A stretch of 64,000 bases of DNA from contig NZ_CP047452.1 in the NCBI RefSeq assembly GCF_030440595.1, forward strand, positions 496,001 through 560,000, given 5' to 3'. The stretch's first letter is position 1. Each line of letters opens with the position of its first letter. Under the pieces are notes generated by a model. That model was not told the origin of the DNA. It saw only the letters and a list, made by a program, of their open reading frames with translations, and searched no databases. A program made the translations under genes and the position numbers. The stretch is from Corynebacterium glucuronolyticum DSM 44120. GTDB lineage: Bacteria; Actinomycetota; Actinomycetes; Mycobacteriales; Mycobacteriaceae. Of the stretch, positions 1 to 64,000 are shown piece by piece.

Positions 1-618
1 TCCGTGTGGAGGACGTGGCACACGCCGACCTGCCCACGCTGCTGCTTGTTGAGCAGGTTCACCCTGCACTCGGGCCGGTGGCAGCGATCGCCACGTACCT
101 CATGATATTTTCCACGGGCCTGTCCGTCATGTACTCGATGGGACGCAGAGTAACGGTAGGCAATCCCGCGTGGTTCCGGATGTACTACGCCGTCCTCGTG
201 GGGGGATTGCGTTTCTCCTCAGCTTCTTCTCCTTCACTGAGCTGGTCAATAAGATCTTCCCCGTCATGGGATGGTTGGGGATCGTCATGGTTTTCATCCT
301 CCTGGTTGCTCAATGGGCGACAGGATATTTACACGGAGGGGCGCCGACGCGACAAGATTCGTGCCCTCATCCTCCGCAAACTCGTTCTCGAGGAACCGCG
401 ACTGGATGCAACTAACCACGGCGCTTCGCAGCTCTGAGATCGACAGCAAGGAACTGCGTGAGGGACTGACGCAGGAAGCCGTCGAGGAACTGCAGGCGGA
501 TGAGGAATCAGAGTTTACAAAGGAGGACTTCGATGAGGAGGAATTGTGGGCCGATGCAAGCCGTCGCCCGCTGTTCAAAGGGGAGGTACGCATCGTCGAC
601 GAGGTGGGACCTGAATAA
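1..618 (+). pseudogene. C-terminal remnant of a YkvI-like membrane protein, frameshifted
   Basis: The window opens inside this gene. Read in one frame, the first part gives hydrophobic segments including LPTLLLVEQVHPALGPV and YLMIFSTGLSVMYSMGRR. The protein continues coherently only by changing frame three times. The first change is at the G6 run at 200-205, where one more G would join YAVLVGG to IAFLLSFFSFTELVNKIF. The second is at the GGGG near 336-341, where one G fewer would join ATGYLHGG to RRRDKIRALILRKL. The third is near 400-420, leading into the acidic tail SSEIDSKELREGL that ends at 618. The pattern resembles YkvI-type multi-helix membrane proteins of Actinobacteria; that family call is from memory of the family. 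Either the gene is decaying or the assembly has indel errors here. Confidence 0.5.
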
Positions 619-702
619 CATACCCACGCTGAAGTGATAACCGGTACACTGGCAAAGGTAGATGTAGTTAATGCGAGACCTTATGAAGAAAGGGTGGCAT
701 AC

Positions 703-1239
703 ATGTCGCTACTTACCTCCGCAGCTTTTCGCGTCATTCCCGGCGCCTTCATTCTTAACTCCGGCATCCAGAAGCTGGGCATGGACGAGAGCTCCTCTGC
801 CGGCCTGCAGAACATGGCCGCCACCGGCATCCCAATGATGAAGGAAATCCCCACCGAAAAGTTCGGTGATTTCATCGCATACTCCGAGATTGGCATCGGC
901 GCCACGCTGTTGGCCCCGTTCGTTCCGGATCGCCTCGCCGGCATGGTTCTCACGCCGTTCGCCGCTGGCCTTCTTTCCATGTACTTCGGCAACCCGGAAA
1001 ACACGGAAGACGACGGCATCCGTCCGTCGCAGGAAGGCCTTCCGCTGGCTAAGGACTCCTTCCTCCTGGCTATCGGCCTCGGACTTGCTCTCAAGGGTAA
1101 AGACGACAAAAAGTCCAAGAGGGAAAAGGCCATTGAGGCAGCAGAAGAAAAGGCCCAGAGTGTGCGCAAGGACGTAGAAAAGGGTGCTCACAAGCTGTGC
1201 AAGAACATCAACCTGAAGAAGCTTCCCTTCTTTAACTAA
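703..1239 (+). CDS. DoxX-like small membrane protein
   Basis: This is a 178-residue protein of unknown role. The start at 703 is chosen because a GAAGAAAGGG purine-rich site lies about 10 bases upstream; the frame is open further upstream to 634 but has no ribosome site there. The N-terminal half has hydrophobic stretches (AAFRVIPGAFILNSGIQKL, then YSEIGIGATLLAPFVPDRLAG and VLTPFAAGLLSMYFG) like DoxX/SURF4-type four-helix membrane proteins. The last 45 residues are highly charged (KGKDDKKSKREKAIEAAEEK) and probably form a cytoplasmic coiled coil. It lies just upstream of rplN but is separated from it by a strong terminator. The DoxX assignment is a family resemblance only. Confidence 0.6.
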   Translation: MSLLTSAAFRVIPGAFILNSGIQKLGMDESSSAGLQNMAATGIPMMKEIPTEKFGDFIAYSEIGIGATLLAPFVPDRLAGMVLTPFAAGLLSMYFGNPENTEDDGIRPSQEGLPLAKDSFLLAIGLGLALKGKDDKKSKREKAIEAAEEKAQSVRKDVEKGAHKLCKNINLKKLPFFN

Positions 1240-1254
1240 GGCGTTCTCCTGACT

Positions 1255-1287
1255 GACCCCGTCCCATGTGGACGGGGTTTGGTTTTT
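1255..1287 (+). terminator. Rho-independent terminator
   Basis: The stem ACCCCGTCC / GGACGGGGT with loop CATGT is followed by TTGGTTTTT. It ends the DoxX-like gene and insulates rplN. Confidence 0.8.
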
Positions 1288-1420
1288 GATAGGGGACGTG
1301 GTAAATTGTCTCGCGTTGCCTGAACAGGTGCGCGCTAGCGTGCCTTAGTGGGTAACAGGCCAGGTACGTTCCGGTCGGTAATCGGGCGTACGAAATTTTC
1401 CAGGTCAAGGAGACTTAAAC

Positions 1421-1789
1421 GTGATTCAGCAGGAATCGCGCCTCAAGGTCGCCGACAACACGGGTGCTCGTGAAATTCTCTGCATCCGTGTCCTCGGTGG
1501 TTCCACTAGGCGCTTTGCCGGCATCGGCGACACGATCGTCGCCTCCGTTAAGGATGCCACCCCCGGCGGCAACGTAAAGGCCGGCGAGGTTGTCAAGGCA
1601 GTTATCGTCCGCGCTAAGAAGGAAACCCGTCGCCCTGACGGCTCCTACATCAAGTTCGACGAGAACGCCGCCGTACTCATCAAGAACGATGGCGAGCCCC
1701 GCGGTACCCGTATCTTCGGACCCGTCGCTCGCGAGCTTCGTGAGAAGAAGTTCATGAAGATCGTTTCTCTCGCACCGGAGGTGATCTAA
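1421..1789 (+). CDS. rplN: 50S ribosomal protein L14
   Basis: L14 (122 residues, the usual length) binds 23S rRNA at the subunit interface and helps form bridges to 16S rRNA. The protein begins [20 protein letters not shown], the canonical L14 N-terminus, and contains [21 protein letters not shown]. The start is GTG at 1421 with AAGGAGA at 1407-1413. It is the first gene of the rplN-rplX-rplE unit; rplX starts 4 bases after its stop. The 130-base leader before it holds a possible -10 TAGCGT at 1336-1341 but no convincing -35. Confidence 0.97.
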
Positions 1790-1792
1790 CCT

Positions 1793-2107
1793 ATGAAGAT
1801 TCATAAGGGAGATACCGTTCTCGTTATCGCTGGCAAGGACAAGGGTGCCAAGGGCAAGGTCATTCAGGCTTTCCCGAAGACCAGCAAGGTCCTCGTCGAG
1901 GGTGTTAACCGTGTGAAGAAGCACGTGGTCAACTCCGCTCCTGAGCGTGGCGCAGAGTCCGGCGGAATTGTTACGCAGGAAGCTCCGATCCACGTCTCTA
2001 ACGTCATGATCATTGATGCAGATGGCAACCCGACCCGCGTTGGTTACCGCATCAACGAAGACGGCAAGAAGGTTCGTGTTTCCAAGAAGAGCGGGAAGGA
2101 TCTGTAA
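1793..2107 (+). CDS. rplX: 50S ribosomal protein L24
   Basis: L24 (104 residues) is an early assembly protein that nucleates folding of 23S rRNA domain I. The N-terminus [20 protein letters not shown] is the KOW motif typical of L24. It follows rplN by 3 bases and rplE starts 2 bases after its stop, so the three are co-translated from one mRNA. Confidence 0.97.
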
Positions 2108-2109
2108 GA

Positions 2110-2694
2110 ATGACTGACAATTACACTCCCCGTCTCAAGGCTGTTTACAAGGACCAGATCCGTGAGCAGATGAACAAGAAGTTCAACTACGACAACGTGA
2201 TGCAGGTTCCTGGTCTGACCAAGATCGTTGTGAACATGGGTGTCGGCGAGGCTGCTCGCGACTCTAAGGCTATCAACGGTGCTCTCGAGGATCTGACCCT
2301 CATCACCGGCCAGAAGCCGGAGCTCCGTCGCGCACGCAAGTCCATCGCTAACTTCAAGCTCCGTGAGGGCATGCCGATTGGTGCCCGCGTTACGCTTCGT
2401 GGCGACCGTATGTGGGAATTCCTCGACCGCCTCCTGACGGTTGCTCTTCCCCGTATTCGTGACTTCCGCGGTCTTTCCGACCAGCAGTTCGACGGCCATG
2501 GCAACTACACCTTCGGTCTCACCGAGCAGACCATGTTCTACGAGATCGACGTTGACAAGATCGACCGCCCGCGCGGTATGGACATCACTGTTGTCACCAC
2601 CGCCACCAACAACGAGGAAGGCCGCGATCTTCTGCTTCGCCTGGGCTTCCCGTTCAAGGATAAGGACGGCGTTAAGCAGCAGCCGAGCGACTAG
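2110..2694 (+). CDS. rplE: 50S ribosomal protein L5
   Basis: L5 (194 residues) binds 5S rRNA and contacts the P-site tRNA. The signatures [16 protein letters not shown] and the C-terminal [21 protein letters not shown] are clear. It has a short N-terminal extension compared with the E. coli protein, as in other Actinobacteria. The next spc-operon gene would normally be rpsN then rpsH. Here a terminator follows directly, rpsH lies about 14 kb away, and rpsN is absent from the window. Confidence 0.97.
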
Positions 2695-2706
2695 TTCCAA
2701 ACCAGA

Positions 2707-2735
2707 AAAGCGCCCTTAAAGGGCGCTTTTTTGCT
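2707..2735 (+). terminator. Terminator of rplN-rplX-rplE
   Basis: The stem AAAAGCGCCC / GGGCGCTTTT with loop TTAAA runs into a T tract. It closes the first half of the split spc operon. Confidence 0.9.
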
Positions 2736-2848
2736 TTTCTCAAGGGTCGTACTAGCGAGCGCGATTCAAGGGTTCCAAGAAAGCGCGGAAAAGCCCGCGC
2801 GGGCTAGTGAAAGCTGCGCGGGCTTACCAGGAGGAAAGACGGGGAGTG

Positions 2849-4555
2849 TTACTTCTTCCAGCCGATGTTTTGAGGCTTGACGATGGCGAATCCGTAGGCG
2901 CCGACGTTAGCCAGCCCCTCCTTCTGCGCAAACATGTCAGGTCCTGCGTACATCGGGACAATGCCGAAGCGCTGCAAGAACTCCGGTTCGATCTCATTGG
3001 AGCGTGCGGTCTGCTCATCGCGGGTGGGCAGATCCTGGAGCTCCTTGATCTTGGCGTCGCCTGCAGCGTCGCCTGTGGAGGAGACGTTGAGGTCAGAATC
3101 CGAGCCATAGGTCTGGTCAAAGAAGGCCACGCCGAACGGGTCGGAGGATGTGAAGCCCATGGGGAAGAGATCGAAATCGCGGGCGGTGTAGATGTTGGAG
3201 AACTCGCTGGACGGGCGCTCCTCAATCTTGATGTCCACGCCAATCTCCTTCATCATCTTCTGGAAGGCAGAGGCGGTATTCTTGGTAATCTCCTCGGCGC
3301 CGGTGAGGACGTAGCGCAAGGAGAGTTTCTGGCCGTCCTTTTCGCGGATTCCATCGGAACCCTTGACCCAGCCGGCTTCATCCAAAATCTTGTTGGCCTT
3401 CTCCGGATCGTAGCTTACTACCTTGGAGAAGTTATCCTGGTACGTGGGCTGGAAGGAGTGGATGATGAAGGATCCGGGCGGGGTCTCCTGGTAGGGCAGA
3501 CCTTGGAACCAGATCTTGGAGAGCGTCTCGCGGTCGATACCGGTGACGATGCCCTCGCGGACCTTGATATCAGAAAGCTGCGGGGACTTGGCGTTGAGGG
3601 TGAGAAGCGAAATCTTCGGCTTGTGGCCGATCTTCTTCTCAATGCCGTCCATTCCCTCGACGGCAGCCCAGCGGTCGCGGGCACTCACTGAGGTGACATC
3701 CACCTCGCCGTTCTTGAAAGCGTTGATGGAGGCATCTGCTTCCATCTGGCGGAAGATACGACGGTCTAGCTTGCCCTTGTCTCCCCACCAGTTATCGTTG
3801 CGCTTGAACACGGCCTCGCCCTTGTTAAAGTCAACGTAGTCAACCGTGTACGGGCCTGCGCCCCACTCGGGGTGAACCTTGTTCACATAGTCGTTGTAGT
3901 TGGCCGGATCCTCGAGTGCCGGGTGGGCTGGCTCATTGAACAGAGACTGCCACCAGGGGTAGGTACCCCTGAAGGTGATAACTGCCTGCTTGGGGGTCTC
4001 ACCCTGCTCGACGGAGGTGATGCGATCATAGCCGTCGGTGGCGTTGGGCTTAAACTCATCGCTCTCGCCGTTGTTGATCTTCCACGTTGCGTGGAAGGTC
4101 CTCCAGTCCATGTCGGTGCCATCGTTGTACTTGGCCTCGTCGCGGATGGTGAAGGTGACTACGGTATTGCCGTCCTTGATTTCTTCCTTCACGTCGGTGA
4201 GGTAGTCATCGTTGATGGAGTAGTTACCTTCGCCATCAAAGAGTACAAACTGCGGGTTGTACCAGCGCCACAGGTTGAGGGTGTACAAAGGAGCATCCGC
4301 GTGGTTGCGGTTTTGCTGTGGGGAGATCTCGGTGATCGGTGTGACTAGCTCGCCGCCGTCTTTCACCTGATCGTAAGGCGTTTCATTGTAGTCTGCTGCC
4401 TTGACTTCTATCGCCTGGTTGTCTGAGCTATTTGAGGCCTTGGAGGAGCTGTTGGCTTCCGAGGAACCGGAGTTGTTGCTCGCGCAACCGGTGAACACGA
4501 GGGCCGAAGCAGCCAGAATCGCCGCGAGTTTTGTGGGCAAGGGGCGCACTTTCAT
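2849..4555 (-). CDS. Peptide-type ABC transporter substrate-binding lipoprotein (second copy)
   Basis: This is a family 5 extracellular solute-binding protein (DppA/OppA type, 568 residues) that would capture oligopeptides or similar substrates outside the membrane and hand them to the permeases. The signal peptide ends in the lipobox FTG-Cys24, followed by a Ser/Asn-rich linker, so it is membrane-anchored. The start at 4555 is chosen because GAAAGGAG lies just upstream; 18 upstream codons in the open frame lack this. It is clearly paralogous to the 4840-6546 gene along its whole length, with shared blocks such as INAFKNGE, KISLLTLNAKSP or near matches, and an identical C-terminus KPQNIGWKK. 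A terminator and about 230 bases separate the copies, so this one is probably expressed from its own promoter. The ligand cannot be told from sequence. Confidence 0.88.
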   Translation of the reverse strand: MKVRPLPTKLAAILAASALVFTGCASNNSGSSEANSSSKASNSSDNQAIEVKAADYNETPYDQVKDGGELVTPITEISPQQNRNHADAPLYTLNLWRWYNPQFVLFDGEGNYSINDDYLTDVKEEIKDGNTVVTFTIRDEAKYNDGTDMDWRTFHATWKINNGESDEFKPNATDGYDRITSVEQGETPKQAVITFRGTYPWWQSLFNEPAHPALEDPANYNDYVNKVHPEWGAGPYTVDYVDFNKGEAVFKRNDNWWGDKGKLDRRIFRQMEADASINAFKNGEVDVTSVSARDRWAAVEGMDGIEKKIGHKPKISLLTLNAKSPQLSDIKVREGIVTGIDRETLSKIWFQGLPYQETPPGSFIIHSFQPTYQDNFSKVVSYDPEKANKILDEAGWVKGSDGIREKDGQKLSLRYVLTGAEEITKNTASAFQKMMKEIGVDIKIEERPSSEFSNIYTARDFDLFPMGFTSSDPFGVAFFDQTYGSDSDLNVSSTGDAAGDAKIKELQDLPTRDEQTARSNEIEPEFLQRFGIVPMYAGPDMFAQKEGLANVGAYGFAIVKPQNIGWKK

Positions 4556-4777
4556 GCGTATGACTCTCCTTTCAGGAACAGCGACTCTGACAGTGAGGGT
4601 GCAGGCCACTTAAAATGTTCCACTAATTTTTGATAACGGTGAATTAGCTGGCGCACAGCATCTGGCAGGCACGTCTGTCAGGTGTATTACAACTCACTGT
4701 GCATAACTAATAGTGACTACGTTATCTAGTTTCTAGGGCAATTTCAGGGGTTTGCCATGAAAAACGTCCAAAGGGTG
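4556..4777. other. Intergenic region between the two receptor genes
   Basis: This is the leader of the 2849-4555 gene. It is relatively AT-rich around 4690-4740 and should carry a minus-strand promoter, but no hexamer pair could be chosen with confidence. Confidence 0.4.
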
Positions 4778-4813
4778 TAAAAAAACAGCCGACGGATGCT
4801 CGTCCGTCGGCTG
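4778..4813 (-). terminator. Terminator after the first receptor gene
   Basis: A perfect 11-base stem CAGCCGACGGA / TCCGTCGGCTG is followed on the minus strand by T7. It separates the paralogous receptor genes and should make the downstream copy independent of, or weaker than, the main operon. Confidence 0.9.
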
Positions 4814-4839
4814 CAAATTATTAAATTGTTGAACGAAAC

Positions 4840-6546
4840 TTACTTCTTCCAGCCAATGTTTTGAGGCTTGACCACGGCGTAACCGTAGGCACCGACGTTA
4901 GCAAGTCCCTCCTTCTGAGCTTGGATAGCCGGACCGCCGAATTCGGGGATGAGGCCGAACTTGGCCAGGAATTCCTTCTCCAGCTCGTTGGAGCGTGCAA
5001 TCTGCTCTTCACGGGTGGGCAGGGACTGCAGCTCCTTGATCTTGGCATCGCCTTCCTTGTCACCGGTGGAGGACAGGTTCAGCTCGGAATCAGAGTTGTA
5101 GTATTGGCCGAAGTAGGCAACGGCGTAGGCATCGCCAGCCGTGATACCCATGGGGAGGATATCGAAATCGCGGTTGGTGGAAATCTCGGACCACTTGTTG
5201 GAGGGGAGCTCCACAATCTCGATCTTGATACCCACGTCGCTCAGCATCTTCTGCGTGGCGGCGGCGGTGTTGCGGGTGATCTCATCCACGCCAACGAGGA
5301 CGTAGCGGAAATCTAGCTTTTTGCCGTCCTTCTCGCGGACACCATCGGCGCCTTCCTTCCAGCCTGCGTCTTCCAGGAGTTGCTTGGACTTCTCTGGGTC
5401 AAACTGAACTACCTCGGAGTAGAGGTCCTTGTAGTCCGGCTGGAACGTCATGAACATGAGTGATCCTGGGGGGTTGTCACTGAAGGGCAGACCCTGGAAC
5501 CAGATCTTGGCTAGGGTTTGCCTATCAAGCGCGGTGGCAAACGCCTCGCGCACCGGGAGCTCGTCCAGGCCCGGGGACTTGGCGTTGAGGGTCAGAAGTG
5601 AGATGAAAGGACGGTGACCGTATTTCATCTCGGTGCCCGGCTGGTCCTTGACGGATGCAAAGCGGTCACGCGCGCCGGCACCGGTGTAATCAATTTCGCC
5701 GTTCTTGAACGCGTTGATGGAGGCATCCGGGTTCATCTGGCGGAAGATGCGCTGATCCAGTTTGCCGGGGTTACCCCACCACTCGGGATTGCGCTCGAAA
5801 ATTACTTCGCCCTTGTTGAAGTCGGCCGAGGCAACGGTGTACGGGCCTGCGCCCCACTCGGGGTGAAGCTTCTTCACGTAATCGTTGTAGTTGGCCGGAT
5901 CTTTGAGAGCTGGGTGTGCAAAGTAGTTGAACAAAGACATCCACCACGGGTACGGGCCATCGAAGGTGACCACGGCCTGCTTGTCGGTCTCACCCTTGGT
6001 TACGGATTTGATCTGCTCGTAGCCGTCGGTGGCGGAGGGGGAGTAGGCCTCGTTTTCGCCGTTGTTGATCTTCCACACCGTTTCAAATGTGGTCCAATCA
6101 ATCGGGGTGCCATCGTTGAAGTGCGCCTTGTCATTGATTGTGTAGGTGAGGACGGTGTTGCCGTCCACCATCTCCTCTTTGACATCGGTCACGTAATCGT
6201 CGTTAGGCGAGAACTCGCCGTCTGCGGTGAACAGCGAGACAACGGGGTTGTACCAGGTCCATAGGTACCTGGTGTAGGTGGGAGCATCGGCGTGCCACAC
6301 GTTTTGCTGCGTGGAAATCTCGTCGATGGCGGTGATGATCTGCCCGCCGTCCTTGACGTTCTCGTAGGCGGTTTCGTTGAAATCGCCGGCGGGAATTTCT
6401 TCTTTGTTTTGTTCCTTGGAATTGGTCTTCCCGGAGGCAGAACTGTCACTGCCCTCTGAGCCCTGTTGTGAGGCACAGCCGGTGAGAATCAGTGCGCTTG
6501 ATGCGACGATGGCCACTACAGCGCGCGCTGTTTTCCGTAATTTCAT
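4840..6546 (-). CDS. Peptide-type ABC transporter substrate-binding lipoprotein (first copy)
   Basis: A solute-binding lipoprotein of family 5, 568 residues, last gene of the dppBC-DF unit and therefore the likely cognate receptor of this importer. MKLRKTARAVV leads to the lipobox LTG-Cys24, then a Ser/Glu/Lys-rich spacer. The Met at 6546 is preferred over one at 6558 because AGGAGG sits only one base before the latter, while GAGGA is well placed for the former. The same signal-peptide length and Cys24 in the second copy support this choice. It diverges from the second copy mainly in the linker and in scattered ligand-domain positions, so the two may recognise different ligands. Confidence 0.9.
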   Translation of the reverse strand: MKLRKTARAVVAIVASSALILTGCASQQGSEGSDSSASGKTNSKEQNKEEIPAGDFNETAYENVKDGGQIITAIDEISTQQNVWHADAPTYTRYLWTWYNPVVSLFTADGEFSPNDDYVTDVKEEMVDGNTVLTYTINDKAHFNDGTPIDWTTFETVWKINNGENEAYSPSATDGYEQIKSVTKGETDKQAVVTFDGPYPWWMSLFNYFAHPALKDPANYNDYVKKLHPEWGAGPYTVASADFNKGEVIFERNPEWWGNPGKLDQRIFRQMNPDASINAFKNGEIDYTGAGARDRFASVKDQPGTEMKYGHRPFISLLTLNAKSPGLDELPVREAFATALDRQTLAKIWFQGLPFSDNPPGSLMFMTFQPDYKDLYSEVVQFDPEKSKQLLEDAGWKEGADGVREKDGKKLDFRYVLVGVDEITRNTAAATQKMLSDVGIKIEIVELPSNKWSEISTNRDFDILPMGITAGDAYAVAYFGQYYNSDSELNLSSTGDKEGDAKIKELQSLPTREEQIARSNELEKEFLAKFGLIPEFGGPAIQAQKEGLANVGAYGYAVVKPQNIGWKK

Positions 6547-6601
6547 ATTTTTCCTCATCCTCCTGGGTGTGAGAAATATTGGGTGGGTCTTTTAAATGGT
6601 G

Positions 6602-8653
6602 TTATTCCGCACGGTGCCAGTGGCAGGCGTAGAAGTGATCCTTACCTGCGTCCTGTTCCATGGAGGGCGTCGTACCATCGCAAAGAGACTGTTGGTCTTC
6701 AGAAAGCTCGCGATACAGGGGGCAGCGGGTTCTAAACGCGCAGCCCTCTGCCTTCTCGGTGGGGGAAGGCAGGGTATCTGGGAGAAGAATCCTCTGGCGT
6801 TGGCGCTCCAGGTCCGGGTCAGGGATGGGGATAGCCGATAAAAGCGCCTGAGTATAGGGGTGCTGGGGGTTATCAAACAGCGAGTTGGTCTCGCCCTGCT
6901 CCACAAAGCGTCCCAAGTACATGACGGCAACACGGTCAGAGATGTGCCGGATCACGGAGAGATCGTGCGCCACAAAGAGGTAACTCACGCCGAGGCGGGC
7001 CTTGAGCTCATCGAGGAGGTTCAGCATGCCTGCCTGAATGGAAACATCGAGGGCGGAGACCGGCTCATCCAAAACAATGAGCTTGGGTTCTGCAGCTAGC
7101 GCGCGGGCAAGCGATATGCGCTGGCGCTGGCCACCAGAGAAGTGGCCGGGGAAGCGGTCGATGTGGGCCGGGTTCAGCCCCACCAGATCCATGAGCTCTG
7201 CTACACGGGCATCGTGGTCGCCTTCCCAGCCGAGGGCGTCGAGGGGCTCCTTGATAATTTCCGATACCGTGAGGCGTGGGTCGAGGGCTCCCATTGGGTC
7301 TTGGAAGACGATCTGAATTTCTTTTCGCAGGAGCCTTCGCTCGCGCCGCGGAATGTCTCCCACGTCCTTACCGCCGATGACGATGCGGGTGGGATCCTCG
7401 GGCTTCATGTCCATGATCTCCAGCAGCGTGGTTGTCTTGCCACAGCCGGATTCGCCCACGATGGCGAAGCATTCTCCCTGCTTGATGTTGAAGGTCAGGC
7501 CACTGACCGCGTAAACGCTGCCCACCCTGCGCTTGAACATCGCGCCCTTGATGAGCGGGAAGGTCTTGGTCAGATCGGTGACATCGAGTACGGTCGTGCG
7601 CTCCTCGCGGGGGATATCTGCGAACGCGCTGACGGGGGCATCCTTGGCCGGGAAAATTTCCTTGCCGTTGAGGTGGCCATTCGAAATCTCGTCAGCACGC
7701 ACACACGCGACAGCGTGGCCAGGCTCGATATCCTGGATATCTGGCTCCTTCTTCAGGCACGCCTCGGTGGCGATGGGGCAGCGCGGGGCAAAGGTACATT
7801 CATCGGGCAGGTTGACCACGATAGGCGGTGCACCGTCGATGGTGGTCAAAGCCTTCTTTTCTCGCCTTGCCACGCTTGGAATGGCACCCAAGAGGCCCAC
7901 GGTGTAGGGCATATGTGGGTTCTTGAATACGGTGTGTACGTCCGACTTTTCTACGGGGCGGCCACCGTACATCACCAGCACATCATCTGCGGTCCCGGCG
8001 ACCACGCCGAGATCGTGGGTAATCATGATGGTGGCGGCGTTGGTTTCGCGTTGTGCCTTCTTGATGAGCTCGAGGATCTGAGCCTGGATGGTGACGTCGA
8101 GTGCCGTGGTGGGCTCGTCGGCGATGAGCACGCGTGGGTTATTGGCAATCGCGATGGCGATAACCACGCGCTGGCGCATGCCGCCGGAGAACTCGTGCGG
8201 GAAGCTTTTTGCACGGACCTTGGGGTTGGGGATGCCCACTTCGTCGAGAAGCTCAACGGCCTGTGCCCACGCCTTGTCCCTGGAAATGGACTGGTGGGTT
8301 TGGAGTGCCTCAACAATCTGATCGCCGACGGTGAACACAGGAGTGAGGGCCGACAGCGGGTCTTGGAAGATCATGCCGATTTCCTTGCCGCGGTACGTGC
8401 TCATCTCCTTGTCCGTTTTGCCCAGGAGCTCTTCGCCGCCGAGCTTAACGGAGCCCGTTACACCCGCGTACTCGGGGAGAAGACCCATAACGGCCAGCGA
8501 GGTGACGGATTTGCCGGAGCCTGATTCGCCCACAATCCCCAGGGTCCGCCCGGGGTAGAGATCGAAATTCACGCCACGGACTGCGTCCACCTGGCCTGCT
8601 TCGGAGGGGAAGGAAACGTGCAGATCTCGGACTTGCAAGATGGGTGAGTTCAT
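6602..8653 (-). CDS. Peptide ABC transporter, fused double ATPase (DppD-DppF type)
   Basis: This 683-residue protein carries both ATPase modules of an oligopeptide/dipeptide importer in one chain. The first has Walker A GESGSGKS, signature FSGGMRQRV and DEPTTALD. The second has GESGCGKTTT, FSGGQRQRIS and DEPVSALD. Each is followed by the oligopeptide-transporter C-terminal region with conserved Cys patterns (CTFAPRCPIATEAC and CAFRTRCPLYREL) that in this family can mark an Fe-S or metal site. Many bacteria encode the halves as separate dppD and dppF genes; the fused form is common in Actinobacteria. The ATG overlaps the stop of the upstream permease gene (TAATG), indicating translational coupling. 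Confidence 0.93.
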   Translation of the reverse strand: MNSPILQVRDLHVSFPSEAGQVDAVRGVNFDLYPGRTLGIVGESGSGKSVTSLAVMGLLPEYAGVTGSVKLGGEELLGKTDKEMSTYRGKEIGMIFQDPLSALTPVFTVGDQIVEALQTHQSISRDKAWAQAVELLDEVGIPNPKVRAKSFPHEFSGGMRQRVVIAIAIANNPRVLIADEPTTALDVTIQAQILELIKKAQRETNAATIMITHDLGVVAGTADDVLVMYGGRPVEKSDVHTVFKNPHMPYTVGLLGAIPSVARREKKALTTIDGAPPIVVNLPDECTFAPRCPIATEACLKKEPDIQDIEPGHAVACVRADEISNGHLNGKEIFPAKDAPVSAFADIPREERTTVLDVTDLTKTFPLIKGAMFKRRVGSVYAVSGLTFNIKQGECFAIVGESGCGKTTTLLEIMDMKPEDPTRIVIGGKDVGDIPRRERRLLRKEIQIVFQDPMGALDPRLTVSEIIKEPLDALGWEGDHDARVAELMDLVGLNPAHIDRFPGHFSGGQRQRISLARALAAEPKLIVLDEPVSALDVSIQAGMLNLLDELKARLGVSYLFVAHDLSVIRHISDRVAVMYLGRFVEQGETNSLFDNPQHPYTQALLSAIPIPDPDLERQRQRILLPDTLPSPTEKAEGCAFRTRCPLYRELSEDQQSLCDGTTPSMEQDAGKDHFYACHWHRAE

Positions 8654-9726
8654 TACGCCTTACCTCCGGCAGCAGAGTTGGGATCGAGGGCGTCGCGGAG
8701 GCCGTCGGCGAGGAAGGCCACCGAGACGGTGAGCATGGTGAGGATGGCTGCGGGGAAGAAGAATTCCCACGGAGAGGCCTCCACGTTCTTGGCGCCGTTG
8801 GCCAAGAGCGTACCGAGGGAAACGTCGGGGATTTTCACACCCAGTCCCAGGAAGGACAAGCCCGTCTCACTCATGACGGCGGAAACAACGCCTAGGGTTA
8901 GGTAGATGGCCAGGAGCGAGGCGATATTGGGGATCATGTGCCTAAGCACGATCTTCCACGTGGGCACGCCCATGTAGCGGGAGGCGGCGATGAATTCGCG
9001 CTCACGAACCGAGATGGACATGGACCAAATAACACGCGCACTGAACATCCAGCCGAAGGCGATGAGGACGATGGTGAGGATCTTCCAGTCACCGCCGGAA
9101 CCGCTCACCATGAGGCCGATGAGGAGGAACGAGGGGATGACCAAGAGGAAGTGAATGAGTGCGAGGATGATCTTCTCCGCCGTGCCGCCGAGGAGGGCTG
9201 CGGTGGTGCCAACGATGGCGGCGATGACGATGGTGGCGATGGACACGCTCGAGGCGATGATCATTGACCTGCCTAGACCGTGAACGGCCATGGCAAAAAG
9301 GTCGTTTCCGGCGGAGGTGGTGCCAAAGTAATGCTCACCACCTGGCGGTACGGCCAGCGACATGAAGTCCGGGTCATCGTAGGACCACGGGGTAAGGAAC
9401 CTGCCAAATACCGCGAATAGAAGAAGAATGAGCAGAACAATAAGGCCGACCACGGCTGGTTTGTTGCGCATGAAACGCCTGTAGTACAGCGTGGATTTTT
9501 TCATCGGGCGCGCCACGGAATGATCCGCGACGGGTGCGTTGGGGTTCTGCTGGGCCTCTACGCGCCTGATATCGTCCATCTCATCTTCCACGATGGCCGT
9601 GACGCCGGCCTGGTTGGTGGGGTCAGAGTGTGGGCTGAAATCACCGGTTGGGTTGTTGAGCGCCGAAGCCGGTGGCAGCGGGGGCTGAGGGCCCTTTTTA
9701 ATGTATTCGGGCTTTCTTTCAGACAT
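8653..9726 (-). CDS. Peptide ABC transporter permease (DppC/OppC type)
   Basis: A 357-residue inner-membrane subunit. Residues 1 to about 80 are a long polar Pro/Asn/Asp-rich cytoplasmic leader (PQPPLPPASALNN), followed by the DppC N-terminal region YYRRFMRNKPAVVGLIVL and the binding-protein-dependent transport domain with the EAA-like loop EFIAASRYMGVPTWKIVLRH. About six membrane helices. It starts immediately after the dppB-type stop (TAAATG) and overlaps the ATPase gene by one base, so the importer is a tightly coupled operon. Confidence 0.93.
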   Translation of the reverse strand: MSERKPEYIKKGPQPPLPPASALNNPTGDFSPHSDPTNQAGVTAIVEDEMDDIRRVEAQQNPNAPVADHSVARPMKKSTLYYRRFMRNKPAVVGLIVLLILLLFAVFGRFLTPWSYDDPDFMSLAVPPGGEHYFGTTSAGNDLFAMAVHGLGRSMIIASSVSIATIVIAAIVGTTAALLGGTAEKIILALIHFLLVIPSFLLIGLMVSGSGGDWKILTIVLIAFGWMFSARVIWSMSISVREREFIAASRYMGVPTWKIVLRHMIPNIASLLAIYLTLGVVSAVMSETGLSFLGLGVKIPDVSLGTLLANGAKNVEASPWEFFFPAAILTMLTVSVAFLADGLRDALDPNSAAGGKA

Positions 9727-10710
9727 TTAGCTCACCCTCACTCGCGGATCAAGGAAGACAACGAACAGGTCGGACAACACTGCGCCGATAGCTGTCATGA
9801 ACGCGCCGAACGCGGCCACGCCGACGGCGCCGTGTATGTCATTTTTTTGGATGGTTTCCAGGAAGTAGCTGCCCATGCCGTTCCAGCCGAAGATCGTCTC
9901 CGTCATGATGGCACCGGTGAAGATGCCGGGGATGGAAAACGCGACTGAGGTGGCCACGGGGATGATGGACGTGCGCAGTGCGTGGCGCCTCACGGCCTGT
10001 GCCTTGGTGAGTCCCTTGGCACGCGCGGTGCGGACGTAGTCTGCGTCGATGTTATCCAGCAGCATGTTGCGTTGCATGAGGTGGTAACTGGCGTAGGAAA
10101 TGATGAGCAGACAGATGGTGGGCAGGATGAGGTGCTGGAAGCCGTCGACAAGCTGATTGAAAAAGCCTTCGACGCCGATGGATGAAGCGCCGGTGACGTA
10201 GAACACAGGGTGTCCCGCAGCGCGGTTGATGGAGATGGCGATCCAGACAACGAGCACCGAGGCAACAACCACGTGGGTGTTGAGGGTGATGAGTGAGACG
10301 ACCATCCAACCACGGTCTGCAAGCTTATCCTTGCGGGAGGCGGTGAAGACGCCGAGCGCGATACCGATGACAACAGAAAGGAACGTGGCCAAGAGGAGTA
10401 GCCGGGCGGAGACCCAGATGCGGTAGGAGATCTGCTCGTTGATGGAGTCTCCCAGCGGGCTTGAGCCCCAGTTCCAGTGGAGGAGAATCCCCGAAAGCCA
10501 ATTCCACCACCTCTCGGTGATAGGGACCTTATCGTTCAAGTTGAGTGGCTCAAGGATGGCGTCAATGCGCTCCTCCGGCACCGGGGGGCGGCGACCCGCG
10601 TAGTTTGAGCGTGGGTTAAGGAAGCTTGATGCCAAGAAATACGTAATGTTCACGGCTACGAAGATCATGGCTAACCAACCGGCCGCCTTCTTCAGCATGT
10701 ATTTCAGCAT
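9727..10710 (-). CDS. Peptide ABC transporter permease (DppB/OppB type)
   Basis: First gene of the importer operon, 327 residues with about six membrane helices. The EAA-type cytoplasmic loop DYVRTARAKGLTKAQAVRRHALR contacts the ATPase, and TETIFGWNGMGSYFLETI is the usual DppB C-terminal block. A weak AAGG ribosome site precedes the Met at 10710; a second in-frame Met is 12 bases downstream. The leader upstream contains two inverted repeats that could be operators (listed separately). Confidence 0.92.
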   Translation of the reverse strand: MLKYMLKKAAGWLAMIFVAVNITYFLASSFLNPRSNYAGRRPPVPEERIDAILEPLNLNDKVPITERWWNWLSGILLHWNWGSSPLGDSINEQISYRIWVSARLLLLATFLSVVIGIALGVFTASRKDKLADRGWMVVSLITLNTHVVVASVLVVWIAISINRAAGHPVFYVTGASSIGVEGFFNQLVDGFQHLILPTICLLIISYASYHLMQRNMLLDNIDADYVRTARAKGLTKAQAVRRHALRTSIIPVATSVAFSIPGIFTGAIMTETIFGWNGMGSYFLETIQKNDIHGAVGVAAFGAFMTAIGAVLSDLFVVFLDPRVRVS

Positions 10711-10920
10711 GTTTTTGCCTTGCTAGTCTCGGTTGCGCCACCCGTTATCCGGGCGACCACACTGTCTTCACTGTCTGGTTTGAGATACCAACCATTCAGT
10801 TGTGGGTGTTGTCACAATCGTAAGTCACAGTGACTTTTGAGGGGAATTGTTGAACAAGTGAATAGAATGAGAATTAAGGCATACTATACAAAAACGACTT
10901 TGGTTAAGTAACCTTTAGCT
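10711..10920 (-). promoter_or_regulatory. Leader and putative promoter/operator of the peptide importer operon
   Basis: On the minus strand a TATAGT hexamer (10883-10888) is a good -10, about 170 bases before dppB. An inverted repeat GGTTA-AG-TAACC (10902-10913) lies where the -35 should be. A second, AAGTCAC-A-GTGACTT (10822-10836), lies within the transcribed leader. Both are plausible repressor sites; neither matches a regulator I can name with confidence. Confidence 0.45.
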
Positions 10921-11361
10921 GGTCATATCCTGAACGCTGCCCCGGCCACCCCTGTCACGCTCATCAAAAAAAAACCACCCGTGGGGGTAGTTAGTCTCTC
11001 ATGCAAGACGCGGTGATGTCCGGCTCGGGGGACTCTCTCCATACGCCAAAACGCGAAGAATCGTCAGCCCGTAATCGACAAAGCGACGACGACACCACCG
11101 GGCATGCACGCATAGGCGCGCATAGGGTGGACACCATAAAGCTCGCGTCAGCGCCCGTTAACTCAGGTGAAGAAAAACAGACGGGACAAAGGGGCAGGCG
11201 CGAACCCTCAAGGCGGCGTGAGGCTTTGGTGGGGTAAAAGGCAGTGGTGGGATGGGCGGTGGAGGCGTGAAGGCCAGGTGGCGCGAAGCTGTGCGGTGAA
11301 ATGCGGTGGTATCAGGTTCGCGTCGGCCGACGTGGACGCGGTAGCGGGAGCCTAGTGGTAG
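10921..11361. other. Intergenic region, no gene recognised
   Basis: Open frames here (for example 11001-11237) are low-complexity, lack ribosome sites and look spurious. A run of A9 at 10966-10974 next to a short imperfect hairpin (10975-10988) could be a weak minus-strand terminator. Confidence 0.4.
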
Positions 11362-11401
11362 CAAAAACGGCGACCCGTTGCGTGCATTGGGATCGCCGTT
11401 T
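11362..11401 (-). terminator. Putative terminator of the secreted-protein gene
   Basis: AAACGGCGA / TCGCCGTTT (9-base stem, 19-base loop) ends in TTTTT on the minus strand, 42 bases beyond the stop of the 11443-11994 gene. Confidence 0.6.
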
Positions 11402-11442
11402 GAGATCACATTGTGCGAGCATAGGCACCCGCGTGGCCTTAC

Positions 11443-11994
11443 CTAGGGGAGCATGGCCTGGATGTTGGCGGGGAGCATGGGCTTGATCTGAGGCAGTGCT
11501 GCAACCAGACCTGCGAGCACCACGACCACGGCGCTTGCGGCAACGATGCCGATGCCTGCGTCTGAAAGCTCCTTGCCGTTAGGAGCACTCATGAACGCCT
11601 CGAACTCAGCAGAGCTCGCGGGCATGTCCTTGCCGGCAGCGCAGGCTCGCAGAGCGGGGAGCGTGGTCCTGTAGGCTTTGTGGATTTCCTTGATCTCCTT
11701 CGTCGCCTTTTTGTACTCTGCTTCCGAGATCTCGTGACGCGCGTACGCCTGATCGTAGTCTTTGAGCTGAGTCTCCAAGGTGAGCTCTATATCTGTGACC
11801 GAGTCTCGTGCTTCTTGGCGAGTCGTGTTCAGCGTTTTACTATTCTGAATCTGCTGTTCGTAGTCGGTGAAAGTAAGCACGCACGTATCCCCGTTGACCT
11901 TAACTGCGGCGGCGTTGGCGGCGGGTGTGCAGATGCCGGTGGCAAGTGCTGTTGCGGTGATGGTGGCGATGGCACTCTTCTTCAGGGTCGACAT
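11443..11994 (-). CDS. Secreted, C-terminally membrane-anchored helical protein (paralogue of 32890-33654)
   Basis: A 183-residue protein of unknown function. It has a Sec signal peptide (MSTLKKSAIATITATALATG with cleavage likely after AANA), a conserved GDTCVLTFTDYE block, a long charged helical middle, the motif LPALRACA, and a C-terminal hydrophobic helix (GIGIVAASAVVVVLAGLVAALP) followed by IKPMLPANIQAMLP. The two cysteines (in DTC and RACA) could form a disulfide. The same order of elements is found in the gene at 32890-33654, so the two form a family. AAAGGGA precedes the ATG. The promoter has a C9 tract inside its spacer, suggesting variable expression. Confidence 0.75.
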   Translation of the reverse strand: MSTLKKSAIATITATALATGICTPAANAAAVKVNGDTCVLTFTDYEQQIQNSKTLNTTRQEARDSVTDIELTLETQLKDYDQAYARHEISEAEYKKATKEIKEIHKAYRTTLPALRACAAGKDMPASSAEFEAFMSAPNGKELSDAGIGIVAASAVVVVLAGLVAALPQIKPMLPANIQAMLP

Positions 11995-12048
11995 AGAAAG
12001 TCCCTTTCTAGGTGGATGCTCTTAATGAGCTGTGTAGAACCTGTTATA

Positions 12049-12077
12049 AACGTAGCAGGGGGGGGGAAGCCTGTCAA
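12049..12077 (-). promoter_or_regulatory. Promoter with C9 tract in the spacer
   Basis: On the minus strand TTGACA (12072-12077, perfect -35) is followed 17 bases later by TACGTT (12049-12054, TANNNT -10). Nine of the 17 spacer bases are a C homopolymer (12058-12066). The start codon of the secreted protein is about 50 bases downstream. A second TANNNT-like hexamer (TATAAC) overlaps but would give a 23-base spacer. Confidence 0.55.
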
Positions 12078-12291
12078 ACGCCTGAAAGTTCGTGTAAAGA
12101 AAGAGGAGAAGAGCGCGGAAGTTGTGGGTGGGACAGTGTGACTTGATTGTGGGGTTCAACGTGGGGAGATGGAGGACGAATAGCCCCGCCCCTTTCCCGT
12201 GCGCGCCGTATCTTTGAGCACGGGGTGTGTTTCGGGGCGGGGTGCTGGTCAGAGACTTGTGGCCTGGCCGGGAGGTTGTGTATTTGGGTGT

Positions 12292-13197
12292 TTATGCGCC
12301 CGTGGCGAGCTCCCCGGAGTACACGTTGAGGCGGTCGGGCTTGGCAAAGCCGGCGAGGAAGAAGCCTTCCGAACGGGCGAGCTCGACGGCGAGGGAGGTG
12401 GGGGCACCGACGGCGACGAGACCGGGGATGCCCGCCATGAGGGCCTTTTGGACGAGCTCAAACGAGGCGCGCGAAGACATGACGATGAGCGCGTCGCGAG
12501 CCGGGAGTGCGTCCCCCAAAAGTAAGGAGCCGATCACCTTGTCCAGGGCGTTGTGTCGTCCGACATCCTCGCGCAAGACGTGGAGGTCAAAGCCACCGTT
12601 TGTGTTTGGCAGGAAGAGCGACGCGGCGTGCGAGCCGCCCGTCTTGCGGAACGCCACCTGCTGCTTCCTTGCCACGGCGGGAAGCTTTACAAGGACCGCT
12701 GGGTTAAATGCCTGCGGCGTGAAAGCAAACGGTAACCGCTTGGTCAGCTGCTCAATTGAAGCCGTGCCGCACACGCCACACGCGGAGGTAGTCAGTGTGC
12801 GTCTTCTTAGCGCGTCGACGGTGGGGATGTCCTTGCCGAGGGTGATCGGCCGTGCAGCGTCGTCTGCAGTGCCTGCTGCCACCTCTAGTAGACCGTTGGG
12901 CATGTCCACGTCGAGCACGTTGTACGTGTTCACGCCGTCGGGGGTAGTGCCCGCGCAATAGCGGGCTGTGGAAATTTCCTCCTTGCTCGCGATGAGGCCC
13001 TCGGAGAACAAGAACCCGTGCGCCAACTCGATATCGTGGCCGGGCGTGCGCATCGTCGTTGTCAGCGACGTCCCGTTGACACGGATCTCCAGGGGCTCCT
13101 CCACGATGACGGTATCGGCACGAGTATCCGTGCCGTAGGTTCCGTCGTCGTGGATCTCTACCTGGGTGACAGGAAAACCGGTGGTGATTCGACCCAT
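12292..13197 (-). CDS. fdhD: Formate dehydrogenase accessory sulfurtransferase FdhD
   Basis: FdhD (301 residues) transfers sulfur from a cysteine desulfurase to the molybdenum cofactor and is needed for active formate dehydrogenase. The catalytic pair is seen in SACGVCG. Other family blocks are EEPLEIRVNG, MRTPGHDIELAHGFLFSEG and REDVGRHNALDKVIGS. It starts 6 bases after the fdhF stop, so it is last in the DUF6457-fdhF-fdhD operon. No clear terminator was found downstream. Confidence 0.95.
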   Translation of the reverse strand: MGRITTGFPVTQVEIHDDGTYGTDTRADTVIVEEPLEIRVNGTSLTTTMRTPGHDIELAHGFLFSEGLIASKEEISTARYCAGTTPDGVNTYNVLDVDMPNGLLEVAAGTADDAARPITLGKDIPTVDALRRRTLTTSACGVCGTASIEQLTKRLPFAFTPQAFNPAVLVKLPAVARKQQVAFRKTGGSHAASLFLPNTNGGFDLHVLREDVGRHNALDKVIGSLLLGDALPARDALIVMSSRASFELVQKALMAGIPGLVAVGAPTSLAVELARSEGFFLAGFAKPDRLNVYSGELATGA

Positions 13198-13203
13198 GAA
13201 GGC

Positions 13204-15513
13204 TTAATCAGCGTCCTGGTCAAAATCGTGAGCGGACACGCCGAGCGGCTCAAGCCGGACGAGGGTGGACTTGGAAATCGGCGTGTGCGACTTCTCCACA
13301 AAGCTATCCAGCGGAATCAGAACGTTCGCCTCCGGCATGTACGCTGCCACGCAGCCCATGGCCGTGTCGTACTCCACCACGCGGAAGTTCGGGGCGCGGC
13401 GCTCACCGTCGGGCGCGACGGAAACGATATCGACGAGGTCGCCACCCTTGAGACCCTGCTTGTAGCAGTCCTGCGGGTTGACGAACACGACGCGCCGGCC
13501 GTTCTTAATGCCACGGTAGCGATCGTTGAGACCGTAAATGGTGGAGTTGTACTGGTCGTGGGAGCGAATCGTATTGAGTGTGAAGTAGCCCTCCGGGACA
13601 TGCAGAACCTCCAGCTTGTTCACCGTAAGGTGCGCCTTGCCGTCCGCCGTGGTGAACTTGCGCTCACGGGGGCCGTTGGGTAGAAGGAACCCGCCGGGGT
13701 GCTTGATCCGCTCGTTGTAATCGTCAAAGCCGGGGATCGTCGCCTCGATATGGTTGCGCACCACCGAGTAATCGTCGATCATCGGGCGCCAGTACTTGTC
13801 CTCAGGGAAGAGACGGTCGCCGATCTCGCCGATCATCTCCACCTCGGAGCGCAGGTCGAGGTCCTCGTTGTGGCGGGACTTGCCACCAGAAGCGTGAACC
13901 GCACCCTGGGAATCCTCCACAGTCACCACCTGGCGGCCGGAGAGCTGCTCATCAAGATCGGTGCGCGCCTTTGCCGGCAGGATGATGGATACCTTGCCCG
14001 GGTGCGCGTGCGTGTTGTTCAACTTGGTGGAAACGGACACTGTCATGTCCATGGAGTCCATGGCGTGCTCAGAGGCGTTGGTGTCGCTCGTGACGCGGAC
14101 AAAGTTGCCACCGAGCTGCCAGAAGAACGAAGCTTTACCGTCGCGCATGCCACGGAGGGCATCCACCGTCGACCAGCCCGGCTCACGCGGACACGTGAAC
14201 CCGAACTCCTTCTCCAACGCGGCGTAGAAGGACTCGGGCATCTCCTCGGCAATGCCCACCGTGCGATCGCCCTGCACGTTGGAGTGGCCACGCAACGGGG
14301 CGGTGCCCGCGCCGGGCTTGCCAATGTTGCCGGTGAGCAGCAGGAAGTTGGCGATTTCCTGGATTGTTTCGATGGAATTCTTGTGCTGGGTGACTCCCAG
14401 CGTCCAGCTGACGATGACGGATTTTGCCTGCTCGACCATATCGGCGACCTCCTGCACGTCGTGCATGGTCAGGCCAGTGGCTTCGAGGTAATCCTTGTCG
14501 TCGAGGCTCATGATGCTGGCGATCGCCTCGTCGGCGCCCACGCAGTACTTGTCGAGGAACTCGTGGTCGATCGCATCGCGGCGGATAAGCTCGCGGTTCA
14601 GTGCGAGGAAGAACGCATGGTCACCTGCGGACTTGATCTGCAGGAAGCGATCAGAAATGTCGGTGCGACCACCGAGGACGTGCTCGGGGTTCTGCGGCTC
14701 CTGGAAACTGTTGGTGTACGTCTCGTTCAGTGGGTTGATCGTGACGATCTTGCCACCGTTGTCCTTGATCTCCTTGAGGACGGTAAGCATACGCGGATGG
14801 TTCGTGCCGGGGTTCTGACCGACGGAAATAAGCATGTCGGTGACCTTGAAGTCGGCGTAGGTCACACTGCCTTTACCCAGGCCAACCGTGGGGGCGAGGG
14901 CCTTACCCGTGGAATCGTGGCACATGTTGGCGCAGTCCGGCAGGTTATTAGTGCCGAAGCGGCGTGCCAAAAGCTGGAACATGTAGGCCGGCTCGTTGGC
15001 CGTGCGTCCGGAGGTGTAGAAAATGGCCTTGTTCGGATCGTCTAGCGTCTTGAGGTAATCGACGATGGTGTTGAAGGCCGTGTCCCAGCTCACCGGGTGG
15101 TAGTAATCATCGGTGCCGTCGTACATCATCGGCGTGGTGATACGTCCCTGTCGGCCGAGCCAGTAGTCGGTCTTCTGCCTCAGATCAGTAACGGAGTAAC
15201 GTTCGAAAAACTCGGGGTCGACGCGGCGACGTGTGGTCTCCTCCGCGACGGCCTTGGCACCGTTCTCATAGAACTCGACGATGTTGCGGTCGCCCATCGG
15301 AGGCTCAGGCCACGCGCACCCGGGGCAGTCAATGCCGCCGGGCTGGTTCATTGTGAGTAGCGGCAAGAGGGCGTTCTCGGGGATGGCGAACTTCATTGCC
15401 GTCATCACGCCCGGGATGCCTGCGGCTAGACGGTGTGGGCGCTCAATCTTCGGATTATCAAAGCGATTCTGCTTGCGAGGCTGCTCGCGTTTATTGTCCA
15501 CGGTCTTAGTCAT
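13204..15513 (-). CDS. fdhF: Molybdopterin oxidoreductase, formate dehydrogenase alpha subunit family (FdhF/YdeP type)
   Basis: A 769-residue molybdenum enzyme of the FdhF/YdeP branch, expected to oxidise formate to CO2 in the cytoplasm; no signal peptide. The early GGIDCPGCAWPEP motif is typical of this branch and may bind an Fe-S cluster. CANMCHDSTG, VGQNPGTNHPRM and GGKIVTINPLNE are cofactor-binding blocks, and the C-terminal part (TPISKSTLVRLEP) completes a full-length protein. There is no in-frame TGA, so it is not a selenoprotein. It is preceded by a long hairpin at 15565-15593 and is co-oriented with DUF6457 and fdhD, as in C. glutamicum, where this gene set is called FdhF. Formate as substrate is inferred from that context. 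Confidence 0.9.
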   Translation of the reverse strand: MTKTVDNKREQPRKQNRFDNPKIERPHRLAAGIPGVMTAMKFAIPENALLPLLTMNQPGGIDCPGCAWPEPPMGDRNIVEFYENGAKAVAEETTRRRVDPEFFERYSVTDLRQKTDYWLGRQGRITTPMMYDGTDDYYHPVSWDTAFNTIVDYLKTLDDPNKAIFYTSGRTANEPAYMFQLLARRFGTNNLPDCANMCHDSTGKALAPTVGLGKGSVTYADFKVTDMLISVGQNPGTNHPRMLTVLKEIKDNGGKIVTINPLNETYTNSFQEPQNPEHVLGGRTDISDRFLQIKSAGDHAFFLALNRELIRRDAIDHEFLDKYCVGADEAIASIMSLDDKDYLEATGLTMHDVQEVADMVEQAKSVIVSWTLGVTQHKNSIETIQEIANFLLLTGNIGKPGAGTAPLRGHSNVQGDRTVGIAEEMPESFYAALEKEFGFTCPREPGWSTVDALRGMRDGKASFFWQLGGNFVRVTSDTNASEHAMDSMDMTVSVSTKLNNTHAHPGKVSIILPAKARTDLDEQLSGRQVVTVEDSQGAVHASGGKSRHNEDLDLRSEVEMIGEIGDRLFPEDKYWRPMIDDYSVVRNHIEATIPGFDDYNERIKHPGGFLLPNGPRERKFTTADGKAHLTVNKLEVLHVPEGYFTLNTIRSHDQYNSTIYGLNDRYRGIKNGRRVVFVNPQDCYKQGLKGGDLVDIVSVAPDGERRAPNFRVVEYDTAMGCVAAYMPEANVLIPLDSFVEKSHTPISKSTLVRLEPLGVSAHDFDQDAD

Positions 15514-15564
15514 GCCACCATTGTATAGGTATAGGCAAAAAAGACGGACTTATAATATGCATCT

Positions 15565-15593
15565 GTGGGTGACCAGCGGTTTTGGTCACCCAC
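15565..15593 (-). other. Perfect 10-base stem-loop between DUF6457 gene and fdhF
   Basis: GTGGGTGACC / GGTCACCCAC with a 9-base loop lies just after the DUF6457 stop. It has no T tract on either strand, so it is more likely an mRNA stability or processing element, or an operator, than a terminator. Confidence 0.6.
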
Positions 15594-15601
15594 TGGGGGT
15601 C

Positions 15602-15886
15602 TTAGGCTTCGCCTTCGTCTGCGGGGTACTTTTCCTCGATGATCTTGACCAGCGCCTTGATCGATTCGAGTGCGCGGTCGGCGGAGACCTTCGCGTCCGC
15701 ACCCGCCCCGACCTGCCCCGCAGATACGCCGACGAGGAATGCCGTCAGAGGGGCCGCTGGCCGTGACGGTCCGTGCGCCACGTGCTTGGTAAGATCCAGG
15801 AGGTCGTTGATGCGCGGCTGGAGGATTTCGTAGTCAACGTCCAGTTCCTTCGCCGCGTCGCGCAGCCATTGTTCAAAGTCACCCAT
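15602..15886 (-). CDS. DUF6457 domain protein of the formate dehydrogenase operon
   Basis: A 94-residue soluble acidic helical protein, first gene of the fdhF-fdhD unit. The sequence MGDFEQWLRDAAKELDVDYE followed by a segment ending DLLDLTKHVAHGPSRPAAPLTAF matches the small protein found beside fdhF in corynebacteria and other Actinobacteria (DUF6457). Function is unknown; the linkage suggests a role in molybdenum cofactor handling or dehydrogenase maturation. AAAGGACG-type ribosome site upstream. Confidence 0.8.
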   Translation of the reverse strand: MGDFEQWLRDAAKELDVDYEILQPRINDLLDLTKHVAHGPSRPAAPLTAFLVGVSAGQVGAGADAKVSADRALESIKALVKIIEEKYPADEGEA

Positions 15887-15933
15887 GGTTCGTCCTTTCT
15901 TTTTGCTTGTCGACGCGCACCTGCTCGCCCGTC

Positions 15934-16005
15934 TACACGTGTAAGTAGGTATACACGTGTAAATAGATACACGCGTGCAAGTAGGTATACGCGTAGATAA
16001 CAGTG
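15934..16005. repeat. Four 18-base iterons with TACACGTGTA palindrome core
   Basis: Units start at 15934, 15952, 15970 and 15988. The first two hold the perfect palindrome TACACGTGTA; the third (CACGCGTGCA) and fourth (TACGCGTAGA) are degenerate. They lie 48-120 bases upstream of the DUF6457-fdhF-fdhD operon, where a regulator would bind. Confidence 0.7.
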
Positions 16006-16094
16006 TAAACCGAATCCTGCCCTCACCTCCCCGACGTAGTGACGCACGCCTTTGCGGCCCGACCGTAGCGGGCGATCCGGCCTTTTCACCTCTT
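16006..16094. other. Non-coding stretch
   Basis: No gene or recognisable signal is seen between the iterons and the first dispersed GGGCCG repeat. Confidence 0.4.
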
Positions 16095-16145
16095 GGGCCG
16101 CGTTTGGGGCGTGCCGGGGAGGATAGCGGTGCGGAGTGCGGCCCG
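16095..16145. repeat. Dispersed palindromic element, copy 1
   Basis: GGGCCGCGTTTGG at one end and GTGCGGCCC at the other form an imperfect inverted repeat of about 50 bases. The ends match those of the 74-base tandem units at 16180 and of the elements near 22 kb. Confidence 0.5.
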
Positions 16146-16179
16146 TTGGGATGACTGATCTTGAGTGTTGGGAGCGGTT

Positions 16180-16517
16180 GGGCCGTGTTGGGTGCGGGGG
16201 CGATCCGAACGTGGCCCGAGGAGTGGGAGAGAAGCGAGTGCTGGTGAGGCGCTGGGCCGTGTTGGGTGCGGGGGCGATCCGAACGTGGCCCGAGGAGTGG
16301 GAGAGAAGTGGGTGCTGGTGAGGCGCTGGGCCCTGTTGGGTGCGGGAGCGATCCGAATGTAGCCCAAGGAAGGGGAGAGAAGCGAGTGCTGGTGAGGCGC
16401 TGGGCCGTGTTGGGTGCGGGAGCGATCCGAACGTGGCCCGAGGAGTGGGAGAGAAGCGAGTGCTGGTGAGGCGCTGGGCCGTGTTGGGTGCGGGGGCGAT
16501 CCGAACGTGGCCCGAGG
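16180..16517. repeat. Tandem repeat, about 4.5 copies of 74 bases
   Basis: GGGCCGTGTTGGGTGCGGG recurs at 16180, 16254, 16328, 16402 and 16476 with only a few substitutions; the last copy is cut after CGTGGCCCGAGG. Each unit contains a smaller imperfect palindrome GGGCCGTGTT ... AACGTGGCCC. Because 74 is not a multiple of three, the several open frames across it are artefacts. Confidence 0.9.
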
Positions 16518-16930
16518 GAGCAGAAGGTATGAGTGGGGTGAGAAATTCGGGCCGTTATCGGTCTGTGGCGCTAGAGGCTTTTCGCTGGCTAACGGGCCTG
16601 GAAGACGAGATTTGGGTTTTAGTAGTACTGCGTGTACCCTTGGCTCCCAGGGCTCGCCCGCTGATTTTGTGCGCAGTTTTTACGGCATGCAGAGGAGCGA
16701 GTGAGCTTTGGTAAAACGAAGAATCAACTTTGTTGTAGGCCCTCCGCCTATGTGCACTTCACCGGTGTGCAGAAGCGTCCACAGTTTTTTATACGGCAGC
16801 GAGCTTTCTGGTTATTGAATTAGTCAAGCGGCTAGTGGCCGTCGAGGCGCTGTGATAACGCTGGGTGGTGACGTTTAATCGTCGAAAAGCCTGGGAAACC
16901 GGGTGTAATGGGAACCGCAACGAGAAAGGT
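16518..16930 (+). other. Leader region of the rpsH operon
   Basis: No gene is recognised. The promoter of the second half of the spc operon should be here; TATACG near 16790 and TAGTGG near 16833 are weak -10 candidates without good -35 partners. Confidence 0.35.
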
Positions 16931-16943
16931 ATGTCGATCACTC

Positions 16944-17342
16944 ATGACTATGACTGATCCTATTGCTGACATGCTGTCTCGCGTGCGTAACGCTAACCAC
17001 GCTTACCACGAGACCGTGTCTATGCCGTCTTCCAAGATCAAGGTGAACATTGCGACCATCTTGAAGCAGGAAGGCTACATCTCTGACTTCAAGGTCGAGG
17101 ATGCTCGCGTTGGCAAGACTCTGACGCTTGATCTCAAGTACGGCCAGAACCGTCAGCGTTCCATCGAAGGTGTTAAGCGCGTCTCCAAGCCTGGTCTCCG
17201 CGTTTACGCAAAGTCCGATAACCTGCCGCAGGTCCTCGGCGGCCTGGGCGTGGCCATCATCTCCACGTCCCAGGGTCTGCTCACCGACCGTCAGGCTCAC
17301 GAGAAGGGCGTAGGCGGGGAAGTCCTCGCTTACGTCTGGTAG
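16944..17342 (+). CDS. rpsH: 30S ribosomal protein S8
   Basis: S8 (132 residues) binds the central domain of 16S rRNA and in many bacteria represses its own operon. It begins [20 protein letters not shown] and ends [12 protein letters not shown], both canonical. The start at 16944 is used rather than 16908 or 16950 because it gives the usual N-terminus. A short out-of-frame reading frame (16931-16957) overlaps the start and directly follows GAGAAAGG; it may couple translation. First gene of rpsH-rplF-rplR-rpsE-rpmD-rplO. Confidence 0.96.
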
Positions 17343-17361
17343 AAGGAGGCTGAAGACTTAA

Positions 17362-17898
17362 ATGTCACGTGTAGGTAAGAACCCAGTCGCCCTGCCGAAG
17401 GGCGTCGAGACCACCATTGATGGTCAGCACATCTCTGTAAAGGGCCCGAAGGGCACGCTCGAGATCAACATCCCCGAGCCGATTTCCGCCAAGGTCGAGG
17501 ACGATAAGATCGTCGTCACCCGCCCCGACGAGAACCGCAAGAACCGCGCTCTCCACGGTCTGTCCCGCTCCCTCATCAACAACATGGTTGTTGGTGTGAC
17601 CGAGGGCTACAAGATCAACATGGAGATCTACGGCGTGGGCTACCGTGTCCTGCAGAAGGGCTCCAACCTGGAGTTCTCCCTGGGCTACTCCCACCCCGTC
17701 CTCATCGAGGCTCCGGAAGGCATCACGTTCGCAACCGATGGCCAGACCAAGTTCTCCATCGAAGGCATCGATAAGCAGAAGGTAGGCCAGATCGCGGCTA
17801 ACATTCGTCGTCTGCGCAAGGACGATCCTTACAAGGGTAAGGGCATCCGCTACGCAGGTGAGCAGATTCGCCGCAAGGTCGGAAAGACGGGTAAGTAA
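17362..17898 (+). CDS. rplF: 50S ribosomal protein L6
   Basis: L6 (178 residues) binds 23S rRNA near the sarcin-ricin loop and factor-binding site. [16 protein letters not shown] and the C-terminal [22 protein letters not shown] are family hallmarks. AAGGAGG lies upstream. The stop TAA shares its last A with the rplR ATG. Confidence 0.97.
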
Positions 17899-18299
17899 TG
17901 AGCAACGAGAACAATCAGAAGCGTCTGCCTGTGGGCAAGGACGTGTCCACCCGTCGTCGGGCGGCTCGCGCTCAGAGGCACTTCCGCATCCGCAAGAATC
18001 TCCGTGGCACCGCCGAGGTCCCGCGGCTTGTCGTCCACCGTTCCTCCCGCCACGTGCACGTCCAGATCATCGACGATCTGGCCGGTCACACGCTCGCTGC
18101 TGCATCCTCCATCGAGGCGGATGTACGCGCAACCGAGGGTGACAAGAAGGCACGTGCTGCTAAGGTTGGTCAGCTCATCGCAGAGCGCGCCAAGAAGGCT
18201 GGAATCACCAAGGTCGTCTTCGACCGCGGTGGCTACAAGTACCACGGCCGCGTCGCTGCGCTGGCAGATGCCGCGCGTGAAGGTGGTCTGGAATTCTAA
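17898..18299 (+). CDS. rplR: 50S ribosomal protein L18
   Basis: L18 (133 residues) delivers 5S rRNA to the large subunit together with L5. The central [20 protein letters not shown] and C-terminal [25 protein letters not shown] are diagnostic. It overlaps rplF by one base, showing translational coupling. Confidence 0.97.
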
Positions 18300-18330
18300 T
18301 GTTTACTAAGACCGAAGGAAAGGAAGCGTA

Positions 18331-18954
18331 ATGCCGGGACGTGAACGTCGCGATGACGACAACCGCAAGAACGACCGCAACCAGCGTCGCGGTAATCGCC
18401 GCGACAACCGCAAGGACAAGAACGCTCAGGACGAGCGTAATCAGTACATCGAGCGCGTAGTTACCATCAACCGCGTGTCCAAGGTGGTCAAGGGTGGCCG
18501 CCGCTTCAGCTTCACCGCACTCGTTGTGGTTGGCGATGGCAAGGGCATGGTTGGCGTTGGCTACGGCAAGGCTAAGGAAGTCCCCGCCGCAATCCAGAAG
18601 GGTGCTGAAGAGGCTCGCAAGAACTTCTTCCGCGTCCCGCTGGTCGGTGGCACCATTCCTCACCGTGTTGAGGGCCGCGCAGCCGCAGGCAAGGTTATGC
18701 TTCGCCCGGCTTCCGAAGGTACCGGTGTGATCGCCGGTGGCGCTGCTCGTCCGGTGCTGGAGTGCGCTGGTGTTCAGGACATCCTCTCCAAGTCTCTCGG
18801 TTCCGACAACGCCATTAACGTTGTCCACGCAACCGTTGCGGGCCTGAAGTCTCTGGCTCGCCCCGAGGAAGTTGCCGCACGCCGTGGCAAGTCCCTCGAC
18901 GAGGTTGCCCCGCCGCACATTCTTCGTGCACGCTCTGGTCAGGAGGTTAAGTAA
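18331..18954 (+). CDS. rpsE: 30S ribosomal protein S5
   Basis: S5 (207 residues) lies at the mRNA entry region and affects decoding accuracy. The first 35 residues are an Arg/Asn/Asp-rich extension ([16 protein letters not shown]) typical of Actinobacteria, followed by [20 protein letters not shown] and the RNA-binding double-stranded fold. AAGGAAAGGAAG precedes the ATG. Confidence 0.97.
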
Positions 18955-18957
18955 CCC

Positions 18958-19143
18958 ATGGCTCTGAAGATCACAATGAAGAAGGGCGTCGTCGGCGCCA
19001 AGCAGAAGCAAAAAGATACGCTGCAAGCTCTCGGCCTGCGTAAGATCCACCAGTCCGTCGTCCGCCCGGATGACGCTTCTGTTCGCGGTATGATCCGCGT
19101 TGTGGACCACATGGTTGAGGTCGAGGAAGTAGCAGGGGAGTAG
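18958..19143 (+). CDS. rpmD: 50S ribosomal protein L30
   Basis: L30 (61 residues) is a small 23S rRNA-binding protein. [31 protein letters not shown] is the typical L30 core. It starts 3 bases after rpsE. Confidence 0.96.
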
Positions 19144-19150
19144 GTAAAAA

Positions 19151-19648
19151 ATGAGCGAAGACGTAATCAAGCTCCACGACCTTCGCCCTGCACCGGGCTC
19201 CAACAAGGCTAAGACCCGCGTTGGTCGCGGTGAAGGTTCGAAGGGTAAGACCGCTGGCCGCGGTACCAAGGGCACGGGTGCACGTAAGAACGTGCGCGCC
19301 GGCTTCGAGGGTGGCCAGATGCCGATTCACATGCGCCTGCCTAAGCTCAAGGGCTTCAAGAAGTACAACCAGGTTGTCTACGAGGTAGTTAACGTCGCAG
19401 ACCTGGAGAAGTACTTCCCGCAGGGTGGCACCATTACCATCAAGGATCTGCAGGATCGTCGCATCGTTAAGAAGCGTCGTCCCGTCAAGGTCCTTGGCGA
19501 CGGTGACCTCAGCGTCAAGTTCGACATCACGGCTAACAAGTTCTCCAAGTCCGCTAAGGAAAAGATCGAGGCTGCCGGTGGCTCCGTCACCGAGGTCTAC
19601 TTTGCCAAGGCCGACAAGACTGGCCGTAGCCTGAAGGAAGAGAACTAA
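19151..19648 (+). CDS. rplO: 50S ribosomal protein L15
   Basis: L15 (165 residues) is a late-assembly 23S rRNA-binding protein. The Gly/Lys-rich N-terminus ([19 protein letters not shown]) and [18 protein letters not shown] are diagnostic. It is about 15 residues longer than the E. coli protein at the C-terminus. It is last in this operon; secY follows after a terminator region of four hairpins. Confidence 0.97.
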
Positions 19649-19659
19649 TCCTCCCTTCT

Positions 19660-19718
19660 CGTTCCGCCTGACGCGGAACGTTGTCTGCCATTGCAGACGC
19701 GCGCTGTGCTATACAGCG
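19660..19718 (+). other. Three consecutive short stem-loops after rplO
   Basis: CGTTCCGC / GCGGAACG (19660-19680), GTCTGC / GCAGAC (19683-19698) and CGCTGT / ACAGCG (19702-19718) are each perfect and lie directly before the terminator hairpin. They may protect the 3' end or take part in regulation. Confidence 0.65.
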
Positions 19719-19720
19719 GT

Positions 19721-19748
19721 GCCCCCGCCATTGTGCGGGGGCTTTTTT
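19721..19748 (+). terminator. Terminator after rplO
   Basis: GCCCCCGC / GCGGGGGC with loop CATTGT and T6 forms a strong rho-independent terminator. Confidence 0.9.
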
Positions 19749-19935
19749 ACACCTTAGATATCTAAACGTGCTTTCGAGCTACTAATATTGGTGCTCGTGC
19801 CCGCGGAAATACGTTTTGTGGGGGTCGACATCGACAACAAATCTGCGAACTGGTATCGTTGCAAAGTCGACTATGTAATAAACATCCCCCTTTGTCCGCC
19901 TTCGTGGTGGTCGGGGAGGGTAGGAGGAAATTAGT

Positions 19936-21258
19936 TTGTCTGCCATCCTTCAGGCATTTAAGGACCCTGATCTTCGCAAGAAGCTCCTTTTCACGCTGGT
20001 GATGATTATTCTTTACCGCGTGGGCGCTCAGATCCCGTCGCCAGGCGTGGATTATGTGTCCATTGCGGGCAAGTTGAATGAGCTTACGGAGGGACAGTCC
20101 GATGTTTACTCGATGATCAACTTGTTCTCTGGCGGTGCATTGCTGAAGCTTTCGGTCTTCGCTATCGGCATTATGCCGTACATTACGGCGTCGATTATCG
20201 TGCAGTTGCTCACTGTCGTTATTCCGAAGTTCGAGGAGCTGAAGAAGGAGGGGCAGTCGGGTCAGACAAAGATGACGCAGTACACCCGCTACCTCACCGT
20301 GGCGCTCGCTCTCCTGCAGTCGTCGGGCATCGTGGCTCTTGCCGCGCGTGGCCAGCTGCTTGGACCCCAGGTGCGCGTCCTCCGCGAAGGCCACAACATT
20401 TGGGACCTCATCATTCTCGTTGTTTGTATGACTGCTGGTGCCGTTCTCGTTATGTGGATGGGTGAGCTCATCACCGAGAAGGGCATCGGAAACGGCATGT
20501 CTCTCCTTATTTTCGCGGGTATTGCAACGCGTCTCCCGCGCGATGGTGCCAACATTTTCCAGAGCTCCGGCCCGGTAGTTTTCTCCACCGTCATGGTCGC
20601 TGTGATCATCCTGGTGGTTGGTGTGGTCTTCATTGAGCAAGGCCAGCGTCGTATCCCGGTGCAGTACGCAAAGCGCATGATCGGCCGTCGTCAGTACGGT
20701 GGTACCTCCACCTACCTGCCTCTGAAGGTAAACCAAGGTGGCGTTATCCCGGTCATCTTCGCTTCCTCACTCATCTACGTTCCCGTGCTGATTACGCAGA
20801 TTGTGAACTCCGGTTCGCCGACCCCGCCGGACAACTGGTGGATGCGCAACGTGATTGCCTACCTGCACGCTCCGAGCTCTTGGCAGTACATCGTGTTGTA
20901 CTTCGTCCTCATCATCTTCTTCAGCTATTTCTACGTGTCGGTCCAGTACGATCCGTATGATCAGGCTGAGAACATGAAGAAGTACGGTGGCTTCATCCCG
21001 GGTATCCGCCCCGGCCGCCCTACTGCCGAGTACCTTGGTTTCGTCATGAACCGCCTGCTCTTCGTCGGTTCGCTGTACCTCGGTATCATCGCCATTTTGC
21101 CGAACATTATGCTTGATCTAGGTGTCGGCAACCTGAACGCGGGCAGCACCCCGTTCGGCGGCACCGCACTCCTCATTCTTGTTTCCGTGGCTCTGACTAC
21201 CGTGAAGCAGATTGAGTCCCAGCTACTGCAAAGCAACTACGAAGGAATTCTCAAATGA
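19936..21258 (+). CDS. secY: Protein translocase subunit SecY
   Basis: SecY (440 residues, ten membrane helices) forms the channel of the general secretion pathway with SecE and SecG. The N-terminus [21 protein letters not shown] and the SecY signatures [23 protein letters not shown] and [18 protein letters not shown] are present. The start is TTG at 19936 with AGGAGG 8 bases upstream. Its last bases overlap adk (ATGA), so both are translated together. Confidence 0.97.
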
Positions 21259-21800
21259 AAATAGTTCTCCTTGGACCTCCCGGTGCCGGCAAAGGCACGC
21301 AAGCAGCCCTGCTGAAGGACAAGCTGGGAATCCCGCATATTTCCACCGGCGACCTGTTCCGCGCCAACATCGGTGAGGGAACCGAGTTGGGCAAGGAAGC
21401 TAAGAGCTACATGGATGCCGGCAACCTCGTTCCCACGGACGTGACCGCCCGCATGCTGTGGGATCGTCTCTCCCACGAGGACGCCAAGGACGGCTACCTC
21501 CTGGACGGCTTCCCCCGCACTGTTGAGCAGGCTGAGCTTCTTCGCGATCACCTCGCTGAGAATGGTGAAGAGATCGACGCTGTTTTGAGCTTCGAGGTTT
21601 CCGACGATGTCGTGGTTGAGCGCATGCTCGCACGTGGCCGTGACGACGACAACGAGGCCACCATCCGCAACCGTCTCAAGGTCTACCACGAGGAGACCCA
21701 GCCCGTAGCAGACTTCTACGGCGACAAGCTCCTCCCCGTCGATGCCGAAGGCAGCGTTGAGGAGATCAACGAGCGTGCCATGAAGGCACTGGGCAAGTAG
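21255..21800 (+). CDS. adk: Adenylate kinase
   Basis: Adk (181 residues) interconverts ATP plus AMP with two ADP. The Walker A loop [10 protein letters not shown] opens the protein and DGFPRT is the AMP-binding signature. It is the short form without the zinc/LID insertion, usual for Actinobacteria. It overlaps secY by 4 bases. Confidence 0.97.
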
Positions 21801-21822
21801 CCCTTCCAATTACATAGTCAGG

Positions 21823-21860
21823 AAGCGCCTCCCCGGTTTGAAACTGGGGAGGCGCTTTCA
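21823..21860 (+). terminator. Terminator of secY-adk
   Basis: A perfect 12-base stem AAGCGCCTCCCC / GGGGAGGCGCTT with an 11-base loop is followed by TTCATT. Confidence 0.85.
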
Positions 21861-21880
21861 TTCGTTCTGAACGAGTACGC

Positions 21881-22150
21881 AAGGCGGCCCGTGTTCCTTT
21901 TGGCTCCCGCGTATTGGTATCGGCCAGGCCGCATTCGGGGCGGGGAGTCCTAAGGTGGCCCGGCGGGTGGGTTGGTAGTCGGGTTTCTGCCTAGCCTGGG
22001 CCGCATTCGGTATCGGTGCGCAGGCAATTGTTGGCATATGCAGGCAAGCGCATCCTCAGCGCGCCCTAACGTGGCCCATCTGCCGCCCGCCTTTCGGTCA
22101 TCGGCGTCGGCTGAGCCACATTTGGAAGGGACAAGGTGGGAGAGGAGGGG
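21881..22150. repeat. Cluster of dispersed GGCCGCATTCGG elements
   Basis: GGCCGCATTCGG occurs at 21927-21938 and, as GGGCCGCATTCGG, at 21998-22010. Each is followed by CTAAGGTGGCCC or CTAACGTGGCCC (21949-21961 and 22066-22077). They resemble the ends of the repeats at 16095-16517, so the genome probably carries a family of such elements. No gene is seen in this stretch. Confidence 0.55.
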
Positions 22151-22173
22151 GACACCCGGGCCCTCAAGACCGG

Positions 22174-22896
22174 CTAGGACGTGATGAGCGTCAGCTGGGT
22201 GGGGGAGGTCTCCACGCGGAAACCGGCAGAGGCTGCGATCTCGGCAACGCCGTCGATGTCATGTGCGTCTTCGGCGGAGGTGGCGAGACAACGGGCGAGT
22301 TCGCCTTTGTAGTGCTTGTTGAAGTGGCTGACGACCTTCCGCGTCCCATCGGGTTGCTCCGTTTCCACGCGGACGGTGCATACGCCAACCGCCGGATCCT
22401 TCACCGGACCGAGCGAGCGGTACGCACCGGAGCGCATGTCGACGATGAAATGGGGGAGCTCGTTGAGGACCTCTGTAAGGGCTGTGCCCCAGAAAGATCT
22501 GACGGTTTTCTTCCCAGGCAGTGTCGTGTTGCCGGACAGTCGGTAGGCAGGGATCGCATCTGTGGCGCGGGTGACGCCGAAGAGGGCGGAGCCGATGAGG
22601 ATGCGGTCGAGGGCGGGGTCGAGGAGGGTGCCGGCATCCAGGGCGTCGAAAAGCACGCCCGTGTAGCGGTAGATGGAGGCGAGGGTGGGCGCCTCCCGGA
22701 GTGTGAGGTTGGCCTCCGCCTGAGCAATGAGTCGGGGGCTGATTTTCAGGAACGCCAGCTGCTCCTCTGCGGGGATGGAGGCGAACTCATCCATGAGGCG
22801 ACCCCGGATCGGGTCGAGGGCAGGAAAGGACACATCCATGGGGTCGTTTTCCCCGCCGGGTTCTTTTGTTTCGCTAGGCGGAAGGACGATGAGCAT
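22174..22896 (-). CDS. yaaA: YaaA family peroxide-stress protein
   Basis: A 240-residue protein of the YaaA/DUF328 family, which in E. coli lowers intracellular iron and limits oxidative damage. MLIVLPPSETKEPGG is the canonical start, and PGKKTVRSFWGTALTEVL and HFNKHYKGELAR are family blocks. The gene is divergent from map. A -10 hexamer TAGAAT ends 6 bases before the ATG and no ribosome site is seen, so the transcript may be leaderless. Confidence 0.9.
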   Translation of the reverse strand: MLIVLPPSETKEPGGENDPMDVSFPALDPIRGRLMDEFASIPAEEQLAFLKISPRLIAQAEANLTLREAPTLASIYRYTGVLFDALDAGTLLDPALDRILIGSALFGVTRATDAIPAYRLSGNTTLPGKKTVRSFWGTALTEVLNELPHFIVDMRSGAYRSLGPVKDPAVGVCTVRVETEQPDGTRKVVSHFNKHYKGELARCLATSAEDAHDIDGVAEIAASAGFRVETSPTQLTLITS

Positions 22897-22902
22897 GGGT
22901 CG

Positions 22903-22908
22903 ATTCTA
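22903..22908 (-). promoter_or_regulatory. -10 element of yaaA, probable leaderless start
   Basis: TAGAAT on the minus strand lies 6 bases before the yaaA ATG. The -35 region is weak, as is common in corynebacteria. Confidence 0.5.
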
Positions 22909-22953
22909 ACGGGTAGTACGATTGGTGGACAGTAAAGGTAGAAGGAGGACGCT

Positions 22954-23748
22954 GTGGGTTTTAGGCGGAACAAGAAGATCGTTGCGAGGACGCCGCAGGA
23001 GTTAGATGCGATGCAGGCTGCCGGCGAGATCGTCGGCGAGGCACTGATTGCGTGCCAGGAGGCTGCAAAGCCGGGTGTGTCCACGCTCGAGCTTGATGTC
23101 ATCGCGGAGAAAACGATCCGCGCAGCTGGTGCGACACCGACGTTCAAGGGCTACGCCGGTTTCCCCGGTTCCATCTGCGCGTCGGTGAATGACATCATCG
23201 TTCACGGCATTCCGGACGAGGAGACGGTGCTGAAAGATGGCGACCTGATCTCCATCGATTGCGGTGCCACGTACAAGGGGTGGGTGGGTGATTCCGCTCT
23301 CACCGTCGAGGTGGGTACGGTCGCTGCCGACGCGAAGGCGCTCAACGAGGCCACTGAGTGGGTGCTCATGGAGGGCATGCAGGCCATGGTTCCGGGGAAT
23401 CGGCTTACCGACGTATCCCACGCGCTTGAGATGGCAACCCGTGCGGCGGAGAAGAAGTGGGGCTACAACTTCGGCATTGTCGACGGCTATGGTGGTCACG
23501 GTATCGGGCACGAAATGCACGAGGATCCGTACCTGGCTAATGAGGGCCGCGCAGGTCGTGGTCCGCTCATCCAGGAGGGTTCTGTGCTGGCCATCGAGCC
23601 GATGCTGACGCTGGGGTCGGTCGACTCTGTTGTCTTTGACGACGACTGGACGGTGGCTTCCATCGACGGTTCCTGGGCGGCTCACTGGGAGCACACCGTT
23701 GCCGCTACGGCCGATGGCCCTCGAATCCTCACCCCTCGGAAAAATTAA
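22954..23748 (+). CDS. map: Methionine aminopeptidase
   Basis: Map (264 residues, type I) removes the initiator methionine from new proteins. Metal-ligand motifs are visible: [33 protein letters not shown] and LAIEPM. The start is GTG at 22954 with AGAAGGAGG upstream. In most corynebacteria it lies near adk; here yaaA on the opposite strand is between them. Confidence 0.96.
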
Positions 23749-23837
23749 TCAAAAATTCAGTAACGAAAAATTTCAGCTATGACCAGCGGTTCTGCTCCTC
23801 GGGTTTGCCTGATAACTGCAGAATTGCTGGTTCTGGT

Positions 23838-23866
23838 TTAGGGAAAGTGACATCTCAACCTATAAT
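23838..23866 (+). promoter_or_regulatory. Promoter of the L,D-transpeptidase gene, probable leaderless start
   Basis: A consensus TATAAT (23861-23866) ends 7 bases before the ATG at 23874. The -35 position holds only TTAGGG. This places the transcript start at or next to the start codon. Confidence 0.6.
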
Positions 23867-23873
23867 GCGACCT

Positions 23874-24692
23874 ATGACTGGGAAGCATCGTTTGAAGAGC
23901 GCAGCACCGCGCCGCTCCACGGCTGCACTTGCAGCTGCAGCGACAGCGAGCGCGCTGCTCACGCAACCGGCAGCTGCATCCGCGCAGGATCTTGGATCGT
24001 CCAACATCGCCGCAGGCATCGACCAGCTGAACAAGGACATCCGCAATAACGCCTGGCAGACACGCAACAACCTGGTCAACCAGGCAAATGCTGTTTTGCC
24101 TGCACCCCACAACCAGAACGTCAAGACCCTGATTGATGGTGGCGTGAACCTCCTGTTCCCAGGGCTCGTTGAGCAGAAGCTGGCTGAGAAGCGAGCTGCC
24201 GAAGAGGCAGCTGCACGTGCAGAGGCAGAGCGCGTCGCAGCGGAGCAAGCTCGCATTGAAGCTGAGCGTTCCGAGGCAGCCCGGCGCGAGTTCCTCAACA
24301 TTCCCGAGGGCGTATGCCCGCCTGCAGCCAAGGCCTGCATCGATATCGAGGGCAACCGTGCATGGTTGCAGGAGAACGGTCGCATCACATATGGCCCGGT
24401 TCCGGCATCAGCGGGTGCCGATGGCCACGACACCCCGCAGGGCATGATGACGGTGAACCGCAAGATCAAGGACGAGGTGTCCCGCGAATTCGGTAACGCC
24501 TCGATGCCTTACGCCGTCTACTTCACGTACAACGGCATTGCGTTCCACGCAGGCTCCCCCTACATCCTTTCGCACGGCTGCGTCCACCTCAATTACGGTG
24601 ATGCGAAGGCGTTCTTCGAGAACCTGAACATCGGCGATCGCGTGTACGCCTTTGGTGACAAGACCTACGGTTACCCGAACGGTCCCATCTAA
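23874..24692 (+). CDS. Secreted L,D-transpeptidase
   Basis: A 272-residue exported enzyme expected to form 3-3 cross-links in peptidoglycan. Signal peptide with a long twin-hydrophobic Ala-rich core (AALAAAATASALL, cleavage near AAASA). Residues about 95-150 are an Ala/Glu/Arg coiled coil (AEKRAAEEAAARAEAE). The C-terminal YkuD-type domain has the catalytic motif SHGCVHL with Cys236, preceded by the conserved His in IAFHAG. The start at 23874 is chosen because TATAAT ends 7 bases upstream; another Met at 23865 would overlap that -10. Confidence 0.92.
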   Translation: MTGKHRLKSAAPRRSTAALAAAATASALLTQPAAASAQDLGSSNIAAGIDQLNKDIRNNAWQTRNNLVNQANAVLPAPHNQNVKTLIDGGVNLLFPGLVEQKLAEKRAAEEAAARAEAERVAAEQARIEAERSEAARREFLNIPEGVCPPAAKACIDIEGNRAWLQENGRITYGPVPASAGADGHDTPQGMMTVNRKIKDEVSREFGNASMPYAVYFTYNGIAFHAGSPYILSHGCVHLNYGDAKAFFENLNIGDRVYAFGDKTYGYPNGPI

Positions 24693-24710
24693 ATTACACG
24701 CTTCTGCAGC

Positions 24711-24750
24711 AAGGCGGGGTGCACGGTAGATCCGGTGCCCCGCCTTTGTT
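24711..24750 (+). terminator. Terminator of the L,D-transpeptidase gene
   Basis: AAGGCGGGG with an imperfect inner arm pairs with CCCCGCCTT, followed by TGTTGTG. It lies between the convergent transpeptidase and recQ genes and may serve both. Confidence 0.55.
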
Positions 24751-24789
24751 GTGTCTGCTGTCGTGTCTGCGCGCGATGCGGGTGGCGTG

Positions 24790-26874
24790 TTAGAACGCTG
24801 TGGCGAAAGCGAGGGGGAGGACCGTTGTGCCGAAGCGTTCGGCGATGTCGCTGCCTGCAACAGTGACAGACCAGCCGGTATCAACCACATCCGTCAGGAG
24901 GAGAACAGGGGAGCTCGGGTCGGGGATCTGAGCGTGCGAGTAATCGTAATGCGCGTCCAGGGCGTTGACGCGGAGGGTGGAGTTCATGGCGGTGACCGGG
25001 GCGGTGCGGGCCGTTACAACGCCACCGACATCCATCTGGCCGATGGTGGCGAGGGCGCGCCCGCAGGCGAGGAGCATCTCACGCCGGCGTGGCTCCTCCG
25101 GCTCGAGCACGACGATGGTGCGCGGGCGCTGCTGCCAATCCCAGGCGGCGAGCACCCGCACGAAGCTGCTCAGCCAGGTATCCTGCTGCCAGGTGGGGTT
25201 GGGCACCCACGTTGGGTCTGCAAAGAGGGCGCGCAGAGCGGGACCCCGCGTGATGTCGTTCATCCTGCCGAGAGCCTTACCGGGTGCTGTGCCGGTGATT
25301 TTTCCGGAGCGGACGCAACCGGTGGGCCACCGCTTGCGCTGCTGGATATCGACGCCGGGTGCGTTGAGGGAGGCTTCCACCGTTGCGGATACGTCGGTTT
25401 TACCCACCGCGGTGGGGTAGTGGGTGCCCGTACAGTTGTCGCAGCGTCCACACCGCTCACCCGGAGCGATGGTCGGATCATCGAGCTGTTGGCGCAGGAA
25501 CACCATGCGACATGCGGTGGTGTTCTCGTAATCGAGCATCGCCTGCTGCTCCCGTTCGCGGGAGGCGGCGATACCGGCGTAGCGTTTGTCGTCGTAGTCC
25601 CAGTCGGCACCGGTGGAAACCCAGCCGCCGGCAACGCGCTCCACCGCACCGTCGACGGCGAGGACCTTCAGCGTCTGCTCGATGCGGGAGCGGGAAAGAT
25701 CGACGGCCGTTTCCAACTTTGCCGTGGATAACGGGGTGTCGCTCAATGCACTGAGTAGTGATTCCACCACCTCCCGCGACGGCATTGCCGTGCTAGCGAA
25801 GTAGTCCCAGATGGCGCGGTCTTCGGGTCCGGGCAGAAGGATGACATCGGCGCGGTCGGTTCCGCGCCCTGCGCGTCCCACCTGCTGGTAATAGCTGACG
25901 GGGGAGCTGGGAGCTCCGAGATGGATGATAAAACCGAGGTCCGGCTTGTCAAAGCCCATGCCTAAGGCGCTGGTGGCGACGAGGGCTTTCACCTCGTTGT
26001 TGAGGAGCTGTTGCTCGCGTTCGAGGCGGTCGTCGGCATCGGTGCGGCCGGTGTATGCCTCCACCTCGAGTCCCGTTGCTCGGAGGGCAGTGGCAAGATC
26101 TTCGGCGGCGGATACGGTGAGGCAGTAAATGATGCCGGAACCCTGCAGGTGGGGGAGTATTCCAGCGATCCAGGCGGCGCGGGCGGTTGGGTCATCGAGG
26201 TGAACGACGCTGAGGTGCAAAGACGTGCGGTCGAGTCCGCCCCGGATGACGCCCGTATCGGGGCCGAGTTGGGAGACAACATCGGCGACGACGCGGTCGT
26301 TGGCAGTAGCAGTAGTAGCCAAGACGGGTGTGTTGGGGTCGAGATCGCTATTGAGAAGTTCTTGGATGCGCCGGTAATCCGGGCGGAAGTCGTGCCCCCA
26401 ATCGGAGATGCAGTGAGCCTCATCCACCACAACCATGCCCAGGCCAACGATGAGGTAGGGCAGGATTTCCTCCCTGAAATCCGGATTTACCAGGCGCTCG
26501 GGGGAGATGAGGAGGACATCGACCTGGCCACTGCGGATGGCTGCTTCGGTTTCTTCCCACTCGGAGATGTTGGAGGAGTTAATGGTCGCGGCGCGAATCC
26601 CCGCGTTCGCGGCGGCCTGTACCTGGTTCCGCATGAGCGAGAGCAGTGGGGAAATGATGAGGGTGGGGCCGTAGCCCTGGTCACGCAGGAGCTTTGCGGC
26701 GATGAAGTAGACGGCGGATTTGCCCCAGCCGGTGCGCTGCACGACGAGGAGGCGTTTGTGGTGGTTGACAAGCTCATCGATGGCTCGCCACTGGTCGTCA
26801 CGGAGAATAGCCGAGGGGCCCGCGATGAGGCGCAGGAGCTCCTGGGCGTTGTGAGAAGATACAGGGTTACTCAT
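24790..26874 (-). CDS. recQ: RecQ-family DNA helicase with a C-terminal phosphoribosyltransferase-like domain
   Basis: A 694-residue ATP-dependent DNA helicase. Walker A RTGWGKS (about residues 47-53), Walker B box VVDEAHCISDWGHDFRPDYR, and the arginine-finger motif YYQQVGRAGRG identify RecQ. Cys residues in CRMVFLRQQ, ERCGRCDNC match the RecQ zinc site. The last 170 residues are not an HRDC domain; VLLLTDVVDTGWSVTVAG resembles the PRPP-binding loop of phosphoribosyltransferases. The start at 26874 is used because 25 upstream codons lack features and the ATG is preceded by AGGGGG. TAGCGT lies 7 bases upstream, so this could also be a near-leaderless gene. Confidence 0.88.
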   Translation of the reverse strand: MSNPVSSHNAQELLRLIAGPSAILRDDQWRAIDELVNHHKRLLVVQRTGWGKSAVYFIAAKLLRDQGYGPTLIISPLLSLMRNQVQAAANAGIRAATINSSNISEWEETEAAIRSGQVDVLLISPERLVNPDFREEILPYLIVGLGMVVVDEAHCISDWGHDFRPDYRRIQELLNSDLDPNTPVLATTATANDRVVADVVSQLGPDTGVIRGGLDRTSLHLSVVHLDDPTARAAWIAGILPHLQGSGIIYCLTVSAAEDLATALRATGLEVEAYTGRTDADDRLEREQQLLNNEVKALVATSALGMGFDKPDLGFIIHLGAPSSPVSYYQQVGRAGRGTDRADVILLPGPEDRAIWDYFASTAMPSREVVESLLSALSDTPLSTAKLETAVDLSRSRIEQTLKVLAVDGAVERVAGGWVSTGADWDYDDKRYAGIAASREREQQAMLDYENTTACRMVFLRQQLDDPTIAPGERCGRCDNCTGTHYPTAVGKTDVSATVEASLNAPGVDIQQRKRWPTGCVRSGKITGTAPGKALGRMNDITRGPALRALFADPTWVPNPTWQQDTWLSSFVRVLAAWDWQQRPRTIVVLEPEEPRRREMLLACGRALATIGQMDVGGVVTARTAPVTAMNSTLRVNALDAHYDYSHAQIPDPSSPVLLLTDVVDTGWSVTVAGSDIAERFGTTVLPLAFATAF

Positions 26875-26974
26875 GCCCCCTACGCTACGGCATGCCACCC
26901 ACACCGGGATGTGCCCTGGTAGAGACGCCGGAGAGGCGAAGAAGCTCACGCGGGCGGTAGCAATAAAGAGGTGT

Positions 26975-27178
26975 CTACGTGGTTCGCGGAAGGATCGGGC
27001 CGAAGAGCTGGATATCGATCACGGGTCCCAGCTGCCGGGCGAGGGGCGGGGCAGGGATCGAAGCGAGGGGTTCGAACTGGTAGATGAAGCGGAGGATACA
27101 CAGTCCGACGATCTGGCCGGCAGCGAGTTGGATGCGCAGCTTGGCATCGGGGTCTCCCAGCTTCTGGGCCAAGGGGAC
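26975..27178 (-). pseudogene. C-terminal fragment of a TetR-family regulator
   Basis: Reading on the minus strand, about 65 codons ending at TAG 26975 give GDPDAKLRIQLAAGQIVGLC, then ILRFIYQFEPLASIP and a tail ending GPILPRTT. This is the pattern of the ligand-domain C-terminus of actinobacterial TetR regulators (GLxxxRYxxxxEPLAS). No DNA-binding domain precedes it; the frame continues into the antisense of the neighbouring fragment. The gene has been truncated by a rearrangement near 27170-27190. Confidence 0.5.
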
Positions 27179-27179
27179 A

Positions 27180-28131
27180 TGCAGTGCGAGGGCTACGAGA
27201 TCCTCATGCCCCAGCTCGCGCCCATCCACATGCGTCTGTTCGCGCCGGTGCTGTGCATGGCGGGCTACAACGTGCGGCTGTTGGAGAAGGCCTCCGACGA
27301 TGGCATCGAGGTGGGCCTCAAGTACGTCAACAACGATTCCTGCTACCCGGCCATCGTCGTCATCGGCCAGTTCATCAGCCAGTTCCTGAGCGGGCAGGCC
27401 GACCCGGACCGCACCGCCGTGGGGATCACCCAAACGGGTGGTCAGTGTCGCGCGAGCAACTACGCTGGGCTCCTGCGCAAGGGGCTTGTCGACGCTGGGT
27501 ACCCCCAGGTTCCCGTCATCGCACTGTCTGCTCAGGGCATTGAATCCAACCCCGGTTTCTCCATCACGCCGAAGATGCTGCACAAGGCCTTCCAGGCCGT
27601 CACCGTCGGCAATGTCCTGGAGAAGGCGCTGCTCCGCACCCGCCCGTACCAGATTGACGGCAATGTCGATCAACTGTACGAGAAATGGGACCGCATCAGC
27701 CGCGACTGGTTCACAGGTAGGCACTTCGTGCCTGCGCTAAAGAAGCGTCTCGGGTTCGGTGCCCTCATCCGCGCCATCGTCGCGGACTTCGATGCCGTGG
27801 AGCTGCAGCAGATCCCGCGCAAGCCACGCGTCGGCCTGGTGGGCGAGATCCTCGTCCAGTTCCACCCGGATGCCAATAACCACGCGGTGGCCACCATTGA
27901 GGCTGAGGGTTGCGAGGCGGAACTGCCGTCGCTGGCGCAGTTCTTCCACATGAGCCTCATAAACTCGCACTTCAAGGAGACGATCGTCGGCTCCATGACG
28001 ACGAACCAGCGTCGCCTCTAGGACTTTGCCCTGTGGGGCATGCAGCAGTACGAAAAGTTCGCCCGCAAGGCGCTTGCTGCCTCCGACCGCTTTGAGCCCG
28101 GCCCCAACACCAAGCCTTCGAAACCGTTAGG
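27180..28131 (+). pseudogene. Fragment of 2-hydroxyacyl-CoA dehydratase activase-related protein, with internal amber stop
   Basis: About 310 codons correspond to the C-terminal part of the large acyl-CoA dehydratase activase-related proteins of anaerobes. Blocks include GLKYVNNDSCYPAIVVIGQF, GITQTGGQCRASNYAGLLRK, NPGFSITPKML and RTRPYQ. The frame is interrupted by TAG at 28019-28021, after which it continues as DFALWGMQQYEKFARKAL. It has no N-terminal domains and no own start, and ends abruptly near 28131. The full protein is about 1400 residues in clostridia. It is therefore a dead remnant, probably foreign. Confidence 0.75.
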
Positions 28132-28540
28132 CCGTTTCCAGGTGCTCTTCTTCTCTTCCGGAGGAACTCATCCTGAACCAACGGAACGTACAAGGGAAGC
28201 GGACGGGCCAGTCCGCGTCCGAATCCATATCAAAAAGTTCCTGGAGGCTAAACAGCTCGTCGCTGTCTACTGTGGATGGCAGCGCGAGGATAGTGACCAA
28301 TTCGTATACGCCGTATTGATTGAGCTCCTGCGTCGCAAAATCCTCCCACGGCTTGATCTCAGTGATGAGGAAGCGAAACGTGGAATTGTCGGGGTCGCGG
28401 GTTTGGCAAACTGCTTGTTCACTGGCTAGTAGCACTGTGACCTTTTGCCTTACTGAATCTAGACATGCCTCGTAGCGTCGCTTCGCCGCGTCGAGATCGT
28501 CAGTGCTGGACAAAAAAGTCGTTTTGAAACAAATAATCAC
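28127..28540 (-). CDS. Hypothetical protein in the decayed patch
   Basis: A 137-residue reading frame starting at GTG 28540 with AGAGGTG 7 bases upstream. The product (beginning MIICFKTTFLSSTDDLDAAK) has a mixed, plausible composition with helical segments and no membrane helix or known motif. Its 3' end abuts the dehydratase fragment. Palindromic iterons lie about 90 bases upstream. A plus-strand frame overlaps it but reads less like a protein. Function unknown; it may itself be a foreign gene remnant. Confidence 0.4.
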   Translation of the reverse strand: MIICFKTTFLSSTDDLDAAKRRYEACLDSVRQKVTVLLASEQAVCQTRDPDNSTFRFLITEIKPWEDFATQELNQYGVYELVTILALPSTVDSDELFSLQELFDMDSDADWPVRFPCTFRWFRMSSSGREEEHLETA

Positions 28541-28634
28541 GCTCGCACCTCTATAACTCTTGAATCTGTGGCGTACTTACAATGCGCGGAGCAGGAGAGG
28601 CATAGACACGAAAGAGTAGACATGGACAGATATG

Positions 28635-28688
28635 TACATATATGTACGGAAATACATATATGTACGGAAGTTACATATATGTACGGAA
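28635..28688. repeat. Three palindromic iterons TACATATATGTACGGAA
   Basis: Copies begin at 28635, 28653 and 28672. Each contains TACATATATGTA, and the first lies in a perfect 14-base palindrome GTACATATATGTAC. Spacing of 18-19 bases puts them roughly two helical turns apart. They are upstream of the minus-strand ORF at 28127-28540. Confidence 0.75.
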
Positions 28689-28993
28689 ATAGTATCGTAC
28701 AACTGCCCGCTCACCTGCCACTGTAACTAAACAAAGCGCGAACGAACCTGTCCTAAAAGGAACGAAACCAGACCCGCCCAGACCCGCTACGCGCTCAACC
28801 GTTTCGAAACGCCCCAAAAAGGTGTGTAGCCTGTTCCCAAGCGGAGGCAAGCGGACACAGTGTGGCTGCTGCCGAGTCAAGAGGAAGTAACCCGAGCACA
28901 CGCAAAGCCGCACACCAGCTGCTCTGCGCTAGGATGGCAGAAGAACGAGAGGGGGACACGCGGGTACTTGCGTACCACGGGGGCGGCGTGTAT
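28689..28993. other. Non-coding stretch upstream of infA
   Basis: Open frames such as 28671-28913 on the minus strand have no ribosome site and an unlikely composition. No gene is supported. Confidence 0.4.
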
Positions 28994-29004
28994 TGTGCTA
29001 GCTT
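28994..29004 (+). promoter_or_regulatory. Extended -10 promoter element upstream of infA
   Basis: TGTGCTAGCTT combines the extended TGTGN motif with a TANNNT hexamer, the pattern of strong actinobacterial promoters. No -35 is recognisable. The leader to infA would be about 140 bases. Confidence 0.45.
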
Positions 29005-29151
29005 GGTGTCTCTTTATACGGGATACCTATGCAGTGATACTCGATAGGACTCGCAAGGGTCCTGATAGCAAACAATGGCAGCGGATGCCGATGAACGCTG
29101 AACAACGCTGATGTGGTCAGCGGTGTCTAGTTGCCGGAAAACGTGGAGGAT

Positions 29152-29370
29152 ATGGCTAAGGAAGGCGCAATTGAAGTTGAGGGTCGCATTGTCGAGCCTC
29201 TGCCCAACGCAATGTTCCGTGTCGAGCTGGACAACGGACACAAAGTGCTTGCTCACATCTCGGGCAAGATGCGCCAGCACTACATCCGCATCCTTCCCGA
29301 GGACCGTGTCGTCGTAGAGCTGTCGCCCTACGATCTCACCCGCGGTCGCATCGTGTACCGCTACAAGTAA
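29152..29370 (+). CDS. infA: Translation initiation factor IF-1
   Basis: IF-1 (72 residues) is an OB-fold protein that binds the ribosomal A site during initiation. [20 protein letters not shown] and RGRIVYRYK at the ends are canonical. The start at 29152 gives the usual length; a TTG 21 bases upstream in frame would add seven residues, and GTGGAGG lies between them. Unlike in M. tuberculosis, rpmJ does not follow. Confidence 0.96.
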
Positions 29371-29626
29371 TAACGTAAGCCTCCTTACTCCAGGCTGGGG
29401 AAACCGGTTGCACCCAAAAACCTGTGTCCCGCGCAACTGAAACGATGCGCGGGTCGTGGCACAAGCAACACGAACCCTGGCTTTCTTTACCTCCGGCTAC
29501 GGTGGCTGGAGCCGTCCGTAATCCACAACCCAACTCCCCGGCGTTCCGCCCCGGGTAAAGCGTTGTGTTAGGGACGGATGAGTAGGGAGAAAACCACCGC
29601 AACAACCGGAAAGGTACGTTCCACTT

Positions 29627-29995
29627 ATGGCACGTCTAGCTGGTGTGGATCTTCCGCGCAACAAGCGCATGGAAGTTGCACTGACTTACATTTATGGCAT
29701 CGGGCCCGCCCGAGCCAAGAAACTGCTGGAAGAGACCGGCATTTCTCCCGACCTGCGCACCGACAACCTCACGGACGAGCAGATTGCTTCCCTCCGTGAC
29801 GTGATCGAGGCGAGCTGGAAGGTCGAGGGTGACCTGCGTCGTCAGGTTGCTGCCGACATCCGCCGCAAGATCGAAATTGGTTGCTACCAGGGCATGCGCC
29901 ACCGTCGTGGCCTGCCTGTTCACGGTCAGCGCACCAAGACCAACGCTCGTACCCGCAAGGGCCCGAAGAAGACGATCGCAGGAAAGAAGAAGTAA
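29627..29995 (+). CDS. rpsM: 30S ribosomal protein S13
   Basis: S13 (122 residues) sits in the head of the 30S subunit and contacts the P-site t[23 protein letters not shown] and [20 protein letters not shown] are diagnostic. First of rpsM-rpsK-rpsD-rpoA-rplQ; the 256 bases upstream contain no rpmJ. Confidence 0.97.
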
Positions 29996-29998
29996 TAC

Positions 29999-30400
29999 AT
30001 GCCTCCAAAGTCTCGTGCCGGCCGCCGTACTGGCCGCCGGATTCAGAAGAAGAACGTGGCTCAGGGCCACGCATACATCAAGTCCACGTTTAACAACACC
30101 ATCGTGTCCATCACGGACCCGTCGGGCGCTGTGATTTCCTGGGCATCCTCCGGCCACGTTGGCTTCAAGGGTTCCCGTAAGTCCACTCCGTTCGCCGCAC
30201 AGATGGCTGCCGAGAACGCTGCCCGCAAGGCAATGGATCACGGCATGAAGAAGGTTGACGTGTTTGTCAAGGGCCCGGGCTCAGGTCGTGAGACCGCTAT
30301 CCGCTCCCTCCAGGCAGCTGGCCTCGAGGTCACCTCGATGTCGGACGTTACGCCGCAGCCGCACAATGGCTGCCGTCCCCCCAAGCGTCGCCGGGTTTAA
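29999..30400 (+). CDS. rpsK: 30S ribosomal protein S11
   Basis: S11 (133 residues) lines the mRNA path on the platform of the 30S subunit. [19 protein letters not shown] and the C-terminal [18 protein letters not shown] are canonical. It starts 3 bases after rpsM. Confidence 0.97.
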
Positions 30401-30421
30401 GTAAAGGAGAAAGGATAAGTT

Positions 30422-31027
30422 ATGGCACGTTACACTGGCCCCGCCACACGTAAATCTCGCCGTCTCCGCACCGACCTGGTTGGTGGAGATATGGCGTTCG
30501 AGCGTCGCCCCTACCCCCCGGGACAGGCTGGCCGCGCTCGCATCAAGGAATCTGAATACCTGATTCAGCTGCAGGAGAAGCAGAAGGCTCGCTTCACCTA
30601 CGGCATCATGGAAAAGCAGTTCCACCGCTACTACGAAGAGGCTGCCCGTCGCAAGGGTAAGACCGGTGACAACCTGGTCATCCTCCTCGAGTCGCGTCTT
30701 GACAACGTGATCTACCGCGCAGGTCTGGCTCGCACCCGTCGCCAGGCTCGCCAGCTGGTCACCCACGGCCACTTCCTGGTTAACGGTGTGAAGACGAACA
30801 TTCCGTCTTTCCAGGTCTCCCAGTACGACATCATCGATGTCAAGGAGAAGTCCCGGAAGATGCTGTGGTTCGAAGAGGCTCAGGACGGCCTCGTCGACGC
30901 TGTCGTACCTGCATGGCTGCAGGTTGTTCCGTCCACTCTGCGTATCCTCGTGCACCAGCTGCCCGAGCGTGCTCAGATCGACATTCCGCTGCAGGAGCAG
31001 CTGATCGTCGAGTTCTACTCCAAGTAA
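30422..31027 (+). CDS. rpsD: 30S ribosomal protein S4
   Basis: S4 (201 residues) nucleates 16S rRNA folding and is a decoding-fidelity protein. MARYTGPATRKSRRLRTDL, then the S4 RNA-binding domain (LESRLDNVIYRAGLARTRRQARQLVTHGHFLVN). It lacks the N-terminal zinc-finger cysteines (C-minus form). Confidence 0.97.
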   Translation: MARYTGPATRKSRRLRTDLVGGDMAFERRPYPPGQAGRARIKESEYLIQLQEKQKARFTYGIMEKQFHRYYEEAARRKGKTGDNLVILLESRLDNVIYRAGLARTRRQARQLVTHGHFLVNGVKTNIPSFQVSQYDIIDVKEKSRKMLWFEEAQDGLVDAVVPAWLQVVPSTLRILVHQLPERAQIDIPLQEQLIVEFYSK

Positions 31028-31115
31028 TCCTTGGAGCTAACTAGAACCCCATAATCCTTTTAATGCCACGAGGGCGCAATATAGCGGGCGCCCACCAAAG
31101 GAGAAAACAAGTTTC

Positions 31116-32132
31116 ATGCTCATCTCACAGCGTCCAGTACTGACTGAGGAGCCGATCGATTCCGCGCGTAGCCGGTTCACCATTGAGCCGCTCGAGCCGG
31201 GCTTCGGCTACACCCTGGGTAACTCCCTTCGTCGCACGCTGCTGTCGTCCATTCCGGGCGCAGCCGTGACGTCGATCAAGATCGACGGTGTTCTCCACGA
31301 GTTCACCACGATCACGGGCGTGAAGGAAGATGTTTCTGACATCGTCCTGAACGTCAAAGGCATCGTCCTGTCTTCGGATTCGGATGAGCCCGTCGTTATG
31401 TACCTCAATAAGGAGGGCGCAGGCGAGGTTAAGGCCGGCGACATTCAGCCCCCGGCCGGCGTGGAAATCCACAACCCGGATCTCCACCTGGCAACGTTGA
31501 ACGACGATGGCCGTCTGAACATGGAGCTTGTCGTTGAACGTGGCCGCGGGTACGTGCCTGCTGCTATGAACAACGATGTTGCTGAGATCGGCCGCATTCC
31601 GGTCGACCAGATTTACTCCCCGGTTCTCAAGGTCAGCTACAAGGTCGAGGCAACGCGTGTTGAGCAGCGCACCGACTTTGACAAGCTGGTTATTGATGTG
31701 GAGACCAAGAACTCCATTACCGCCCGCGATGCCATGGCATCCGCCGGTAAGACTCTCGTGGAACTGTTCGGCCTCGCTCGCGAGCTGAACACTGCGGCAG
31801 AGGGAATCGAAATCGGTGCATCCCCGCTTGAGGGCGATCACACCGCCTCGTACTCCATGCCGATTGAGGATTTGGACTTTTCCGTTCGCTCCTACAACTG
31901 CCTGAAGCGTCAGGAAATCCACACCGTCGGTGAGCTCGCTGAGTGCACCGAGTCGGACCTGCTGGATATCCGGAACTTCGGTCAGAAGTCCATCAACGAG
32001 GTAAAGGTCAAGCTCGCCGGGCTGGGCCTCACCCTGAAGGACGCTCCGGAGGACTTCGACGTCACCACCGTTGAGGGGTACGACGCGGAGTCCGGTGGAT
32101 ACCACGATCCGGACGCTGACGTAGACGAATAA
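31116..32132 (+). CDS. rpoA: DNA-directed RNA polymerase subunit alpha
   Basis: RpoA (338 residues) dimerises to start assembly of RNA polymerase; its C-terminal domain contacts UP elements and activators. [31 protein letters not shown] is the N-terminal assembly motif, and the C-terminal domain has [30 protein letters not shown]. It ends in an acidic tail. An 88-base spacer with AAAGGAG precedes it. Confidence 0.98.
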
Positions 32133-32208
32133 GAAGGAAAAGGGCGGTCGAATTTGTCGGCGCGCGCTTTGACAATCTGAACTTAAACCAACACGAGGAG
32201 TTAATCCT

Positions 32209-32733
32209 ATGCCAACCCCGAAGAAGGGACCGCGTCTCGGTGGCTCTGCCCAGAACCAGAAGCACATTCTGGCTAACCTGGCTGCGCAGCTGATCGAGCA
32301 CGGCGCAATCAAGACGACGGACGCCAAGGCTAAGCTGCTGCGCCCGTACGTAGAGAAGATCATCACCAAGGCCAAGGCTGGCACGGTTGCTGATCGTCGC
32401 AACGTTCTGAAGAAGATCGCTGACAAGCAGGTTGTTGCTTACCTGTTCAACGAGCTCGCCCCCCAGTTCGAGGGCCGCGAGGGCGGTTACACCCGCATCG
32501 TGAAGCTCGGCCAGCGCAAGGGCGATGGTGCTTCCATTTCCCAGATCTCCCTGGTTCTCGAGCCCACCGTTTCCAAGGAAGCTGAGCGCGCTACCCGCGC
32601 CGCAGCCTCCAAGAAGGCTGAGAAGGCCGAGGAGACCAAGGCTGAGGAAGCCCCCGAGGTCGATGCTGAGCCCGCCACCGACGCTGAGGCTGAGGCCGAG
32701 GCTAAGGAAGAGGCCACCGAGGACGAGAAGTAA
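32209..32733 (+). CDS. rplQ: 50S ribosomal protein L17
   Basis: L17 (174 residues) lies at the peptide exit region. [25 protein letters not shown] is canonical. After about residue 120 it carries a low-complexity Ala/Glu/Lys tail ([20 protein letters not shown]), longer than the E. coli protein; such tails are usual in Actinobacteria. Confidence 0.96.
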
Positions 32734-32747
32734 TTCTCTTTCTCTTC

Positions 32748-32779
32748 ATCCCCCGCACCACGTGTGCGGGGGATTTTTT
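32748..32779 (+). terminator. Terminator of the rpoA-rplQ operon
   Basis: A perfect 11-base stem ATCCCCCGCAC / GTGCGGGGGAT with loop CACGT and T6. Confidence 0.92.
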
Positions 32780-32845
32780 GCTTGTCGACGCCCACACGCA
32801 CCTCCCCTCACCGCTTAAGCGGGGCTTCCGCTTTGCTCGTGGAAG

Positions 32846-32873
32846 TAAAAACGCGCCTCAAAAGAGGCGCGTT
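32846..32873 (-). terminator. Terminator of the second secreted-protein gene
   Basis: AACGCGCCTC / GAGGCGCGTT with a 4-base loop, followed on the minus strand by TTTTAC, just beyond the stop of the 32890-33654 gene. Confidence 0.8.
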
Positions 32874-32889
32874 AGAGTGTGAGGAGCGT

Positions 32890-33654
32890 TTAGCCAAGCA
32901 TAGCCTGCAGCTGCGGGAAAGCGGCTGCAGCTACAGCGATGAGCACGGCGATGACGCCGGCCACAACAACACCAATTCCGGCGCCATTTAGTTCACCATC
33001 TTCCGTGCTGAGGGCGGAGGGCTCTTTGGAGTTGTCTGGCTTTGACGGTTTATCAGGCGTAAGCGTTGTCGTTGGAACCTTCGTGCGTTCCGGAATCTTG
33101 ATATCTTCGGGTTTCCTCAGATTATCCAGCTTTGCGGAAGTAGTTGCCTCCTGAAGAAGCTTTTGGTCAGCTTCAATTTTCGCCAAGTCGTCGCTGTTAG
33201 GCTTTGTTTCATCGAAGGACCTGTTTTCAGCGCAGGCGCGTAATGCGGGAAGAAGCCCTGTTCGGATAGCCATAGCGTCTTGAACAACTTTCACGTCAGC
33301 CTTAAACCGGGCGTTCTCAGCGTTGGCCAAGGCCTTTTTGTCGTCGTAGGTAAGGCTCTCAGTATCTGGCGAAATAGGGGAGGCGTAGACACCATTGTCG
33401 AAATCCTGTCGCAGAGTCTTGAGACCCTTCTTGTCTCTTTCCAGCTCATGCGAGTACAGCGTTACGTATTCCTTAGCCTTTTCAGGAGTCATATCCTCGA
33501 AGAAGGGCAGATACGAGAACTTCTTTTCCGTGTCATTAAATCTGAAAGTGCAGGTCCCTCCCTCTACATTTACAGAAGCAGAATTAGCAACTGGTGTTAG
33601 GGCTCCAATGGTCACTGCGGTAGCAGAGACAAGAGCGAGAGCGGTTTTTCTCAT
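32890..33654 (-). CDS. Secreted, C-terminally membrane-anchored helical protein (paralogue of 11443-11994)
   Basis: A 254-residue protein of unknown function. Signal peptide MRKTALALVSATAVTIGAL with cleavage near ANSA, a GGTCTFRFNDTEKK block, a charged helical middle, LPALRACAENR, then a linker rich in Pro/Lys/Thr (PERTKVPTTTLTPDKPSKPD) and a C-terminal helix GAGIGVVVAGVIAVLIAVAAA followed by FPQLQAMLG. It shares this order and both Cys with the 11443-11994 protein but has about 70 more residues in the middle and linker. The frame is open for 130 codons upstream, but GGAGA before 33654 and the signal peptide fix the start. It is divergent from the DUF2892 gene. Confidence 0.78.
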   Translation of the reverse strand: MRKTALALVSATAVTIGALTPVANSASVNVEGGTCTFRFNDTEKKFSYLPFFEDMTPEKAKEYVTLYSHELERDKKGLKTLRQDFDNGVYASPISPDTESLTYDDKKALANAENARFKADVKVVQDAMAIRTGLLPALRACAENRSFDETKPNSDDLAKIEADQKLLQEATTSAKLDNLRKPEDIKIPERTKVPTTTLTPDKPSKPDNSKEPSALSTEDGELNGAGIGVVVAGVIAVLIAVAAAAFPQLQAMLG

Positions 33655-33715
33655 GGGGGATCTCCGTAGGTGCTTTCCTGGTGGACAGGAAGAATCAAGT
33701 TTTCGCGTATTGATA

Positions 33716-33728
33716 GTACACGGTGTAC
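33716..33728. promoter_or_regulatory. Inverted repeat in the divergent region
   Basis: GTACAC-G-GTGTAC lies between the secreted-protein gene and the DUF2892 gene, 62 and 107 bases from their starts. It is a plausible operator for either. Confidence 0.35.
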
Positions 33729-33834
33729 AGCTAAAAAGCTCGGTGAAAATATTTTGTGTGCATTCGCACTCGGACAAATATGGTTCGGATGAGAATATAT
33801 TTAAGGTAGAAACTACGTCTACTGAGGAGGAACT

Positions 33835-34041
33835 ATGAAGGCGAATGAGTCGGTGGTCGACCGTGTGGTACGCGGGGGAATTGCCGCAGGAGCTGCAGGG
33901 CTGGCGCTGGGTGTCGCCAAGCCGAAATCGGCGCCGCAAATTGGGTTGCTTGCTGTGGCGGCGGTGATGGGTGCGACGGCGGCAATCGGTGCGTGCCCGA
34001 TCTACAGCGCACTCGGGATATCGACCTGTAAGGCGAAGTAG
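33835..34041 (+). CDS. DUF2892-type small membrane protein
   Basis: A 68-residue protein with two hydrophobic helices (GGIAAGAAGLALGVA and IGLLAVAAVMGATAAIGACP) and the C-terminal motif ACPIYSALGIST-Cys. This is the YgaP-like transmembrane domain family; in larger proteins it anchors rhodanese domains. AGGAGGAACT precedes the ATG. Role here unknown. Confidence 0.8.
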   Translation: MKANESVVDRVVRGGIAAGAAGLALGVAKPKSAPQIGLLAVAAVMGATAAIGACPIYSALGISTCKAK

Positions 34042-34075
34042 AACCACGAAGGTCGGGGCGCGGTCGGGCGCCCAC

Positions 34076-34081
34076 TACACT
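34076..34081 (+). promoter_or_regulatory. -10 element of truA, possible leaderless start
   Basis: TACACT ends 8 bases before the ATG at 34090, and no ribosome-binding site is visible. Confidence 0.35.
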
Positions 34082-34089
34082 GTGTGGTT

Positions 34090-34944
34090 ATGACAGTGAA
34101 CCTCCGCTTCGACATTGCCTATGACGGGACAAACTTCCATGGGTGGGCAACGCAAAAAGGTGGACTCCGCACCGTACAGCAAACGATCGAGGAAGCACTG
34201 CGACTCGTGCTGCGGTTGGATGACTCCTACCAGCTCACCGTCGCAGGCCGAACTGACGCGGGGGTGCACGCCACAGGGCAGGTGGCCAACATGGTGGTGC
34301 CCGAGTCCTGTCTGGAGCAGCGCTCCATTGACGGCGACCCAGCCCGGCTTACCCGTCGGCTCAACAAACTTCTGCCTGACGATATCTCCCTGCTCGCCGT
34401 CAGTGCTGCACCGGAAGCCTTCGACGCACGATTCGGGGCACTTCGCCGCTACTACGAATATCGTGTCACCACACGTCCGGGCGGCCCCCTACCTTTGCGG
34501 AGGTTTGATACCGCTACCTGGAAAAAGCCTGTAGATATCGATGTTGTATCAGCATGTGCATCGGCCTTTGTAGGGCTGCATGACTTCGCCGCACTGTGCA
34601 AGCACAAACCTCACGCCACCACGATCCGCACCGTCGAAACGTTCACATGGGAAGACATATCAACTCCCCGTGAGCCACAGACCTACCTTGCAAAGGTCAG
34701 CGCAGATGCGTTCTGCTGGTCCATGGTGCGCTCCCTCGTCGGAGCATGTCTCGCCGTGGGGGAGGGGCGCCGGGATCTCTCATTCGCACCACACCTGCTC
34801 ACCCTGAAAGAACGAGCCGCCGATGTTCCCGTCGCGTCGGCATGCGGACTGACCCTCACAGGAGTGGACTATCCCAGTGATGCGGAGCTTCCGAGCCGAG
34901 CAGAAGAGACAAGGCGCAAGCGAACAGCCGATGAAATTGAGTAG
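34090..34944 (+). CDS. truA: tRNA pseudouridine(38-40) synthase
   Basis: TruA (284 residues) converts uridines 38-40 of the anticodon arm to pseudouridine. The catalytic Asp is in AGRTDAGVHATGQV; RRYYEYRV and FCWSMVRSLVG are further family motifs. The ATG at 34090 is chosen over GTG at 34084, which is only two bases from the -10. It follows the rplQ region as in mycobacteria (Rv3455c). Confidence 0.95.
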   Translation: MTVNLRFDIAYDGTNFHGWATQKGGLRTVQQTIEEALRLVLRLDDSYQLTVAGRTDAGVHATGQVANMVVPESCLEQRSIDGDPARLTRRLNKLLPDDISLLAVSAAPEAFDARFGALRRYYEYRVTTRPGGPLPLRRFDTATWKKPVDIDVVSACASAFVGLHDFAALCKHKPHATTIRTVETFTWEDISTPREPQTYLAKVSADAFCWSMVRSLVGACLAVGEGRRDLSFAPHLLTLKERAADVPVASACGLTLTGVDYPSDAELPSRAEETRRKRTADEIE

Positions 34945-35316
34945 CTCAGACCTGAGTAGCTCAGACCAATGAGCGGGCACCTACTCATGGTGAGCCGGAT
35001 ATAGGGGTGGTTCCCGGAGGCAGGTAACTTGACATGGGGCCTTGAAAGAGGCGGTGTCGGAGAGTCGAATCCTCTCTGGGGCGCTAGCGCGTGCGTTCCC
35101 CGTGGGTGCCCCTGGCAGGGGGTTGGCTGAGGAGGCCGTACAAAGAAAGTCTTTGGCATACGGGGAGGTTAGGGGAGTTATAAGCAAAAGGCTCCGGATC
35201 TGTGGAAGGGTAAAGCGGGCACGCCTACCAAAACGCAGCGGAGTGACCGACTACGATGTCTGAGAGATAGATATCACTAACGTACAGAGAACAAACAAAG
35301 GATGTGGGGCTGCGTG
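34945..35316. other. Intergenic region between truA and the DUF6541 gene
   Basis: No gene is supported. The short open frames (for example 35042-35263) are shadows with no ribosome site. A tRNA T-arm-like stretch near 35052-35070 has no matching cloverleaf. Confidence 0.4.
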
Positions 35317-37698
35317 ATGGAAACAGCGCTTATAGCAATCGCTGTCTGTGTCATACCGGGCCTTCTCGTTAGTTGGATCTCCGGGATGCGGACACCGACA
35401 TCAGCAATGTGCGCCGTGCCGGTGACCGTCGGAATGTACGGGATCGCGTCAGCTCTGTTCCACCCGTTGGGAATTTCCTTTACTCCCACAGCCGTTATTT
35501 GGTTTATCGTTCTCGTCGCTGCCCTGGCTGCACTGTGGAGAGGTGCTTTCTATTTCGGGCGACGCCACCGTGCGAAGAACTTCTCTCTCGTTCCCGATAG
35601 TCAACATGTTGGTCAACCACCAGCAATCCCAGCCGCCAGTGCTGCACGTCGTGCCTCCGACTTCGTGCGCCTCAACCCGGCGTGGCGGCCAGGATCCATT
35701 TCGGATCAGCGGTGGCTGTTGCCCGCCGCCGGCGTGATCGCCGGCGCGTACTTCATCATGTCTCGTTCGTTTGCTGTGATCGAGCGGTCGTGGGGTGGAT
35801 TGGAGAACGTGTACCAGGGTTGGGACGCACACTGGCACGCCTCCGTCGTCCGCTTCATCGGCGAGACAGGCATCGCCTCACCCACAGAGATGGGGATCCT
35901 GCAAAACGCAGAAACCGGCCATCCTCTGTACTACCCCACAGCCTGGCACTCGACGGCCTATCTCATTGGTCAGTTTGCTGATCTTTCCCCCATTGCAGCC
36001 CTCAACGTCACGTCGGTTGTGCTCGCGGGAGCGCTCTTCCCTATCTCCGCTGCAGCACTGGCATGGCGCGTCGTAGGCACGCGCGGAGTGACAAGCCAAT
36101 TGGCCGCCGGTTTTGCTGCTGTACTTGTTGGCGTTGTGCCCGTTCTGTTCTGGATCGGCTACTACGTTGGGGCCTGGCCGTACCTCTCCGCCGTGGCCAT
36201 GATCGGCATCGTTGTGAGCGCGTTTATGTCCGTTCCTGCGGTGCCCAAACGCGCCTTCGCCACAGCACTCGCATTCGCCGGCCTCGTGCAGACGCATCCA
36301 GCACCGGCGACACACGTGGTGATCTTCCTACTTCTGTGGTGGCTGACGAAGCTCGTGTGGAAACCCTCGCACACGCCTCGCTCCTGGCAGCAGGGTGTAG
36401 GGTTCCGCCTTCGCGATCTTGGTCTTCTTGCCCTGACAGGCGTGGCCGGCGCGCTTATTTTGCTGCCGCAGATCATCGCGGGATCGTCGCAGACCGAGGA
36501 CGTCGTCAATTTCGACGACGCGGAAAGTCTGAGCATGGCCAAGGCATGGGAGACAGCGTTCAACCTTGCTACCCGCCACACCGATGAGATTGGTTTCGAT
36601 TCACTTCCACTCCTCTGGGTGGGGTTGGCAGGCATGGTCATCGTGCTGGTCTGGCGGGGCAACCTGTGGGGGCCGCTGGCCTACCTGTTCAGTCTCGTCG
36701 TCACCGTCAACTCCATGCACCCCTTCACCGGGGCCTGGGGCGATGCATTCACCTTTATCGGTGGTCTGCACTACAACGGCACGCACCGCCTCATCATGCC
36801 CGTCGCGCTGCTACTCGTCGCGTACGCGAGTGCAGCCATCGCCGTCGTGGTTCGCCTCGTGTGCCTCGGGCCGGTGCGTCGCCTATCTATGCTTTCCGTC
36901 GTGCTGTCAACAATCGTCGGACTTATCGTGGGCGCGGCGCTCTGGGTCGCAGTGGATAACCGCACGGAAGGGAAGCTCGACTGGCCAATCGCGAATTCTC
37001 GTGATCAGCGCATGGTGAATAAGTATGACCTGAAAGCGTGGCGCTGGTTGGCGAATCAGCCTGGTGCGTACGAGCACCGGATTTTCTCCGACCCTGCCGA
37101 CGGATCCGGATGGATGTATGCGTACAACGGCCTGCCCGCTTTCTACACCCACTACAACTGGCCGTACGCGCTATCAGATTCGGACACGACGATGTTGTAC
37201 TTCCATCCCAACCTCCTGGGCGTGGGCAACTTCGGGGACCCGATGCTGCGCAACACCGTAGATGAGGCCGCCAAGAACCTCGACATCAACTACATCATTA
37301 CGAGCCCGTTCAATTTCTGGGACTTCCAGAAAACCAAGGCGGAGTGGATTCCCGGCCTCGACCGGACGCCAGGCGTGACCGATGTGTACCGTGATCACAA
37401 CGTGACGATCTACGTCGTCAACGAGAGGTTCACCGATGCCGAGATCACACGGATGAGAGAGTCCGGTGATTCGCCGGATCCGCTGCTTCCCGTCCCCACC
37501 AAGGGACAGATGGGGGTAGCTACGACCGATCAGGAAATTAACCAGCCGTACTACCACCGACCGGAGAAAACGATGCCGGGAAAAGCACAACAGTCCTCGA
37601 CTGAGGCTGAGGTGCGTCCGAAGCCCGTTCCTGTTCCAGGGGACTTCACCCCGGATGGCATCCCGGACCATGATCCGCCACCACCGGATGCGCCCTAA
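35317..37698 (+). CDS. Large polytopic membrane protein (DUF6541 type)
   Basis: A 793-residue protein with roughly twelve or more membrane helices, then a C-terminal soluble domain from about residue 560 and a Pro-rich tail (VRPKPVPVPGDFTPDG). Blocks such as QGWDAHWHASVVRFIGETG, YYPTAWHSTAYLIG and MHPFTGAWGDAF, together with the soluble domain, resemble actinobacterial DUF6541 proteins, which look like GT-C-fold glycosyltransferases; an envelope glycosylation role is inferred, not shown. The Met at 35317 is preferred because GTGGGG lies 7 bases upstream; the Met at 35302 has no spaced ribosome site. Confidence 0.75.
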   Translation: METALIAIAVCVIPGLLVSWISGMRTPTSAMCAVPVTVGMYGIASALFHPLGISFTPTAVIWFIVLVAALAALWRGAFYFGRRHRAKNFSLVPDSQHVGQPPAIPAASAARRASDFVRLNPAWRPGSISDQRWLLPAAGVIAGAYFIMSRSFAVIERSWGGLENVYQGWDAHWHASVVRFIGETGIASPTEMGILQNAETGHPLYYPTAWHSTAYLIGQFADLSPIAALNVTSVVLAGALFPISAAALAWRVVGTRGVTSQLAAGFAAVLVGVVPVLFWIGYYVGAWPYLSAVAMIGIVVSAFMSVPAVPKRAFATALAFAGLVQTHPAPATHVVIFLLLWWLTKLVWKPSHTPRSWQQGVGFRLRDLGLLALTGVAGALILLPQIIAGSSQTEDVVNFDDAESLSMAKAWETAFNLATRHTDEIGFDSLPLLWVGLAGMVIVLVWRGNLWGPLAYLFSLVVTVNSMHPFTGAWGDAFTFIGGLHYNGTHRLIMPVALLLVAYASAAIAVVVRLVCLGPVRRLSMLSVVLSTIVGLIVGAALWVAVDNRTEGKLDWPIANSRDQRMVNKYDLKAWRWLANQPGAYEHRIFSDPADGSGWMYAYNGLPAFYTHYNWPYALSDSDTTMLYFHPNLLGVGNFGDPMLRNTVDEAAKNLDINYIITSPFNFWDFQKTKAEWIPGLDRTPGVTDVYRDHNVTIYVVNERFTDAEITRMRESGDSPDPLLPVPTKGQMGVATTDQEINQPYYHRPEKTMPGKAQQSSTEAEVRPKPVPVPGDFTPDGIPDHDPPPPDAP

Positions 37699-38051
37699 TC
37701 ACATAACGCATGCAGTGGCCAGTGTCACGCAGGCCAGTGTCACGCACGGCGTGAAGCTCGCGAATTCCTCCTCATGAGGGGCTCGCGGGCTCTTTTGCAT
37801 GTGGCTGATGCCCGATTGGCACGCCTTTTGTCATACCTATTGTCATGTCTCCTAGACATGCCTATTCGCATGCCCTGTGGGCAGGTCCGAAGGACATAGT
37901 CATTGCGCGCTTTGAGCCTTGCTTGTTCTGGGGGCTCCACACTGTGCATCCCGCTGCTCCCGTTCCCGTTGCAGCCCGATTGCTACGGGGTTAATCTGAA
38001 GCCCGATAGACAATATCGAAAGACAAAATCAGGGGAAAACAGGGGGAAAAC
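37699..38051 (+). promoter_or_regulatory. Region upstream of eccB with repeats and hairpins
   Basis: A 15-base tandem duplication (GGCCAGTGTCACGCA at 37717 and 37732) is followed by an imperfect hairpin ending in CTTTT (37754-37796), probably a terminator for the upstream gene. A perfect inverted repeat CATGTCT-CCT-AGACATG lies at 37844-37860, a candidate operator for the secretion locus. GGGGGAAAAC before 38052 is the ribosome site of eccB. Confidence 0.45.
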
Positions 38052-39377
38052 ATGGCACAACTTCTCGCGCCGACCACTAAACCGCAGGTCTCAGGGTACA
38101 AGTTCCTGGTGAGGAGGGCAGAGCACGCACTCATCTACGCCGACGCACGCATGATCCACGACCCGTTAGCCAGGCTTCGCCGCAGCCTCGCACTGGGCCT
38201 CATCGGCTGCGCGCTATTTGCACTTGGAGCAGGCGCGATGGCGATGTTCAAACCGCAGGCAGAGCCGGGGGATGCCGCCATCGTCCGGGCCGAGTCCGGC
38301 GGTTTGTACGTGCGCGTGGGGGAGGCCTACCACCCGGCGTTGAACCTCACCTCAGCGCGCCTGATCGCTGGGGAACCGGCGCAGCCTGCCCGTGCCGCCG
38401 ATGAAATCTTGGCGACAAAGGAGTTCGGTCCGCCGGTGGGCATCCCCGGCGCGCCGGGTGTCCTCGCGGCGGGGGATGCGGGGGATGAATCTACCTGGTC
38501 TGCGTGTACGCGTGGCCAGGGCGAAACACAGGTGGTGGAAGGTCTTGACAATCCGCCTGCGGCCGCGCCGGGGGAATTCTTCCTGGCGCGTGTGGGTCGC
38601 GACGAGTATCTGGTGACGGCGGAGGGGCGGCGCAAGCTGCCAGCCGCCGATTCCGCAGAGGGCGCGACGGTGCGTCGCCATCTGGGCATTCCAATGTCGG
38701 CGGGTGCATGGGAGCCCTCGGCGGCGGTGCTCGACATTCTGCCGGAGCTGCCCTCTATGGAGACGCTTCCCCGCGTAGCCTCGGCGAGACTTCTGCGTGC
38801 GGGGGAAAGGGTGTGGCTCGACGATGGTGAGGGGCTCGCGCCGGTGACGGCCTTCCAGGCGGAGGTTTTGCGGGAGGTGGGGGTCGCCGAGCGTGAGGTG
38901 CCCCCGGAGACGCTGCGGGGTAGGCCGTTGTCTGAGACTGCCGTTGCCTTGCCTGCGGAACGGGGGACGTTTGTTCCGGTTCATCCAGCGGATACGGTGT
39001 GTGTGAGTCAGCGTGCGACGAGGCTTGCGGAGTCGCGGGGGTGGGGCCTCTTCGCGTCGGCGGGTACAGCTGGGGTGGCGGTGGATGCGCCCGTCATCGG
39101 TGTCCTGCCTCCCGAACGTTCGCTGCCCCCGGGCGTGGGAATTGCGGGGACGAGCGTGGCGACGAGGTTCTCTGCGACGCGGTCGGGCGGCATGGCGGTT
39201 ACCGTCGGTGATGGGGTGGTCATTGTGGGGGAGACGGGCACGTATTTCCCCGTTCCGGTTGCCTCCGCCCCGGCGCTTGGCGTGGAGGATGCTACCCCGG
39301 CGCCGTGGTCGGTGGTGAGTTTGTTGCCCCGTGGTGCGGCTCTTACCGCTGAGGAGGCTTCCTCGCCGCAGCTATGA
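38052..39377 (+). CDS. eccB: Type VII secretion core protein EccB
   Basis: EccB (441 residues) is a core subunit of the ESX membrane complex. The N-terminal cytoplasmic part (KPQVSGYKFLVRRAEHALIYAD ARM in two stretches) and one transmembrane helix (LALGLIGCALFALGAGAMA, about residues 48-68) are canonical; the rest is extracytoplasmic with two cysteines that can pair. PGTYFPVP-like C-terminal repeats are present in degenerate form. Its 3' end overlaps the convergent mycP by 35 bases. Order and orientation match ESX-4 of M. tuberculosis. Confidence 0.93.
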   Translation: MAQLLAPTTKPQVSGYKFLVRRAEHALIYADARMIHDPLARLRRSLALGLIGCALFALGAGAMAMFKPQAEPGDAAIVRAESGGLYVRVGEAYHPALNLTSARLIAGEPAQPARAADEILATKEFGPPVGIPGAPGVLAAGDAGDESTWSACTRGQGETQVVEGLDNPPAAAPGEFFLARVGRDEYLVTAEGRRKLPAADSAEGATVRRHLGIPMSAGAWEPSAAVLDILPELPSMETLPRVASARLLRAGERVWLDDGEGLAPVTAFQAEVLREVGVAEREVPPETLRGRPLSETAVALPAERGTFVPVHPADTVCVSQRATRLAESRGWGLFASAGTAGVAVDAPVIGVLPPERSLPPGVGIAGTSVATRFSATRSGGMAVTVGDGVVIVGETGTYFPVPVASAPALGVEDATPAPWSVVSLLPRGAALTAEEASSPQL

Positions 39378-40671
39378 TGAGGCCACCCAAGGCGAAGCCA
39401 ATTAGTACGGCAAGCGGCCACCATGTGCCCGCTTCCTCCGTCGTCGTTGCACTGATCGGTTCTGGTTGGCGTGCGGTTTGCTTTTCTTCTTCAAGCTTGT
39501 CGACGCTCTCCTGCACATCCAGTGCACCCGTCACCGGATGTGCGGCCGAGTACACCAGTGCCCGCAGCTCCTCCGGCGTGGCGTGGGGGTAGCGCTCCTT
39601 CAACAGTGCGACAAACCCCGTGATCACTGGCGCTGCGAAGCTCGTTCCCTGGAATTCCGTCTTGTCCGTCGCTGTGGCGTAGCCGTGCCCACTTGTCGAC
39701 GCAGCAATGCTTGCTGTCCCCGGTGCCCCCACGGGTCGCTTTCCTCCCAGGTCGAGGGAGTACTCGGCGATAACAGAAGGCGTGTTCAGAGCGCTGACGG
39801 CGATGACCGTGGGGAAATGCGCGGGGTAGCTGATGGAATCTGCGGGGCAGTCGCCGGCGATGTTGCCCGCCGCCGCGACGATGACGGCCCCCTCCCGCTC
39901 GGCGCGGTCAATAGCCTCCTGTAACACGCCGGGGGCAAGTGTCGTTGTGCGGGGCAAACACGACGAGACGGAGAGGTTAATAACGTCTGCATGATCATCC
40001 AGGGCCCGGTTAATGGCGTGGCCCAGGCTGTCGAGGGTGCCGCCGGTTTTGGTTGCGGATTGTTTGATGGCAATAAGGCGGACATCGGGGGCGACACCAA
40101 CAGGCTTCTTCACATCATCCCCTCCACTGGATTTCCCTCCTCCTGCTCTTTCACCCCCACCTTCACCACTACCCCCACCCCGGCCGGAGCTTGCGGAGGC
40201 CGGGGTGCGCAGGCCAATGATGCTGGCGACAGCTGTGCCGTGGCCTTCGCAGTCTGTGAGTGCGCCGGTGGGGGAGAAAGGAGGGTCGAGGAACGTGCCG
40301 GCGTCGACAAGCTCGGGGAGGAGAGGGTGCGGGGTGATACCCGTGTCGATGACAGCGACGGTGACCCCGGCGCCGGTGGCGAAGCGGTGGGCAGCGTGGA
40401 GGGAAGCGGACAGAGCTGTGGCGCGGGCAACGTCGGATGGCCCCGCAGGAACAGGGACCGGATCGCCGTCGGGGCACGCCGACCCCTTCGGTGATGTGGG
40501 TTCCGGCGCGGAGGTGAAATCCGCTGGTGGCGTGGATTCCACCTGACTCGTTGGGCTGGGACGGGGCTCCTCCTGTGCGGATGCCTCCACGGCCATGAGC
40601 CCGAGGGTGGTGAGTAGGGCAAAAGCCAGGCAGCGCTCACCGAGGCGAGCTGGGAGGTGACGGACACGCAT
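39343..40671 (-). CDS. mycP: Type VII secretion-associated serine protease mycosin
   Basis: MycP (442 residues) is a membrane-anchored subtilisin-like protease needed for ESX function. The signal peptide (CLAFALLTTLGLMAVEASA) is followed by a Pro-rich linker, then the catalytic triad Asp109 (VAVIDTG), His144 (GHGTAVAS) and Ser344 (GTSFAAPV), with Asn270 for the oxyanion hole. A Gly/Ser-rich insertion (about residues 157-186) follows the His motif. The C-terminal helix WWPLAVLIGFALGGLIIAA anchors it. The ATG overlaps the eccD stop (TGATG). Confidence 0.94.
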   Translation of the reverse strand: MRVRHLPARLGERCLAFALLTTLGLMAVEASAQEEPRPSPTSQVESTPPADFTSAPEPTSPKGSACPDGDPVPVPAGPSDVARATALSASLHAAHRFATGAGVTVAVIDTGITPHPLLPELVDAGTFLDPPFSPTGALTDCEGHGTAVASIIGLRTPASASSGRGGGSGEGGGERAGGGKSSGGDDVKKPVGVAPDVRLIAIKQSATKTGGTLDSLGHAINRALDDHADVINLSVSSCLPRTTTLAPGVLQEAIDRAEREGAVIVAAAGNIAGDCPADSISYPAHFPTVIAVSALNTPSVIAEYSLDLGGKRPVGAPGTASIAASTSGHGYATATDKTEFQGTSFAAPVITGFVALLKERYPHATPEELRALVYSAAHPVTGALDVQESVDKLEEEKQTARQPEPISATTTEEAGTWWPLAVLIGFALGGLIIAAARKPPQR

Positions 40672-42113
40672 CAGCCCAGCCCCCGAATTGCGGCGAATAC
40701 ACCAGCCAGATACAGGGCGAGGGGAAGCGCGACGATCACGCAGGCGCTTTCCACCTTCTCCAACGCGGCAATGGTCGTCGGTGGAAGATGAGCGAGACGA
40801 GGAGTCCACAAACCAGCAGCGACACACACCGCCGCCAGCACGAAGGCCAGACCCGCCACGGCAGGATGGGGCTGCACATCGCCGGGATGAATCACAACAG
40901 TCAGGGCAGTGGCGACAGCGGTCCCCATCGACCATAGCCACACAGCCCACGCCCCAACGGCCGAAGCATAGCGGGTCGACTGCATGGCCAAACAGGCGAC
41001 AAGGACGAGGGTGAACAGGAGCCGGAAGGGCGCGGGCTGCTCGGAAAACACCGAGAGCAGGGTCGCTGCCACGCCGAGAAGACAAGAACCGCACACCAAG
41101 CCGTCGAAAAGGCTCGTCGCCCGGCGCGCACGACTGCCCGCACCGGCGTACACCTCGGCGGGGAGATCCGTTGCAGTGAGATCCGCACCCGCTGACGGAA
41201 CAGCAGGGATAGCGATCCCCGCGCTGCGCAGCGCGACAAGCGGCCCATAGATGACCGCACCGAGGGCAAGGACAGCCATAAGCGGTGCGGCCGCGACCAC
41301 TGTCGGAGCTGCCAACGCACTGGAGTGCGAGGTAGTAAGCCCGACGGTGGCCGCGAGTCCGCTGAATCCAGCCCACGCGCAAACACCGAGTCCTGTGGTG
41401 ATCAGGCACACGGTGACCGCACGGGGAGGACGACTGACGAGGTGGGAAAGTGCTGTGGCAAACAGCATGGCAGCCCCCGCCGTCGCCAAGCCGAGGGGAG
41501 AGATGAGCGGAGAAGCGACGTCCAGGGATGCGTCGGGTGGCGTCGCCGTCCACGTGACCCAGTTAAGCCCGGCGAGAAGCGCAAGAACCGCTGTGCCTGC
41601 GGTCATACAGGCGGTTACTGCTGGGCGCACCGCATCCTGCCAGGCCACGCGCTGCCCGGCACTGATGCCGAGGCAACAAAGCGCAGCTGCAGTCAGCGCC
41701 AGCGGGTACCCACCCAGAAGCAGCAGGAGCATGACAAAACCCGTTGCTACCGCGCATACAGAGTAGCCAGTGGCACCACTGGGACGGCGCACTTGCGTGA
41801 GCGCCTCGGTGTCGCTTGCAACTAGTGGCTCCATATCGTGGGAAGCATCCTGAACAGTGATAATGCTCCCCGGTCGGACGTTAGACCAGGCTAAGGGTGT
41901 CGAGGTGGGCACCATCCCGCCAGCCGGTGTGCGGGCTTCCCACGGGCTCACCGGAGGACTCACACCAGCGACATCACACACCTCGGGGAGGACATCGGCA
42001 AGCCGTGCCCCAGCAGGCACAGCAACATCCACATCGACGGGATGATCCCGTGTCTGGCCAACAGCAAAGCGAAAAGTTACGCGCAGCGAGTGCGTAAGAG
42101 CGTGACGGTTCAT
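40671..42113 (-). CDS. eccD: Type VII secretion channel protein EccD
   Basis: EccD (480 residues) is thought to form the membrane pore of the ESX system. Residues about 8-90 form the ubiquitin-like domain (LRVTFRFAVGQTRDHPVDVDV and PAGARLADVLPEVCDVAG), followed by about eleven membrane helices. The start at 42113 is chosen because GGGGG lies 7 bases upstream; the frame is open for 57 more codons that are not protein-like. It shares a TGATG junction with mycP and is divergent from eccC. Confidence 0.92.
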   Translation of the reverse strand: MNRHALTHSLRVTFRFAVGQTRDHPVDVDVAVPAGARLADVLPEVCDVAGVSPPVSPWEARTPAGGMVPTSTPLAWSNVRPGSIITVQDASHDMEPLVASDTEALTQVRRPSGATGYSVCAVATGFVMLLLLLGGYPLALTAAALCCLGISAGQRVAWQDAVRPAVTACMTAGTAVLALLAGLNWVTWTATPPDASLDVASPLISPLGLATAGAAMLFATALSHLVSRPPRAVTVCLITTGLGVCAWAGFSGLAATVGLTTSHSSALAAPTVVAAAPLMAVLALGAVIYGPLVALRSAGIAIPAVPSAGADLTATDLPAEVYAGAGSRARRATSLFDGLVCGSCLLGVAATLLSVFSEQPAPFRLLFTLVLVACLAMQSTRYASAVGAWAVWLWSMGTAVATALTVVIHPGDVQPHPAVAGLAFVLAAVCVAAGLWTPRLAHLPPTTIAALEKVESACVIVALPLALYLAGVFAAIRGLG

Positions 42114-42579
42114 GGATAACCCCCAATGTGTCCCCGAGTACCGGAAAGGTACTGCTGAAATTTCGTCACCGGGCGCGCGCCAGCACCCCTCAGCGACAGT
42201 TCCACTGTGCGCCACAGCGATTGCGCTGTCCACCGGTGGGAAAGCACGTTCCGGAAGTGGGGGTAAAACAGATACCGCCGGCATCGCCCACGCAGGCCGT
42301 CAGTGCCCCGTGCGGACCGCCGGGTAGCCCTTAAACGATACAGGTAGCGGACGTGTTTGCGGTGCACGGCAGCACATTTGCGCAGGCGCGCGGATGAGCA
42401 GGCACGGGGGAGAGAAGACCGCTTCGCCAGGACAAGGAAAGCAAGCAGTACTACATTGACGGGCAACGGGGCATCGAGTCCCAGCCAGCCACCTGAGTAA
42501 GGCTCCAGAAAATGCGAGCAACCTGCGGGGATAGGTGGAGTGGTCAAGATGTAGGGGAGAATTATTTTGGAGGGGAATC
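42114..42579. other. Divergent intergenic region between eccD and eccC
   Basis: This 466-base region must carry promoters for both arms of the secretion locus. A minus-strand frame crosses it (42110-42712) but lacks a ribosome site and family resemblance, so it is not called. No clear operator is seen. Confidence 0.4.
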
Positions 42580-45500
42580 GTGGGGACCATTGCCGCGTCA
42601 ATACGGCCACTACCAGCACGAGGAGAAGACGGAGAACGCGTAGAGCCACCGCCACGCCCCACAGGTGAACTCCGCCCCGATCCCGTCCCACCGAGCAACG
42701 CACCGACACCACAACCTCTCATCCGCATCATCATGCCTGTGGTGATGGTGGCAGTGATGCTCGGAATGGTCGGCCTCATGCTCCTCGGCAGCACAAACCC
42801 GAACCCTTCCATGCTCATCTTCCCGGTCTTCATGGTGCTGAGCATGCTGATGATGTTTGCGCCCACCTCCAGCGAGGATCCGGACGAGATAAGGCGGGTA
42901 TACCTCCGGCACCTCGGAGTATTAGGTGAGCAGGCGCGGGCCGTAGCCGTCGCACAGAAAGAGTACGAGGAGTTTTGCCACCCGGCGCCACATTCGCTGT
43001 GGTCACTCGTGGATTCCCCACGGCTGTGGGAACGCGTGCGTGGAGACGCAGATGTGCTCACCGTCCGTGTCGGCACAGGAGTTACGCCCCTTGCCACCCC
43101 GATTGTCATCCCCGAAATGGGTGCGCAGGAAGATCTTGACCCCGTTTGCCTCATCGCGTTTCGGCACACCGTGCAGGCCAGCCGCGCCGTCCACGGCGTG
43201 CCACTTACCGTCGACCTGACGGCCTTTCCATTTATCGGCATTGTGGAGGGAGACGAAGGCGAGGACAGCGCCCCCGGTGGAGACAGTGTGCGGGATCTGG
43301 CGCGGGCGATTATCGCATCTGCAGCATTCTTCCACGGTCCTGAACTTCTTGGCATCGACGTGTGTGGCAGATGCGCTACGGAGTGGGAGAGTGTGAAATG
43401 GTTGCCACACAACCGGGACCCGTACTCGGCACCGTGGACCATCCTCGTTGTTGACGATGTGCCAGGGGAACAGCAGGCAGCCAGTGCCGACCCGAACGTG
43501 CTAGAGACGCGAATCGCCGCCGCAGCGGGCACCGTCATCTGTATCGTCGTGGGTTCCAACTCGTCCACAGAACTGGGGCAGATGTGCTGGCAGGATGGCC
43601 TCGTCCTGTACTCGCACGGGGATCCACAGGAAGGAGAATGTGCTTCCGCTGGTGCTTCTGCCCATGCCCCCAGAAACCGTGGTGACCGCAGCTTTTCTCC
43701 CCGTGTGGGGCAGCGCACGTCGCGCGAACGCGTGTGGTCTGCAGGGGCCGGTGAGCCGAGCGCGACACATGGACGCAGCCGAACCCGCAACACGCAGCTA
43801 GGGGTGGCGACAGAAGGTGGCGAACAGGTCATTGGCCTAGCCGACGGGGTGACAGAAGCCGAATTCGATCAGCTTGTACGGGCAATTGGTGCCTACGACC
43901 GGCCGGGCAGCGGCTATGAAGCCATCGCCTCCTCCGGGGAACTGCTGCCCATGTTGGGGGTGTCCACCCCCACGCGACTACCACTCGGGCAGCTGTGGGA
44001 ACGGGACGAGCACTATCTTCTCGCCGTCCCCATCGGCGCAGATGAAGAAGGCCGACCAGTGGTGCTCGACATGAAAGAATCCGCCCTTGGCGGCGTTGGC
44101 CCCCACGGCCTGTGCATTGGGGCGACAGGATCCGGAAAATCAGAACTACTGAAGACCCTCGTTGTTTCCCTGGCACTGACGCATTCGCCGGCGGATCTCA
44201 ACCTCATCCTTGTGGACTTCAAGGGCGGTGCCACCTTCCTGGAACTCGGTAAGCTACCGCACACCTCGGCAGTGATCACCAACCTGGCAGAGGAACAGAC
44301 ACTCGTGGGGAGGATGCAGGAAGCGATCAGCGGGGAGATGAACCGCAGGCAGGAAGTTCTCCGTGCGGCGGGCAACATCCCCAACATTGGTGCGTACGCC
44401 CACAAGGCCGCCCACGACCCGAGCCTTCCCCCGTTGCCACACCTTGTCATCATCATCGACGAATTCTCTGAGCTACTTGGTCAACACCCTGACTTTGCTG
44501 AACTGTTTGTTGCTGTTGGTCGCCTTGGCCGATCCCTCGGTGTCCACCTCCTGCTCGCCTCGCAGCGGTTAGAGGAGGGGAGACTGCGCGGCCTGGATTC
44601 GCACCTGAGCTACAGAATCGGCCTCAAGACTTTTTCCGCCTCCGAATCTCGCCAGGTGATTGGTACGGCCGATGCGTACCATCTGCCGGCGAAGCCGGGC
44701 TCCGGATACATGAAAACCGATGCTGACGAACTGATCCGGTTTACCGCTTCCTACGTGTCTGGCCCCGTCAAGGAGGCCACAGTAGCAAGCGATGAAGAAG
44801 TCCGCGTGCAGCTGTTTACCGGGTGGCGGGAGGCAGATCCCGTGGGCTCCGATACGGCTGCTGAGCAAAACCAGGCCGGGACCGATGCGGGTGCCTGCGG
44901 CAATTCCGCAGACGAGGCTGATGGTGGATCCGCCACAGGCAGTCCTGCCACGGGTGGACCTGCCGGAGGTGGCTCTGCTGCAGGTGGTACTGCGGGCAAT
45001 GAAGCTGTCCAAGCAAGCGACACCGCTGCAGCACCACCGGAAACCCTCGTTGACCGTGTTGTCGCAGCCTGCAGTGCAGAAGCAGAGGCACAGGAGTTGG
45101 TGGCGCACCAGGTATGGCTCCCACCGCTGCCACCGGTTGTCCCACTCGGCGCGGTGCTGGGCGGCGGCACCGCTGCTGCCGGTGGCACCGCTGCTGCCGG
45201 TGGCACCGCTGCTGTCGGGGGCACCAGTGGTGCCACCGGTTCGTCGGCAGGTCACAGCTCCCTGTCCGCCTCTGCAGAGAAGCGGGGCGGAATCGCAGCC
45301 ACGATCGGCATCATCGACCGGCCCTACCAACAGCGACAAGACCCCTTCGTCCTGCCCCTGAACGGCGCGGCAGGACACCTCGCCATCTGTGGCGGACCGC
45401 AATCGGGTAAAACAACGGCCGTACGCAGCCTCGTGCTGTCCTGCGCCACGACGCACACCACCGCCGACATCGCCTTCTACATCCTCGACCTCGGCGGAGC

Positions 45501-46764
45501 AGACCTTGCAGAACTGTCCAGCCTGCCCCATGTCGCCGGAGTCGTCGGCAAGCAAAACAAAGAAACAGTAGACAGAGTATTTGCCGAGGTCACCCAACTC
45601 ATCGACGATGCCACTACCAGCGGGGGCAGCGGTTCCCCCACACCCACGCGGGAAACATTCCTCATCATCGACGGCTTCCACATCATCCGGGCCGACTTCG
45701 AGGAGCACCTGGACACCGTCGCGCGGATCGCCTCCGACGGACTCGGTGCCGGCGTCCACCTCATCATCACCACCCACCGCTGGAGCGAACTCCGCCCCGC
45801 AATCCGCGACCTCATCGGCGGGCGCATCGAACTCCACCTCGCCGACCCACTTGACTCACTCATCGACCGCAAAGCCCAAGAACGCGTCCCCGCCCTACCC
45901 GGCAGAGGACTGACCCCCGACGGTGAATCCATGCTCATCGCCCTAAGTTCCGGCGAAGACATCCACCACGTGCACGAACTTGCAGCCGGGCAGCCGCCAG
46001 TGCCACAGCTTCGTCTCATGCCCACCACCCTCACCAGCAGCGAACTACCCGGCCCCGAGGGCGCGCCGGGTGGCCACATCACCATCCCACTCGGGATCGG
46101 CGGCGCACGACTCGCCCCGTCCATGTGGCAGCCCGGTGTTTCCCAACACCTCCTCGCCCTCGGCGCGCGGGGCTGTGGCAAAACCTCCCTCATGGAGCTC
46201 GTCGGCCAATCACTATCCTGTATCGGACGCGACGTTGCGCGGTTAATCGTCCTCGATCCGCGCCGCAGTCTCCTCGGTACCTTCCCACAAGACATGCTCG
46301 CGGGCTACGCCGCCACCGCCGACACTATGGCCACGCTGGTGGAAAACCTCGCCGTCACACTGTCCACCCGTATGCCCTCGGCGGAGGTCAGCCCACAGGA
46401 GCTCCGCGAACGCTCCTGGTGGTCGGGTCCCGATCTTTTTCTGCTTGTCGACGATTGCCATCTCATCGCCGACCACATCTTCCAGCCCCTCCACCCCTAC
46501 CTGCCACACGCCCGCGATGTCGGCCTCCACATCGTGTTGAGCCGCAAAGCCGGTGCCTTCTCCCGGGCGCTCTACACGCCACTTATCAGTGGAATTATGG
46601 ATGCCCAGCCAGACATCCTCATCTACTCAGCCGATCCCGCCGACGGGCCCATCGCCGGAGTGAAAACCACCGTGGCAGCCCCGGGGCGAGCCCAACTTGT
46701 GCGCGAGTCGGCGCGCGTCGGCCCCATCCAAGTCGCACTTCCGCACGCAGAAACCACACAATAA
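42580..46764 (+). CDS. eccC: Type VII secretion ATPase EccC (three FtsK/SpoIIIE-like domains)
   Basis: EccC (1394 residues) is the motor and substrate receptor of the ESX system. Two membrane helices lie near residues 48-90. The ATPase domains have Walker A at about residue 514 (GATGSGKSE), 938 (GGPQSGKTT) and 1195 (GARGCGKTS). Domain 1 has a full Walker B (IIIDEFSE), while domain 2 (IIDGFH) and domain 3 (LVDDCH) lack the catalytic Glu, as in other EccCs whose later domains bind substrate. Low-complexity inserts follow domain 1, including three 18-base DNA repeats (45163-45216). The GTG at 42580 has GGAGGGG at the right distance; the frame begins 45 bases earlier. Confidence 0.94.
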   Translation: MGTIAASIRPLPARGEDGERVEPPPRPTGELRPDPVPPSNAPTPQPLIRIIMPVVMVAVMLGMVGLMLLGSTNPNPSMLIFPVFMVLSMLMMFAPTSSEDPDEIRRVYLRHLGVLGEQARAVAVAQKEYEEFCHPAPHSLWSLVDSPRLWERVRGDADVLTVRVGTGVTPLATPIVIPEMGAQEDLDPVCLIAFRHTVQASRAVHGVPLTVDLTAFPFIGIVEGDEGEDSAPGGDSVRDLARAIIASAAFFHGPELLGIDVCGRCATEWESVKWLPHNRDPYSAPWTILVVDDVPGEQQAASADPNVLETRIAAAAGTVICIVVGSNSSTELGQMCWQDGLVLYSHGDPQEGECASAGASAHAPRNRGDRSFSPRVGQRTSRERVWSAGAGEPSATHGRSRTRNTQLGVATEGGEQVIGLADGVTEAEFDQLVRAIGAYDRPGSGYEAIASSGELLPMLGVSTPTRLPLGQLWERDEHYLLAVPIGADEEGRPVVLDMKESALGGVGPHGLCIGATGSGKSELLKTLVVSLALTHSPADLNLILVDFKGGATFLELGKLPHTSAVITNLAEEQTLVGRMQEAISGEMNRRQEVLRAAGNIPNIGAYAHKAAHDPSLPPLPHLVIIIDEFSELLGQHPDFAELFVAVGRLGRSLGVHLLLASQRLEEGRLRGLDSHLSYRIGLKTFSASESRQVIGTADAYHLPAKPGSGYMKTDADELIRFTASYVSGPVKEATVASDEEVRVQLFTGWREADPVGSDTAAEQNQAGTDAGACGNSADEADGGSATGSPATGGPAGGGSAAGGTAGNEAVQASDTAAAPPETLVDRVVAACSAEAEAQELVAHQVWLPPLPPVVPLGAVLGGGTAAAGGTAAAGGTAAVGGTSGATGSSAGHSSLSASAEKRGGIAATIGIIDRPYQQRQDPFVLPLNGAAGHLAICGGPQSGKTTAVRSLVLSCATTHTTADIAFYILDLGGADLAELSSLPHVAGVVGKQNKETVDRVFAEVTQLIDDATTSGGSGSPTPTRETFLIIDGFHIIRADFEEHLDTVARIASDGLGAGVHLIITTHRWSELRPAIRDLIGGRIELHLADPLDSLIDRKAQERVPALPGRGLTPDGESMLIALSSGEDIHHVHELAAGQPPVPQLRLMPTTLTSSELPGPEGAPGGHITIPLGIGGARLAPSMWQPGVSQHLLALGARGCGKTSLMELVGQSLSCIGRDVARLIVLDPRRSLLGTFPQDMLAGYAATADTMATLVENLAVTLSTRMPSAEVSPQELRERSWWSGPDLFLLVDDCHLIADHIFQPLHPYLPHARDVGLHIVLSRKAGAFSRALYTPLISGIMDAQPDILIYSADPADGPIAGVKTTVAAPGRAQLVRESARVGPIQVALPHAETTQ
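45163..45216 (+). repeat. Three 18-base in-frame repeats within eccC
   Basis: GGYGGCACCGCTGCTGCC repeats at 45163, 45181 and 45199, encoding GGTAAA/GGTAAV in the linker between ATPase domains 1 and 2. Copy number probably varies among strains. Confidence 0.85.
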
Positions 46765-46779
46765 GAAACGGGGGAACCC

Positions 46780-47763
46780 ATGCCAGCTAACTACGACACA
46801 GACCACGTCGTGACCGTCACCGTCGATGACATCGCCACCGTCATCGACGGTCCGGACACCGTCTACCGTTACGACCTGCCGGCCACCGGCATCATAGAAG
46901 GATGGGCCGTGCCCGCCGTCGTCGACCAAATCAAAGACCTCTGCTCCGAATACTGGCCCGACATCGAGGTCGTCATTACCGCCGATGAACGCACAACAGA
47001 GATGCTTGCCCGCACCCTGCTAAATAAAGGCATCGCCGCCTACTCAAGCAGCGTGCTACACAAAGACGACCCGCCACAACCCGTGGAATCCTATCCGCTT
47101 GAGGAGCCACAGCCAGGAGAATCACGGGCGGCTGTCTACCGCCCGCAGGCCCGGTCCGGTGCCAGCACACTGCTCACCCTCACAAACGCTGCAATCGCTG
47201 CGGTCGTCCTCCTCGTTATTGCACTGAGCTGGTGGGCAATCAGCTCAGCCCTGCCGGGAGCAACCCGGGACACACGCGCCGCCGACGAGACCACGGTGGC
47301 GCCCTCACCCGTCGCCACCACCTCAGACCCGGAAACCGAAGAGACAGTGGATAACGAGCCAGTCACTGTCAGCGGTGGGGGACTGGAGATGAAGACCCCA
47401 CCCAACTTCACGCTCACAGCCCGCCCCGACGGCGCCTACACCGCTGAAGGGCCGGACCCGGATCTGCGCATCGTCGTGGCGGCGGATCCCGTCTACGGTG
47501 TGCAGCCCCAAGCCGTCGAAGCGGAAGTGCTGCGCATGGTGGAGGAGGATCCCACCCTGACGCTTGTTGAAGGCACAGGCGAGGGCAAACCGGTGGAGTA
47601 TATCGAGCTTCCCGGCGACGGATCGCAGGTGAACTGGACCACGTGGGTGGAAAAAGATAGGCAGTTCTCCGTGGGCTGCCACTCGCGTGGAGAACCCACC
47701 TACGCCCACAAAGCGGCCTGCCGGATGGCTGCAGATACCCTCACTTACCAGGGAGAAAGATAA
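46780..47763 (+). CDS. Type VII secretion-associated protein (Rv3446c-like)
   Basis: A 327-residue protein that lies between eccC and the esx pair, as Rv3446c does in ESX-4. It has an N-terminal actin-fold-like cytoplasmic region (VVTVTVDDIATVIDGPDTVYRYD), a helix near residues 135-155 (NAAIAAVVLLVIALSWWAI), and an extracytoplasmic C-terminal domain with two Cys (VGCHSRGE and KAACRMA). The architecture matches the corynebacterial type VII secretion-associated protein family. It starts 15 bases after eccC. Role unknown. Confidence 0.85.
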   Translation: MPANYDTDHVVTVTVDDIATVIDGPDTVYRYDLPATGIIEGWAVPAVVDQIKDLCSEYWPDIEVVITADERTTEMLARTLLNKGIAAYSSSVLHKDDPPQPVESYPLEEPQPGESRAAVYRPQARSGASTLLTLTNAAIAAVVLLVIALSWWAISSALPGATRDTRAADETTVAPSPVATTSDPETEETVDNEPVTVSGGGLEMKTPPNFTLTARPDGAYTAEGPDPDLRIVVAADPVYGVQPQAVEAEVLRMVEEDPTLTLVEGTGEGKPVEYIELPGDGSQVNWTTWVEKDRQFSVGCHSRGEPTYAHKAACRMAADTLTYQGER

Positions 47764-47922
47764 ATTTTGAAAAAGTGGGAACCGATTGGGTGGCTCATGC
47801 AGTCTAAGTAAATGAAGGAACAAAAAGGACGCCTTCACCGCCCCGCAATCGGCCGCCAGGCTCGGGGACGGGCGGGAAACAATAGAAGCAACACATACAG
47901 ATCCTTATAAAAGGGGGACACC

Positions 47923-48240
47923 ATGTCAGGAATGTTTGCAACCGAATCAGAGGTGATGGTCAACACCGCCAAGAACGTTGACGCCACCAATGACCAGGTC
48001 CAGGCGGAGCTCAACCGTGTGAAAAGCGTTGTCCAGGATGTAGCCGGAAGCTGGAAGGGCTCGGCCAGCACGTCCTTCGCGGGCCTCATGGCTCGTTGGG
48101 ACGACTCAGCAATGCGCCTGCGCTCGGCGCTGACAGATATCGCCACCAACATTCGCTCCAACGCGTCGCAGTTCGACTCATCCGAGGCCGACAACTCGCA
48201 GGCGTTTCGCTCCATTGAGGTCCAAGGCCTCGCGCTGTAA
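47923..48240 (+). CDS. WXG100 family type VII substrate, EsxU-like
   Basis: A 105-residue helical-hairpin protein with the W-x-G turn in SWKGSAS at about residue 43. Expected to dimerise with the product of the next gene and be exported by this ESX system. The C-terminal tail contains F-D-S-S-E, an aromatic-xxx-acid pattern resembling the YxxxD/E export signal. Position corresponds to esxU (Rv3445c, also 105 residues). AAAAGGGGG precedes the ATG. Confidence 0.9.
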   Translation: MSGMFATESEVMVNTAKNVDATNDQVQAELNRVKSVVQDVAGSWKGSASTSFAGLMARWDDSAMRLRSALTDIATNIRSNASQFDSSEADNSQAFRSIEVQGLAL

Positions 48241-48279
48241 ATACACGCTCACCAAGCACTATTAAAGGGGAACAACACC

Positions 48280-48570
48280 ATGGAATCACTGATTAGATAC
48301 GACTTCGGCGCCATCTCGGCCGCCTCAGCTGACATGCGAGCCACCTCCGGTCGCATCAACGGACTGCTGGGAGATCTCAAGTCCCAGATCGCGCCGATGG
48401 TAAGCACATGGGAGGGCGACTCCGCTGTCGCCTACCAGGATGCTCAGAACCGGTGGGACCGCGCCGCCGGTGAACTTAACCAGATTCTGGAAACCATTGC
48501 CCGCACCGTCGAGGATGGCAACCAGCGGATGAGCGAGATGAACTCGCGCGCCGCCGCCAGCTGGTCGTAA
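48280..48570 (+). CDS. WXG100 family type VII substrate, EsxT-like
   Basis: A 96-residue partner of the upstream gene. The turn motif is TWEGDS; the flanking helices are amphipathic (ASADMRATSGRINGLLGDL and LNQILETIARTVEDGNQRM). No Cys and no signal peptide, as usual. AAAGGGGAAC precedes the ATG. Corresponds in position to esxT (Rv3444c), just before rplM. Confidence 0.92.
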   Translation: MESLIRYDFGAISAASADMRATSGRINGLLGDLKSQIAPMVSTWEGDSAVAYQDAQNRWDRAAGELNQILETIARTVEDGNQRMSEMNSRAAASWS

Positions 48571-48800
48571 ACACCCACCACGTCGAACACCCAGCGACCT
48601 GCCACCAGGCCTTCTGCACCCTTCACCCCTTCGCACGTCCCGGATTCCCTATTCATACGGGTCCCCGTGAGCCCCATCGCCGCGCGCACAATCATCCCCC
48701 CGATAGTGTGCGGTAGGGCGTGTGGAGGGCTGAGGGTGCAGAAGGTTTTTCTGCGCAATTGGGTACAACTGTCACGGTGGCTAGTACGTGCGTTCTAAGA
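48571..48800. other. Intergenic region after esxT
   Basis: No gene and no convincing terminator is seen between esxT and the rplM leader repeats. Confidence 0.4.
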
Positions 48801-48868
48801 ACGTGCACTGGCTGTAGTGGCGAGCACTACACGTTGCGACGTGCGCTGGCTGTAGCAGCAAACGCTAT
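48801..48868 (+). repeat. Two related hairpin repeats in the rplM leader
   Basis: A 30-base unit at 48801-48830 recurs at 48839-48868 (period 38). The first folds as GTAGTG / CACTAC. The second keeps the stem with changes: a T-A pair has become C-G (48856 with 48864) and the terminal G-C has become G-T. They lie about 230 bases before rplM. Confidence 0.65.
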
Positions 48869-49093
48869 TTTGTCGTAGGAGGATTTTTTGGTATGGTAAT
48901 GCGCTTGTGTACGCGAGCGTGCGTCCGAGTTATCGGAAATGTGATGACGAGGGCAAACGCAGGCCGCACCGAAGCCTCGGGTCTCCACCGGCCGCCGTGT
49001 GTTTCGTTCCTGTAGTCGCGAAAGCGAGTGCGGGGAGTGCGTCGCATACACCATGGCTGGCAAAGTTTTAGACAGTATAGACAAGGAGTCAGT

Positions 49094-49537
49094 GTGTCTA
49101 CATACCACCCGAAGAGCGGTGACATTACCCGCAAGTGGTACGTCATCGACGCTACCGACGTGGTTCTGGGCCGCCTGTCTACCCACGCTGCAAACCTGCT
49201 TCGTGGCAAGGGCAAGCCTCAGTACGCACCCAACGTCGATTGTGGCGACTACGTCATCATCATCAACGCCGATAAGGTTGCGATTTCCTCCAACAAGCGC
49301 GACCGTGAGTTCCGCTACCGTCACTCCGGTTACCCGGGTGGCCTGAAGAAGCTGACCCTTGGTCGCTCCTTGGAGCTTCACCCCGAGCGCGTCATCTTCG
49401 AGGCGATTGAGGGCATGATGCCGCACACCCGCCTCTCCCGCGCTTCCATCAAGAAGCTGCGCGTGTACGCAGGTGCCGAGCACCCGTACGCCGACAAGAA
49501 TCCCGAGACCTACGAGATTAAGCAGGTGGCACAGTGA
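49094..49537 (+). CDS. rplM: 50S ribosomal protein L13
   Basis: L13 (147 residues) is an early-assembly 23S rRNA-binding protein. [19 protein letters not shown] and [21 protein letters not shown] are diagnostic. Start is GTG at 49094 with AAGGAG upstream. It overlaps rpsI by 4 bases. Confidence 0.96.
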
Positions 49538-50109
49538 GCGAAGAGAACGTAGAGAAGGTAGAGAACGTAGAGGCCAACGAGCCGAACGTTGCTTCCGCAG
49601 AGGACATTGCTGCCGCCCAGGCTGCAACCGAGGAGTTCACCTCCACCATCGGTGATTCCATCGCTCCCGAGGCTACCGAGGACACCGCCGCTGAGGCTTC
49701 TGTTCTCACCCCGGCTGAGCTGGATCACCCGATTCAGACCGTCGGTCGCCGGAAGCGCGCCATCGTCCGTGTGACCATGGTTGCTGGCTCTGGCAAGATC
49801 ACCTGCAACGGCCGTAGCCTGGAGGAGTACTTCCCCAACAAGCTGCACCAGCAGGATATCCTGTCCCCGCTCGTACTTCTCGAGCGCGACGGTCAGTTCG
49901 ACATCAAGGCCAACCTCAAGGGTGGCGGCCCCACCGGCCAGGCCGGTGCTTTCCGCCTCGCGATCGCCCGTGCTCTTAACGAGTTCAACATCAACGATCG
50001 CCCGGCCCTGAAGAAGGCTGGCTTCCTCACCCGCGATTCCCGTGCGGTGGAGCGCAAGAAGGCCGGTCTGCACAAGGCACGTCGTGCCCCGCAGTACTCC
50101 AAGCGTTAA
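49534..50109 (+). CDS. rpsI: 30S ribosomal protein S9
   Basis: S9 (191 residues) reaches the P-site tRNA with its C-terminal tail ([10 protein letters not shown]). The first 65 residues are an acidic Glu/Val/Ala-rich extension ([20 protein letters not shown]), followed by [20 protein letters not shown]. Such extensions are usual in corynebacterial S9. Start is GTG at 49534, overlapping rplM (GTGA). Confidence 0.96.
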
Positions 50110-50125
50110 AAACACGCCTTTTTCA

Positions 50126-50167
50126 AAAAGCCGCCTGCACATCCTTCGATGTGCAGGCGGCTTTTTT
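50126..50167 (+). terminator. Terminator of rplM-rpsI
   Basis: An 18-base perfect stem starting AAAAGCCGCCTGCACATC with a CTTC tetraloop runs into T6. Confidence 0.95.
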
Positions 50168-50445
50168 GTTCCCCGATGCCAGGTGAATCACAGCCGGTGG
50201 TCGGTTCACTAGGGGCTCCTACTCCTAATCCAATTGGCGTGTTGTTTGCCAGAATGCCGACTACCTGGCTACGGATATCCGCCAAACCACTAGAGCCTGT
50301 TTTCCCGAGAAGATCATGCCACTGATGACTAACCAACAACCGGATAAGTTATTACTTGGCTGGCCCACGCTGTGTTCGTCTGTTGCTCTCGGAGCATGAG
50401 CACGGCTGCGCTGGATGCTGCTCAACGGGCTGGGGAATGAGCCAC
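50168..50445. other. Intergenic region before glmM
   Basis: No gene or repeat recognised. Confidence 0.4.
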
Positions 50446-50449
50446 GTTG

Positions 50450-50455
50450 TAACAT
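50450..50455 (+). promoter_or_regulatory. -10 element of glmM
   Basis: TAACAT ends 8 bases before the ATG; only a weak GAGAG could serve as ribosome site, so the mRNA leader is absent or very short. Confidence 0.35.
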
Positions 50456-50463
50456 GAGAGCTT

Positions 50464-51807
50464 ATGGCTCGACTTTTTGGAACTGACGGAGTTCGCGGAC
50501 TGGCGAACAAAACTTTGACCGCGCCTCTGGCATTGCGCCTTGGTGCCGCGGCAGCCCACGTGCTCACGCGCGATGCAGATACGACAAAGCGACGCCCCGT
50601 CGCCGTCGTCGGGCGTGACCCGCGCGTCTCCGGCGAGATGCTCGCCGCAGCGCTTTCTGCCGGCATGGCCAGCCAGGGCGTCGATGTCCTCCGCGTGGGC
50701 ATCATCCCCACCCCTGCCGTCGCCTTCCTCACAGATGATTACGATGCCGACATGGGTGTTGTTATCTCCGCGTCCCACAACCCGATGCCGGACAACGGTA
50801 TCAAGTTCTTCTCTCGCGGCGGGCACAAGCTTCCCGACGCCGTTGAGGACGAAATCGAGCAGGTCATGCAGACTCTTCCCGACGACGGGCCGACGGGTCA
50901 CTCCATCGGCAAGGTGATCGAGGAAGCTCCCGACGCGAAGGAGCGCTACCTTGACCACCTCGCAGCCTGCGTCGACACGGATCTCACCGGCATCACCCTC
51001 GTCGTTGACTGTGCCAACGGCGCAGCGAGCAAGGTAGCACCCGAGGCCTACAAGAATGCCGGTGCCACCGTCATCCCCATGTACAACACGCCCGACTCGT
51101 ACAACATCAACGAGAATTGTGGTTCCACCCACATCGACAAGCTCCAGGCAGCCGTCGTCAAGCATGGAGCAGACCTCGGCCTCGCGCACGACGGTGACGC
51201 GGACCGCTGCCTCGCCGTCGACAAGCATGGAAACGTCGTGGACGGTGACCAGATCATGGCAATCATCGCCACAGCCATGAAGGATCGAGGAGACCTGAAG
51301 GACAACACCCTCGTTGCCACGGTGATGAGCAACCTCGGCCTCAAGCTGGCGATGAACGACCACGGCATCGACCTGAAGACCACCAAAGTGGGCGACCGCT
51401 ACGTGCTCGAGGAACTGCGCGCCAGCGACCTCAGCCTCGGTGGCGAGCAGTCCGGCCACATTGTCTTCCCCGACTGGGGGACGACCGGCGACGGCCTGCT
51501 CACGGGTCTGTCGCTCATGGCCCGCATGGCGGAGACCGGCAAGCCCCTCGACGAGCTCGCCTCCATCATGACGGTCCTGCCGCAGGTGCTGGTCAACGTT
51601 CCCGTCTCCGACAAGACCGTGATCGCGGATTCCACCCAGGTGAAGGAAGCCATCGCCGTCGCCGAGGAAGAACTCGGCGAGGCCGGTCGCGTCCTCCTTC
51701 GCCCCTCGGGCACGGAAGAATTGTTCCGCGTCATGGTGGAAGCGCCCGACGAGGCGACCGCCCGGAAGATCGCCGGCAGGCTCGCCGCCGTCGTCGCCGA
51801 CGTGTAG
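50464..51807 (+). CDS. glmM: Phosphoglucosamine mutase
   Basis: GlmM (447 residues) converts glucosamine-6-phosphate to glucosamine-1-phosphate for UDP-N-acetylglucosamine and thus peptidoglycan. [12 protein letters not shown] opens the protein, the phosphoserine is Ser104 in [14 protein letters not shown], the metal loop is AHDGDADRC, and [15 protein letters not shown] is the phosphate-binding C-terminus. It follows rplM-rpsI as in mycobacteria (Rv3441c). Confidence 0.96.
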
Positions 51808-51976
51808 GAAAAAGAAGTATCTGGTTTGGGGGAACCATTTGCCGCTCTCGTGCCGTCTAAGTAGTAGACGGTAGGAGGGCGGCTTTCTCGCTTTTCCTGC
51901 CTGAACCCGGTGGGCACGGTGGGCACCGCGTCCGCGGGGACCGACCTGCAAGAAATGTGAACCACCAGGGGGAAAC

Positions 51977-52285
51977 ATGCACATAGATACCGAGAAGAGC
52001 CTGCGGACGCTGCAGCAGCTCCGCGATCAGCTGGAGACCTTTGCGGCCGACCTGCGCGGCAGCGAGCCGATTGTCACCAGCGACATGCTAGGGGAGGGGT
52101 TCGCAGACCAAGCGCGGATCATCGCCAGGCAACTCAATTCGATTCACCAGGAAAACCTGCGGCGCTCCCTTACGCTTATCAACGCCACGAGGAAGGCAGA
52201 GGCGCAGATTCATGAGCTGGTACGCCAGGAAGCCGTGAACGTCCATACATTGGGAGCCATCGACGCGGAGGGCGCGACACGATGA
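51977..52285 (+). CDS. Small helical protein downstream of glmM (Rv3440c position)
   Basis: A 102-residue, all-helical, charged protein with no Trp, no Cys and no signal peptide (MHIDTEKSLRTLQQLRDQLE ... LNSIHQENLRRSLTLINATR). Its size and helical nature resemble PE or WXG100-type secretion substrates, but it has no WXG motif. It lies where the 103-residue Rv3440c lies in M. tuberculosis. CAGGGGGAAAC precedes the ATG; its end overlaps the next gene by 4 bases (ATGA). Function unknown; a partner of the next protein is inferred. Confidence 0.7.
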   Translation: MHIDTEKSLRTLQQLRDQLETFAADLRGSEPIVTSDMLGEGFADQARIIARQLNSIHQENLRRSLTLINATRKAEAQIHELVRQEAVNVHTLGAIDAEGATR

Positions 52286-53928
52286 CGGACACGAGCGCAT
52301 ACAAAGACTCCGTAGACACGATGACCCAAGTCGCGGGTGGGCTGTGGGTTCCGAAGCACAGCGCAGAGGAAGTAAAAGAAAAAGCCTCCCGCACCCGCGG
52401 CGCCAACTACGGGTTGTTCCGACGATCCACCTCTCGTCTTATCCCGCGCAACCGGAGGAATAAGGAAGGCATCCTCTCGTACGTCTTCGAGATGCTGTTT
52501 GAAGCAGTGTTCTTTAACGTCGCCGGTGTTGCCGGTGGATGGGTCATGGAAAAGCTGAGAAGCCTCTTTGATCGGTCGAAAGAAAGCGACCAGGACGCAG
52601 GCGACGCAGGCAAGGAGGCCAATGATGTTGGAGATACCGCAGAGGACATCGACACCGATGCGGCCAAAGAAATACTTCGTGTTACGAAGGAAACCAACGA
52701 CATCGTGAAAAAACTCGCGGAGCAACTTGCCACCACCGACCGCGATGAAGACCCTGATGGCTACGACGCGTGCGTGAAGGCCGGCGGCGCAATCGTTGAT
52801 GCCACAGGCGACTGTGTCATCAAACTCTGTACCGCCCGCGACGAAGCGGTAGAGCAGTGCCTCGACACCTTCATCAAATCAAATGAGGGTAGGGCCGGTG
52901 TCAGCGGTGGAGATACCGCGACGTGTGCGGCCCCGAACGTGGTAGAACACGAAACAGGAAAGAGTGCCTCGTGTGATCCGACACCAGCACCGACATGCCC
53001 GCCGTCTCCCGCAGGTTCTACTCCGCCAGCTGCGCCGCCGGCGCCGCCGGCGCCGCCGGCACCGACGGCGACGCCGACAACTCCGGCGGGGACAACTCCG
53101 CAGCCTCCGGCACCAACACCGGCACCGCCGACACAACCCGCTTCCACCACCCCGCCGCCTGTAGAAACAATCCCGGCAACGCCCGCCACGCCCGAGGTGA
53201 CACCCCCACCCAAGGGGACGAAGACCAACACCAACTCGGTTACCGTAAACGTCAATTGCGAATGCGACGGTGACGAGGCGAAAAACCACCAGCAGACGCG
53301 ACGGGTTGTTCCGGCAGATGCCACAGAAGACCAATCCCACACTCAAGATGCCCACACCGACGAAGACTTGGGTGAGCGGCATGAACATCACTCCCGAACG
53401 CACACGTCTACACCGGTGAACACTGAGCCCAATGAGGAAGATCCGCAGCCAGAAGACGAGTGGCCAGATACAGAGAACCCGCAGCCGGAAGAGCACGCAC
53501 CCCAGCCGGATGGGGATTCTGCCGCTGTGACAGGGGGCATCCTTGCTGGACTGTTGGGTCTGGGAGCAGGTATTCTCATCGCTGAATTCCTGCACAATAA
53601 CCTCGGGGATTTGCTTGCTGGGCTGACAGGGGAGTCACCAGATGCCCCACCTGCACCGCCAGCTGCACCGCCAGCTGCACCGCCGGTGGAGCCAGCGGCA
53701 GCGACAACTCCCGCACCAGAACCAAAACCTGCACCGGCTCAGCCCGCCCCAGCACCCGCACCGACGCCGACCCCGGTATGCACGACACCCCCGCCGACAC
53801 CAGCACCCGCCCCTGCACCAGCAGGGCCAGCGGTGGCAACCGGCGCACCAACCACACCAGGGGTTGCCTCCTCCACGCCGCCGCCACTGCGTCACGCAGG
53901 TGGCGCCCGTAAGGCAGGTGGATGGTGA
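52282..53928 (+). CDS. Ala/Pro-rich membrane-associated protein (Rv3439c position)
   Basis: A 548-residue protein of unknown function. Residues 62-92 hold an amphipathic or membrane segment (GILSYVFEMLFEAVFFNVAG); 125-200 is helical with four Cys (GYDACVKAGG, GDCVIKLCTARD, VEQCLDTF); about 230-310 is Pro/Ala/Thr-rich; 318-330 contains NVNCECDGDE; 340-412 is acidic and His-rich; 413-436 is a membrane helix (AAVTGGILAGLLGLGAGILI); the rest is Pro/Ala-rich to a basic end. The synteny and composition match Rv3439c, annotated only as alanine- and proline-rich. No Sec signal peptide. GCGCCGCCG microsatellites encode the first Pro-rich run. Confidence 0.72.
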   Translation: MTDTSAYKDSVDTMTQVAGGLWVPKHSAEEVKEKASRTRGANYGLFRRSTSRLIPRNRRNKEGILSYVFEMLFEAVFFNVAGVAGGWVMEKLRSLFDRSKESDQDAGDAGKEANDVGDTAEDIDTDAAKEILRVTKETNDIVKKLAEQLATTDRDEDPDGYDACVKAGGAIVDATGDCVIKLCTARDEAVEQCLDTFIKSNEGRAGVSGGDTATCAAPNVVEHETGKSASCDPTPAPTCPPSPAGSTPPAAPPAPPAPPAPTATPTTPAGTTPQPPAPTPAPPTQPASTTPPPVETIPATPATPEVTPPPKGTKTNTNSVTVNVNCECDGDEAKNHQQTRRVVPADATEDQSHTQDAHTDEDLGERHEHHSRTHTSTPVNTEPNEEDPQPEDEWPDTENPQPEEHAPQPDGDSAAVTGGILAGLLGLGAGILIAEFLHNNLGDLLAGLTGESPDAPPAPPAAPPAAPPVEPAAATTPAPEPKPAPAQPAPAPAPTPTPVCTTPPPTPAPAPAPAGPAVATGAPTTPGVASSTPPPLRHAGGARKAGGW

Positions 53929-54152
53929 TGAGCGCGTACGACGAGATTAAAGAAAGCTACCATCAAAAAGTCATCTCCAACCTCCGTACTTTTGAGAAAG
54001 CGGTGAGCAAGACCACCCAGGATTTCGTCGCGTCGCAGGCGGCACGGCGAGGAGGATACGGAGAACACGGGGCGCAGCGGAAACCGCTAACGGCACAAGT
54101 GCCGTCGAAAACAGCCCGTGGACGCGGGCCAGTGCGCTCAGTGTTGACATAA
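53928..54152 (+). CDS. Small basic protein, third gene of the glmM-downstream unit
   Basis: A 74-residue protein: an N-terminal amphipathic helix (SAYDEIKESYHQKVISNLRT) and a basic Gly/Arg/Lys tail (AARRGGYGEHGAQRKPLTAQ). Its ATG overlaps the upstream TGA, with AGGTGG 6 bases before; an in-frame ATG six bases earlier is possible. No known family. Coupled translation argues that it works with the two upstream products. Confidence 0.6.
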   Translation: MSAYDEIKESYHQKVISNLRTFEKAVSKTTQDFVASQAARRGGYGEHGAQRKPLTAQVPSKTARGRGPVRSVLT

Positions 54153-54156
54153 AAAG

Positions 54157-54184
54157 GTGGCCGGTGGACGTATCCACCGGCCAC
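54157..54184 (-). terminator. Terminator between convergent genes
   Basis: A perfect 12-base stem GTGGCCGGTGGA / TCCACCGGCCAC with loop CGTA; on the minus strand it is followed by CTTTTTA, so it mainly ends the hydrolase gene, and it lies 5 bases after the stop of the plus-strand unit. Confidence 0.8.
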
Positions 54185-54266
54185 GGCAGGCTCGGAAAGG
54201 TCTAAAGCAGGCACGCCCTGGGATTCCGGTTACGGAGGCTCAGGGTTTTTCCCATGCATCCTACGG

Positions 54267-55124
54267 CTAGGAGCGCTTGAAGATGGAGGAGGTGTCAACC
54301 TTCTCGATGTCCGCGCGGTCGGCAAGCTCCTCGCGGGTGAGGTAGCCAACATTTTTTGCCTCCGCCTCGAAGGCAGAGAAGGCGGAGTACTTCTTTTCGC
54401 CACCAAGCTGGTGCAGCAGGAAGCCCGTGACAAGACCGCGGATGTTCTCTTGGGCGGAAGTCTGTGGCAGGCCGAGGCCGACGAAGAGGTGAAGGAGAGC
54501 TCCCTCGGCGAAGCCGAGCTGGTTGCCGTTGGAGATCTGCCTGTAGGCCACATCCGCGCCCCAGTTGAACGCCACCGTGGCGGGATTGCCCGCATCCATG
54601 AGGCCGTTGGTTTCGGAATCGATGACGAGACCGGGCACTGTCATATGCTTGGCAGCCTCGTAGTTCGACGGGCTAGTCACGGCGGGGAAAATCGTGGCGA
54701 CGGCCTTGGCCTGCGGGTTATCAAGCGCCGCGAGAATGGCAGCTCCACCGCCCATTCCGTGACCTGCCAAGCCAAGCTTCTTTGGAGACACGGTTACGTT
54801 GCCACTTCCCAGCTTCACACCCGCGAGCACCTGTAACGCGGTTTGAAGGTCGGCGGCGAACCCACGGTGGTTTGGGGTGAAGCCCGTTTCCGTGGACGGA
54901 GCCGCCACGGCGATTCCCCAACTCGCGAGGTGGCGGAGGGTTGCGTGGTAACGCTTGAGACCCAGCATCCAGTCGTGTCCGAACGCCACGCCGGGGATAC
55001 CGGAGCCTTCAGCAGGTGTATACACCTTGCCGGGTAGGCCGGCGAAGTCGAGGTCACCCACGAGAACACGGTGGGGGCCACGCTTGGACAACACGGACAA
55101 TTGCTTCTTTAGATTTTCAGCCAC
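54267..55124 (-). CDS. Alpha/beta hydrolase (Rv3438 position)
   Basis: A 285-residue dienelactone hydrolase or chlorophyllase-like alpha/beta hydrolase. VAFGHDWMLGLKRYHATLRHLA holds the oxyanion His region and LGLAGHGMGGGAA is the nucleophile elbow, in which the usual Ser is Met-flanked Gly-His-Gly-Met-Gly, that is, the catalytic Ser is missing from GxSxG. Activity is therefore doubtful. The GTG at 55124 is chosen since TATCCT ends 6 bases upstream; the frame extends 126 bases further without features. Opposite orientation to its neighbours, as Rv3438 is. Confidence 0.75.
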   Translation of the reverse strand: MAENLKKQLSVLSKRGPHRVLVGDLDFAGLPGKVYTPAEGSGIPGVAFGHDWMLGLKRYHATLRHLASWGIAVAAPSTETGFTPNHRGFAADLQTALQVLAGVKLGSGNVTVSPKKLGLAGHGMGGGAAILAALDNPQAKAVATIFPAVTSPSNYEAAKHMTVPGLVIDSETNGLMDAGNPATVAFNWGADVAYRQISNGNQLGFAEGALLHLFVGLGLPQTSAQENIRGLVTGFLLHQLGGEKKYSAFSAFEAEAKNVGYLTREELADRADIEKVDTSSIFKRS

Positions 55125-55130
55125 GTAACC

Positions 55131-55136
55131 AGGATA
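55131..55136 (-). promoter_or_regulatory. -10 element of the hydrolase gene, probable leaderless GTG
   Basis: TATCCT ends 6 bases before the GTG and no ribosome site is visible. Confidence 0.45.
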
Positions 55137-55446
55137 GTGGATAATTGCACGCGGTGAGGATCCCCGTCCCACCGGTGGCGTAACTGTTTCGGCTGCCCCA
55201 GATTCACCGCCGGTGCCTCTCGTCCCACTCGATTTGCGCGGGTGCCACACTTTTCACCTGGCGGTTCGGCGCGTGTCGCTGTTGTTGCAGCGTGTAGGTG
55301 CAGGTTAGCGCTCCTTTGGCGTTGTCAAAATCGGTCGTGTCCGGTACATTGGCCAGTATCTGCGTCACCTGATGGGGTTCCCGCAGGCGGCGATGTGGTT
55401 GGTAGCATCCCTGAGGCTGCGCCCGGTAGCAGCGGGAAGTATGTAT

Positions 55447-56223
55447 ATGAGGAAGGCGAGAAACGTGGTAGGAAAGCACGGACACTCATGCGGGTACCGT
55501 CTGCTGTCCGCTGCGACGGCGGGCGCGGTGCTGAGTACCGCCCTGGTTGTCGCTCCGTGTCCGCCGGAAGCCACGGCCGCCCCTGCAGCCCCGTCTACCG
55601 CTGCCGGGTCGTCGCAGGATCCGCTCACTACCTGGATGGAACAAACCGCCACGCAGCTGTCCACACTCCTGGTCGGGTTTGCGGCGCGTGTCGGGGCGCC
55701 ACAGCAGGTGCAGGACATGATTCGGCGGGTGATCGTGGATCTCGTCGCCGTGGCCACAGGCTGGCAGGCTGTCGACGGGATCGTCAATATCATGGATCGG
55801 CAGCGGGGCTTGGACTCGCGGGCGGACGTCGTGCTGCAGAACGAGCGGGTGCTTTTTAACAAGATCAATGCCGAACGGCTCCATCGGGGTTTACCTGCCC
55901 TCCAGTGGGACGACGATGTGGCAGCCAGCTCTGTGGCTTGGGCAGATCACCTGGTCGCGTCAACGCCTGGTGCGCAGGCCCCTGCGCTCGTCCATGAGAC
56001 GGGTTCGTACTACTTCAACCACGCCGGTGAGCTGCTCTTCGGCGGTCAGGGATCGTGGGTGGACGCGAATCGGGCATTTGCTGAGTGGATGAAAAGCCCC
56101 GGCCATGAGGCGGCGCTGATGTATGAGCCACACCGTTTCGCGGGTGTGGGAATTGTTCAGCGTGGCGGAAAGACTGTCATTGTTGTGCGCTTGGCGGATA
56201 AGCCTGGTCGCACCATTCGGTAG
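55447..56223 (+). CDS. Secreted CAP/SCP-domain protein
   Basis: A 258-residue exported protein. The signal peptide (LLSAATAGAVLSTALVVA with cleavage near ATAAP) is followed by a helical region, then a C-terminal CAP domain (about residues 140-255): VLFNKINAERLHRGLPALQW, ASSVAWADHLV, GELLFGG, AFAEWMKSPGHEAALM and RFAGVGIV. CAP proteins are secreted and of varied function in bacteria. The Met at 55447 has GGGAAG 8 bases upstream; the Met at 55441 is also possible. Confidence 0.87.
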   Translation: MRKARNVVGKHGHSCGYRLLSAATAGAVLSTALVVAPCPPEATAAPAAPSTAAGSSQDPLTTWMEQTATQLSTLLVGFAARVGAPQQVQDMIRRVIVDLVAVATGWQAVDGIVNIMDRQRGLDSRADVVLQNERVLFNKINAERLHRGLPALQWDDDVAASSVAWADHLVASTPGAQAPALVHETGSYYFNHAGELLFGGQGSWVDANRAFAEWMKSPGHEAALMYEPHRFAGVGIVQRGGKTVIVVRLADKPGRTIR

Positions 56224-56303
56224 CCACTGTTACCGGCTCATGAGTGACCTGGGGTGAGAGCTAATTAACCCCACAGGTGTTTTCGTGGCAAAATTTTGAA
56301 ACT

Positions 56304-57410
56304 ATGGAACTTACTACGCTCACCATTGATCTGGATGCTATCGCCTCGAACGCCCGCGAGGTGCGAAAAGCTGCAGGTAACGCCGACGTGATGGCCGTGG
56401 TGAAAGCGAACGCCTACAACCACGGAGTCGATCTCGTCGTTCCCGTCTTGGAGAAGGCGGGTATCGCGGGTTTCGGCGTGGCGACGATCCCCGAGGCGCG
56501 CCAGGTGCGCGAGGTGACTGAGCTTCCCGTCCTCGCCTGGATTTGGCACCCTGAGCAAGATTTGCCTAGGCAGGAGGAGCACATTGACCTGGGGCTTGCG
56601 TCGATGGCACAGGCGCGGGCGCTCGCGGCGGATCCCACTCCACGCACCGTCACCCTCGTCATTGATACGGGGCTGAACCGCTCCGGGGTGGATGAGGAGA
56701 ACTGGGAGGAGCTCTGCCGGTTCGTCGCCGGTGTTCCGCACCTTACGGTCACGGGTCTGTTCACCCACCTGGCCTGTGCCGACGAGGAGGACAATCCGCT
56801 GACGGGTGAGCAGGTGGACACCCTCACCCGCGCCCTCGCCGTCGCCCGTGCCTGCGGTCTCAACCCCACGCGCAACCACGTTGCGAACTCTCCGGGGGTT
56901 CTCACCAAGGGTGATCTTGGCTTTTCGACGGTTCGTCCCGGCCTTATTCTCTACGGCTACAGCCCCCTTCCCGAGGGCGATACCGCCGGGTACACCCTCC
57001 GCCCCGCGATGACGTGGAGCGCCCACGTGACCATCGTGAAGAAGATCCACGCCGGCGAGGGGGCGTCCTACGGCATGACGTGGCACGCTCCGACGGATCG
57101 TTACACCGCCATCGTCCCCGTGGGCTACGCCGACGGCCTACCCCGCCGGATGCAGGGCAAACTGGAGGTCGCTATCGGTGGCAAGCGATACCCGCAGGTG
57201 GGGCGCGTGTGCATGGATCAGATTGTCGTTGATCTCGGCCCCGAAGAGCCACAGGTTCACCCCGGTGACGAGGCCTTCCTGTTTGGGCCCGGTGACCACG
57301 GTGAGATGACGGTGGATGAGTGGGCCGAGCACCTGGAGACCATCAACTATGAGGTGTTGTGCAGCCCGCGTGGGCGCGTGCAGCGTACGTATAGTGGGCG
57401 TGGAGAATAA
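56304..57410 (+). CDS. alr: Alanine racemase
   Basis: Alr (368 residues) makes D-alanine for peptidoglycan. The PLP lysine is Lys34 in VVKANAYNHG; GASYGMTW holds the catalytic Tyr, and GRVCMDQIVVDLG is the family block. The Met at 56304 gives the usual N-terminus; GTG at 56277 would add nine residues. It opens the alr-tsaE-tsaB-rimI-tsaD cluster seen in Actinobacteria. Confidence 0.95.
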   Translation: MELTTLTIDLDAIASNAREVRKAAGNADVMAVVKANAYNHGVDLVVPVLEKAGIAGFGVATIPEARQVREVTELPVLAWIWHPEQDLPRQEEHIDLGLASMAQARALAADPTPRTVTLVIDTGLNRSGVDEENWEELCRFVAGVPHLTVTGLFTHLACADEEDNPLTGEQVDTLTRALAVARACGLNPTRNHVANSPGVLTKGDLGFSTVRPGLILYGYSPLPEGDTAGYTLRPAMTWSAHVTIVKKIHAGEGASYGMTWHAPTDRYTAIVPVGYADGLPRRMQGKLEVAIGGKRYPQVGRVCMDQIVVDLGPEEPQVHPGDEAFLFGPGDHGEMTVDEWAEHLETINYEVLCSPRGRVQRTYSGRGE

Positions 57411-57430
57411 CGAAACGGAAAGGTAAGCCG

Positions 57431-58027
57431 ATGGGTGACACGCCACAGCCGATGGTGACCATAGACGATGTGGCAACCGGTGAGGATCTCGTGGGAGCGA
57501 CCGTGCGCTGCGAATCGGTCGCGGAAACCCAACACGTAGGGGAACTCCTCGGCAGGATGCTTGTCGCCGGTGATGTCGTGCTGCTGCACGGCCCACTGGG
57601 TGCCGGCAAGACCACCCTGACCGGTGGGCTCGCGCGCGCAATGAATGTACGGGGGCGGGTAACCTCGCCCACGTTCACCATCGCCCGCGTCCATAAACCA
57701 TGTACTCCCGCTGACGCGGGAGAACATGGTTCCGCTGAGGCGGGAGTACATGCTTCGGCTGGCGCGGCGCTCATCCACGTCGATGCCTACCGGCTGCGGG
57801 AGTCAGGGGAGGACCCGATGGACGTGCTCGAATCCCTCGATTTGGACTGGCAGTTGGCCGATTCGGTCGTCGTGGCGGAATGGGGCGACGGCATGATGGA
57901 GCAGCTCGCCCCCGTCTACTACTACGTCGACATCGACCGCGAACGCGCCGTCCGGGAAGACCCGGACTCCGAGGCGCGCTACATCAGCGTCGAAAAGCGC
58001 ACCTCTGGCACAGGCACCGGCAACTAG
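57431..58027 (+). CDS. tsaE: tRNA t6A biosynthesis ATPase TsaE, with a repeat insertion
   Basis: TsaE (198 residues) is the ATPase that assists TsaB-TsaD in making t6A37 on ANN-decoding tRNAs. Walker A is GPLGAGKTT (residues 54-62), then SPTFTIARVH and VDAYRL. Between them, residues 89-112 are an insertion of three 8-residue repeats (KPCTPADA, GEHGSAEA, GVHASAGA) encoded by a 24-base minisatellite. The N-terminus is also about 25 residues longer than usual. It lies in the alr-tsaE-tsaB order with AACGGAAAGG upstream. Confidence 0.92.
   Translation: MGDTPQPMVTIDDVATGEDLVGATVRCESVAETQHVGELLGRMLVAGDVVLLHGPLGAGKTTLTGGLARAMNVRGRVTSPTFTIARVHKPCTPADAGEHGSAEAGVHASAGAALIHVDAYRLRESGEDPMDVLESLDLDWQLADSVVVAEWGDGMMEQLAPVYYYVDIDRERAVREDPDSEARYISVEKRTSGTGTGN
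57695..57766 (+). repeat. 24-base minisatellite with 13-base inverted repeat inside tsaE
   Basis: Three 24-base units; CATGTACTCCCGC (57699-57711) is the exact reverse complement of GCGGGAGTACATG (57740-57752), and GCGGGAGAACATG (57716-57728) is a near copy. The block stays in frame. Confidence 0.85.
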
Positions 58028-58077
58028 GGCGTTAGTATTGTTCCGGTCGCGTCACGGCGGCGGGTAAGGAGAGGTAA

Positions 58078-58764
58078 ATGAACGTACTGGCAATTGACAC
58101 GTCCACCACCAAGCTGGTGGTGGGGGTGTGCGCACGCACAACGGACACGGTCACGGTGCTCGCCGACGTATCTGTCACAGACTCCCGCCACCACAACGAG
58201 CTGCTCACCCCCCTCGTCCAACAGGCACTGGTAGCAGCCGGCGGTGACTTCTCGCTTCTCGACGCGGTGGTCGTAGGCGAGGGGCCCGGCCCCTTCACCG
58301 GCCTGCGCGTGGGCATGGCCTCCGCCCAAGCATTTGCCGACGCCCTGTCCATCCCCGTCTACGGAGTCATGAGCCTCGACGCCCTCGCAGCCGAGGTCGC
58401 TACCGTGCACCCGGAGGCAGCCTCCGGCCGCCTCGTCGTCGCCACCGATGCTCGTCGGCACGAAGTCTACGTCGCGGCCTACGACAACGGTGACCGTGTG
58501 GCGGGGCCGGACGTCGTCAAGCCAGAAGAACTATCCGGCGAATACTCCGCAGCCGACATTGTCTGCGTGCCGGAGGCCCTCGCCGAAAAAGTCGCCACCA
58601 CCGGCACACGCGTGCAGGTCGAGGTCACCCCGGCAAGCCTTGTTGCCGTCGCGGACTGGGACAGTAAGCCGCACCCGCTGCGCCCGCACTACCTGCGTCG
58701 GCCTGATGCAGCAGAACCGAAGCAGAAACCGAAGAGCAAGGCGATCCCTGATGTCCAGCTCTAG
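58078..58764 (+). CDS. tsaB: tRNA t6A biosynthesis protein TsaB
   Basis: TsaB (228 residues) is the inactive ASKHA-fold partner of TsaD. MNVLAIDTSTTKLVVGV, HHNELLTPLV and EGPGPFTGLRVGMASAQ are family motifs. GGAGAGG precedes the ATG. Its end overlaps rimI by 14 bases. Confidence 0.95.
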   Translation: MNVLAIDTSTTKLVVGVCARTTDTVTVLADVSVTDSRHHNELLTPLVQQALVAAGGDFSLLDAVVVGEGPGPFTGLRVGMASAQAFADALSIPVYGVMSLDALAAEVATVHPEAASGRLVVATDARRHEVYVAAYDNGDRVAGPDVVKPEELSGEYSAADIVCVPEALAEKVATTGTRVQVEVTPASLVAVADWDSKPHPLRPHYLRRPDAAEPKQKPKSKAIPDVQL

Positions 58765-59272
58765 CGTTCCGTCAGCTGCGCCGTCTCCGGCGACGCTACG
58801 CCCGCTCACAGCCGCCGACGTGACGCGGTTGGAGGAGCTGGAAGCCCAGCTCTTCCCCGGTGACTCGCCCTGGTCGGCGGCAGCGTTCGCCGAGGAGCTG
58901 CGCAGCCCATGGACGTACTACGTTGGCGCGGAGCGAGACGGTGCGCTCATCGGGTACGCGGGGCTCGGCTACGGCTTCGGCGAGGCCGAGGTACACACCA
59001 TCGGCGTCGACCCCGCCTACCAGGGGCGGGGGATCGGCGAGCTGCTACTGAGCGACATCCTGGCCGAGGCCGACCGCCGCCAGTCCACCGTCTTCCTCGA
59101 AGTCCGGGTGGACAACGACCCCGCCATCGGCCTCTACAAAAAGCACGGCTTTGTGCAGCTTGGCGTGCGGAAGAATTACTACCAGCCCTCCGGTGCAGAC
59201 GCGCTGACGATGCGCCGCGACGCGGTCTTCGACCGCGAAAAGAACGGGGGAAAGAAAGGTACACTGTGTTAG
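58751..59272 (+). CDS. rimI: Ribosomal protein S18-alanine N-acetyltransferase
   Basis: RimI (173 residues) is a GNAT acetyltransferase for the N-terminal Ala of S18. The acetyl-CoA loop is [43 protein letters not shown] is the RimI core. The Met at 58751 lies within tsaB. Its end overlaps tsaD by 7 bases. It has a roughly 20-residue Ser/Ala/Pro-rich N-terminal extension. Confidence 0.93.
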
Positions 59273-60303
59273 TTCTCGGTGTTGAAAGTTCCTGCGACGA
59301 GACAGGCGTAGGCATCGTTGAGCTCTCCGACGACGGAGAGCTGACAATCCGCGCCGACGCGGTGGCGAGCTCCATGAACGAGCACGCCCGCTTCGGCGGT
59401 GTCGTCCCGGAGATCGCCTCCCGCGCCCACCTCGAATCCATGAGCCCCGTCATGCACCAGGCCCTCGAAGAGGCCGGGATCGGCCGCCCCGATGCCGTCG
59501 CCGCGACGGTCGGTCCGGGACTTGCCGGGCCACTCCTCATCGGCGCTTCTGCCGCCAAGGCCTACGCCGCCGCCTGGGGCGTCCCGTTCTACGGGGTCAA
59601 CCACCTCGGTGGGCACGTCGCCGTGGCCAACCTCGAGGGTGCGCCACTTGGCCACGCCGTCGCGCTCCTCGTTTCCGGCGGGCACACCCAGCTCCTCGAG
59701 GTCGAGCGCGTCGGCCTCCCCATGCGCGAGTTGGGCTCCACGCTTGACGACGCCGCCGGCGAAGCCTACGACAAGGTCGCACGGCTCCTCCGGCTGGGCT
59801 ACCCGGGAGGACCCGTCATCGACAAGCTCGCCCACCGGGGCGACCCGCACGCCATCGCCTTCCCACGCGGCCTCATGAAGCCGAAAGACCCGCGCCACGA
59901 TTTCTCCTTCTCCGGCCTAAAGACCTCCGTCGCCCGCTATGTGGAGGCCGCCGAACGTGAGGATCGCGTCATCAGCGTGGAGGATGTCTGCGCCTCCTTC
60001 CAAGAAGCAGTTGCCGACGTCCTCACCTTCAAAGCTGTTCGCGCCTGCCAGGACGTGGGGGCCGACGTGCTCCTGCTCGGCGGGGGCGTGGCGGCGAACT
60101 CGCGGCTGCGTGAACTCGCCCAGGAGCGTTGCGATGCCGCGGGCATTGAGCTGCGCGTTCCCCGCTTCTCCCTGTGCACCGACAACGGCGTGATGATCGC
60201 CGCCGTGGCGGCACAGCGCATCCACGAGGGTGCAGAACCGTCGCCGTTAAGCATTGGCACAGATTCCTCACTCGATGTTGAGATTCCTCAGGTGATGGAA
60301 TAG
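59266..60303 (+). CDS. tsaD: tRNA N6-threonylcarbamoyladenosine transferase TsaD
   Basis: TsaD (345 residues) transfers the threonylcarbamoyl group to A37. [17 protein letters not shown], the metal motif [16 protein letters not shown] and [11 protein letters not shown] identify it. Start is GTG at 59266 with AAAGG 7 bases upstream; the frame is open much further upstream only as a shadow of rimI. In many Actinobacteria groES-groEL follow; here they do not. Confidence 0.95.
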
Positions 60304-60637
60304 CTTTCTTAACCTACGCACATGTAGTAAATGCGATTTTTAACCCCCGGTTGGGGGTGAAATGGAAAAATTTTCTACGGCACCGGAAATCGACGTGAGC
60401 GGGTTCTGGTGTCACTTTTTTGAAAAACGACCAGGCGAAACGGGTATCTCGTGTGCTAATTTGTTGAACAATGGGCACTTTTTATAACCAAAGTATGATC
60501 CTCAGTGAATTTTAAGGCCGCTTAACACTCACTAGACAAAACCTTGGAAAAGGGTAAGAATATTACCTATTGGGAATCAGGCTCCCTCAGGAGTTGTCTC
60601 AACAGGAATTTTCAGGACCAAATTTTCCGGAGGAAAA
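60304..60637 (+). promoter_or_regulatory. Region between tsaD and the surface-protein gene
   Basis: A hairpin ACCCCC / GGGGGT (60343-60358) without T tract follows tsaD. The extended -10 TGTGCTAATTT (60452-60462) is a good promoter candidate for the surface protein, with a leader of about 170 bases. GGAGG precedes the ATG at 60638. Confidence 0.45.
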
Positions 60638-63600
60638 ATGAACAACACCCGTTTAGCTTCGGGTCGGATGCCAGGGCGCATCTCCCGAGCAATGAGCGGC
60701 ATCGGAGCAACCGACTTCGTACGTCGATTCTCCCGCTCCGCAACAGCGATCGTCGTTTCCACCGCTATGGCCGCAACGGGTGTCGTTGCGGTTCAGGCTT
60801 CAGCGCCGGTGGCAGCAGTTGCACAGGCACAGGATCGTGGCAACGTCCCGGTCGATACCCCCATTAAGAACGCCATTCACTCCCCGGGCCACGCCTGGGG
60901 TGATGAGTACACCGTCAACGGTGATATTTACATCGACCGCGAGGGGACTGTCCGCCGTTACAACAATGACGATGAAAAGCCCAACGGCATTAAGGTGTAC
61001 GCCTACTGGATCGACGAGGACGGCACCGTCTCGCCCACCTACTACGACGTATCACGTAAGCTGACCAACTCCGATTCGCGGGATGGTCGCTACTCCATCT
61101 ACCTCAAGCCGTACACGGACGCGCAGGGCATTTCCCATACCTTCGATGCCAACGCTCGTGAGAAGCTCGTGGTGTTCACCTCCCGCGATGAGCTGGATGT
61201 TGATGGCAAGCACTACACGGTGGCCTACCAGGAGTCCTATCCCGTAGGAACGTCTACGTTCCGTAACCTGGCCTCGTGGAACGCTGCCAGGAAGCACGTC
61301 ATCAACTGGATGATCGCTCTGCACGAGTACCCCAACCAGGATGATCTCTCCTGGCTGCAAAAGCCTAAGGATCAGTGGCAGGAAGCCCCCAAGGGTGAGG
61401 GCAGTGGCTATGTCGAGGGCCTCATCTGGTGGAACACATGGGACGCTGCCGGTGGAACCGACTCGTTGAGCGAGGTTGACGGGCCTATTGGAGATATGCG
61501 CGCTAAGAACGTCACCGTCGTGGGCTCCTACGTCAACGATGAGGTCACGCTCCTCTTTGATGCGTGGAAGAAGGAACACAAGAACGCGCCGGTGGAGGAA
61601 TTCCGTGCCGCTCAGCGCCAGATTGTTGAGGATTACGAGAAAATTCACGGTGAAGGTTCGGCGATCGCCGAGACCGTGGTGACCAAGACAGACAAGGACG
61701 GCAACTACAAGCTACAGTTCCGTGGCATTTACGGCGACCGCGCCAGCTACAACGGCATTGTCACCGGTAACCGTCACCACCAGCTCGCCGAGTACGGCGC
61801 AGGTTCTTGGGCTATTGGCGGTGTGAATTCCAAGCACATCAACCAGCAGTACATGTACGTCTACCCGGTCATCGGTGACCTGGAGACGGGCGTGTTGTCT
61901 GCCAACGTGAACATGGGTTCGTGGCAGACTCCGTTGTTTGATGGTGTTGGCACTGGCCGTGGCACCAACGTGGTTAACCGTTCCGATGGCGCCCACTTCA
62001 TTTTGCAGGCGCGTTCCAACACGTTCGATGTCACTCCGTACAACGTGACCACCAACCCCGCCACGGTGGGCGATACTGCCACGGTGCGGGCAACGGATCT
62101 CATCCCGGATTACGAGTACAACGTTGTGTGGACCGATTCCGCCGGGAACAGGGTAGGCGAGTGCAAGGTTTCCTCCGATAGCCTGGGCAACATTCCGGCC
62201 AATACTTGCCCGCTGACGGTTCCGGATACCATCGGCACCGCCGAGACCTACACCGCGAGCCTCTACGCCGGTCGCACGCTGGTGCAGGCCGACTCGTTCC
62301 TCGCCACCCGCAACGATCAGGCCAACCCTTACGGCTCCGTGGGTGATCCCTACACCGGCCACTACAAGCAGGAAGCTGCCGATGGTCGCACGATGGAGTA
62401 CGAGGCCGAGGGCCTCCCCGAGGGCCTGAGCATCGACCGGAAGACGGGCGAGATCACCGGTATCCCGACCAAGGCTGGCACCACTGTAGCCACGATCAAG
62501 GCCAAGCAGATGAAGGGCGGCAAGGTCGAGCAGACCTTCCCCAAGGAGATCCCCTTCACCATTACCGATACGCCCCTGCCCAAGGGTAAGTCGCGCGTGC
62601 CATACACCCACAAGCTCGCAACCGAGGGCCTTCCCGAGGGAGCTGAGATCTCCAACTACATCGTCAACGGCGCCGAAGGTCTGACCGTCAACGAGAAGGG
62701 CGAGCTCACCGGTCTCCCGGCCGCCGCCGGCGAGTACAACGTGATTGTTCGTTACACCGTCAAGGACGGCGAGCGCACGTTCACCCACCTGGACCGCGTC
62801 AAGTTCGTCGTCGATCCTTCCCAGGCTACCGAGACGAACGCCGAGTACCCCAAGGTTGTTGTCCAGCAGGGCACCACCAAGACTGCTAAGGCGGATAAGG
62901 ACTTCCCGGCTCGCACGAAATTCAAGCTCGCCGAGGGCACCCCGGATTGGGTCTCCGTCGACGAGAACGGCATTGTCACCTACAAGCCGGGCCCGGATGA
63001 GAAGGTAGGCGAGCGGCTCTTCAACGTCACCGCTTCCTTCCCGGATGGTTCCACCCGCGATTACCGCCTGCCGGTCGAGGTCACCCCGTCCGACACGCAC
63101 ACCTACACCCCCGAGTATGAGGGTCTGGAACTGCGCCAGGGCAAGACGGGCTTCATCCCCGCCCCGGTGGACGCCGCCACCAAGCAGGCGCTGCCTGAGA
63201 AGAGCTCCTTTGAAAAGGTCTCCGGTGAAGAATGGATCACTGTTGATCCCACCACCGGTGTGATCAAAGCTGTCGTTCCCGTTCACCAGAAGGTTGGTGA
63301 TTACCCCGTCACGGTGAAGGTCACCTTCCCCGATGGCTCCACGGGTGAGGCGAAGACCACCGTTAAGGTGGTCGATTCCTACGACAAAAAGTTCGATCCC
63401 TACTACAAGGATATGGAAGCGGTCGCCGGTGGAGCGAAGGTCTACGGCGAGCTCCCAGAGAACGCCCCTGCGGATGCCACCTACGAGCTCATTGATCCAC
63501 TTGGATGGACAAGCGTTGATCCTGACAATGGTCAGGTCACCGCCCAGCCGCCGGTAGACGTCAAGCCTGGCGAATACTCCCAGAAGATTCAGGTCACCTA

Positions 63601-64000
63601 CTCGGATGGCACCAAGGAAACCAAGGAGGTCGCCCAGAAGATCACCGTCACCGCCAACAACGCAGACTCCGTCGAGCTTGCTTATGGCGATGAGGTTACG
63701 GTTCGCCAGGAGAAGGAAGCTAAGGTTCCTGCTCCTCAGGTGACCAAGGGTGAGCTTCCCGCCAACACGCTGTTCACCCTGGACAACCAGTATGACTGGT
63801 TGACCATCGACGGTAAGACCGGCGAGATCACCGCTAAGCCCACCAACAACACGGCCGCTGACAGCTACGAGATCCCCGTCACGGTAACCTTCCCGGATAA
63901 GTCCACCAAGGCTCTTTCGGCCAAGGTGAAGGTTGTTGCTTCCGATGTCACCACCTACGGCACGCCACAGTACAATTCCGTCAGCGTCAAGCCCGGCGGG
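60638..64000 (+). CDS. Large secreted surface protein with Ig-like and YPDG-type repeats (partial)
   Basis: The first 1121 codons; the gene continues past the window. The N-terminus is a long signal peptide of about 65 residues (charged start, hydrophobic core ATAIVVSTAMAATGVVAVQA, cleavage near AVAQAQ). Residues about 75-480 form an unidentified folded N-terminal domain. Then come putative Ig domains (LPEGLSIDRKTGEITGIPTK) and repeated YPDG/Rib-like domains whose strands end in ASFPDGSTRD, VTFPDGSTGE, VTYSDGTKET and VTFPDKSTKA. This is the architecture of corynebacterial wall-anchored adhesins; an LPxTG anchor would be expected downstream. Adhesion is inferred. Confidence 0.88.
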   Translation, partial: MNNTRLASGRMPGRISRAMSGIGATDFVRRFSRSATAIVVSTAMAATGVVAVQASAPVAAVAQAQDRGNVPVDTPIKNAIHSPGHAWGDEYTVNGDIYIDREGTVRRYNNDDEKPNGIKVYAYWIDEDGTVSPTYYDVSRKLTNSDSRDGRYSIYLKPYTDAQGISHTFDANAREKLVVFTSRDELDVDGKHYTVAYQESYPVGTSTFRNLASWNAARKHVINWMIALHEYPNQDDLSWLQKPKDQWQEAPKGEGSGYVEGLIWWNTWDAAGGTDSLSEVDGPIGDMRAKNVTVVGSYVNDEVTLLFDAWKKEHKNAPVEEFRAAQRQIVEDYEKIHGEGSAIAETVVTKTDKDGNYKLQFRGIYGDRASYNGIVTGNRHHQLAEYGAGSWAIGGVNSKHINQQYMYVYPVIGDLETGVLSANVNMGSWQTPLFDGVGTGRGTNVVNRSDGAHFILQARSNTFDVTPYNVTTNPATVGDTATVRATDLIPDYEYNVVWTDSAGNRVGECKVSSDSLGNIPANTCPLTVPDTIGTAETYTASLYAGRTLVQADSFLATRNDQANPYGSVGDPYTGHYKQEAADGRTMEYEAEGLPEGLSIDRKTGEITGIPTKAGTTVATIKAKQMKGGKVEQTFPKEIPFTITDTPLPKGKSRVPYTHKLATEGLPEGAEISNYIVNGAEGLTVNEKGELTGLPAAAGEYNVIVRYTVKDGERTFTHLDRVKFVVDPSQATETNAEYPKVVVQQGTTKTAKADKDFPARTKFKLAEGTPDWVSVDENGIVTYKPGPDEKVGERLFNVTASFPDGSTRDYRLPVEVTPSDTHTYTPEYEGLELRQGKTGFIPAPVDAATKQALPEKSSFEKVSGEEWITVDPTTGVIKAVVPVHQKVGDYPVTVKVTFPDGSTGEAKTTVKVVDSYDKKFDPYYKDMEAVAGGAKVYGELPENAPADATYELIDPLGWTSVDPDNGQVTAQPPVDVKPGEYSQKIQVTYSDGTKETKEVAQKITVTANNADSVELAYGDEVTVRQEKEAKVPAPQVTKGELPANTLFTLDNQYDWLTIDGKTGEITAKPTNNTAADSYEIPVTVTFPDKSTKALSAKVKVVASDVTTYGTPQYNSVSVKPGG

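Follow-up and report, generated by a model that had tools for sequence, protein, structure and literature searches.

Upstream of a 183-aa ORF of Corynebacterium glucuronolyticum DSM 44120, nine consecutive cytosines lie between a TTGACA hexamer and a TACGTT hexamer. This arrangement raises the question of whether the run belongs to a promoter whose spacing, and thus strength, could change by gain or loss of cytosines. We analyzed the locus within a 64-kb window (G000:C1:496001-560000, where G000 is the 2.87-Mb single-contig genome), within the whole genome, and among 242 genomes of the genus.

A candidate promoter with a C9 spacer

The initial annotation, which gave no strand, described TTGACA and TACGTT as exactly 17 bases apart with nine of the bases being C, and this was correct, the pair being located on the minus strand at 12077-12049 (Table 1). 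The C9 run is placed wholly between the -35 and -10 hexamers, which is the promoter-spacer layout of the porA/opc type. The candidate promoter combines a -35 hexamer matching at 6/6 positions with the near-optimal spacing of 17 at a distance of 54 nt to the ATG, but its -10 hexamer is weak (3/6). A consensus scan with a threshold of at least 4/6 per hexamer listed no promoters at 9000-16000; it was silent at TACGTT because only three of the six TATAAT positions match. The TG two bases 5' of TACGTT (TGC-TACGTT), as read from the sequence, may form an extended -10 element, which could offset the weak match. The perfect TTGACA is noteworthy because well-conserved -35 regions are seldom found in C. 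glutamicum, according to PMC4046766.

Table 1. Features of the C9 locus (window coordinates) and the eight longest C/G runs, (a) to (h), of the genome
Feature	Position	Strand	Basis or remarks
-35 element TTGACA	12072..12077	-	sequence; 6/6 consensus match
Spacer, 17 nt, GGCTTCCCCCCCCCTGC	12055..12071	-	sequence
Run (a): C9 (plus strand: G9) inside spacer of candidate promoter of 183-aa gene	12058..12066	-	sequence
Candidate -10 TACGTT	12049..12054	-	TAnnnT; 3/6 vs TATAAT; TGC just 5'
ACAGG direct repeat, copy 1, overlaps -35	12070..12074	-	sequence
ACAGG direct repeat, copy 2, 30 nt downstream of copy 1	12040..12044	-	sequence
Likely ribosome binding site AAAGGG	12002..12007	-	read from sequence
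183-aa ORF, ATG at 11994	11443..11994	-	signal peptide, two conserved cysteines, C-terminal hydrophobic helix
Likely terminator of 183-aa gene, hairpin then T-run	11365..11402	-	8/200 shuffles fold equally well
G+C-rich hairpin after fdhD, without T-run	12184..12242	-	-34.7 kcal/mol; 19/200 shuffles fold equally well
Run (b): C8 right after TTGACA, TATTAT at spacing 19, before 251-aa ORF	G000:C1:2631331		L050:1502, ORF L101:2893-3648
Run (c): C10 in signal-peptide codons of Rib-type surface gene, out of frame from ATG	G000:C1:2513843		L013:1501, L071:6995-9754
Run (d): C8 where LGFP-repeat gene splits into two ORFs	G000:C1:1735244		L048, L100:2309-4122
Run (e): C8 between Rib-type gene and neighbouring surface-type gene	G000:C1:2510852		L071
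Run (f): C9 upstream of, or at start of, LysE-type exporter gene	G000:C1:1653316		L011
Run (g): C9 within intact 128-aa ORF, beside coiled-coil ORF	G000:C1:1963675
Run (h): G8, no clear gene relation	G000:C1:2757541

TTGACA occurs 19 times on the two strands of the window, and only two copies are followed by TAnnnT after 16 to 18 bases. The other copy lies inside a 719-aa ORF, and the C9 candidate is the only intergenic pair of this kind; no other C or G run in the window reaches seven bases. When the 297-nt upstream region was simulated 20,000 times with a first-order Markov model, 0.065% of the simulations contained such a hexamer pair and 2.1% a C9 run, percentages that are not clean probabilities because the region was picked for its motif.

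The 183-aa ORF follows fdhD, which has the same orientation, after 297 nt and probably forms a separate transcription unit, because a hairpin with a T-run stands 3' of the ORF and, as weak backing, another hairpin follows fdhD. The hairpin at the 3' end was missing from the terminator scan, as its loop exceeds the length that the scan allows.

In the encoded protein, a signal peptide was seen by eye, and an LP-rich tail follows the C-terminal hydrophobic helix. No Pfam family scored over its own cut-off in the protein, and no solved structure matched its model at E <= 0.001. A weak likeness to ribosome recycling factor fell below the cut-off and was taken as a common helical hairpin. The signal peptide and the hydrophobic helix, read from the sequence and from a modest model (mean pLDDT 71.2, pTM 0.58), suggest that the product is probably a small secreted, membrane-held surface protein. 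Small secreted proteins with LP-rich tails form a family with a match in 29 of the 242 genus genomes. In G000, its members are found at C1:82919, 597337 and 528887-529660 in addition to window 11443-11994, and the match at C1:82919 carries one TAG.

Relatives of the locus

No relatives of the locus DNA were found in named genomes and viral contigs, or on plasmids. Among the genus genomes, a search with the upstream DNA found the site itself and four short matches, which cover 25-49 bases of the query. The protein search with the 183-aa product gave 12 matches, of which P0008 is named C. pyruviciproducens; P0008, P0018 and P0021, relatives of either this family or the Rib-type protein described below, carry the names C. 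glucuronolyticum or C. pyruviciproducens, with 62-81% identity to the query along all or part of its length. Of 14 upstream stretches of family members, taken from G000 and from relatives and in some cases matching only in part, the one at the 183-aa locus alone had a C or G run of at least seven.

In three of the protein records, P0004, P0007 and P0009, the annotated start lies upstream of the promoter region, and the protein letters thus constrain the DNA of that region. As judged from these letters, P0004 (17 members) would match the G000 locus in codon count across the spacer and have TAY where the -10 hexamer begins, but no C run, so the spacing is seemingly older than the run. P0007 (1 member) and P0009 (15 members) lack ten codons relative to the G000 locus, and the gap would correspond to the 30 nt between the two ACAGG copies. 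Most of the spacer and the -10 hexamer would therefore be gone, indicating that the element is dispensable or replaced there; its loss in this sister lineage weakens the case for an essential role.

The absence of the promoter region from P0007 and P0009 is also what would be expected if the -35/-10 pair were a chance match, with transcription of the gene beginning elsewhere or reading through from fdhD and the run having no role. The 3/6 match of the -10 hexamer points in the same direction, as does the hairpin after fdhD, which has no T-run and does not fold clearly better than its shuffles. We nevertheless consider a chance match improbable, since a perfect TTGACA at 17 nt from a TAnnnT and 54 nt before the ATG was so rare in the simulations, and no comparably good alternative promoter was noticed in the upstream region.

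C/G runs in the genome and the genus

Runs of exactly 7, 8, 9 and 10 C or G numbered 23, 4, 3 and 1 in the genome (31 runs of at least 7), whereas a first-order model based on the window predicted about 606, 170, 48 and 13. Observed counts so far below expectation indicated that long C/G runs are avoided in this genome. Four runs of at least nine and four of exactly eight bases remain (Table 1).

Only two of the 31 runs, (a) and (b), are enclosed by a TTGACA-like hexamer on one side and TAnnnT on the other, with spacings of 17 and 19. Both have a perfect TTGACA and both precede an ORF with a signal peptide recognized by eye; the 251-aa ORF behind run (b) had no Pfam match at E <= 0.01. When the flanks were shuffled, two or more spacer-located runs arose in 0.5% of 2,000 shuffles for the 31 runs of at least 7 and in 0.12% of 5,000 shuffles for the eight runs of at least 8, under a rule (TTGACA-like hexamer of at least 5/6, TAnnnT, spacing 16-19 nt) that was fixed after both sites were known and that admitted spacing 19 owing to run (b).

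Two further runs coincide with breaks in surface-type genes. At run (d), the second ORF of the split LGFP-repeat gene starts mid-repeat. At run (c), the product of the Rib-type gene is identical to P0013, a record from another source, at 559 of 560 residues past the signal peptide. P0013 is in frame from the equivalent start and the G000 copy is out of frame at C10, so intact and out-of-frame versions of near-identical genes exist, with a sequencing error in either record being possible. Other Rib-type relatives vary in the count of codons contributed by the run. P0020, from a different contig, begins at an internal start of the Rib-type gene, which fits an out-of-frame copy and equally a truncated record. 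Any of the records compared may contain consensus errors at its long runs. For C. pseudotuberculosis, spaA frameshifts were reported together with a warning on homopolymer sequencing errors (PMC5406005), and the frame comparison at the Rib-type gene should therefore be taken with caution.

Next to the Rib-type gene, a surface-type gene region (L071:3129-6390) is spread over three ORFs. The coiled-coil ORF adjoining run (g) looks phage-tail-like.

A NucS match was present in the genome. MutS gave no match in G000, and the same search was positive in 11 of 14 control genomes. NucS was reported to be incapable of correcting indels, and DnaE proofreading may suppress them, as stated in PMC8228993. 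We tentatively propose, at somewhat less than even odds, that the genome carries a small phasome of at least four poly-C/G contingency loci on genes for surface or secreted proteins. In two of these the promoter spacing would change and in two the reading frame, and MutS would be missing from the lineage.

The genus was searched with two patterns. TTGA..C7..TAnnnT gave 19 matches in 17 of the 242 genomes vs 3 for the reversed control. Four of the 19 rows are one sequence, and 17 of the 19 were examined, the other two repeating that sequence; the gap limits of the pattern miss the C8 site of run (b). TTGACA-N0..8-C7 gave 17 matches, representing 13 distinct sites in 12 of the 242 genomes, vs 22 in 16 genomes for the reversed control. 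As this is not above the control, runs behind TTGACA are not enriched across the genus. G000 was the only one of the 242 genomes with two distinct sites of the latter pattern.

Two sites in other genomes were considered as further cases. A C9 site in G090 (TTGACA-18-TACATT) was rejected, because it does not read into the beginning of an ABC-transporter ORF but away from it, towards a convergent ORF. A C13 run in G144 (L061:1501 / L074) lies within TTGAAT-18-TAGCCT, seven bases 5' of the ATG of a likely leaderless gene, and a neighbouring paralogue of this gene, 71% identical, keeps the 18-nt spacing without a long run. No relatives of the C13 site with a different run length were found. The C13 spacer is a plausible parallel to the C9 promoter.

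Another reading of such sites is that the C-rich spacer is an operator for a regulator, with the run being part of the binding site. The C7 spacer runs of G145 and G216 sit in what we read as operator-like palindromes. The C9 spacer, however, forms no palindrome, and P0004 has not retained the run; we regard an operator as very unlikely.

The C9 element might also be an ordinary promoter, in which a C-rich spacer became a pure run by chance and drifts slowly in length with little or no regulatory role. The sister sequence P0004, which retains the spacing without the run, would agree with this, and so would the lack of a genus-wide excess of TTGACA-polyC and the one run among the eight of at least 8 that sits harmlessly in an intact ORF. 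In Cutibacterium acnes, run lengths follow clades, and the authors infer slow accumulation (PMC4746626), which is the behaviour expected of an ordinary promoter. Long runs are strongly depleted in the genome, yet among the few survivors are two in candidate promoter spacers and two at frame breaks of surface-type genes. We therefore judge an ordinary promoter to be a serious but rather unlikely explanation.

Comparison with known switches and a possible mechanism

Phase variation driven by repeats is well documented in Neisseria, Haemophilus and Campylobacter, and patchily so in Actinobacteria. The fimbrial switch of Haemophilus influenzae is a dinucleotide repeat between divergent promoters, unlike the C9 run. 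It is similar to the C9 locus in that indels in the promoter spacer control fimbriae (PMC9187656). Among the matches listed from the open-licence PMC literature, we found no Corynebacterium case of repeat-driven phase variation.

It had also been claimed that homopolymer spacer variation is known in pathogens, and the literature bears this out. According to titles in the reference list of PMC5084427, the spacing between -10 and -35 varies in meningococcal porA (van der Ende 1995), and meningococcal opc has a poly-cytidine stretch of variable size (Sarkari 1994). In both Neisseria meningitidis genes a homopolymer lies in the promoter of a surface-protein gene, and the C9 run likewise lies in a candidate promoter of a gene for a probable surface protein. 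The meningococcal genes differ in that variation and its effect on expression have been published there, whereas both would be predictions at the C9 locus, and in that they belong to another phylum with another repair background than Corynebacterium.

Nearer examples come from other actinobacteria. In C. acnes, HPT_37 (PPA1943) and HPT_26 (PPA1662) have poly-C in or at a promoter; that of HPT_37 lies between -10 and -35, and C5 vs C7 makes a 2-fold difference in expression (PMC4746626). Unlike C9, these runs are shorter and their lengths are linked to clades, and PPA1943 is the gene of an intracellular enzyme (PMC4746626). In Bifidobacterium breve UCC2003, slippage in a G-run controls a surface structure, sortase-dependent pili, but this proven switch acts in the coding frame; the authors mention additional G-tracts in promoter spacers (PMC9187656).

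We favour, with a probability of roughly 55%, the reading that the C9 element is a slippage-prone SigA-type promoter of the porA/opc kind, in which a change of tract length would alter promoter strength and the amount of the protein. A SigA-type promoter with a mostly-C9 spacer would drive the gene for the small secreted, probably membrane-held surface protein. Replication slippage would add or remove cytosines in the tract, and NucS-based repair would not be expected to correct this. The changed tract would move the -35/-10 spacing off 17 and weaken the promoter, C9 presumably being the stronger state, and the cells of a culture would come to differ in their amount of the 183-aa protein. The use of the promoter, variation of its tract, the effect on expression and a benefit to the cell are what we infer from the arrangement of the locus.

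This reading retains part of the switch that was initially proposed for the secreted-protein gene. What stands is the promoter-like pair at near-optimal spacing directly before a signal-peptide ORF, and slippage is favoured by the rare run length, the lack of a MutS match, the second TTGACA-polyC candidate in the genome and the frame difference at another surface-gene run. An on/off switch exceeds the evidence. A C. glutamicum SigA promoter search accepted spacers of 16-20 bp (PMC4046766), so one-base changes are possibly mild in effect, and in view of this and of the possible extended -10 element a graded response of the C9 promoter is no less likely than on/off switching.

Should the tracts vary, a single culture from this human-associated clade would contain a mixture of surface proteins, with consequences for typing and antigen work, and this NucS-positive genome without MutS would offer a simple setting for measuring slippage at C runs. 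If confirmed, the C9 promoter would add a Corynebacterium example to the known promoter-spacer switches of the porA/opc kind.
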